Notes under the pieces: generated by a model
Told to the model about the DNA's origin: nothing
Seen by the model: only the letters and a program-made list of their open reading frames with translations
Databases searched by the model: none
Program-made: the position numbers and the translations under genes
Shown here: positions 1 to 32,066 of the stretch, in pieces
Layout of the letters: every line of letters starts with the position of its first letter
Position numbering within the stretch: position 1 is the first letter of the stretch
From: Campylobacterota bacterium
GTDB taxonomy: Bacteria > Babelota > Babeliae > Babelales > Chromulinivoraceae
Reading direction: 5' to 3'
Assembly (NCBI GenBank): GCA_002721975.1
Contig: PBME01000013.1
Coordinates: 11,440-43,505, forward strand
DNA length: 32,066 bases

Positions 1-23
1 TAATCTATGACCCAAGCTCATCT

Positions 24-1610
24 ATGTATCCAACATTGTCTTCATGGTTACAACAATTTGCAGATAATCAAAAAACTCCTAAAAATTTAAAGAAAGCAAA
101 CTCTGCAAAACATTCAGGATTTTATGCTTGTGGCGATAAAAACAAGCAGTGGCAAGAATTTAGCAAGGTTCTGGCAGCATGGCTTGATATGATGGCACAT
201 GGAAGGTTGTCTCATGAAAATGTATGGGCTCAGTCTGATTTTACTCAAAAACCAGCAAGTTTTTTGAGCACATTGTTTGGTAAAAATGAAAAAAAATATG
301 AAACAATACCGAGCCAAATTTTTTTTAATCCTAGTAATGCAAATATTCCGTTTACACCATTTGCTCAAAAATTAATTGCAAAGCAAGGTGATCAATTTTA
401 TATGCGGGGAGATTTGCATGGAGATATTTTTGCTTTACTCAAACAGTTATTACATTTGTATATAAGCGGTATTATTGATAATAACTTTAAGTTGCTACAA
501 AAAAATGCATGGATTATATTTCTTGGTGACTATGTAGATCGTGGTCATTATGGTTGTGAAGTTTTATATACGATGATGCGTTTATCTTTAGCAAATCCTG
601 ATAGAGTTGTATGTGTGCGTGGTAACCATGAAGATATTAGTATTCGAGCTAAGTATGGATTTCAAACAGAAGTTCACCATAAATTTGACGATCCTAATGG
701 GAGAAAACATAAAATTATTGGGCGTATGAATGATTTTATGCCTGTTGTATTTTATTTAGGGTGTCAACAAAATGGGATCACAAATTATATACAATGTTGC
801 CATGGTGGTATAGAAATCGGTTATGATCCAAGACCATTTTTAGATGATCATACAAAGCAATACCAACAAATAGGAGTATTGCATAGCAATACGATGTATC
901 ACAAGATCAAGCAGAAGCAACCAAGTTATCATAATCAATTGTTACAAAATTTAGAAATATATTTGCCAAATTATTTATTATTAACAAATCCAGCAATGAG
1001 TTCTATGGCAGGTGATAATTATGAGTATAATTTAGGTTTTATGTGGAGTGACTTTGATCCATTGCATAATAATAATGTTACGCAAATTAAATATCAAGTT
1101 GGTCGCGGCTTTATGTATGGAAAATTAGCAACACAAGACATATTACAGTTACATAGTTCTGCAATTAGTAAAATACGTGGTATTATACGAGCGCATCAGC
1201 ATACAAATATTCCTACTGATCCAATGATGGTTGGCTTGAAAGAATCTTATGGAGTTTACAAATTATGGAATCCTTACGAAAAAAATCAAATAAGACCAAT
1301 GCATGATGGACTTGTGTGGACCTTTAACGTAGGAGCTGATTCTTATTATGGATTAGGTGCAAAGTTTGATTTTGATACGTATGCGAAAGTAACAGTGTAT
1401 AAAGATTATCAAGCATGGAAAATGCAGCTTTTTGTTCAAGATAAAGATTATTTTGAACAAGAAGATCAAACTTTGTTACATTTGTTAAGTGAAAAGCGTC
1501 ATCAGGTAACAAAAAAAGATTTACAAACAGTTGATCAGATAATAAGCAATCTTTCAATGTCGCAACAACTTCCAGATCAAAAACAAGTTGTACAGTTTGC
1601 TACTACTTAA
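24..1610 (+). CDS. PPP-family metallophosphoesterase, possibly 5'-partial
   Basis: This protein carries the three metal-binding signatures of the calcineurin-like (PPP) phosphoesterases: GDLHGD at residues 129-134, GDYVDRG at 168-174 and RGNHE at 199-203. Later candidate metal-ligand histidines lie in CCHGG (H260) and RAHQHT (H391). It should therefore be a two-metal phosphatase acting on phosphoprotein or small phosphate esters; the substrate cannot be read from the sequence. At 528 residues it is much longer than a bare PPP domain, with about 125 extra residues before the domain and about 130 after it. The reading frame is open to the left edge (codons from position 3), and no clear ribosome binding site precedes the ATG at 24. 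The true start, perhaps with a signal peptide, may lie outside the window. Its stop overlaps the stop of the convergent oxidoreductase gene. Confidence 0.85.
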   Translation: MYPTLSSWLQQFADNQKTPKNLKKANSAKHSGFYACGDKNKQWQEFSKVLAAWLDMMAHGRLSHENVWAQSDFTQKPASFLSTLFGKNEKKYETIPSQIFFNPSNANIPFTPFAQKLIAKQGDQFYMRGDLHGDIFALLKQLLHLYISGIIDNNFKLLQKNAWIIFLGDYVDRGHYGCEVLYTMMRLSLANPDRVVCVRGNHEDISIRAKYGFQTEVHHKFDDPNGRKHKIIGRMNDFMPVVFYLGCQQNGITNYIQCCHGGIEIGYDPRPFLDDHTKQYQQIGVLHSNTMYHKIKQKQPSYHNQLLQNLEIYLPNYLLLTNPAMSSMAGDNYEYNLGFMWSDFDPLHNNNVTQIKYQVGRGFMYGKLATQDILQLHSSAISKIRGIIRAHQHTNIPTDPMMVGLKESYGVYKLWNPYEKNQIRPMHDGLVWTFNVGADSYYGLGAKFDFDTYAKVTVYKDYQAWKMQLFVQDKDYFEQEDQTLLHLLSEKRHQVTKKDLQTVDQIISNLSMSQQLPDQKQVVQFATT

Positions 1611-2995
1611 GGCACCATATATTTTTGATGCAAAGAGTTTGTAAATGTATTATTTGGATCATATTTTTGTTTGATATTTAAAAATTCTTGAAGCTTTGGG
1701 TAAGCATGTTGAAATTGTTGTTTTGTTGCATATAGATGATATGGCAAATAGTATGTACCGCCTACTGATAAAACTGCATTAATGATATCTCTAGTCCATT
1801 TTTTTTCTATATATTGTTCTGTAGAGCGAAATACATTAATGTATGCTACTAATGCAAAAGAATCTTGCGGAGCATAGTTTAATATAGATTCTGTTTCTTG
1901 AGGAACATATCGAATTGAAAGATTTAATACATTGACGTTATATTTTTGTATTATGGTTTTATATTGTTGTAAGAAATGTTCTAACGCATGAAGTGGTACA
2001 AAATATTCTTGTAAAATACTTGTAGATGGCCAACGCATGATAGGCTCAAGTGATTTTGTTGAATAGCTCATTTCATAATTTCTATACGTAACGAGCTTTT
2101 TACTAATTTTTTTAGGTTCTAATAACGATCGTATATGTTTGAATGGTGATATTCTGCGTAATAATTGTTCAGCAATCATTTCTTTTATATAGAAATCAGG
2201 TTGTTGAAGTCTTTGAGAGATGGTGACATTATTTTCTGTTTTATACCATGTTATTACTGAAACTTTTTTAAATTCATTAGGATACACATTAGCATTGTGG
2301 AATATAACCTGTTCATTGTTATAAATTTGTGTGAAAAAATATGATACATATTCAGAAATAGACATACTATGAGTGTATCTTTCTATGTTGATATTATCTG
2401 TTAGCTTTAACGTTACTTCTACGATTGCTCCTAAGAGTCCGTAGCCACCAAGAGCAGCATAAAACAAATCAGTATGTTGCTCTCTGCTAGCTTGTACAAT
2501 GGATCCATCAGCTAATAAAATTTTGATTGATTCTACAGTTTTAATTAATGATCCCTTAGGGTCTCTACCATGTACATTGACGCTAAGAGAGCCACCAACA
2601 GTAAAATTATTATATGATTGCATAACATGTACGGATAAATTATAAGGATCTATATATTCTTGAATTTGACTCCAGCGAGTACCTGGTTGTACGGTAATAA
2701 TTTTTTGATCAATGTTACAAGATACAATAGCATTAAGCTTGGTTGTATCAATTACTATGCCATTAGGACAAGCAATTTGTCCACCTTGACTAAAACGTCC
2801 TCCTGCAAAAGAGATAGGTTTTTTTGTAGATTTTATGATACTTTGTAATTCTGAAACTGATGAAGGTGTTACAACCTGTTCTACAGTAACAGGGGACAAT
2901 CGTGAAACGTCATATATGGTTTCATGACATAGTGTTATAGCGTTATGTAATACTAGAAGCATCAAAAAGTTATATATATAAGTTATGCGAGTCAT
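1607..2995 (-). CDS. Exported FAD-linked oxidoreductase (FAD_binding_4 / lactone-oxidase type)
   Basis: The 462-residue protein has a hydrophobic N-terminus that looks like a signal peptide, then a PCMH-type FAD-binding domain of the VAO family. The pyrophosphate-binding loop is GGRFSQGG (65-72), followed by GIVIDTTKLN, TVGGSLSVNVHGRD and LGGYGLLGAIVEV. The C-terminal end (KYDPNNTFTN) matches aldonolactone and sugar-alcohol oxidases. Such enzymes oxidise a hydroxyl group on a sugar or lactone using FAD and a second acceptor. The histidine that often carries covalent FAD in the loop (GxGHS) is phenylalanine here, so the cofactor is probably bound non-covalently at that site. The start ATG is preceded by AAGG with about 7 bases spacing. 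The gene converges on the phosphoesterase gene, with overlapping stop codons. The substrate is unknown. Confidence 0.82.
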   Translation of the reverse strand: MTRITYIYNFLMLLVLHNAITLCHETIYDVSRLSPVTVEQVVTPSSVSELQSIIKSTKKPISFAGGRFSQGGQIACPNGIVIDTTKLNAIVSCNIDQKIITVQPGTRWSQIQEYIDPYNLSVHVMQSYNNFTVGGSLSVNVHGRDPKGSLIKTVESIKILLADGSIVQASREQHTDLFYAALGGYGLLGAIVEVTLKLTDNINIERYTHSMSISEYVSYFFTQIYNNEQVIFHNANVYPNEFKKVSVITWYKTENNVTISQRLQQPDFYIKEMIAEQLLRRISPFKHIRSLLEPKKISKKLVTYRNYEMSYSTKSLEPIMRWPSTSILQEYFVPLHALEHFLQQYKTIIQKYNVNVLNLSIRYVPQETESILNYAPQDSFALVAYINVFRSTEQYIEKKWTRDIINAVLSVGGTYYLPYHLYATKQQFQHAYPKLQEFLNIKQKYDPNNTFTNSLHQKYMVP

Positions 2996-3083
2996 GGGGC
3001 ACCTTTATGTTATTGTTTTGTCCATGTATTCACTATAGTAGGTATTACAGCTTTTTTCAAAAGCCTAATATAATTTTTAAGAG

Positions 3084-3950
3084 TTACTTTGTAAGTATAT
3101 AATTATGTTTTTTATACAAAAGCTGATGCGATAAAATTAGTCCAAAAAAGATACCATTGATTGTAGCAATAGATCCTGCAATTGAAACATTATAGGCATG
3201 TGCAACTAAACAGCCAGTAATTGTTGTAATTAGTGCAAACAGGCAGCTTATGATAAGCATATGTGATAATCGTTGTGTGACAAGATATGCTGTTGCAGGG
3301 GGAATTATCATAAATGCTACAACTAATATAGCTCCTGCCGTATCAAATGCTCCAACGATAGTAATGCTTGTTAAGGTCATAAGAAGATAATGAATTGCGT
3401 GTGGCTGATACCCTATGGTAAAAGCATAGTCAGGATTGAAAGTTGTTATTTTAAGCGTTGGATACCAGAGCATAATACATAAGATGTTGAGAATTAAAAT
3501 ACCAGTCATAACCCATATTGAGAGTGGACCATAGTCTATGTTTTGTATTATTAGTTTATTAAAAGGTGTAAAAGCTAATTCGCCTAAAAGTGCTGCATCA
3601 GTATCCATATGAATGCTGCTTGCATATAGATTGATAACAATGATAGCTATTGAAAATAAAAGTGGAAAAACTAATCCAACTGCCGCATCATGCATTAATC
3701 GTTTTGTAGAAATTAATAATTCTGTAGCAGCTGCTGTTATAATACCAACTAGCGTTGCACCAATAAATATCCATGGAGAATGTAAATTTTTTGTTGCTAA
3801 AAAAGCAAGAACGATTCCTAATAAGATTGCATGACCGATTGCATCGCTCATTAAGCTTGTACCTCGTAATACTAAAAAGGTACCGGGTAAAGTACATGAA
3901 ACCGCAACTAAGCATGCTGTAACAAGTAATTGTATATAAATGATATTCAT
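3084..3950 (-). CDS. Metal-ion ABC transporter permease (TroD/MntD/YtgD-like)
   Basis: A 288-residue integral membrane protein of the ABC-3 family, which moves Zn, Mn or Fe across the inner membrane. About eight hydrophobic segments are visible. It has family hallmarks such as LVLRGTSLMSDAIGHAILLG near the N-terminus and GAFDTAGAILVVAFMIIPPA (about 200-220), the latter resembling the segment that lines the channel. Its ATG overlaps the TGA of the upstream permease (ATGA), so translation is coupled. It is the last gene of the four-gene transporter set, in the order binding protein, ATPase, permease, permease. It is presumed to form a heterodimer with the preceding permease. Confidence 0.9.
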   Translation of the reverse strand: MNIIYIQLLVTACLVAVSCTLPGTFLVLRGTSLMSDAIGHAILLGIVLAFLATKNLHSPWIFIGATLVGIITAAATELLISTKRLMHDAAVGLVFPLLFSIAIIVINLYASSIHMDTDAALLGELAFTPFNKLIIQNIDYGPLSIWVMTGILILNILCIMLWYPTLKITTFNPDYAFTIGYQPHAIHYLLMTLTSITIVGAFDTAGAILVVAFMIIPPATAYLVTQRLSHMLIISCLFALITTITGCLVAHAYNVSIAGSIATINGIFFGLILSHQLLYKKHNYILTK

Positions 3951-5101
3951 GATATTTCCTGCTGCATATTGTGAGGCGCAATTTTTAACCCTGAGCTATC
4001 AAGTAAAATAGCTTTAGGTTTTATTTTTTTTGCTAGTGTTAATCCTTGAGGTGTTAATCGCCAAAAGTTATGTTTAGGAGATTCAATTAAATTTTTTGCA
4101 GCTAAATAACGAATTGTTTTATTGGTAAATTTTTTACCAACTGCTTGTAATGCATTGATATCATGTGCATGGTATGGATGCGTTGAGCTTTCATTAAACA
4201 GCATAAAATAAGAAAGCATGTGATAAGCGTTAATTTGTTGAATTTGATGTTGTGTCTTGATATGTTGAGAAACAATTCCATGATGCGGTGCAAATAGTAT
4301 AGAAAAGAACGTACATATTGTTGCTATGACAATAATTGTAGGGCCTGTTGGTAGATGTTCGCATGAGCTGCTCAGAAACGTTCCACTGATAGTTGCAACA
4401 CTACTAAAAAAACAGCTTAATATAATCATATGTGATAAACGCTGAGTCCATTGGTAAGCAGCAGCTGCCGGAGCTATTAATAGTGAGCTAATAAGTACAA
4501 CACCTACGGTTTGTAGTCCTACAATAATAGTAATTACAGTTAACGTTGTCAGTGTAGCTTGGATATATTCTGTGTTCATGCCTAAAGAAAATGCAAATTC
4601 TTGATTAAAGATAAAAGTTTTAAATTCTTTCCAGCATAGTAGTACTGTTGTAATCACAATTGTCGTAACCGTTACAATAATGCATAAATCGTCCCAGAGC
4701 AAAGTTGAAGCATTGCCAAGTAAGAACTTGTTTATTCCTGCTTTGTGAGCATTAGGAAATGTTTGAATAATACTTAATAGCAGTGTACCTAGGCCAAAAG
4801 TTGTTGATAAAACAACTCCTAAAGCTGTTTCTTTTTGTAATGTTGTATGTTTGTTGATGAGATGAATACATATTGCACCAATAAACCCTGACAAGGTTGC
4901 ACCAAAAAATAAAAAACTAGGAGCTTTGCTACCTGTGTATAAAAACATTGCTGCTAATCCAGGTAAAGTTGCATGAGCAATCGCATCACCAAATAAACTT
5001 TTTCGTTGCAAGATTACAAAGCATCCCATAATTCCTGATGTGATACCAACAAGTGTTGTACCGATAAGAACAGTAATCAGTGTTATATCAAATTGAATCA
5101 T
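3947..5101 (-). CDS. Metal-ion ABC transporter permease with C-terminal winged-helix-like domain (TroC/YtgC-like)
   Basis: Residues 1 to about 280 form an ABC-3 family permease with multiple membrane segments and the family motif GLQTVGVVLISSLLIAPAAA. The remaining roughly 100 residues are hydrophilic. They include HDINALQAVGKKF, IRYLAAKNLIESPKH and WRLTPQGLTLAKKI, a pattern like a winged helix-turn-helix of the DtxR/MntR type. In Chlamydia the equivalent protein YtgCR is a permease fused to a DtxR-like repressor, and some TroC/MntC proteins also carry a C-terminal extension. The extension here is short and seems to lack the metal-binding dimerisation domain, so repression is not assured. The start overlaps the ATPase gene by 14 bases and the stop overlaps the next permease (ATGA). 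Confidence 0.88.
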   Translation of the reverse strand: MIQFDITLITVLIGTTLVGITSGIMGCFVILQRKSLFGDAIAHATLPGLAAMFLYTGSKAPSFLFFGATLSGFIGAICIHLINKHTTLQKETALGVVLSTTFGLGTLLLSIIQTFPNAHKAGINKFLLGNASTLLWDDLCIIVTVTTIVITTVLLCWKEFKTFIFNQEFAFSLGMNTEYIQATLTTLTVITIIVGLQTVGVVLISSLLIAPAAAAYQWTQRLSHMIILSCFFSSVATISGTFLSSSCEHLPTGPTIIVIATICTFFSILFAPHHGIVSQHIKTQHQIQQINAYHMLSYFMLFNESSTHPYHAHDINALQAVGKKFTNKTIRYLAAKNLIESPKHNFWRLTPQGLTLAKKIKPKAILLDSSGLKIAPHNMQQEIS

Positions 5102-5846
5102 ATAAGTTTCGATCTGTTAATAGATTTGAAGAACCAAAAGTTTGTGTAATATTTTGTTCTGTTAATACATCTTTAGTTGCTCCAAGTGCAATATGTTTTT
5201 TGTTCATTAAAAATGTCCAATCAAAATATCGCTTCACAGTAGTTAAGTCATGATGTACAACAATGATAGTTTTACCTTGTGAACGAAGTTTTTGTAATAA
5301 TTCTAATATCAGTTGCTCTGTTGTGATATCAATACCAACAAAGGGTTCATCCATAATTAAAATATTAGCTTGTTGAGCAAGAGCTCTAGCTAAAAAAACT
5401 CGTTGTTGTTGCCCGCCAGATAATTGACTAATATGTCGATGAGCAAATTTTTCCATATTCATTGTTGTGAGCGCTTGCATAGCAATTTCATGGTCATGCT
5501 TTGTTGGTCGTGCAAACCATGAAAGATGTTTGTATCTACCCATAAGCACAACATCAAATACATCTGTTGGGAAATTCCAGTCAACCGAACTTTTTTGTGG
5601 AACATATGCAATATTATGTGTTGATCTATTATAGCTTTGACCAGCAATTTTAATTAGACCTGTTGTTGGTTTAATAATACCTAGAATAGATTTGAGCAAA
5701 GTAGTTTTTCCACTGCCATTAGGACCAACAATACCAAGTAAAGTTTTTTCTGGAGCATAAAAATCAAGATCCCAAATAACAGGGTTTTCTTGGTATGCTA
5801 CAGTTAAATCTTTGACAGATATAATATACTTGTTTTGGTTTGGCAT
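5088..5846 (-). CDS. Metal-ion ABC transporter ATP-binding protein (TroB/MntB/ZnuC-like)
   Basis: A 252-residue nucleotide-binding domain with all expected motifs: Walker A GPNGSGKTT (41-49), Q-loop glutamine 84, signature LSGGQQQR (142-149), Walker B ILIMDEP with D166 and E167, and the H-loop histidine at 198 or 199. It hydrolyses ATP on the cytoplasmic face to drive metal import through the two downstream permeases. The sequence around the Q-loop (QKSSVDWNFP) is typical of the manganese/zinc/iron chelate-type metal importers. No good ribosome binding site precedes the ATG. A well-formed promoter lies only about 30 bases upstream (5873-5901), so this gene and both permeases may have a start of transcription of their own. 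Confidence 0.93.
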   Translation of the reverse strand: MPNQNKYIISVKDLTVAYQENPVIWDLDFYAPEKTLLGIVGPNGSGKTTLLKSILGIIKPTTGLIKIAGQSYNRSTHNIAYVPQKSSVDWNFPTDVFDVVLMGRYKHLSWFARPTKHDHEIAMQALTTMNMEKFAHRHISQLSGGQQQRVFLARALAQQANILIMDEPFVGIDITTEQLILELLQKLRSQGKTIIVVHHDLTTVKRYFDWTFLMNKKHIALGATKDVLTEQNITQTFGSSNLLTDRNLYDSI

Positions 5847-5872
5847 AAAATATGATTTTTTTAAGTTTATTG

Positions 5873-5901
5873 ATTATAGAATTATATGTTTATACTAGCA
5901 A
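5873..5901 (-). promoter_or_regulatory. Sigma70-type promoter of the ATPase-permease genes
   Basis: On the minus strand, TTGCTA (5901-5896) is followed by a 17-base spacer and a perfect TATAAT (5878-5873). The predicted start near 5866 would give a leader of about 20 bases before the ATPase ATG. It lies in the 91-base gap between the binding protein gene and the ATPase gene. Confidence 0.6.
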
Positions 5902-5937
5902 AATCTAGATCTTTTGTAATCGATGAATACATTTGTT

Positions 5938-6873
5938 TTATCTGAGCTCTTGAACAATTGTTGCTACATTGTAAGTGAGCATGCCTATATATGTTCCTTG
6001 CTTTGTTCCATAAGTACCTAATGCGTCTGAATAGAGCTCATTACCAATTTTTAAAGTTAAGCCGTGAGAGGCAACATTTTGTTGCACTGCTTGAATATTT
6101 CGAGGCGGAATAGATGTTTCTAAGAAAATTGCAGGAATTTTATGAGAGATGATAAAATTTGCTAATTTTTGTATATCTTTTGTACCAGCTTCACTTGCTG
6201 TACTTATTCCTTGTAGACTCATTACCTGACAATTATAAGCACGGGCAAAGTATTCAAAGGCATCGTGAGCAGATATCAGAACACGTTTATGTTTAGGAAT
6301 AGTTGCTATTTTTTTCCGTGTTACTTGGTACATATTTGCTATTTTTTCAAGATATATCGAACTGTTTTTTTGATAGGTGTTTTTATGTTTAGGATCATGT
6401 TTTTGTAATATTTGTGAAATAGTAGTAACAGCATAAGCCCACAGTTTTGGATCAAACCATACATGAGGGTCAAAGTACTCTTCATGTTCTTGTGATCGAA
6501 TAAGCTTTGCTACGGGTATATCTTGCGTTACAGCAACTGTGGTTTTTATTGTTTGCATATTTTTAAACAAATCAGACATGCGAGCTTCTAGGTGTAACCC
6601 GTTATAAAAAATAACATCAGCTTGAGCTATTTTGGTAACATCTTGTTCAATTGGTTTATATAAATGTGGGTCAACACCTGGTCCCATAAGCATGTCTAAA
6701 TGAATGTAATCACCAGCTATGTTTTTAATTGCATCTGCTATAATATTTGTCGTGCATACAACTTGAAGTTTATTTTCTTTAATTTCTTGTTGTACTAAAA
6801 CATATTTGTAAAAAATTGTTAGCAAAAAAAATATAACTGCTGCACAGCTGAGTACTAATCGTTTAAAATACAT
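5938..6873 (-). CDS. Periplasmic metal-binding protein of ABC transporter (TroA/ZnuA/YtgA-like)
   Basis: This 311-residue cluster A-I solute-binding protein has one hydrophobic N-terminal segment (about 6-27), which works as a signal peptide or membrane anchor. It has no lipobox that I would trust. The likely metal ligands are H70 (GVDPHLYKP), H137 (FDPHVWFDP), H203 (ISAHDAFEY) and D283 (ELYSDALG). The H-H-H-D pattern is that of TroA rather than the H-H-E-D of manganese-specific PsaA. The histidine-rich loop of ZnuA is absent. I chose the ATG at 6873; an in-frame TTG 12 bases upstream is an unlikely start. The start lies 4 bases after the glutaredoxin stop, so the two genes are probably co-transcribed. 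The metal could be Zn, Mn or Fe. Confidence 0.9.
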   Translation of the reverse strand: MYFKRLVLSCAAVIFFLLTIFYKYVLVQQEIKENKLQVVCTTNIIADAIKNIAGDYIHLDMLMGPGVDPHLYKPIEQDVTKIAQADVIFYNGLHLEARMSDLFKNMQTIKTTVAVTQDIPVAKLIRSQEHEEYFDPHVWFDPKLWAYAVTTISQILQKHDPKHKNTYQKNSSIYLEKIANMYQVTRKKIATIPKHKRVLISAHDAFEYFARAYNCQVMSLQGISTASEAGTKDIQKLANFIISHKIPAIFLETSIPPRNIQAVQQNVASHGLTLKIGNELYSDALGTYGTKQGTYIGMLTYNVATIVQELR

Positions 6874-6877
6874 ATTT

Positions 6878-7207
6878 TTAAACAAGCTCTTTTGTTAAGT
6901 AATTTTTAATATCATTACTTTCAAGCATTTTTATATTGTTTTTTTTATCATGTAAAAAAGGACATTGTGTGCTTTTGCTTAAAACTTGCAATCTTCGATA
7001 ATTAATTGCTTCATTAGCATTGATGATTTTAACAAATTGTTTGATATTGTTTTCTTCTAAATGCTGTATTACTTTTTTACAAAAAGGACATCCTGGATAA
7101 ACATAAAGTTCAAGTTGAGGTTGAGTTTTTTGATCTACATGATCAGACGCAGCGTTAGTAATTATTACAGGGCTTAAGAGAGCTACGATTAGTAATAATT
7201 GTTTCAT
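6878..7207 (-). CDS. Exported glutaredoxin-like protein (CPFC)
   Basis: A 109-residue protein with a signal peptide (cleavage plausible after residue 19, TNA) and a small thioredoxin-fold domain: LYVYPGCPFCKKV with the redox pair C40/C43 and Q-C-P-F near residue 90, where glutaredoxins have the cis-proline region. Classical glutaredoxins are cytoplasmic and use glutathione. This one appears to be exported, so it may reduce or exchange disulfides, or handle metal-binding thiols, outside the inner membrane. Its stop is 4 bases from the start of the metal-binding protein gene. A clear AGAGGA ribosome binding site precedes the ATG. Confidence 0.82.
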   Translation of the reverse strand: MKQLLLIVALLSPVIITNAASDHVDQKTQPQLELYVYPGCPFCKKVIQHLEENNIKQFVKIINANEAINYRRLQVLSKSTQCPFLHDKKNNIKMLESNDIKNYLTKELV

Positions 7208-7218
7208 AAAATCCTCTT

Positions 7219-8583
7219 TTATTTTTTTGTGGAAAAGTGGCCTTGATAAATATTTTCATCTTTATGTAAGTTAATGATCGGATTAAGTTTTGTAACTTTT
7301 TTTTGTTCCATTTTAGTTAATTTTCTAATTTTATTGAGTTCATGATCAACTGTTTTAATAGCATCATAGACTTTACGATTATATGTTTCAATGTTGTAGT
7401 TATCTGGTACGAACTTAAGAGCGTGCGTACGCATTTCTTGTAATTTATTTTCGTCTACAAAAGGTTTGATGATATGAAAATGTTTTTTATGTTTTGCTCG
7501 ATAAGGGTATAGTTCTACTTTGTTAAAGTATGGTTGAATCTCAGCAACTAAATCGCGTGGAGCATTTGGATGTTCTTGAAGGTATTTAGTAATTAAAGGA
7601 ATAAATATCATGATAGGTAAAGGATTAGTTGGAAATTCTTTACGGTAGGTCAAAATTGTCCAACCCATAAACCAGAGTTCAAAGTGTCCTGGATCATAAT
7701 TAAATTCTTTAAAATATTTTTTTATTTCTTTATTGTTTTCAGGTGGACGATGTAACTGTTTTTTCATAGCTCTTTGTTTAAAGTTAGAAACTTTAATACG
7801 AATTTGCGTTAATTTATCAGGTAATGAAAAGTTTTTTCGTTTGGTAAATTTTTTGCGAGAAAACCAACGTTTAAAAGAAAAGAAATCAAGTGATTGCACA
7901 CCATCAGATCGTGAATACCAGTTATAGACACGTTTAAATACTGAGCTATTAATAAGATAGTCTGTTTCTACTTGAATAGGTGTTCCAAGTAGATGAAATT
8001 CATCGATATAAATTTGATCTTGTGAGTTTTTTGTATGATGCAATGCACCTAGCTGTAATCCAATGTTACCACCATGACTGTAACCAATAATTCTCACTTT
8101 AGGATTGTGTCCTTGATTACGTAACTTTTTGATTAATTTTGCTAAATCTGTATACAAAAAATTTGCTTCAATGTAACGGAGTTTATTGCTTACTAGTCCG
8201 CTCCAGCCAAATGTATAGTATTGGTCTGATGGCGCGTAGCCTGCTAGTTGGGCAACTTCTTCAAATGCTTGTGCTACAGTAGGTGCTGCCATGATAGTTG
8301 TGGGTTTAGTAATATCGATCTTATGTAATCCCATTTCGCCCATGGCTTGATTTTTGTAAAAGAATGGATCTCGTCTATTAATTTCGGTTGATCGATAATA
8401 AACAGTTTCTTCAATTGCATCGTTAAGCATTTTTAAGATATTGCTAATATTTAAATGTGGACGAAGAGAAAAAGAACCGTGAATAAAGACAGTAATCCAC
8501 ATATTATGAGTATTGTTATTACTTGATTCTGCTTGTAGTAATGGTGCAAGTAATAAAAAACTTATACATAGTTTTTTTATCAT
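7219..8583 (-). CDS. Exported alpha/beta-hydrolase-like protein (putative lipase/esterase)
   Basis: The 454-residue product has a signal peptide (cleavage likely after QA at 17-18). It has two features of a serine alpha/beta hydrolase: VFIHGS (32-37), resembling the HG oxyanion motif, and IGYSHGGN with nucleophile candidate S169 in a GxSxG elbow. Between them lies an insert of over 100 residues. After the elbow the protein is basic and lysine-rich, and it ends in a charged segment. I cannot place it in a named lipase family, and the acid and histidine of the triad are not obvious. It sits 11 bases upstream of the glutaredoxin gene on the same strand and 10 bases downstream of the symporter gene, so it may be part of one long transcript. 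The substrate is unknown. Confidence 0.65.
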   Translation of the reverse strand: MIKKLCISFLLLAPLLQAESSNNNTHNMWITVFIHGSFSLRPHLNISNILKMLNDAIEETVYYRSTEINRRDPFFYKNQAMGEMGLHKIDITKPTTIMAAPTVAQAFEEVAQLAGYAPSDQYYTFGWSGLVSNKLRYIEANFLYTDLAKLIKKLRNQGHNPKVRIIGYSHGGNIGLQLGALHHTKNSQDQIYIDEFHLLGTPIQVETDYLINSSVFKRVYNWYSRSDGVQSLDFFSFKRWFSRKKFTKRKNFSLPDKLTQIRIKVSNFKQRAMKKQLHRPPENNKEIKKYFKEFNYDPGHFELWFMGWTILTYRKEFPTNPLPIMIFIPLITKYLQEHPNAPRDLVAEIQPYFNKVELYPYRAKHKKHFHIIKPFVDENKLQEMRTHALKFVPDNYNIETYNRKVYDAIKTVDHELNKIRKLTKMEQKKVTKLNPIINLHKDENIYQGHFSTKK

Positions 8584-8593
8584 TGTTTACCTA

Positions 8594-9985
8594 TTAGTTA
8601 GATGGTTCAAAGCATTTACTTTTATGAAGCATAGTAAAATGAGCAATGAAATAACCAATAAATGAACACACGAGTGGAATAACATCTTTTAATATCGGCG
8701 ATTTAATAAATATTGTTGCACCAATAAAACCGACAACTCCACATGCAATTGAAGTCCATGCAGACCAAGCGTGTAATTTTTGTGTAAAGTATGCGATAAC
8801 AGTTGGTACAACTAAACAAATAACTGAAATACGGTAACTGTTTTCTAATACAAATATAATGTCACCTGCGATAAAAAATGAAGCAATTAAAGCACAACAA
8901 CCTGTGATAAGGGATACTGTACGTGACATAAATATTTTTTGTTTATCAAGAGGTAAGAATTTACCAAAATCTTGAACGATATTTGAAGAAATAGCAGATA
9001 ACAATGAGTCAGCAGTTGATGTAATGGCTGCAATAATACCACAAATTGCAAATACTAATAAAGTTTTACTGGTCATTGCCGCTATAACTGGTATTAATGG
9101 ATCTGCTCCTGCAGGAATAGATATTTTTTTAATCTTAGCTAATATACCAAAAAAGAGGGGTATAAATGAAAACCCAACGAGCATAAAGCTAGCAAGAAAA
9201 GCAGATATAGTAGCAGTTAATCTTGTTTTAGCTGCAAAGAAACGTTGTGCTAAGTCTTGCTCAATTAAAGAGAATAATGTTGGCATAATAAGTGTCGGTA
9301 AAAAATCGGTATATGTTAATTTTTTAGAAAAGAAATAATTTTGCATTTTAGTCATTAGCTTTACATTTGCCAGTTTGTTGACTGAGACAGGTAGGCTTTT
9401 AAAGAATAAGTAAATAAAAATAGTAACAATTAGCATTACTTGAATTGCATCAATGATGACAATAGAGCTAAATCCACCAATCATAGTGTAACAAATTAAA
9501 AAGCCCCAAAAAGCAGTTAATATATATGGATCATCGAGACCTAAGGATAAAAATAACATTTTGGTTGCAATGATTTGTGCAACAAGAATCCCCCATAAGC
9601 TGATAATTGACAATGCAGAAGCAAATAATTTTAAGTTAGAAGATTTGTAATGGGTTTCAAAGATTTCTGCAGTTGTAGTGATATTCAAACTGCGCATACG
9701 TGATGCAAGACCACATCCTAAAATAATAAATCCAAGACTCATGCCAATAGTGTAAGCAACACCCCATAATCCTATTTGATATGCTTTTTGTGATGTTCCT
9801 AATAATAGTCCGCTACCTAATTGTGTTGCAACAAGTGTAAATGTTAATTTAAATACACCAAGATTGCGATCAGCTAAGAAGTAGCTTTTGAGAGTTTTGA
9901 CTTGAAACGAATTCCAGATACCAATTGCAAGATAAAAACATGCTATCCCAAAAAGGGTTGAAAAAAGAAGGGTAGAATCAATCAT
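8594..9985 (-). CDS. Sodium:solute symporter family protein
   Basis: A 463-residue protein with about 13 hydrophobic segments, the usual size and layout of the SSS family (PutP, PanF, SglT). Typical segments are the N-terminal region with LADRNLGVFKLTFTLVATQ, the glycine-rich GSGLLLGTSQKAYQIGLWG, and the later ITSTADSLLSAISSNIVQD that matches the conserved TM8 sodium site motif. It imports an organic solute with Na+ across the inner membrane. The substrate (proline, pantothenate, a sugar or another compound) cannot be told. The ATG has AAGGT with suitable spacing. It heads the run of minus-strand genes down to the metal transporter. Confidence 0.9.
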   Translation of the reverse strand: MIDSTLLFSTLFGIACFYLAIGIWNSFQVKTLKSYFLADRNLGVFKLTFTLVATQLGSGLLLGTSQKAYQIGLWGVAYTIGMSLGFIILGCGLASRMRSLNITTTAEIFETHYKSSNLKLFASALSIISLWGILVAQIIATKMLFLSLGLDDPYILTAFWGFLICYTMIGGFSSIVIIDAIQVMLIVTIFIYLFFKSLPVSVNKLANVKLMTKMQNYFFSKKLTYTDFLPTLIMPTLFSLIEQDLAQRFFAAKTRLTATISAFLASFMLVGFSFIPLFFGILAKIKKISIPAGADPLIPVIAAMTSKTLLVFAICGIIAAITSTADSLLSAISSNIVQDFGKFLPLDKQKIFMSRTVSLITGCCALIASFFIAGDIIFVLENSYRISVICLVVPTVIAYFTQKLHAWSAWTSIACGVVGFIGATIFIKSPILKDVIPLVCSFIGYFIAHFTMLHKSKCFEPSN

Positions 9986-10022
9986 ATGTTACCTTGTTAT
10001 AACTATAAACAAACATATTATG

Positions 10023-10046
10023 TATCTGTACCGTAGCATACAGATA
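10023..10046. repeat. Perfect 8-bp inverted repeat upstream of the symporter gene
   Basis: TATCTGTA at 10023-10030 and TACAGATA at 10039-10046 are exact reverse complements separated by 8 bases. They lie 38-61 bases upstream of the symporter start. This could be an operator or a leader hairpin. There is no U-tract, so it is not a terminator. Confidence 0.4.
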
Positions 10047-10137
10047 TAAGCTTGTACAATAGTAACAAAATAAATAAAAAAGATACAAAGCTCACTATGA
10101 ATTACGCGATAAAAAATAATTTAATAGTTAGGACAAA

Positions 10138-10168
10138 ATAAAAAAGCCGCAATTTTTGCGACTTTTTT
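10138..10168 (-). terminator. Rho-independent terminator of the first small exported protein gene
   Basis: On the minus strand a stem of AAGUCGCAA with UUGCGGCUU (one G-U pair) is followed by a run of U. It begins 12 bases past the stop of the gene at 10181-10702. It is almost identical to the terminator at 10899-10927. Confidence 0.8.
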
Positions 10169-10180
10169 ATTTTTAAAATG

Positions 10181-10702
10181 TTAAGGATAATTAGGTATTG
10201 CACCTAGAGCCATATAACCTAAGCCTATTGGTGTTGCTACTGTACCAAGTGTTAGAAGCGTAGTGTATTTTACATCCGCAAGCATTTTTTCTGATACATC
10301 ACCGTAACGAAACCTGTTAGAGTGATTACTTTCATCGTAGATTGCACTGTGTAAAGCTGCGACACCTAGTCCACTGGATATTGCACCTGCATAGAATAAT
10401 ACGTTTCGTAAAACAAACGATTTCTTTGGATTTTCATCAAAAGCACTTCTTACTGCTAATCCAAGTGTGATCGCTGATATAGTTGATATAGCTGATATAG
10501 TTTCTTTATCTATATTATTTTCTATGAAATTAGCAATTTTAGTTGTTATAGATTCATTATTTGTGGTTTGTTTATCTAATCTTTGATTTTGTATATCTTG
10601 GACTACTTGATTTGTAGAGCTTGTGTTATCAGATGATATGATGAATCTATTATTGATGATACTTGTTACTAACATGATTGTTAATAAGATATTTTTCTTC
10701 AT
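10181..10702 (-). CDS. Small exported/membrane protein of unknown function, paralogue A
   Basis: I do not recognise a named family. The 173-residue protein begins MKKNILLTIMLV, a signal peptide. A hydrophilic, asparagine- and glutamine-rich stretch follows (about 25-70), then ISAISTISAITLGLAVRSAF (a glycine/alanine-rich hydrophobic segment) and further hydrophobic segments near 90-110 and the C-terminus. The neighbouring gene at 10936-11406 is a clear paralogue. They share the first 12 residues, the NESI/NESM-TTKI/NTKI-FIE stretch and the TLGLAxRSAFD-NP segment. The pair also share promoter layout and terminator. A very good AGGAGG ribosome binding site precedes the ATG, which suggests high expression. 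It is likely anchored in, or exported across, the inner membrane. Confidence 0.75.
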   Translation of the reverse strand: MKKNILLTIMLVTSIINNRFIISSDNTSSTNQVVQDIQNQRLDKQTTNNESITTKIANFIENNIDKETISAISTISAITLGLAVRSAFDENPKKSFVLRNVLFYAGAISSGLGVAALHSAIYDESNHSNRFRYGDVSEKMLADVKYTTLLTLGTVATPIGLGYMALGAIPNYP

Positions 10703-10741
10703 AGTGAACCTCCTTTTTTTACTTATTACTACTCTATAAAT

Positions 10742-10769
10742 ACAATATCATATTGTTATAATATCGCAA
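10742..10769 (-). promoter_or_regulatory. Promoter of paralogue A
   Basis: TTGCGA (10769-10764), 16-base spacer, TATTGT (10747-10742) on the minus strand. It is preceded by CAGGCTG, the same block that precedes the -35 of paralogue B, so the two promoters are homologous. The -10 is weaker than that of B. Confidence 0.45.
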
Positions 10770-10898
10770 CAGCCTGACTACTATTTAACAGGCTCACTAG
10801 AAGGTGATATAGAGGATTTTAAAAGAGATGTTATTTAGCTAGAAGCATACGTAGATACTTTTGTATAAAGCTAGTTATACATGTACTATGTAAACAGT

Positions 10899-10927
10899 AA
10901 AAAAGCCGCAATATTTGCGGCTTTTTT
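10899..10927 (-). terminator. Rho-independent terminator of paralogue B
   Basis: A perfect 13-bp stem (10899-10911 with 10915-10927), a 3-base loop and flanking A/T runs that give U-tracts on either strand. It lies 8 bases downstream of the stop at 10936. Confidence 0.85.
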
Positions 10928-10935
10928 AGGATTAA

Positions 10936-11406
10936 TTATTTTTTTAGATCTTTCAAAGGCGCGACTCCACTCGCAATTGTCATACTTGCTCCTGCTGTCA
11001 GCATTAAAGCACCAGTTGTAGTAAGAAAAGGAGTAAGTAAGTCATGCTCTTTGTCTCCTTCTTTCACAAGTTCATATCCCAATGCGCTTATTACTGTACC
11101 TCCATAAAAAGCTACATTTCTTATCGCAAAAGATTCGACTGGATTGTCATCAAAAGCACTTCTAGCTGCTAATCCAAGTGTTATTCCTGATATAGTTGAT
11201 ATAGCAGTTTTGCCTGGATTATCTTCTATGAATTTATTAATTTTGGTGTTCATAGACTCATTTTTTTGATTTCTTTGTTCTTTTCTTTGATTTTGAAAAT
11301 CTTTGACAACCTGTTTGAGATCACTCTTGTTATCAGATGTTTTCAGGAATCCCGTACTGGTTATATTTGCTACTAACATTATTGTTAATAAGATATTTTT
11401 CTTCAT
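10936..11406 (-). CDS. Small exported/membrane protein of unknown function, paralogue B
   Basis: A 156-residue product starting MKKNILLTIMLVANI, a signal peptide, followed by a charged, lysine/glutamine-rich region (25-70). Then comes GKTAISTISGITLGLAARSA, which is hydrophobic, and two further hydrophobic stretches (about 98-112 and 125-148). It is the tandem paralogue of the gene at 10181-10702; the two diverge most in their C-terminal thirds. TAGGAGG lies upstream of the ATG. No enzymatic motif is visible. The protein could be a cell-envelope or secreted component. The phrase NPGKTA before the hydrophobic segment recurs as NPKTA in the small exported protein at 14792-15070. Confidence 0.75.
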   Translation of the reverse strand: MKKNILLTIMLVANITSTGFLKTSDNKSDLKQVVKDFQNQRKEQRNQKNESMNTKINKFIEDNPGKTAISTISGITLGLAARSAFDDNPVESFAIRNVAFYGGTVISALGYELVKEGDKEHDLLTPFLTTTGALMLTAGASMTIASGVAPLKDLKK

Positions 11407-11446
11407 AGTAAAACCTCCTAATTATATTTTATTACTATCTGTGTAT

Positions 11447-11474
11447 ATCATACTATCCTGATAAAAAGCCTCAA
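11447..11474 (-). promoter_or_regulatory. Promoter of paralogue B
   Basis: TTGAGG (11474-11469), 16-base spacer, TATGAT (11452-11447) on the minus strand, about 40 bases before the ATG. CAGGCTG precedes the -35 as in paralogue A. Confidence 0.6.
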
Positions 11475-11502
11475 CAGCCTGCCTATGTTTTAAAAGTTTA
11501 TT

Positions 11503-12162
11503 TTATGCGAGTATTAGATCAAGATTGATATCTTCATACTGTTCGATAATAAGGTCTGCTTGGGATAGTTGAGACCGATCATGACCGGTATTAATACCGA
11601 TACAGTACATACCAGCAGCTTTGGCAGCGGCAATGCCTGTTGCAGAATCTTCGATGACTATACACAAAGATGGATCGATGTTTATTTGGTCAGCAGCATA
11701 TAAAAAAACATCAGGTTCTGGTTTAGGTTTTTTATGCGCATGTTCGTAACTATAGATCTGCTTGTTGAAATATTGTTCCAAGGGAAGATACTTTTTAGTC
11801 TTATCAAGAGTATGTATTGTAGCATTGGTGGCAATAGCTGTTTTTATGCCCAGGTTGGTTATGGTATTGTGAAATGTTTTAAAGCCATCAATAAACGTTG
11901 TAAATTTTTCAAAATTTTTGAAAGCAAATTCTTCTTTAAATTTCATTAATTCTTGTACAGATTCTTTTGTATTATATTTCATAGCAACAAATGTACATGA
12001 AGCATGGAGTGATAAACCTTTTATTTGAGGTAGAACTGTTTGGCATTCAGATTCTGTTACATTTCCTTTAGTTAATAGCATTTCTTTATCAGCTTGTTCC
12101 CAAAGGTTTTCTGAGTTGATAATAGTTCCATCCATATCAAAAATAATTGCTTTATATTTCAT
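11503..12162 (-). CDS. HAD-superfamily phosphatase (beta-phosphoglucomutase-like)
   Basis: A 219-residue HAD hydrolase with motif I IIFDMDGTI (nucleophile D9, acid/base D11), motif II IATNAT, motif III lysine in HKKPKPEPDVF and motif IV VIEDSATGIAAAKAAG. The helical cap between motifs I and II is the small C1 type, as in beta-phosphoglucomutase and phosphoglycolate phosphatase-like enzymes. It should cleave or shift a phosphate on a sugar or related small molecule in the cytoplasm. I chose the ATG at 12162, which has AGGA 8 bases upstream. An in-frame TTG at 12180 would add six residues before the conserved start of the fold and is unlikely. The gene is divergent from the membrane protein-uppS pair. 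Confidence 0.85.
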   Translation of the reverse strand: MKYKAIIFDMDGTIINSENLWEQADKEMLLTKGNVTESECQTVLPQIKGLSLHASCTFVAMKYNTKESVQELMKFKEEFAFKNFEKFTTFIDGFKTFHNTITNLGIKTAIATNATIHTLDKTKKYLPLEQYFNKQIYSYEHAHKKPKPEPDVFLYAADQINIDPSLCIVIEDSATGIAAAKAAGMYCIGINTGHDRSQLSQADLIIEQYEDINLDLILA

Positions 12163-12247
12163 GGTATGAGTCCTGTACAATTAATGAGCATCGTTGTACT
12201 CTATAAGTAAATATATCAAAATTATATCATATAAATGTGTAGAAATA

Positions 12248-12868
12248 ATGATACAAAAAGTTATAAAAAGTTTAGCTGTTATCTGTGTAGTATTGCTTGC
12301 TCGTTTAGTACCGATACATTGGATTATAGGTTCTCATGCTGCTGCTTTTTCACTAAGTAGCATATTTGCTCCTGTAGTAGGTTTGCATTGTGGTCTTGCA
12401 TGGACCACTATGTTTGTATGGACGAAAAAAGTAACTTCGTTATCGAGCTTAGGATATTCTTGTTTACATAGATTACCGTTGTTTTTTGCAGCTCAATCAT
12501 TACGTCAAAAAGGGTATTTAGTATCAGCAATAGTTTCTTTGTTGTGTATGGCATTGTTTGTGCTGCATCCTGTTGGTGGACAAGCATGGTTGTATAGTTT
12601 GTACTGGTTGATACCAGTTACTTTATCTTGTGTAGTAGCGACAGAGATGAGTCGTGCTTTACAAGCATCATTTACGGCTCATGCAGTTGGTTCTGTAATT
12701 TGGTTATATACAGGAGCAATACCTGCGTCAATGTGGATAGCATTAATACCAGTTGTTGCATATGAAAGATTGTTCATAGCGGTTGGAATATATGTTGTTA
12801 ATAAATTTTGTGTAACAATCATACAAAGTATGAAACAATATGTTACATCATCTAAGGCTTGCGCATGA
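12248..12868 (+). CDS. Integral membrane protein of unknown function, coupled to uppS
   Basis: I do not recognise the family. The 206-residue protein is almost entirely hydrophobic, with five or six membrane segments and short loops. Notable residues in or near segments are H30 in the second hydrophobic stretch (IGSHAAAFS), a GLHCGLAW turn and SFTAHAVGSVIW. The layout resembles small transporters such as ECF substrate-binding components, but no signature confirms that. The start is taken as ATG 12248; an in-frame TTG 54 bases earlier has no support. Its TGA overlaps the ATG of uppS (ATGA), so the two proteins are translationally coupled and may work in the same membrane or lipid-carrier process. 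Confidence 0.7.
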   Translation: MIQKVIKSLAVICVVLLARLVPIHWIIGSHAAAFSLSSIFAPVVGLHCGLAWTTMFVWTKKVTSLSSLGYSCLHRLPLFFAAQSLRQKGYLVSAIVSLLCMALFVLHPVGGQAWLYSLYWLIPVTLSCVVATEMSRALQASFTAHAVGSVIWLYTGAIPASMWIALIPVVAYERLFIAVGIYVVNKFCVTIIQSMKQYVTSSKACA

Positions 12869-13530
12869 TACAACACCTTGCCTTAATTATGGATGGAAAT
12901 CGTCGATGGGCTAAAAAAAGAGCATTGATGCCATGGTTAGGACACAGACAAGGCGTACAGTCAGTAGAAATGGTTATTAATTATTGTTTAGATAAGCATA
13001 TTCGATATGTTTCATTGTATACATTTTCTTTAGAAAACTTTAAGAGAAGTGATCGAGAGGTTGATTACTTGTTTGCTTTAATTAAAGAAGCAAAAAATAA
13101 GATACAAAAATTTATAGATAATAACGTACAGGTACGTTTTATTGGTGACAAAGATAAAATTCCTCTTGATACTCGCGCTGTTTGTGAAGAGATTGAACAA
13201 CAAACTCAACATGGTATAGCTTTACAATGTAATTTCTTAATGTGTTATGGTGGTCAGCAAGAAATTATACAAGCAGCCCAAACATTAGTTGCACAAGGTT
13301 CTGATATTACTGAGCAAAGCTTTACAAGAGCGTTATGGTTGGGAGATATTCCTGGACCAGATCTTATTATTCGTACAGGTGGTGTGAAACGATTAAGTAA
13401 TTTTTTATTGTTTCAGAGTGCTTATGCAGAAATTAGATTTCTTGATTGTTTATGGCCAGATATTACACAAGATATCTTGCATCAAACTGTACTTGATGGA
13501 ATAGATGCACATAAAAATGTTGGTAAATAG
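12865..13530 (+). CDS. uppS: Isoprenyl transferase (undecaprenyl diphosphate synthase)
   Basis: The 221-residue product has the cis-prenyltransferase signatures. These are LALIMDGNRRWAKK with catalytic D10 and the phosphate-binding GNRRW, GHRQG, YTFSLENFKRS, RFIGD, and the C-terminal GPDLIIRTGGVKRLSNFLLF and AEIRFLDCLWPD. It condenses isopentenyl diphosphate units on farnesyl diphosphate to make the C55 carrier lipid for peptidoglycan. The usual RTxGExRxSNFLLWQ reads RTGGVKRLSNFLLFQ, so the common glutamate is replaced by valine. The ATG at 12865 overlaps the previous stop and has AAGG about 6 bases upstream. It ends 2 bases before the convergent PASTA gene. Only slightly shorter than most UppS proteins. 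Confidence 0.93.
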   Translation: MIQHLALIMDGNRRWAKKRALMPWLGHRQGVQSVEMVINYCLDKHIRYVSLYTFSLENFKRSDREVDYLFALIKEAKNKIQKFIDNNVQVRFIGDKDKIPLDTRAVCEEIEQQTQHGIALQCNFLMCYGGQQEIIQAAQTLVAQGSDITEQSFTRALWLGDIPGPDLIIRTGGVKRLSNFLLFQSAYAEIRFLDCLWPDITQDILHQTVLDGIDAHKNVGK

Positions 13531-13532
13531 TA

Positions 13533-14237
13533 TTATGCTACTTCTAAGTAGATGTGTAATTTTGAATCTAATTTAATAATAGATCCAGCAAGTGGTTTTT
13601 GAGAAATTACTTTGGTAAAACCTGTATAAGGTTCTTTAATTTTTTTAGATCCATAAAAAATAGAAACTCTTTCAGAGTGTTGATTTAAAAAATTGAGTAC
13701 TTCTGGTAAAGAATGTTGTGTTAGATCAGGCATGATATACATATTAACTTTATTTTGTGCAATATAACATGTCATTTTATTATCTTCGACAGTGTCTCCT
13801 GCATATGGCAATTGTCCAATACAGCTTTGGGCAGGAGCTTGATATTCTATGTGATACAATTTACATTTCAGATGCATATCTTTGCAGGTGGTTTCGATAT
13901 AATTTTGCTTTTGAGTCGTTAGTTGAGGAGCGGTGATAATAGGAGGGGATTTCGTTGTTGTCACCAGAATAGGTTGATGAGTTTTAACTAATCTGCCAGC
14001 AGATGGTTTTTGATTTAGTATAGTTCCAGCTGGAATATGATTGCTTTCTTTTTCAGCGACAATACGGATATTAATTTGGTGTGGAGAAGTAAGCTTTAAA
14101 GCTTCGTATGTTGTTATACCTATGAGATTTGGTGTTGTATATGTTTTGTTGCCGATAAGTATGTTGCATATGCTATATCCTAGAACAAAACATATAAAAG
14201 GAAGAATGAAAAGAAGATTTTTAGTAGATACGTTCAC
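13533..14237 (-). CDS. Membrane-anchored PASTA-domain protein
   Basis: A 234-residue protein with one N-terminal membrane segment (about 8-26) and then three PASTA-like repeats (about 33-95, 97-162 and 165-234). PASTA features visible are PNLIGITTYEAL with ILNQKPSAGRLV, a divergent second unit with GQLPYAGDTVED, and MPDLTQHSLPEVLNFL with VISQKPLAGSIIK. PASTA domains bind peptidoglycan or muropeptides, usually on penicillin-binding proteins or PknB kinases. Here they stand alone on the outer face of the inner membrane. The start is GTG at 14237, supported by AAGGA 5 bases upstream. The gene begins 24 bases after the RNase P RNA on the same strand, and no terminator is visible between them. Confidence 0.85.
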   Translation of the reverse strand: MNVSTKNLLFILPFICFVLGYSICNILIGNKTYTTPNLIGITTYEALKLTSPHQINIRIVAEKESNHIPAGTILNQKPSAGRLVKTHQPILVTTTKSPPIITAPQLTTQKQNYIETTCKDMHLKCKLYHIEYQAPAQSCIGQLPYAGDTVEDNKMTCYIAQNKVNMYIMPDLTQHSLPEVLNFLNQHSERVSIFYGSKKIKEPYTGFTKVISQKPLAGSIIKLDSKLHIYLEVA

Positions 14238-14261
14238 AGAAATCCTTTTGTGTATTCTTGT

Positions 14262-14603
14262 AATAAGGCAGATGATAAGCCGGATTCTGTTCTATAGAAA
14301 CTATAGTGGCAACCATTTATCTATGCGACATACCCGCAAGCTAATAACAAGCGCTTAATGCTTGCTTACTTTGTCTTGCTCCTAGTGGGGTTTACCCGAA
14401 TATATCATTACTGATATAAGCTGTGCGCTTTTACCGCACATTTTCACCCTTACTGCAAAGCAGCGGTTATTTTCTGTGGCACTTTCCGTCAATTTTTCAA
14501 TTGCCCTTAGTTGAAATCTATTTCTTCTAAGGCACTATGCTTGTTAGGAGTCCGGACTTTCCTCTTGTTATAAATAACAAGCGATTGCCTTATCTACCTT
14601 ATT
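14262..14603 (-). ncRNA. rnpB: RNase P RNA (bacterial type A)
   Basis: The minus strand contains the conserved 5' block GAGGAAAGTCCGGAC (14564-14550). It also has GGGTGAAAATGTGCGGTAAA with the GCGCAC arm, an AGGAGCAAGAC-type segment, and the 3' block ACAGAATCCGGCTTAT near 14290-14275. The 5' end (AAGGUAGAU...) and 3' end (AUCUGCCUU) pair to form helix P1. The length of about 340 bases is slightly under a typical type A RNA. It is the catalytic RNA that trims the 5' ends of pre-tRNAs. The exact ends are inferred from the P1 pairing. Confidence 0.93.
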
Positions 14604-14616
14604 ACATTATTAGTTT

Positions 14617-14622
14617 ATCATA
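14617..14622 (-). promoter_or_regulatory. Candidate -10 element for rnpB
   Basis: TATGAT on the minus strand, about 14 bases upstream of the predicted RNA 5' end. No convincing -35 box is seen at the right distance. Confidence 0.35.
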
Positions 14623-14693
14623 GAAGGATTTCAGGTGCAAAGACTAAGGTCATTTTCGATTAGGTGGACTGGTTCTTCTAAATTTACATTTGT

Positions 14694-14721
14694 TTGACAG
14701 CGGGCCTTTTTTTGCTATGAT
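14694..14721 (+). promoter_or_regulatory. Strong sigma70-type promoter
   Basis: A perfect TTGACA (14694-14699), a 16-base spacer ending in TG-C (extended -10) and TATGAT (14716-14721). It lies 70 bases before the ATG of the small exported protein at 14792. Confidence 0.75.
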
Positions 14722-14791
14722 TACTATCAGAAAGTCGGTAATACAATTGAAAAACCGTACAAAAATTTTAAATAATTTTATAGGAGTCCTT

Positions 14792-15070
14792 ATGAAAAGC
14801 GCAAAAAGAGTATTAGCTCTAGTAGCAATGTTTGCTGTTAGTGGTGTTGTAGAAGCGAGAAAGAAAGAAGAACCAAAGGCTGCTTGGAGCGATTACTTAA
14901 GTCCTTCAAAAAATGTTGAAAAATTAGAAAAAGCTGTATCAGCTAATCCTAAAACAGCTTTACTTGTTGCAGCAGTTTTAGCAGTTGCTGTAGAGCACAG
15001 TGTTAAGTACGCTGCTGAAGTTTTAAACAATGATCAAAATGCTGACGAGAGCGATTTAGATATTGCATAA
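14792..15070 (+). CDS. Small exported protein of unknown function, probably highly expressed
   Basis: The 92-residue protein starts MKSAKRVLALVAMFAVSGVV, a signal peptide with likely cleavage after VEA (about residue 22). A short charged region follows, then NPKTALLVAAVLAVAVEHS, a single hydrophobic helix, and an acidic tail. No enzymatic motif is visible. The ATG at 14792 is chosen because of the clean AGGAG 5 bases before it; in-frame codons further upstream overlap the promoter. A near-consensus promoter, a good ribosome binding site and a solid terminator suggest an abundant envelope protein. The module of NP-KTA followed by a hydrophobic helix resembles the two paralogues at 10181-11406. 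Confidence 0.75.
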   Translation: MKSAKRVLALVAMFAVSGVVEARKKEEPKAAWSDYLSPSKNVEKLEKAVSANPKTALLVAAVLAVAVEHSVKYAAEVLNNDQNADESDLDIA

Positions 15071-15085
15071 AATAATAAGATTTTG

Positions 15086-15120
15086 AAAATAAGAGCTACA
15101 AATTGTGGCTCTTATTTTTT
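15086..15120 (+). terminator. Rho-independent terminator, shared with the convergent gene
   Basis: A 10-bp stem (15091-15100 with 15104-15113, one G-U pair), a 3-base loop and a T run on the plus strand. The stop codon of the convergent membrane protein gene (15096-15098) lies inside the stem. Confidence 0.85.
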
Positions 15121-15557
15121 TGTCTCTTTTCTAGGTAGTTTAGTATGAAGTTACATACAATTAATGTAACAATGTTACTTGTTATTTGTAGAATTAAGTG
15201 GAACAAGTTCATATGTCCTTTGTGTAATATTATATAACAGAGCGTGTATAGAGTTTGATATAATATGATAAAAATAGATGGTATAAATACTGGAAAATAA
15301 AATAATTTTTTATGATATGTTAATGTTGGAAGCAAACTTATTATAATCATGCTGCTTACTCCAAACACATTAATTTTTAAAAATGATATTAGTTCTAAGT
15401 ATATAAACGAAGGAAGTAAATATTTTGTTGAAGTTGTTGTATGCAATTGGTAAGCAAACCATATTAGTATGATGTTAGGTATGTAATGTTGCCAATATTG
15501 AAATAAACAACATTCAAATAAAAACAGTAAAGTAGTTACGACAATATTTATAATCAT
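15096..15557 (-). CDS. Small integral membrane protein, MreD-like
   Basis: The 153-residue product is very hydrophobic, with about five membrane segments and a basic C-terminal tail. Size, topology and the neighbouring class A penicillin-binding protein fit the rod-shape protein MreD. The sequence is not diagnostic, however, and no MreB or MreC is in view, so the name is an inference. It could equally be an unrelated membrane protein. It is divergent from the penicillin-binding protein gene (69 bases between starts). No clear ribosome binding site precedes the ATG. Its last codons and stop lie within the terminator hairpin of the convergent gene. Confidence 0.5.
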   Translation of the reverse strand: MIINIVVTTLLFLFECCLFQYWQHYIPNIILIWFAYQLHTTTSTKYLLPSFIYLELISFLKINVFGVSSMIIISLLPTLTYHKKLFYFPVFIPSIFIILYQTLYTLCYIILHKGHMNLFHLILQITSNIVTLIVCNFILNYLEKRQKNKSHNL

Positions 15558-15626
15558 ATTTATTAGGACAGTGTTATAATGTTGTACATAATGTTACATA
15601 TTTTCAATGAAATATATTAAACTCTT

Positions 15627-17522
15627 ATGTCTATATTATCAAAATTTCTTTTTATTTTATTTTTTATAGTATGTGTTCTTTTTGGCGCATTTTCTTATAT
15701 TTTACATGCTCAGATAATTGATTTGTCTTCATTGCAACAAGAAGCAAAAGGAAAATCTTCTATTTTATTAGATGACGAAGGTAAAGAGTGGGGTAGGTTT
15801 CAATTAGATAAGCGTAAATTTGTTGCTTTAGAAGCTATGCCTCAGTATTTAATACAAGCATTTTTATCTGCAGAAGATCGTCATTTTTTTCATCATCCAG
15901 GCATATCTTTTCGAGGAATTATACGCTCTATATTAGTTAATATGTATTATGGACGTAAAGTACAAGGTGCAAGTACAATTACGCAACAATTAGTACGATT
16001 GCTATTTTTTGATGCTGCCAAAACATTTCGTCGTAAAATTAAAGAACAAATTTTTTCAATTTTAATTGAGCGACAGTGTAGTAAAGAACAAATTTTAGAA
16101 ACGTATCTTAATAATGTTTATTTTGGGTATGGTATTTATGGAGTGCAAGCAGCAGCTCAAAGATTCTGGGGTAAAAACATTCAAGATATTACAATTGATC
16201 AAGCTGCATTACTTGCAGCTATTATGCGTTCTCCACAACATTATTGTCCTATTCATGCACCAGTAGCTGCAAAAAAAAGAAGAAATTTAATTTTAAAAAC
16301 TATGCATACTTTAGGTTGTATTAATCAAGAAGAATGTGCTGATGCTTTAGAACAAGATGTTATTATTCAAGAAGTTGAGTATAACTGTATAGCACCGCAT
16401 TTAAAAGAAACTATACGTATCTTTTTAGAAGATCTTGTAGGTAAAGAGGTTTTGTATGCAGGTGGATTAACAATACAAACAACGTTACATATTGAGACTC
16501 AGCGTGAATCACAACATGCATTTGCAAAACAAATAACAAAATTAAAAGCAAATTTGCATAAAGATATCGATGGTGGTCTTATTTCTATGCATCCTGCAAC
16601 AGGCGAAATAAAAGCATTAGTTGGGGGTTATAATTACAAAGTTTCAAAATTTAATAGAGCTTTACAAGCATATCGTCAAATGGGTTCAGTGTTTAAAGTA
16701 TTTGTGTATGCAGCAGCATTAGAACAGGGAGCAAGCTTTTGTGATGTAGAAATTGATGAACCATTAGAAATTATGCAACATAAAACAAGTTGGCGTCCTG
16801 AAAATAATACTAAACAATATTTAGGTCCTATTACTCGTGCGTGTGCTTTATCTTTTTCTAACAATGTTGTCACCATTAAAACATTATTGCGTGCAGGAGT
16901 ACATAACGTTATAGATTTAGCTAAACGTTGTCATATTGTCAGTTATATGCCTCCGTATCCTTCGTTATCTCTTGGGTGTGTTGATGTAACATTATTAGAA
17001 ACTTTGGGAGCATTTAATGTATTTGCTAATAACGGTAAATATGTAGAACCACATTATATTAAATGGGTTAAAAATAATGTTGGAGATAAAATATATAAAA
17101 ATAGTATAAAAAAAGAACAAGTATTGGCTCCATGTGTCGCAGGTCAGGTAGCAAGAGTTTTAAGCTTTGCTATGAATCGACTACAAAAACTACTAGGAGC
17201 ACAATGGTTTGGTTCTGAAGCTATAGGTAAAACTGGTACAACAAATGATTCTCGAACATGTTGGTTCTGTGGTGCTACCCCAGATTTAACAACAGCTATG
17301 TATCTTGGCTGTGATAATAATCAATCGCTAGGTGCTAAGATATATGCATCTAAAACAGCTTTTCCTATTTGGTTTAAAGTACAAAGTGCTATTGCAAAAA
17401 ACAAAACATCTTTTTATTATGATCCGAGATTGAAAGAAAAATATATAAATTGGAAAACAGGCCAAGAGTCAGATGATTATACTGATCCAGATGTCGTTCC
17501 ACTGTTACTTAACTTGTCATAA
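15627..17522 (+). CDS. Class A penicillin-binding protein (PBP1A-like, transglycosylase/transpeptidase)
   Basis: A 631-residue bifunctional peptidoglycan synthase. After one membrane segment (about 5-26) comes a GT51 glycosyltransferase domain: LSAEDRHFFHHPGISFRGII (catalytic E83), QGASTITQQLVR and ILETYLNNVYFGYGIYGVQ. Next is a transpeptidase domain with SxxK at S354-K357 (GSVFKV), SxN at S411-N413 and KTGT at 535-538. It polymerises glycan from lipid II and crosslinks stem peptides at the outer face of the inner membrane. It is at the short end for PBP1A: there is no OB-fold insert of Gram-negative size and only a short C-terminal tail. All catalytic residues are present, so it should be active. 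Confidence 0.95.
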   Translation: MSILSKFLFILFFIVCVLFGAFSYILHAQIIDLSSLQQEAKGKSSILLDDEGKEWGRFQLDKRKFVALEAMPQYLIQAFLSAEDRHFFHHPGISFRGIIRSILVNMYYGRKVQGASTITQQLVRLLFFDAAKTFRRKIKEQIFSILIERQCSKEQILETYLNNVYFGYGIYGVQAAAQRFWGKNIQDITIDQAALLAAIMRSPQHYCPIHAPVAAKKRRNLILKTMHTLGCINQEECADALEQDVIIQEVEYNCIAPHLKETIRIFLEDLVGKEVLYAGGLTIQTTLHIETQRESQHAFAKQITKLKANLHKDIDGGLISMHPATGEIKALVGGYNYKVSKFNRALQAYRQMGSVFKVFVYAAALEQGASFCDVEIDEPLEIMQHKTSWRPENNTKQYLGPITRACALSFSNNVVTIKTLLRAGVHNVIDLAKRCHIVSYMPPYPSLSLGCVDVTLLETLGAFNVFANNGKYVEPHYIKWVKNNVGDKIYKNSIKKEQVLAPCVAGQVARVLSFAMNRLQKLLGAQWFGSEAIGKTGTTNDSRTCWFCGATPDLTTAMYLGCDNNQSLGAKIYASKTAFPIWFKVQSAIAKNKTSFYYDPRLKEKYINWKTGQESDDYTDPDVVPLLLNLS

Positions 17523-17541
17523 AAAATAAAAAAGGGTAGTT

Positions 17542-19299
17542 ATGAAAATTATATATACGAGTGTTTTGATATTATGCTTTAGCATTGTAGGGCAAATATC
17601 TTCAGACAGTGTAGCAGGTATATTCAAAGGAATTGGTAATGACTTTGAATCTTTTGGAAAAACTTTAAAAGAACTCGGACCATCTCTTGCACGTGGCTTT
17701 GGTGCAGCACCAACAGGCTATACGTATAACTGTGTGATTGTTAATGATACGGATCAGCCTATATATGCTGGAATACAAGAATATTCTTCTTTTATGGGTT
17801 CATATTTTAAAAAATCAGATGGTTGGAGTAGTACTAAAATTGCACCATATAGTAGTTATTCAGGAATTCAAGGAAAACAGTATTATTTTGAACTACAAAT
17901 AGATAAAGAAAATCGTACTAGTGGCCGTATGCCTTATGAGGCAACTGGTGCATTATATTTGCAAGATTGTATTCAGTTACCAAAAGATAAAAATACAACA
18001 AAAACAGATTATTTTCATGTATATACAGATAGAACGCCTCAAAATGGTGTTTTTGCGCATGTTCCAAAAGTTGAGTTAATAGGTTATATAGATTCAGCTA
18101 AGCCAAAAGATTCTAATGCTATTACATTAGCTACATCTTTAACGAGTAATCCAGCTTTAGTTGTGTATAACAATACTAATCAAGATTTACTTATTGGTTA
18201 TAGTTATAAATCACAAGCACAATCATTAGCAAAAACAGATTGTAATTTGTTTTTAGCGGTAGCAGAAAAACAATCATTTTTAATTCGTAGCCCTATGCAA
18301 AATGTTAGTGGAAATACGGTGTTAGATATAGGTACATTAGGAATATTTCAATCAGGTAGCGACACTACCATGAATGTGTTATCGTTACCCCAAACAGTCT
18401 TTGACGGGAAAACCTATACAGTTGAAGTGTATGAAGTAGGTAATAATCTTACGATGGGAATACAAGGACTTGTTTCTCCGCATGATATCCCTACAGGCAA
18501 AGTACGTGACGTAACTCCTGTTACGGTTACTTTTTGGTATCAATCAATTAAGGATATCAGTGGTTCAAGCTCTCAATATGTTAATTTACCGGGCACAGTT
18601 TGGATGATATCACAAGCAACAGGTGTAGATGATGAAGATATTAAAATACCAATGAAACCAGGGCAAGCGTTTAGTACAACATTTACCAGACCAGCAAGTC
18701 AGAAGCAGCGATGGTTTTATTTTTTGTATATAGATGAACAAGATGCAAATAAAGAAGCGACTTTTATAGATAGTTTTTTGCAAGGAAAAATAGGTTCATC
18801 TTTGGTAAAAGCTTATAAGAGTAATGGTAAAAAGCAACTTGAAGCAGCAAAAAAAGATTTATCAACAGTTTTTGTTACTAAGCCAGGAACAACTAAAGTA
18901 TCAAAATCACAAATACAAGTACCGCAGTCGTTATTGGTTAAAGCATTGCAGGGTGCTTTAGATGTCAAAGACGGTTCAATATACGATATAAGCACAGGCG
19001 TAACAGGGTATTTATTAGGAGGAGATGTTTTTTTATCTCAGGGACTTGGCGCTCAATGTCAATCTTCAAAAAGTAGTAAAGGTAAGCCTGTTATGAATAA
19101 CTGTTTTTATTATACGCTTGCTCCAGCAACTAAATTAAAAGGGACGACTCTTATGTCTACGGTAATTAATGAACATACATTACCTGTTAATGTAACAGCA
19201 GCAGGACTACCTAAAGGCATGCCGCAACCTAAAACATATGTTACTCCATCGCCAGTTGCTACTCAAGTAACGAGTAAAGCACAAGCAACTAAAGTATAG
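17542..19299 (+). CDS. Large exported protein of unknown function
   Basis: I do not recognise a family. The 585-residue protein has an N-terminal signal peptide (about 1-20, cleavage near GQISS). The rest is soluble and beta-rich in appearance. At least two related stretches can be seen: NCVIVNDTDQPIYAGIQEY (about 63-81) and ALVVYNNTNQDLLIGYSYK (about 210-228). Each is a buried strand, N-(D/N)-T, then a glycine-tyrosine strand. A third weaker one may start at VTVTFWYQ (about 330). This suggests repeated beta-sandwich domains. The C-terminal 30 residues are proline/threonine-rich. The gene starts 19 bases after the penicillin-binding protein stop with a GGG-type ribosome binding site, so the two are likely co-transcribed. 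A surface or periplasmic structural protein is a guess. Confidence 0.75.
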   Translation: MKIIYTSVLILCFSIVGQISSDSVAGIFKGIGNDFESFGKTLKELGPSLARGFGAAPTGYTYNCVIVNDTDQPIYAGIQEYSSFMGSYFKKSDGWSSTKIAPYSSYSGIQGKQYYFELQIDKENRTSGRMPYEATGALYLQDCIQLPKDKNTTKTDYFHVYTDRTPQNGVFAHVPKVELIGYIDSAKPKDSNAITLATSLTSNPALVVYNNTNQDLLIGYSYKSQAQSLAKTDCNLFLAVAEKQSFLIRSPMQNVSGNTVLDIGTLGIFQSGSDTTMNVLSLPQTVFDGKTYTVEVYEVGNNLTMGIQGLVSPHDIPTGKVRDVTPVTVTFWYQSIKDISGSSSQYVNLPGTVWMISQATGVDDEDIKIPMKPGQAFSTTFTRPASQKQRWFYFLYIDEQDANKEATFIDSFLQGKIGSSLVKAYKSNGKKQLEAAKKDLSTVFVTKPGTTKVSKSQIQVPQSLLVKALQGALDVKDGSIYDISTGVTGYLLGGDVFLSQGLGAQCQSSKSSKGKPVMNNCFYYTLAPATKLKGTTLMSTVINEHTLPVNVTAAGLPKGMPQPKTYVTPSPVATQVTSKAQATKV

Positions 19300-19340
19300 A
19301 TTTTTTAGTGTATAATTGCTGTGTAAACTTATGTACTATG

Positions 19341-20375
19341 TTATGTAAAGTTTTGAATTTTTTCTTTGAGTATAGCTACAGAACAGTCAGCTTGTTTGAT
19401 AATAGAGAATTGATGAGGATATTCTTCTTGCAAAGCTAAGACATTTTTAACTTGATGATTTGTATTAGCAGTTTCATGAGGAATACATATACATGGCTTA
19501 TCAAAAAATTTAATTTCAAACAAAGTTCCTGCGCCAGCTCGTGATATAATAACATCTGCAATATTATAAAAATCTTGTAGCCGTTCATGGTAACCAAACA
19601 CTATTGCTGGGATATTGTAATTTTGATAAAAATTAGCATAATTTTTAAAATCAGAATCTCCTGTTTGATGAATAATTTGCATAGTGTTTCTTGCTTCAGA
19701 ATTTTGCTCAATGTATTCTTTGAATATTTTGTTAAGAAACGTAGATCCTTGTGAACCGCCTAAAATCAGAATTGTTGTGCGGTTAGGTTTGAAGTTATAT
19801 TTTTTTAATAAAGTAGATTTTTCTTGTATTTTATCAGTGTTACTAAATCTAACAGGATAATTAAAAGCAACACAGTTATGTTTAGGGAAATACTGTTTTG
19901 TTTGGTTAAAGCAGGTATAGATTGTATTTGTAAAATATGATAAAAATTTAGTAGCTTTGCCTGGTTCTACGTTAAGTTCATATAATTCAAAAGGTATGCC
20001 TAATAATTTAGCAGCAAGACAAACTGGTATAGAATTAAAACCACCAAAACTGATTACTTTATGTGGTTGTAATTGCCATAATTTGTATAAACTTTTTGTA
20101 AAATACCATCCAACATTGATGCAAAATAGGGGTAGTAACCACATTTGTTGATATGGTACATCCCATAATGTTGCAGGGATATAATGATTGATATATGTAT
20201 GTTTGTTAATAATTTTTTTATCGAGTTCGTTGCCAGTCGAAAATATATATAATTCAGATTTAGGATTATGTGATTTTATTTGTTTTGCTTGAGTTATACA
20301 AGGCAGTAGGTGTCCGCCAGACTTACCAGCAACAAAACAGATAGTTATAAGAGTGTTATACATTAATGATGACAT
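19341..20375 (-). CDS. murG: UDP-N-acetylglucosamine--undecaprenyl-PP-MurNAc-pentapeptide transferase
   Basis: The 344-residue GT-B enzyme adds GlcNAc to lipid I to make lipid II on the cytoplasmic face of the membrane. Diagnostic stretches are the N-terminal loop AGKSGGHLLP (usually GGTGGHxxP), VISFGGFNSIPVCLAAKLLG, the P-ELN segment in place of H-EQN (LYELNVEPGKATK), ILGGSQGSTFLNK, and the donor-binding SRAGAGTLFEI followed by IPHETANTNHQVKN. The first loop and the EQN motif deviate from most MurG proteins but the rest is typical. The start at 20375 overlaps the dciA-like gene by 13 bases. An alternative ATG at 20363 overlaps its stop by one base and would remove four residues. Confidence 0.93.
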   Translation of the reverse strand: MSSLMYNTLITICFVAGKSGGHLLPCITQAKQIKSHNPKSELYIFSTGNELDKKIINKHTYINHYIPATLWDVPYQQMWLLPLFCINVGWYFTKSLYKLWQLQPHKVISFGGFNSIPVCLAAKLLGIPFELYELNVEPGKATKFLSYFTNTIYTCFNQTKQYFPKHNCVAFNYPVRFSNTDKIQEKSTLLKKYNFKPNRTTILILGGSQGSTFLNKIFKEYIEQNSEARNTMQIIHQTGDSDFKNYANFYQNYNIPAIVFGYHERLQDFYNIADVIISRAGAGTLFEIKFFDKPCICIPHETANTNHQVKNVLALQEEYPHQFSIIKQADCSVAILKEKIQNFT

Positions 20376-20791
20376 TTTGTAAGCAACCTTTGTAAAGCTT
20401 CTGATAATTCAGGATCTGAAATTTTTTCTAATGCTTTTTTTTCTTTATGAGTTAAGGTTCTTGTTGATTGTTCCGGTTGTTTGCTAGTAAGCACTTGTTG
20501 TTTTGATTTTTCTTTTTTTGCAACATATTGAAAACGAATTGTTTCAATTCTTGGTTCGTCTAATGTAGCATTAATTTTCTTTTTAATCAGATTAGAAAGC
20601 ATGTATAATTCTTGCATCCAACTTGAATCAGAAACGCCTAGAACAATTGAGTTATTATAAATTTTATGAATTGATACTTTAGATACAAGATTACCCATAA
20701 TGGTGCTCCACTGTTGCATCAGCTGAAATTTCCACTGTTTATGTGTATGAGAGATAGAAATTTTGGGTAATAAATCTTTAATTTGTTTCAT
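20363..20791 (-). CDS. dciA: DciA-like protein (DUF721), putative helicase loader
   Basis: The 142-residue protein contains the DUF721 pattern in its first 95 residues: MQQWSTIMGNLVSKVSIHKI, then NSIVLGVSDSSWMQELYML, then a helix with LIKKKINATL and the closing strand ETIRFQYV. DciA is the ancestral bacterial loader of the replicative helicase DnaB in phyla without DnaC or DnaI. The remaining C-terminal part is lysine/glutamine-rich and ends near a helix with ISDPELSEALQRLL. It precedes and overlaps murG, so the two are translationally linked. The family assignment rests on motif pattern only. Confidence 0.72.
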   Translation of the reverse strand: MKQIKDLLPKISISHTHKQWKFQLMQQWSTIMGNLVSKVSIHKIYNNSIVLGVSDSSWMQELYMLSNLIKKKINATLDEPRIETIRFQYVAKKEKSKQQVLTSKQPEQSTRTLTHKEKKALEKISDPELSEALQRLLTKCHH

Positions 20792-21028
20792 ATATTTTTA
20801 ATATAAAAAGTATTTTTTTTGTATAACTTAGTATATGAACTTTTCTGAAAAAAGTTTATGCTTTTTAAGAAAAATTATTTTTTGATAGTACTTATTAAGT
20901 ATGTATAGCTTTGCTAGTATAACATTTTTGCTACGTATATTTGAATGCAAGTATATATATTGCAAAAACATTGTATAAAATTAAAAAAGCATAATAAGCA
21001 GGATTATCTTATAAAAAGGAAATACTAT

Positions 21029-22192
21029 ATGAATAGAAAGATTGTTTGGTCTTTAATTATCTCATTAACAATATTTTCTGGATGGTTTGCTTATAAATAT
21101 TTTGATACAGCTATTCCACTGGTAAATCTTTCTATTACTATGGATAAACAACAAGCAGAAAAAGAAGCAATAAAAGTAGCACAAAAACATGGTTGGAATC
21201 TAGTTGATTATGATACAGCTGTTACGTTTCAGGATGATAGTACATTACAGGCTTTTACAGAATTAGAGGGTGGTGGTAAACAAGCCTTTATAGATATGAT
21301 AAAGCATAATTATCATCAGCCATATGTTTGGCAAGTTAGGTTTTATAAAGAAAAAGAAATATCTGAATATTTTGTTTACTTTACACCAGATGGTTATCAG
21401 TATGGTTTTATGCAAAAACTACCTGAAAATGAAGCTGGTATAAACATATCTAAGCAGCAAGCACAAAGTGTAGCTGAAAAAGAAGCTGTGAATTGGCGCG
21501 TAGAATTAAAGAATTATAAACTCTTAGAATATGAACAACAAGTACAGCCTGGAAATCGAGTTGATCATGCTTTTGTTTATCAACGACACGATATTGCCTT
21601 AAACAAAGGTTTATATCGTATGAAAATTATAGTTTCAGGTAATAAAGTGACTGGTTTAGAGCGATACGTAAAAATACCAGATGAGTTTACACGACGATAT
21701 GTTCAAATGTATGATGCGAATAAATTAATAGCTACATTAGGTCAAGGTATTCAAGCAATATTTTATTTATTTATTATTTGTTTGTTTGCACTGTTTTTTT
21801 TACATAAACGTCGTTATTTACTGTTAGATAAACATGTAAAAATGATGAGTGTTTTTGCAAGTATTGTATTTTTTTCTGCTTTAAATAAATTTCCATTAAT
21901 ATGGAATAATTATGCAACGAATATCTCAAAATTTGTTTTTCTTATAGAGTATTTTGGTTCTGTTGTTATGACAACGTTATTAGCAACATTATTTGTAGGG
22001 ACATTGTGTTTGATTGTAGAAGGGTTAGATCGTTATGTTTTTGGCAAACATATACAATTTTTTAAATTGTGGTCGGTAGATACTGCTGCATCATATACGA
22101 TTTTAGAACAAACAGTATTGGGATATTGTTTTGCGTTTATTAAATTAGGATACGCAGTTGGCTTTTCGATGCTTGCTTCATCATGGGGGTGA
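21029..22192 (+). CDS. CPBP-type membrane protease, N-terminal part, ended by an in-frame TGA
   Basis: This part encodes 387 residues: a membrane segment (about 5-22), two PepSY-like extracytoplasmic modules (MDKQQAEKEAIKVAQKHGW near 39 and ISKQQAQSVAEKEAVNW near 142), a membrane segment near 240-260 and further segments to the stop. The ATG at 21029 has AAAAAGGA 8 bases upstream; codons before it are not supported. The TGA at 22190-22192 is followed, in the same frame and without another stop, by the catalytic part of the protein up to 24328. The stop therefore interrupts what was a single gene of about 1,099 codons. TGA sits where tryptophan fits (GW-W before FPLS). The product as it stands lacks the protease core. 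Confidence 0.75.
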   Translation: MNRKIVWSLIISLTIFSGWFAYKYFDTAIPLVNLSITMDKQQAEKEAIKVAQKHGWNLVDYDTAVTFQDDSTLQAFTELEGGGKQAFIDMIKHNYHQPYVWQVRFYKEKEISEYFVYFTPDGYQYGFMQKLPENEAGINISKQQAQSVAEKEAVNWRVELKNYKLLEYEQQVQPGNRVDHAFVYQRHDIALNKGLYRMKIIVSGNKVTGLERYVKIPDEFTRRYVQMYDANKLIATLGQGIQAIFYLFIICLFALFFLHKRRYLLLDKHVKMMSVFASIVFFSALNKFPLIWNNYATNISKFVFLIEYFGSVVMTTLLATLFVGTLCLIVEGLDRYVFGKHIQFFKLWSVDTAASYTILEQTVLGYCFAFIKLGYAVGFSMLASSWG

Positions 22193-22258
22193 TGGTTTCC
22201 GTTAAGTACGATTGTAGATCCAAATATATTATCAACATATGTTCCTTGTTTTTCACCA

Positions 22259-24328
22259 ATGGTTTTAGGTACTGTTGCAGGTTTTTGGGAAGAGATAGGT
22301 TTGCGCGCTTTACCTATAGCGGGTGTGTTATTGTTGACTCGTAATTCTAAAAAACAACGTTATTGGTTTATAGCTATTTTTATTATTCAAGCATTATTGT
22401 TTGGTGCTGCTCATGCAAATTATCCGCAACAGCCAGCGTATTATCGCATAGTAGAAGTATTTGCTGGTAGTATTGGCTTTGCATTTTTATATTATTTCTT
22501 TGGTTTTCTTCCTGGTATTATTGCTCATGCGGTATATGATGTCGTATTATTTTTATTGCCAATTTTTACATCACAACTATTGTTACAAAAAATATTAGGA
22601 ATGATTGGTATAGGAATACCTCTTTGGGTTGTCCTCATACGTAGATTACAAAAAGGTAGATTTAGTGTTGTTCCTGTATCTTCTTATAATAAATCTTGGA
22701 AGCCTCAAAATATTGTTGCAGAAACAAAAAAGTTTGTACGTGAGCAAGGGAGTGCTATTCCAAGTTATATAAAAAATTACGCTTATGTATTTGGTTGTAT
22801 TGGGTTACTTTTGTTTGGATTTTCTCAAGAATTTTATTTTGATACACCACCTGTAGTAATAACGAAGCAACAAGCAGAACATATTGCTCATGAATCGATA
22901 CAAAAACGGTTCCAAGATATTGGTTCTGATTGGAAGATAGTTGTTAAATTTTTAGAAGAAGTAGATACGGTTGGTAATAAATTTATCTATCAAACATACG
23001 GTCAAAAAATATATAAAGAATTACAAAACTCTTATGTACAAGTTCCGTATTACTCTGTGCGTTATGTAAAATTTAGTGGTTCAGTTGAGCAACGTGCAGA
23101 AGAATATGGTGTGTGGATAGCGCCAACTGGAAAAGTCTTAAATACGTGGCATAAGTTACCAGAGGAACAACCTGGAAAAGATATTTCAGAATCACAAGCA
23201 CAAGCTATTGCTTATCGTTTTATACAGCAAACATATGATATATCTCAAAAAGAATTTGAGCTTGTTTCAAGTGAAAGTGTCAAACATGAATCTCGTCGTG
23301 ATTGGGAGATCATCGTAAAAGATACTGCTCATTATACTTTAGATAAAGGACAAGCTAGAATAATGGTACATATTGGCGGTGATAAAGTAGTAGGTTCGAT
23401 GCGATATGTATATCCGCCAGAAGATTGGACAAGGCAAGAGCAAGATAGGCTGACAAAGCAAATGTTATTTAAAAGATTATGTTATTTTATCATGCTTTTT
23501 TTACTGTTGTGTTTTGCAATGTTAGCTTTGAAAAAAATCGGTTTGCAGAAAAGTCATATCAAACTGTTAGGCTTGTTTGTAGCAAGTTTTGTTGTTTTAA
23601 AATTAATTACTCTAGGTAATCGTTGGAGTGAGCTTTTGTTTGCAATGAACACATCAGAATCGCTAGTTAATCAATTAAGCCGTTTGGTATTATCATATAT
23701 TGTTTCAGGTATAGGTGGTGGATTATTACTAGGTAGTATGATAATTTTTGCGTTTATGCTTGGTAAGCAGGGTATTCGTAAAGATCTTATGGGTCTTATA
23801 CCATGTGGAATGTCTTTAGGGGCAGGTGTTGTTGGGGCGATGAGTTTTGTTGCGAACTTTAATGTACAGCTTGTTCCCAAAATACCAATGTATCATTTTA
23901 TGAATTTTGAAATTCCTGTACTTGGTATACTTACAAGTTTTTTTGTTGCAGAAATATTGTGGACTATCATATTTATAGTTGCTTTGTGGAATATAGCACG
24001 TTGTTATCAGAGTGAATGGTTACAAATATTGTTATTTGTTGTTGGTGGTTTATCAGCTGTTGGTTCTTCACTAGGATATGTTCTTGTTTGGCAATATTTT
24101 ATAGCATCGATACTTTGGGGTGTTATTTGGTATGTTATATATCGATATGTTTATAATTATAATGTTGAATTGTTATTAATTAGTATCGTGTTTTCTCAAA
24201 TTTTAAATTTGATACCATCAGCTTGGTATCATGCTTATCCAATGATATGGGTGCATGCAAGTCTAGCAAGTATTATAATATTATTATTTGTTATATGGGT
24301 CTCAAACAAGTTGCAAACAACACGATAA
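22259..24328 (+). CDS. CPBP-type membrane protease, C-terminal catalytic part
   Basis: This is the same frame as the preceding part, continuing directly after the TGA at 22190. The first ATG is at 22259, but it lacks any ribosome binding site, so independent translation is doubtful. It carries all CPBP (Abi/Rce1-type) motifs, numbered from the ATG at 21029: EEIGLR (E421, E422, R426), FGAAHAN (H462) and HAVYD (H500, D504). These form the intramembrane metalloprotease site. After the protease come another membrane segment, a second pair of PepSY-like modules (ITKQQAEHIAHESI, ISESQAQAIAYRFIQ) and about eight more membrane segments. The PepSY-membrane unit of the first half is thus repeated. No other stop or frameshift occurs in 2,070 bases, so decay, if any, is recent. 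Confidence 0.78.
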   Translation: MVLGTVAGFWEEIGLRALPIAGVLLLTRNSKKQRYWFIAIFIIQALLFGAAHANYPQQPAYYRIVEVFAGSIGFAFLYYFFGFLPGIIAHAVYDVVLFLLPIFTSQLLLQKILGMIGIGIPLWVVLIRRLQKGRFSVVPVSSYNKSWKPQNIVAETKKFVREQGSAIPSYIKNYAYVFGCIGLLLFGFSQEFYFDTPPVVITKQQAEHIAHESIQKRFQDIGSDWKIVVKFLEEVDTVGNKFIYQTYGQKIYKELQNSYVQVPYYSVRYVKFSGSVEQRAEEYGVWIAPTGKVLNTWHKLPEEQPGKDISESQAQAIAYRFIQQTYDISQKEFELVSSESVKHESRRDWEIIVKDTAHYTLDKGQARIMVHIGGDKVVGSMRYVYPPEDWTRQEQDRLTKQMLFKRLCYFIMLFLLLCFAMLALKKIGLQKSHIKLLGLFVASFVVLKLITLGNRWSELLFAMNTSESLVNQLSRLVLSYIVSGIGGGLLLGSMIIFAFMLGKQGIRKDLMGLIPCGMSLGAGVVGAMSFVANFNVQLVPKIPMYHFMNFEIPVLGILTSFFVAEILWTIIFIVALWNIARCYQSEWLQILLFVVGGLSAVGSSLGYVLVWQYFIASILWGVIWYVIYRYVYNYNVELLLISIVFSQILNLIPSAWYHAYPMIWVHASLASIIILLFVIWVSNKLQTTR

Positions 24329-24428
24329 ACCTGCTTCATTTAGGCAAGTAAGCTGATTTTTTCCTTGCTCTCTTGATTTTTTATTTTCAAAATTGCTATT
24401 CTTTTTGAAAATAAAGGGGAGTGGGGGT

Positions 24429-25028
24429 ATGAAAAATTCAAAAAGATTTTTGATCTTTTTGATGATCGGAATGCTGGGTAGTTCTGTCTGCTTTGCAGAT
24501 CATCAGTTAACACATATGTGTGCATATTCAAATGAGTCAGCTGTTAAATTTAGAAATAAAGTTCTTAAAAATACAACTATTAAGCATCCAGGAATTTCTT
24601 TTGATTGGCCAATTGATTTATGTGAATTTTGGATTAGTTCGTTATATGGATTGCGTAAAAATCCTCTTGGTGGTTATCGTATGCATAATGGTGTTGATTT
24701 AGCAGCCTTGAAAGGTACAACAGTCAAATCTGTAGCAGATGGAACAGTTGTATCAGTTTGTTCTGACATCTCAGGCTATGGAAATGTAGTAGAAATAAAT
24801 CATAAAAAAGGGTTTGTTGGACGCTATGCTCATTTGCATACTATGGATGTTAAACAAGGTAGTAAAGTAAAAAAAGGACAAAAGATAGGAACTGTAGGTT
24901 GTACCGGTAATGTACGAGGAAAAGATCCTTCTCATTTGCATTTTGAACTCATTAAACATGATAAACGTGTAGATCCTTTAAGGTATTTATATTCTGCTGA
25001 AATTAGCTATAAGAATTTAAAAAAATAG
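24429..25028 (+). CDS. Exported M23-family peptidase (LytM-like)
   Basis: The 199-residue protein has a signal peptide (cleavage likely after CFA, residue 23) and an M23 zinc metallopeptidase domain. The zinc ligands are H86 and D90 in HNGVD and H171 in HLHFE (169-173). H135 in YAHLH and H169 complete the active site. GLRKNPLGGYRMHNGVDLAA and VKKGQKIGTVGCTG are typical of active LytM domains that cut peptidoglycan cross-bridges or stems. The ATG at 24429 is chosen for the strong purine-rich GGGGAGTGGGG upstream; an in-frame TTG at 24393 would spoil the signal peptide. It probably remodels the wall made by the penicillin-binding protein and MurG encoded nearby. Confidence 0.92.
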   Translation: MKNSKRFLIFLMIGMLGSSVCFADHQLTHMCAYSNESAVKFRNKVLKNTTIKHPGISFDWPIDLCEFWISSLYGLRKNPLGGYRMHNGVDLAALKGTTVKSVADGTVVSVCSDISGYGNVVEINHKKGFVGRYAHLHTMDVKQGSKVKKGQKIGTVGCTGNVRGKDPSHLHFELIKHDKRVDPLRYLYSAEISYKNLKK

Positions 25029-25077
25029 CGTATACTAATAGTAGAAAATTCAATCAATTTTTTCTCAAGGTAGACAT

Positions 25078-25278
25078 ATGAAAAAAGTGAACATAATTCC
25101 AGGGTGTATTACTTGTGGAACATGTGAATTTTTGGCGCCAGAAGTATTTGAAGTGCTTGATATAGCTTATGTTAAAGATAAAGTTGATTTTAAAAAATAT
25201 GAAAAAGAGATAAAAGAAGCTTGTAAAGCATGTCCGGTTGGGGTTATAAAATATAGTGAAAATAAAGAAAAACCGTAA
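25078..25278 (+). CDS. Single-cluster ferredoxin
   Basis: A 66-residue small ferredoxin with C10-I-T-C13-G-T-C16 and a distal C52-P, the ligand pattern of single [4Fe-4S] (or [3Fe-4S]) ferredoxins of the Thermotoga/Desulfovibrio type. C49 is an extra cysteine. The fold elements between (LAPEVFEV and a lysine-rich helix) are as expected. It carries electrons in the cytoplasm; the partner is not evident. AAGG lies 7 bases before the ATG, and the gene starts 49 bases after the M23 peptidase stop. Confidence 0.9.
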   Translation: MKKVNIIPGCITCGTCEFLAPEVFEVLDIAYVKDKVDFKKYEKEIKEACKACPVGVIKYSENKEKP

Positions 25279-25365
25279 AATCTTTATTAAAGTTGATTTT
25301 TGTAAAGTATTGCGATATTCTAAATTTGTAACTTTAAAAAGAATTATAAAAAAATCTACAAGCGT

Positions 25366-25416
25366 AACCTCCATTTCCCCTATCCGTGATATTTTATATC
25401 TGGGTGGGGGTTTTTA
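25366..25416 (+). terminator. Probable Rho-independent terminator after the ferredoxin gene
   Basis: AACCTCCA (25366-25373) pairs with TGGGGGTT (25405-25412, one G-U pair), enclosing a smaller GATAT/ATATC hairpin, and is followed by a T-rich stretch. The large inner loop makes it less certain than the others. Confidence 0.5.
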
Positions 25417-25444
25417 ATTTACTTACTTTTAAAGGCAAAAATAA

Positions 25445-26461
25445 ATGGAACGAAAAAGTCCAAATCGTTATTGTGGAAAATTTACTTGTGTTGATAACAC
25501 TGAGCATAAATGGTTATTTCCTGTTTTTAGAACATTATTACATTCATTAAAGGTATGTTTTTTTAACACATCGTTAAAAAAAGAAGTACAAAAACAATTT
25601 GTACAAAAGCCATCTTTTCCTCAACGATCACAAGAACCAAAAATTACGTGGTTAGGACATGCTACATTTTTAATTCAGATTGGTGGAAAAAACATTATTA
25701 CAGATCCTATTCTGGGTTCATTATCATTTGTTTTTCAACGATTGGTTCCTTCAGTTGTAACAGTCAAAGATTTGCCACCTATTGATTATATAGTTATTTC
25801 TCATAATCATTTAGATCATATGGACAGTAAAACGTTGCAAGATATTAAGCAGCAATCACCGTCGGTTAGAGTGCTTGTTCCTATGGGAGATAAAGCTTGG
25901 TTTGATTATCATAACTTTGTATATGCGTCAGAGCATTTATGGTGGGATGAAATTATAGACCCATTTGTTAAAGATTTAAAGTTTACATTTTTACCAGCTA
26001 ATCATTGGTCACAGCGAACATTGTTTGATAAAAATAAATCGTTGTGGGGTAGTTGGATGATTCAATTAGGTGATTATAAAATTTATTTTGCAGGTGATAC
26101 AAGTTGGGGTAATCATTTTGAACAAATTGGACAAGAATTTCAAAATATTGATATTGCTTGTATGCCGATTGCTCCAGGTGAGCCACGTAAGTGGATGAAA
26201 GATAGTCATATTGATGCACGTGAAGCAGTCAAAGCTTTTATTAAATTAAAAGCAAGAATATTTATCCCTATGCATTGGGGTACTTTTCATTTAGGTTTAG
26301 ATAATTTTTATACGCCGATTAATTTGTTAAAACAATCATGGCAAGAATTTATGTCAGAATTATCTTCAAAAGAGTTGAGGTTGTTAAAATTTGGTGAATT
26401 AGTGACAGATGTTCGTTATAAATTTATTTCTACCATTAAGTCTGTTCAAAAAGCAGTATAA
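25445..26461 (+). CDS. MBL-fold metallohydrolase (NAPE-PLD / UlaG-like)
   Basis: A 338-residue metallo-beta-lactamase-fold protein. The domain starts near residue 65 with ITWLGHATFLIQIGGKNIIT. It has the metal-binding HNHLDH (H120, H122, D124, H125), a histidine in PANHWSQRT, D218 in FAGDTSWG and H277 in PMHWGTFH. This combination is closest to the N-acyl-phosphatidylethanolamine phospholipase D-like branch, so a phosphodiesterase acting on lipid or nucleotide is plausible. No signal peptide is evident, so a cytoplasmic or membrane-associated location is inferred. AAAGG precedes the ATG. Confidence 0.88.
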   Translation: MERKSPNRYCGKFTCVDNTEHKWLFPVFRTLLHSLKVCFFNTSLKKEVQKQFVQKPSFPQRSQEPKITWLGHATFLIQIGGKNIITDPILGSLSFVFQRLVPSVVTVKDLPPIDYIVISHNHLDHMDSKTLQDIKQQSPSVRVLVPMGDKAWFDYHNFVYASEHLWWDEIIDPFVKDLKFTFLPANHWSQRTLFDKNKSLWGSWMIQLGDYKIYFAGDTSWGNHFEQIGQEFQNIDIACMPIAPGEPRKWMKDSHIDAREAVKAFIKLKARIFIPMHWGTFHLGLDNFYTPINLLKQSWQEFMSELSSKELRLLKFGELVTDVRYKFISTIKSVQKAV

Positions 26462-26462
26462 T

Positions 26463-26493
26463 AAAATAGGACTGATACTTTCAGTCCTATTTT
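26463..26493. terminator. Bidirectional Rho-independent terminator
   Basis: A perfect 13-bp stem (26463-26475 with 26481-26493), a 5-base loop, and A-rich and T-rich outer ends. It separates the plus-strand metallohydrolase gene from the end of the minus-strand ATP synthase-cysteine synthase operon. Confidence 0.9.
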
Positions 26494-26534
26494 CTATCTA
26501 ATAGTATATGTTTATCATGTAAGTGATATGTATA

Positions 26535-26720
26535 TTATAATGCTGGTGGAAGAACATCTAATAATGTTACTTCTTTATTTTGTTCGTCTTGAGAGTGCGC
26601 TTTACAGCGACATGGATTAGCTTTTGCTTGTTGAATCAAAGGCTCAAAGTCTTCTGTTTTAAAATATCCAGCAACATTATTTTTGTTCAATAGTCCATAT
26701 TGCTTGAGCAATAGATGCAA
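26535..26720 (-). pseudogene. Frameshifted C-terminal tail of the exported protein gene
   Basis: An open frame with no ATG and no ribosome binding site that continues the gene at 26677-27138 in the next frame. Skipping one A in the five-A run (26680-26684) joins the two as TIEQ-NNVAGYFKTEDFE and adds 48 residues ending VTLLDVLPPAL. The tail has a CRCKAHSQDEQNKE stretch with two cysteines. Either a recent one-base insertion, a sequencing error, or slippage on the A run. Confidence 0.6.
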
Positions 26721-27138
26721 TATCAGGTTCAGTATTATTTTTGTTTTCGGCTAATATTTCTTTTAACTTGTTTTGTAATTCTTGTAATGTCATGCGTTTT
26801 TCTGCAAGCAGAGCAGAAGTTTTTTCTGTATTAAAAAAAGAGTAATTGTTGTCATGTAATACTTTTAATACATCACGATAACAAGCTATTTCTTTCACTA
26901 TCAAAGATTCGCTCGTATTTAAGCTGGGATAAATCCTAGTAGAGGAATTATCATGTACGCTTTTGTTAAATTCTTGATGTTCTTTAGATTGGTTTTGAAG
27001 CGTTGTTTGAGACAATGTTTTTGTACAGTTGTCTGTTGTGCTTGTTTCAAAAATAGTAATTAAACTGTTTTTTGTATTATCAGAAGTATATAGTACTGTT
27101 TGAGTTAAAAGGGTATACATAATAATTTTAAACTTCAT
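26677..27138 (-). CDS. Exported protein of unknown function, apparently truncated by a frameshift
   Basis: A 153-residue product with a short N-terminal signal peptide (MKFKIIMYTLLTQTVLYTS) and a threonine/serine/asparagine-rich middle. Helical, charged segments follow (LTLQEL-type, KRMTLQELQNKLKEILAENK). No family is recognised. The gene ends prematurely at TAA after IEQK; the reading frame that follows one base later carries 48 more sensible residues (see the tail entry). The intact protein would be about 200 residues. AAGGAG precedes the ATG, 28 bases after the cysteine synthase stop, so it is the last gene of that operon. Confidence 0.6.
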   Translation of the reverse strand: MKFKIIMYTLLTQTVLYTSDNTKNSLITIFETSTTDNCTKTLSQTTLQNQSKEHQEFNKSVHDNSSTRIYPSLNTSESLIVKEIACYRDVLKVLHDNNYSFFNTEKTSALLAEKRMTLQELQNKLKEILAENKNNTEPDIASIAQAIWTIEQK

Positions 27139-27166
27139 ATAACTCCTTAATTGTTATTATTTATTT

Positions 27167-28075
27167 TTAATACCAGTTTTTAGATAAATATGCTCGTCCA
27201 GAATCTCCGAATATTGCAACAGCAAGATCGTTAGGTTTCATACGATTTGCATACGAATGTGCAGCATGCGCTACAGCACCACTACTAGGTCCAATTAGTA
27301 AGCCAGTATTGCGTGCAAGGTATTGTAACATAGTAATGCCTTGTGTATCAGATACTTCCAGGAATTCATTAATAACATTTTCATCCAGTACCGGTGATGT
27401 AAAATCTATTCCCATTCCTTCAAGACAATAGGGTTTGGGGTTTCCGTTTGTAGCACGGTATGAATGATTTGAATCAATAGCAAATACTTTGATAGATGGA
27501 TTTTTTTCTTTGAGGTATGTTCCAACACCACTTACTGTTCCTCCTGTACCAGCTCCTGCAAAAAAATGAGTAATCTTCCCGTCAGTTTGCTTCCAAATTT
27601 CTGCACCAAGGCTGTGATAATGTGCATGTCGATTTTCAATATTGTAATATTGATTAGGCATAAATGAGTTAGGAGTATTTTTATGTAATTTGACAGCTTG
27701 TGCGTGATAGCTATTTGGATCTTCTAGTGTGTTTGTAGGTGGAAAGAGCTTTACTTGAGCTCCATATGCTTTAATAGTATTTATTTTTTCTACGCTACTT
27801 TTTTCAGAAGCACAAATAATGACAGGATATCCTTTTGCAGCACCAATCATAGACATAGCTATACCTTGATTTCCTGAAGAAGCGTCAATGATAGTCATGC
27901 CTGGTAAAAGACGACCACTTTTTTCTGCTTGTTCTATCATGTATGATGCAGATCGATCTTTAACGCTACCACCTGGATTAAGATATTCAAGTTTAGCAAA
28001 AACTTGTGTAGGCATTTCATGAAAAATTTTTACAAGAGGTGTGTTTCCAATAGATTTAATAAGATTTTGATACAC
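27167..28075 (-). CDS. cysK: Cysteine synthase (O-acetylserine sulfhydrylase family)
   Basis: The 302-residue protein is a fold-type II PLP enzyme. SIGNTPLVKI is near the start, the PLP lysine is K39 in GGSVKDR, SSGNQGIAMS lies near 66 (usually TSGNTG), GAGTGGTVSG is the phosphate-binding loop, and GPSSGA is near the C-terminus. The family makes cysteine from O-acetylserine and sulfide, or acts on related substrates (cystathionine beta-synthase-like). The T-to-Q change in the substrate loop may alter amino acid recognition. The start is GTG at 28075, supported by AAGGA 6 bases upstream. It sits 20 bases after the ATP synthase c gene, an unusual neighbour. A cysM-type assignment is equally possible. 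Confidence 0.88.
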   Translation of the reverse strand: MYQNLIKSIGNTPLVKIFHEMPTQVFAKLEYLNPGGSVKDRSASYMIEQAEKSGRLLPGMTIIDASSGNQGIAMSMIGAAKGYPVIICASEKSSVEKINTIKAYGAQVKLFPPTNTLEDPNSYHAQAVKLHKNTPNSFMPNQYYNIENRHAHYHSLGAEIWKQTDGKITHFFAGAGTGGTVSGVGTYLKEKNPSIKVFAIDSNHSYRATNGNPKPYCLEGMGIDFTSPVLDENVINEFLEVSDTQGITMLQYLARNTGLLIGPSSGAVAHAAHSYANRMKPNDLAVAIFGDSGRAYLSKNWY

Positions 28076-28095
28076 AAAAATTCCTTATATCGTAC

Positions 28096-29046
28096 TTATA
28101 CAGCAAAAAATATGAGTAGCATAGAAACAAGTAGTCCATAGATTGGAAATGTGTCTATCATAGCTAAAGCAATTAAAGCAGTTTTAGATAAAGATGAATA
28201 TTGCGGTAAATTATATGCTATTTGTTCACAGGTTGCGCCGCCTGTGCGTCCAGAGCTAAAGCCCGGTGCTAATGTTGATATGCCAATACATAATGCACTA
28301 CAAATCATAGCAAATGCTTTAAGAAAAGCTTGACCATCTATAGTAGTTGTTATAATTGTTAAGGATACAAGTAATGCAAAAATTAATGGTGTTTCAATCA
28401 TTGCTTCGCTAACAAATGTAAAAGTCATAATTTTACCAAATGCTTTTCTATTAAAGCCAACTACTTTACAAGCAGAATATGCAAACATGCTTAAACCAAT
28501 TGCAGGTCCTATAGAACCTAATCCAATGCTCAAACCTGTAGCAAATAATTGCATTGCTATCGGCAACGAAGTTGCTTGAGCGAGTTGTCCTTTGATAAGT
28601 AAGGCAATAATAAAACCAAACATGTTAGGTGTCATAATTAATGTTTGGGTAATAAGCATGATGTTTAAAATTTTATTGTTCATAAATGGTTGTCGTGCAA
28701 TTGATTGGCAAGCAGCTTGTGCAGGAGCAGATGACGCTATACCAACTGCAAGGCCTGAAAGACCAATCGCAAAGGCAATACCTGTTACGCTTAATGTGGT
28801 ATACAGATTAATTGGAATGCTTTTATCAATAATAAGCATAATAGATAAAACTGCACCTAAAATAGATGTTGTTTCTGTGATTGCAATGCCAATAATGCAT
28901 AATTTAGAAATGTTACTACTAGCGCTAGGTTGTGTTTGTAATGCTTGGATAGCTTTTTTGCCAATTAGTCCTTGTCCTATACCAGCGCCAATTGCTGAAA
29001 ATGCAACTGGTATTGCTACTGCAACATGATACAATAATTCAATCAT
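28096..29046 (-). CDS. atpE: F-type ATP synthase proteolipid (c) subunit with four fused hairpins
   Basis: A bacterial c subunit normally has about 80 residues and one two-helix hairpin. This 316-residue protein has eight hydrophobic segments forming four c-like hairpins (about 1-75, 80-150, 160-235, 240-316). Hairpin 1 has GIGQG (Q25) and AITETTSI (E58, T59), like the sodium-type site. Hairpin 2 keeps the polar loop ARQP but has Q134 where the ion-binding acid should be. Hairpin 3 has E214 (with E218) in SEAMIETP. Hairpin 4 has D298 in MIDTFPIYG. Three acids per four hairpins would be expected in the ring. It overlaps atpB by ATGA and lies directly downstream of it, the usual a-c order, which supports the assignment. 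The b, delta, alpha, gamma, beta and epsilon genes are not in the window. Confidence 0.9.
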   Translation of the reverse strand: MIELLYHVAVAIPVAFSAIGAGIGQGLIGKKAIQALQTQPSASSNISKLCIIGIAITETTSILGAVLSIMLIIDKSIPINLYTTLSVTGIAFAIGLSGLAVGIASSAPAQAACQSIARQPFMNNKILNIMLITQTLIMTPNMFGFIIALLIKGQLAQATSLPIAMQLFATGLSIGLGSIGPAIGLSMFAYSACKVVGFNRKAFGKIMTFTFVSEAMIETPLIFALLVSLTIITTTIDGQAFLKAFAMICSALCIGISTLAPGFSSGRTGGATCEQIAYNLPQYSSLSKTALIALAMIDTFPIYGLLVSMLLIFFAV

Positions 29047-29807
29047 GATTCTACCTTTGTATGAGATGCATCTTCTTGCTCTTCTTCGTGAACAATTTCC
29101 ATAGATAAGTATGTGAGTGTTAACATAGCAAATACAAATGCTTGAATAAGTCCTTCAAATATTCCAAATACGAAAAGCATACCAAGATTGATACCACTTA
29201 TTAATGCAAATGTTTGCAGTACGATAGAACTAGCAACAACTTTGCCATATAAACTGCTGATTATAAAACCTCCAAAAATATTTCCAAATAAACGAAAAGA
29301 TAACGAAATAACCGAGGTTACTTTACCAACAATGTGAAGAGGTAACATAATAAAAAAAGGTTCTACCAACTCTGCAAGATATGCTTTTAAGCCATTTACT
29401 TTTAAAGAATAGAATTGTACATAGAAAAATGAGATAAGTCCTAAAGCAAGAGTTGTATTTAAATCTTTTGTAGGTTCTTCAAACCATGGAAAAATTTGAA
29501 TTGTATTACATAGTAAGATAAACGTAAACAGCGAGAGTATGAATGATAAATGATTTACTGGTGCAGATTTTAAAGTTTGTTCCACAAGGTCTTTAAATCC
29601 ATAAACATATTGTAACGCAACATATCTTATAAGACTGCTTTCTTTATGTAAGCAACGATTGACTAAGATACTTGTTATTGTAATAAGCAGTAAGATGAAA
29701 AATGTGCTACTAACAGTATCTGCTTGAACTGTCCAGAAAGCATCATGTAATCCAAACTGAGCAAATGGTTTCCAAACGTGACCTTGTAGCATGTCATGAT
29801 TGTCCAT
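29043..29807 (-). CDS. atpB: F-type ATP synthase subunit a
   Basis: The 254-residue Fo stator subunit forms the ion half-channels beside the c ring. The essential arginine is R172 in SLSFRLFGNIFGGF. The conserved last helices read IQAFVFAMLTLTYLSMEIVH, and about six membrane segments are visible. Length is in the normal range. AAAGG lies directly before the ATG. Its TGA overlaps the start of the c subunit gene. It follows two small membrane protein genes, the place usually held by atpI or atpQR. Confidence 0.94.
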   Translation of the reverse strand: MDNHDMLQGHVWKPFAQFGLHDAFWTVQADTVSSTFFILLLITITSILVNRCLHKESSLIRYVALQYVYGFKDLVEQTLKSAPVNHLSFILSLFTFILLCNTIQIFPWFEEPTKDLNTTLALGLISFFYVQFYSLKVNGLKAYLAELVEPFFIMLPLHIVGKVTSVISLSFRLFGNIFGGFIISSLYGKVVASSIVLQTFALISGINLGMLFVFGIFEGLIQAFVFAMLTLTYLSMEIVHEEEQEDASHTKVES

Positions 29808-29825
29808 ATGACCTTTCTTTTTTCT

Positions 29826-30092
29826 TTATAATTTTTTATGCGTTATCATTATAGTTGTGTTTATATAAGATCCTAAAAATACTACTAACAAAAGTATAAG
29901 ATTGCTTTGGTTAAATTGCAATATACTATAGATAAAACTGATAAAAATAATGAATCTGATAATAGAAAAAACAATATCGATATGTGGTTTTTTATATATC
30001 CACCCGATATGTTTACCCAGAATTAAAAGAATTCCACAAAGAAACCCTGTAAAAGCACTTAAAAAAATTGAAGCATATATAGAATCAATCAT
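29826..30092 (-). CDS. Small three-helix membrane protein in the ATP synthase operon (AtpR/AtpI-like position)
   Basis: An 88-residue protein with three hydrophobic helices (about 5-27, 38-57, 62-82). An arginine lies within the second (FSIIRFIIFI) and histidines near the first loop. In N-type ATPase operons a three-helix protein with buried basic residues (AtpR) stands just before atpB. In ordinary operons AtpI stands there. The sequence itself is too short and variable for me to assign. Its ATG overlaps the stop of the preceding gene by one base (TAATG). It may help assemble or charge-balance the unusual c ring. Confidence 0.6.
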   Translation of the reverse strand: MIDSIYASIFLSAFTGFLCGILLILGKHIGWIYKKPHIDIVFSIIRFIIFISFIYSILQFNQSNLILLLVVFLGSYINTTIMITHKKL

Positions 30093-30295
30093 TATTTTTT
30101 ATTTCCAAATACAAATTCTTGTAAAAGTATGTATATGATTCTTAATGTAATTGCTCCAAGGATAATTTGCTCCCAAGTTACTGTTGCTAAAACACTTTTT
30201 TGTATTTTTATTGCAATTTCACCGTTAGTAAATAATAAAATTACAATAAGTAGAATACATAGTTTGTGTAATTCATTACGTTTTTTTTCATTCAT
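30092..30295 (-). CDS. Small two-helix membrane protein in the ATP synthase operon (AtpQ/AtpZ-like position)
   Basis: A 67-residue protein with a charged N-terminus, one helix around 12-31 and a second around 42-62. AAGGA precedes the ATG. It comes directly before the three-helix protein, matching the Q-R-B-E order of N-ATPase operons or an AtpZ/AtpI pair. No sequence signature decides between these. Translational overlap with the next gene supports a real coding sequence. Confidence 0.58.
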   Translation of the reverse strand: MNEKKRNELHKLCILLIVILLFTNGEIAIKIQKSVLATVTWEQIILGAITLRIIYILLQEFVFGNKK

Positions 30296-30305
30296 AGATA
30301 TCCTT

Positions 30306-31691
30306 TCAGTTTTTTTGATTCCAGTATTCAGAAATAATAGTATGCGATCCAGTAATCACCAATAGATCTTGTGGGTCGTGTAATTGTTTTGAAACACTAT
30401 GAAAAGCAACTTGAAAATTTTCGTATGTTGTTACTTTGATTTTTGCATGATGTGCAGATGTTAAAAATTTATCTATATTCCAAGAAGATGTTTTTATAGA
30501 AAGATTATCTGTAGTAGGTAAACAGAGTGTTAATGTGCCAGGATTTTTTTTGAAAAAGTAACGTATTGTTTTAATAAATTCATGGGGATTTAATTCATTG
30601 TTGTAAGCACTAACTATAAAAAAAATATTTTTAAAAGGTTGCTGATAGTTTAAAAGACGAATACCAAGTAATAAATTTTGTAAAGCATCTATGTTGTGAG
30701 CAGTATCTAACAAAACAGTACTTTGTTTTTGTTTGATAATTTGAAAACGATTAGGAATGCTTGTAGAGACATGGTTCCAAAAGTATTCGATAGTATTGTT
30801 TGTAGGTTGCTTTAATAATTGTTGCTTTGCTGTAAGGCGTGGCCTACCGCGTTGTTTCTTAGAAGTGCGCAACAAGCTATTTTTATTAACAGGTTGATGC
30901 TTTAGTGCTGTTTCTATATATGTTTGAGCAATCCGCTCAGCAAGAGCTGCGCAACGTCCATGTAGCTGTTCGTAAGGATATGGTAACGGAGCTAGTTTTC
31001 TTATAGGCATGATCCATTGACATGCAGACTCTTCTGTTAAAGTTGCAATTTTGTGTAGTAAAATTTTGCTTTGATCGCCAGATGTAACATAGGTTTGAGG
31101 CTTAATATCTTTAAAAAAAGATTTTATAACTTCATTTCTTTTGATTTCATCTGTTATAACAATTCTAGTAATACCAATAATTGTAGGAGCGCAGATGGTT
31201 GTTGGATCATATTCATCTAAATGTTGTTGTTCTAAAATAGCAACATCAACTTTTTTCTCTTGAAAATATAATAATGCCATAGTTGTTAATATTTCATGAG
31301 TTGAAGCATTAATGTTATCTTTTTTGATTGTGTTAATAACTTTATTGGCTAATTTTGTAAATGTTTCTTGGCATATTAAATTATTGTTATAAGAAAAGCG
31401 TTCGTTATAGGTATTAAAATGTGGTGAAGAAAAAACTCCAACAGTTAAATTTTCTGTTTTTAGTAGTTCTGTTAGATAATGAATCGTAGTACTTTTACCA
31501 CTTGTTCCTGTGATGGTAATTGTAGGAGTTTTGTGAGCAATGTTGCTAAAAACAGCATTTATTTGTTGCATGTTTTTAGCAGTAGAGGTTTTCCAATTAT
31601 TATCAAGGTAAGAAACAATCTCATCGTAATGTAACTGATGTTGATCTAAGTAACCTTGTTTTCTTTGTTTTTGCAATTCAGAATGTGGCAT
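30306..31691 (-). CDS. folC: Folylpolyglutamate/dihydrofolate synthase (Mur ligase family)
   Basis: The 461-residue product has the FolC-type P-loop ITGTSGKSTT (60-69), then VGVFSSPHFNTYNERF, the acidic ligand region ILEQQHLDEYDPT and, in the C-terminal domain, LLDTAHNIDALQ. FolC adds glutamate to folates or dihydropteroate with ATP. No other folate genes are present here, so glutamylation of salvaged folate is the modest reading. Between the central and C-terminal domains lies a basic insert with KKQRGRPRLTAKQQ, which resembles an AT-hook and is odd for this enzyme. It makes the protein about 35 residues longer than usual. GGAGAA precedes the ATG. It is the first gene of the operon with the Fo genes. 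Confidence 0.88.
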   Translation of the reverse strand: MPHSELQKQRKQGYLDQHQLHYDEIVSYLDNNWKTSTAKNMQQINAVFSNIAHKTPTITITGTSGKSTTIHYLTELLKTENLTVGVFSSPHFNTYNERFSYNNNLICQETFTKLANKVINTIKKDNINASTHEILTTMALLYFQEKKVDVAILEQQHLDEYDPTTICAPTIIGITRIVITDEIKRNEVIKSFFKDIKPQTYVTSGDQSKILLHKIATLTEESACQWIMPIRKLAPLPYPYEQLHGRCAALAERIAQTYIETALKHQPVNKNSLLRTSKKQRGRPRLTAKQQLLKQPTNNTIEYFWNHVSTSIPNRFQIIKQKQSTVLLDTAHNIDALQNLLLGIRLLNYQQPFKNIFFIVSAYNNELNPHEFIKTIRYFFKKNPGTLTLCLPTTDNLSIKTSSWNIDKFLTSAHHAKIKVTTYENFQVAFHSVSKQLHDPQDLLVITGSHTIISEYWNQKN

Positions 31692-31728
31692 TGTAAGGTT
31701 CTCCGCCTGTATTTAATATCTGAAGAAA

Positions 31729-31734
31729 ATTATA
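31729..31734 (-). promoter_or_regulatory. Candidate -10 element of the folC-atp operon
   Basis: TATAAT on the minus strand, 37 bases before the folC ATG. The -35 region is AT-rich without a good hexamer. Confidence 0.35.
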
Positions 31735-31773
31735 GATGATGAAGTAAAATTTTTAATTTGTTATAAACTATAG

Positions 31774-31801
31774 TTGAGTGGGGTAAATGTCAATTTATAA
31801 C
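31774..31801 (+). promoter_or_regulatory. Candidate promoter of the TsaC/Sua5 gene
   Basis: TTGAGT (31774-31779), 16-base spacer, TATAAC (31796-31801), about 50 bases before the ATG at 31851. The 16-base spacer matches the other promoters read in this window. Confidence 0.4.
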
Positions 31802-31850
31802 TCAAGTAAAAAAACAGATTTTTTTTCATTATTAAAGGGATATTATCACT

Positions 31851-32066
31851 ATGACGTTGTATTGGAAAAAATCACAAGATATACAAATTTTAAAAGAAAA
31901 TTTAAATAAAGATAGAGTTGCAGTTGTTTCTGGAGATACGGTACTCGGATTATTGGGCAGAATGACTCAGAAGTCTTATGATGCCATTAATACTATTAAG
32001 AATCGTACGGGTAAGCCATGTTTAGTGTTGATACGATCAGCTCAGATGCTATCAAAATTTATTGAT
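31851..32066 (+). CDS. Threonylcarbamoyl-AMP synthase (TsaC/Sua5/YrdC), 3'-partial
   Basis: Seventy-two residues are present before the right edge. VAVVSGDTVLGLLGRM (about 24-39) matches the nucleotide-binding PTDTVYGL motif of the YrdC fold, although the usual PTDT reads SGDT. SYDAINTIKNRTGKPCLVLI matches the following I-x-x-x-KxR-x-x-KP segment. The enzyme makes threonylcarbamoyl-AMP from threonine, bicarbonate and ATP for the t6A37 base of tRNAs reading ANN codons. AAAGGGA lies 10 bases upstream of the ATG. The missing C-terminus prevents a choice between the short TsaC and long Sua5 forms. Confidence 0.82.
   Translation, partial: MTLYWKKSQDIQILKENLNKDRVAVVSGDTVLGLLGRMTQKSYDAINTIKNRTGKPCLVLIRSAQMLSKFID

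What the first reader, a model, noticed from the sequence alone, without database searches (positions are those of the whole stretch)
28096..29046. ATP synthase c subunit built from four fused hairpins
The 316-residue protein directly after atpB contains four successive c-like hairpins with acids E58, E214 and D298, while hairpin 2 has Q134. Ordinary bacterial c subunits have one hairpin. Multi-hairpin c subunits are known mainly from V-type enzymes and a few archaea. A ring of such units would have three ion sites per four hairpins, which changes the ion-to-ATP ratio and may adapt the enzyme to hydrolysis or to a low driving force in a host-dependent cell.
Basis: partly seen in the sequence, partly recalled or inferred. 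Interest (0 to 1): 0.85.

Follow-up and report, generated by a model that had tools for sequence, protein, structure and literature searches.

The report
Four-in-one rotor subunit of ATP synthase
All host-dependent bacteria of the phylum Babelota (Dependentiae) that were checked carry, besides an ordinary ATP-synthase rotor protein, a second one made of four rotor units fused end to end, one of which has usually lost its ion-binding acid, so their rotary motor probably runs on an uneven, mixed ring.

Summary
The 316-aa protein at 28096-29046 (minus strand) is four PF00137 hairpins in one frame, each above the Pfam cut-off. By alignment the ion-site column is E58 / M138 / E218 / D298, exactly 80 residues apart. 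AlphaFold2 gives eight packed helices (pLDDT 97); the nearest solved structure is the fused c1 of Acetobacterium woodii. It is not a local oddity: across 101 Babelota genomes (19 families) the fused c4 follows the only full-length atpB wherever examined. One stator a, one F1 and two kinds of c point to a mixed ring, as in A. woodii but with a four-hairpin unit. The four hairpins are four separate old lineages. The HP2 acid was lost once in the ancestor of a 34-genome clade (E to Q, then M/V in this family) and independently in one other genome; 12 of 49 c4 keep all four acids. No held paper reports it. The mixed ring, stoichiometry and ion are inferred, not shown.

The parts
28096..29046 (-). 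fused four-hairpin ATP synthase c subunit ('c4'), 316 aa
   Evidence: ORF; four PF00137 stretches; AF2 eight-helix model pLDDT 97.3, pTM 0.92; conserved in relatives
28819..29046 (-). hairpin 1 (residues 1-76); ion site E58 = 28873-28875; Q25 and T59 complete a Na+-type Q..ET motif
   Evidence: alignment of 49 homologues: E46 D3 at the site
28579..28818 (-). hairpin 2 (residues 77-156); ion site lost: M138 = 28633-28635
   Evidence: column Q26 E14 M7 V1 G1 in 49 homologues
28339..28578 (-). hairpin 3 (residues 157-236); ion site E218 = 28393-28395 (not E214)
   Evidence: column E44 G2 Q2 S1; E214 column E23 Q15 and others
28099..28338 (-). hairpin 4 (residues 237-316); ion site D298 = 28153-28155
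   Evidence: column D28 E20 G1
29043..29807 (-). atpB, stator subunit a (254 aa), the only copy in this genome; overlaps c4 by 4 bp; essential Arg = R172
   Evidence: PF00119 E 1.4e-35; single copy; R172 in 49 of 49
29826..30092 (-). 88-aa three-helix membrane protein, probably AtpI-like (c-ring assembly factor family)
   Evidence: a small membrane ORF of about 75-135 aa sits directly before atpB in most relatives; 5 of 18 members match PF03899 ATP-synt_I weakly, best E 0.0035, below the cut-off
30092..30295 (-). 67-aa small membrane ORF overlapping the AtpI-like gene; function unknown
   Evidence: no Pfam/NCBIfam match; homologues only in overlapping loci of the same genome among those fetched

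Best explanation
c4 is a genuine rotor subunit of the single F-type ATP synthase of Babelota. It is built into one mixed c ring together with several copies of the ordinary single-hairpin c1: most likely one c4 per ring (expressed next to, and often overlapping, the single a subunit) plus enough c1 to close a ring of usual size. In the mixed ring the three acid-bearing hairpins of c4 carry ions past Arg172 of subunit a like any c unit, while hairpin 2 passes as a neutral, empty position. The ring therefore has one site fewer than hairpins in most of the phylum (in this genome too) and an equal number in the clade that kept all four acids. The built-in neutral step slightly lowers the ion/ATP ratio, which suits ATP-driven pumping in cells that import host ATP; since the fusion is older than the loss, its first role was more likely to fix ring assembly or composition. 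SHOWN: the gene, four hairpins, site residues, fold prediction, co-occurrence with c1, single a, ancient vertical inheritance. INFERRED: co-assembly in one ring, one c4 per ring, passage of the empty hairpin, hydrolysis mode, benefit.
For: One full-length atpB per genome in 49 of 49 relatives and in all 68 phylum genomes that are at least 90% complete. PF00137 matches are 4 + 1 in nearly all of 101 genomes, never more than 5. c1 heads c1-b-b'-delta-alpha in every c1 locus long enough to tell. The four genomes without c1 (G043, G070, G071, G030) also lack alpha, the neighbour of c1, so an assembly gap explains it. F1: alpha, delta, beta, epsilon found in this genome; gamma in 91 of 101 genomes. 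The c4 profile's best solved relative is 4bem_J, the duplicated c1 of A. woodii (E 1.6e-24), which sits in a ring with nine single-hairpin chains; Foldseek gives the same top match. The HP2 change E to Q repeats the A. woodii / C. aceticum change (first hairpin Q..ET, second Q..QT; PMC7911925). Arg172 of a is invariant. HP1-HP4 each form one branch of a tree spanning 20 diverse genomes. c4 overlaps or abuts atpB (-58 to +28 bp; -4 bp most common).
Against: No direct evidence of co-assembly: c1 and c4 lie in separate operons, and a homomeric c4 ring or alternating rings cannot be excluded by sequence. HP3 and HP4 rarely or never have the full Na+ motif (15 of 49 and 0 of 49), and four c4 keep only two acids, so c4 might tolerate loss of transport. 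Ring geometry was not modelled: no multimer prediction and no model coordinates were available.
Confidence: 0.6

Rival explanations
1. Two interchangeable rings: the single a subunit and F1 work either with a ring of c1 only or with a ring of c4 only (or a variable mix), chosen by differential expression of the two operons, so that the ion/ATP ratio can be shifted between phases of the infection cycle.
For: The two c genes lie in different operons in every genome examined, so their ratio could vary; one shared a.
Against: No precedent of ring swapping known to me; there is no expression data; a c4-only ring restricts ring size to multiples of four hairpins.
Confidence: 0.14
2. c4 alone forms the working ring next to the single a, and c1 is a minor or redundant subunit.
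For: c4 is the gene next to atpB in all 49 relatives, and atpB is the subunit that touches the ring.
Against: c1 is present wherever its locus is assembled, heads the operon with b, delta and alpha, and keeps its acid (E41 D1) and Na+-type motif in 36 of 42, which is not how a redundant gene behaves.
Confidence: 0.1
3. c4 is not a permanent rotor part but an assembly template or placeholder: a partial ring of four hairpins that nucleates or sizes the c1 ring and may leave.
For: Its acids are less strictly kept than those of c1: four of 49 have two acids, and HP2 is neutral in 35 of 49; an AtpI-like assembly gene sits upstream.
Against: HP1 keeps D/E in 49 of 49, HP4 in 48 and HP3 in 44, as expected of hairpins that carry ions past subunit a; an assembly-only protein would not need them.
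Confidence: 0.1
4. Artefact: frameshift, chimeric contig or mis-called fusion of separate single-hairpin genes.
For: The genome is a 22-contig draft with a duplicated contig end elsewhere.
Against: The same uninterrupted 312-335 aa ORF in 49 of 49 relatives, 41 named records and the complete genome AP025250.1; each hairpin is its own ancient lineage.
Confidence: 0.01

Closest known systems
Heteromeric F/V-hybrid c ring of the Na+ F1Fo ATP synthase of Acetobacterium woodii (and Clostridium aceticum): c1 (two hairpins) + c2/c3
   Same: F-type enzyme with both a fused and an ordinary c; the fused one has a hairpin whose acid became Q; first hairpin keeps Q..ET; best sequence and fold match of c4
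   Different: Four hairpins instead of two; c4 and c1 in separate operons, c4 coupled to atpB; acid loss partial and clade-dependent; different phylum; ring not yet isolated; HP2 in this family is M/V, not Q
V-type c/K subunits (Enterococcus hirae NtpK 2BL2, eukaryotic c, c', c'')
   Same: Fused hairpins with an acid lost from one of them; second-best fold match
   Different: Two hairpins with one acid; V/A-type stator and head. Here the stator is F-type AtpB and F1 is alpha/beta/delta/epsilon
Multi-hairpin K subunits of methanogens (Methanocaldococcus three hairpins, Methanopyrus thirteen)
   Same: Tandem fusion of more than two hairpins in one chain (PMC2359735)
   Different: Archaeal A-type enzymes; Methanopyrus keeps the complete Na+ ligands in all 13 hairpins; the passages read do not mention a bacterial F-type or four-hairpin example
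N-ATPase (alternate F1Fo, TIGR03322 c subunit)
   Same: NCBIfam alt_F1F0_F0_C matches, and small membrane genes precede atpB
   Different: 84.6 bits against a cut-off of 130.85; no AtpR match; single-hairpin c; F1 genes not in the same operon

Membership tests
ATP synthase c subunit (PF00137) | hairpin of two helices matching the profile | tested here: met
   four stretches, each over the 24-bit cut-off
ATP synthase c subunit (PF00137) | ion-binding carboxylate in the second helix | tested here: met
   E58, E218, D298; absent in hairpin 2 (M138)
ATP synthase c subunit (PF00137) | c-ring-type packing of hairpins | tested here: met
   monomer model pLDDT 97.3; best PDB folds are c rings
ATP synthase c subunit (PF00137) | incorporation in a rotor ring | not testable with these tools
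   needs isolation of the ring
A. woodii-type heteromeric F-type rotor | one F-type a and F1 with both a fused and a single-hairpin c | tested here: met
   one full-length atpB, one c4, one c1 per genome; gamma not found in this draft but present in 91 of 101 genomes
A. woodii-type heteromeric F-type rotor | fused c has two hairpins, one without acid | tested here: not met
   four hairpins; acids 4 in 12, 3 in 33, 2 in 4 of 49
A. woodii-type heteromeric F-type rotor | both c genes in one atp operon | tested here: not met
   c4 after atpB, c1 before b/delta/alpha elsewhere
A. woodii-type heteromeric F-type rotor | Na+-ligand motif Q..E(S/T) | tested here: inconclusive
   c1 36 of 42; HP1 31 of 49; HP3 15 of 49; HP2 and HP4 0 of 49
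A. woodii-type heteromeric F-type rotor | both c kinds in the same ring | not testable with these tools
   no protein-level data
V-type ATPase K/c | V/A-type stator and catalytic subunits | tested here: not met
   AtpB PF00119 and F1 alpha/delta/beta/epsilon instead
N-ATPase | c subunit above the TIGR03322 cut-off, AtpR, one operon | tested here: not met
   84.6 against 130.85 bits; no AtpR match; genes dispersed

The most novel reading that the evidence does not exclude
A whole bacterial phylum runs its only ATP synthase on rings whose c1:c4 composition is adjustable, so the same stator and F1 can work at different ion/ATP ratios (synthesis or pumping) according to the expression of two separate c operons; in most lineages the fused unit also carries a permanently empty step.
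Probability: 0.12. Interest if true: 0.92.

Novelty: new variant of a known kind. Interest (0 to 1): 0.74.

Why it matters
Fused c subunits underlie the classic argument that rotary enzymes shift between making and spending ATP by losing ion sites from duplicated hairpins. Here is a phylum-wide natural series in F-type enzymes: same four-hairpin chain, with all acids, with one neutralised (E, then Q, then M/V), or with two lost, always beside a normal c and a single a. It separates the fusion from the loss (the fusion came first), and makes testable whether mixed rings, a built-in assembly unit, or a changed ion/ATP ratio was selected in cells that import ATP from their host. It would also be the first four-hairpin c of an F-type enzyme that I know of.

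Tried and rejected
Plus-strand reading of the coordinates: gives only stops. Chance or misassembly: rejected by conservation in all relatives and a complete genome. Second atpB serving c1: none in 49 relatives; the only second hits in the phylum are two short fragments. True loss of c1 in G043/G070/G071/G030: their alpha gene is missing too, so an assembly gap is the better explanation. Missing gamma as a biological feature: PF00231 fails only in 10 of 101 genomes, so it is a gap of this draft. N-ATPase or AtpR identity of the upstream small genes: no support; AtpI-like is weak. Recent origin of the hairpins by duplication of c1 or homogenisation between hairpins: rejected, each hairpin position is a separate branch across the families sampled. 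The 44-row alignment was too diverse for a collection scan; the 12-row one worked and returned 41 loci, titled Dependentiae, Babeliales, TM6 or only 'bacterium', except one titled 'Proteobacteria'. Its two peptide patterns come from Babelota sequences, so it does not exclude distant four-hairpin c subunits elsewhere. Ring-size estimate from the curvature of the model: not possible, no coordinates supplied.

Full report
WHAT IS THERE. The protein lies on the minus strand at 28096-29046, 316 aa, uninterrupted. Pfam recognises four ATP-synt_C stretches, and on DNA each passes the curated cut-off alone (46.4, 36.5, 36.0, 42.6 bits against 24). Its start codon overlaps the end of atpB by 4 bp. Before atpB come an 88-aa and a 67-aa small membrane ORF, then a folC-like Mur ligase; after c4 comes cysK. 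The window ends at the end of contig C13 of a 979-kb, 91.5% complete draft.

REGISTER OF THE ION SITES. Aligning c4 of 49 genomes puts the carboxylate column at E58, M138, E218 and D298, exactly 80 residues apart. Over 49 homologues: HP1 E46 D3; HP2 Q26 E14 M7 V1 G1; HP3 E44 G2 Q2 S1; HP4 D28 E20 G1. Thus 12 c4 keep four acids, 33 three, 4 two. The seven relatives in the window's own family are all EMED or EVED, like the window.

FOLD. AlphaFold2 with the 44-row alignment gives eight long helices in four hairpins, pLDDT 97.3, pTM 0.92. Foldseek's best PDB match is 4bem_J, the duplicated c1 of the A. woodii ring, then the E. hirae K ring; the sequence profile gives the same best match, 1.6e-24. 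No chain with four hairpins appears among the c-type matches.

THE SECOND c. The same genome has an ordinary 86-aa c (c1) at C7:86196, heading c1-b-b'-delta-alpha; beta-epsilon lie elsewhere; there is only one atpB. In 49 relatives (19 families, 40 genera) every genome has c4 directly after its single full-length atpB, and in the 101-genome survey the PF00137 pattern is 4 + 1 in nearly all, never more than 5; atpB is found in 68 of 68 genomes at least 90% complete. Genomes G043, G070, G071 and G030 show no c1, but they also lack alpha, the neighbour of c1, so the locus is unassembled. Every c1 locus long enough shows c1 followed by delta and alpha, with recognisable b genes in most. Gamma is absent from this draft but present in 91 of 101 genomes.

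HISTORY. In a tree of 100 hairpins from 20 genomes, HP1, HP2, HP3, HP4 and c1 each form one branch: the four-hairpin chain predates the divergence of the families and was inherited without homogenisation. Relations between the five branches are unresolved (support 40/29). On an independent AtpB tree the HP2 acid state needs two changes (shuffled mean about 12): two deep clades, 15 genomes mostly EEEE and 34 genomes all without the HP2 acid, plus an independent loss in G017. So fusion most likely came first and the neutral hairpin later (this reads the acid state as ancestral, as in ordinary c).

ION. c1 has the Na+-type Q / E / S-T triplet in 36 of 42, HP1 in 31 of 49, HP3 in 15 of 49, HP2 and HP4 in none. 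Na+ coupling is possible but not established.

PHYSIOLOGY. All 49 relatives carry ATP/ADP translocase-family genes, none of 14 control genomes does. [quoted passage not shown] The Babela paper lists three translocases and does not mention ATP synthase (PMC4378268).

MECHANISM. One stator a with invariant Arg172, one F1 and two c kinds are most simply reconciled by a mixed ring, as in A. woodii, where the 4bem entry holds nine c2 chains and one two-hairpin c1 chain and the reported ring has 10 sites (PMC7793690), and C. aceticum, where the first hairpin keeps Q..ET and the second has Q..QT (PMC7911925). c4's position right behind atpB, often overlapping it, suggests roughly one c4 per a (inference). 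The ring would then hold 4 + n hairpins and 3 + n sites here. The AtpI-like gene upstream (weak PF03899 support) fits a ring-assembly locus; AtpI is described as an assembly factor in the A. woodii / C. aceticum operon. The small gain in ATP-driven pumping from one empty position is a plausible but unproven reason for the HP2 loss. It does not explain the fusion itself, which the EEEE clade keeps with all acids, so a role in ring assembly or composition is more likely primary.

NOVELTY. Two-hairpin c in bacteria, and three- and thirteen-hairpin K in archaea, are known. I found no held paper on a four-hairpin c or on the c subunit of Dependentiae; subscription papers are mostly not in that library.

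LIMITS. No protein-level evidence; stoichiometry, ion and direction of operation are inferred; mostly metagenome-assembled genomes, with a few single-contig ones.

Noticed in passing
L006:9831-14829 and L012:6074-10722 (contigs C7 and C15 of the window's genome): The 3' part of atpA plus about 4 kb (763-aa protein, recombinase-like ORFs, Cys-rich proteins) occurs twice with near-identical sequence at a contig end: a strain variant or a real duplication.
   Followed up: partly
L006:8431-9290: Two consecutive b-like genes (124 and 161 aa) between c1 and delta, conserved in position in many relatives but without any significant Pfam match: a diverged b/b' pair.
   Followed up: partly
AtpB of relatives (e.g. 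L087:3010-3903, L088:2556-3626): AtpB is longer (273-356 aa against about 240-255) in the clade whose c4 mostly keeps all four acids, and again in family f3 (269-309 aa); meaning of the insertion unknown.
   Followed up: no
window 30306-31691: A folC-like Mur ligase is the gene upstream of the atpI-like/atpB/c4 genes in many families, a conserved synteny outside the ATP synthase.
   Followed up: no
window 30092-30295: 67-aa membrane ORF overlapping the AtpI-like gene, found only in this genome among the fetched loci.
   Followed up: partly
   Followed up: partly
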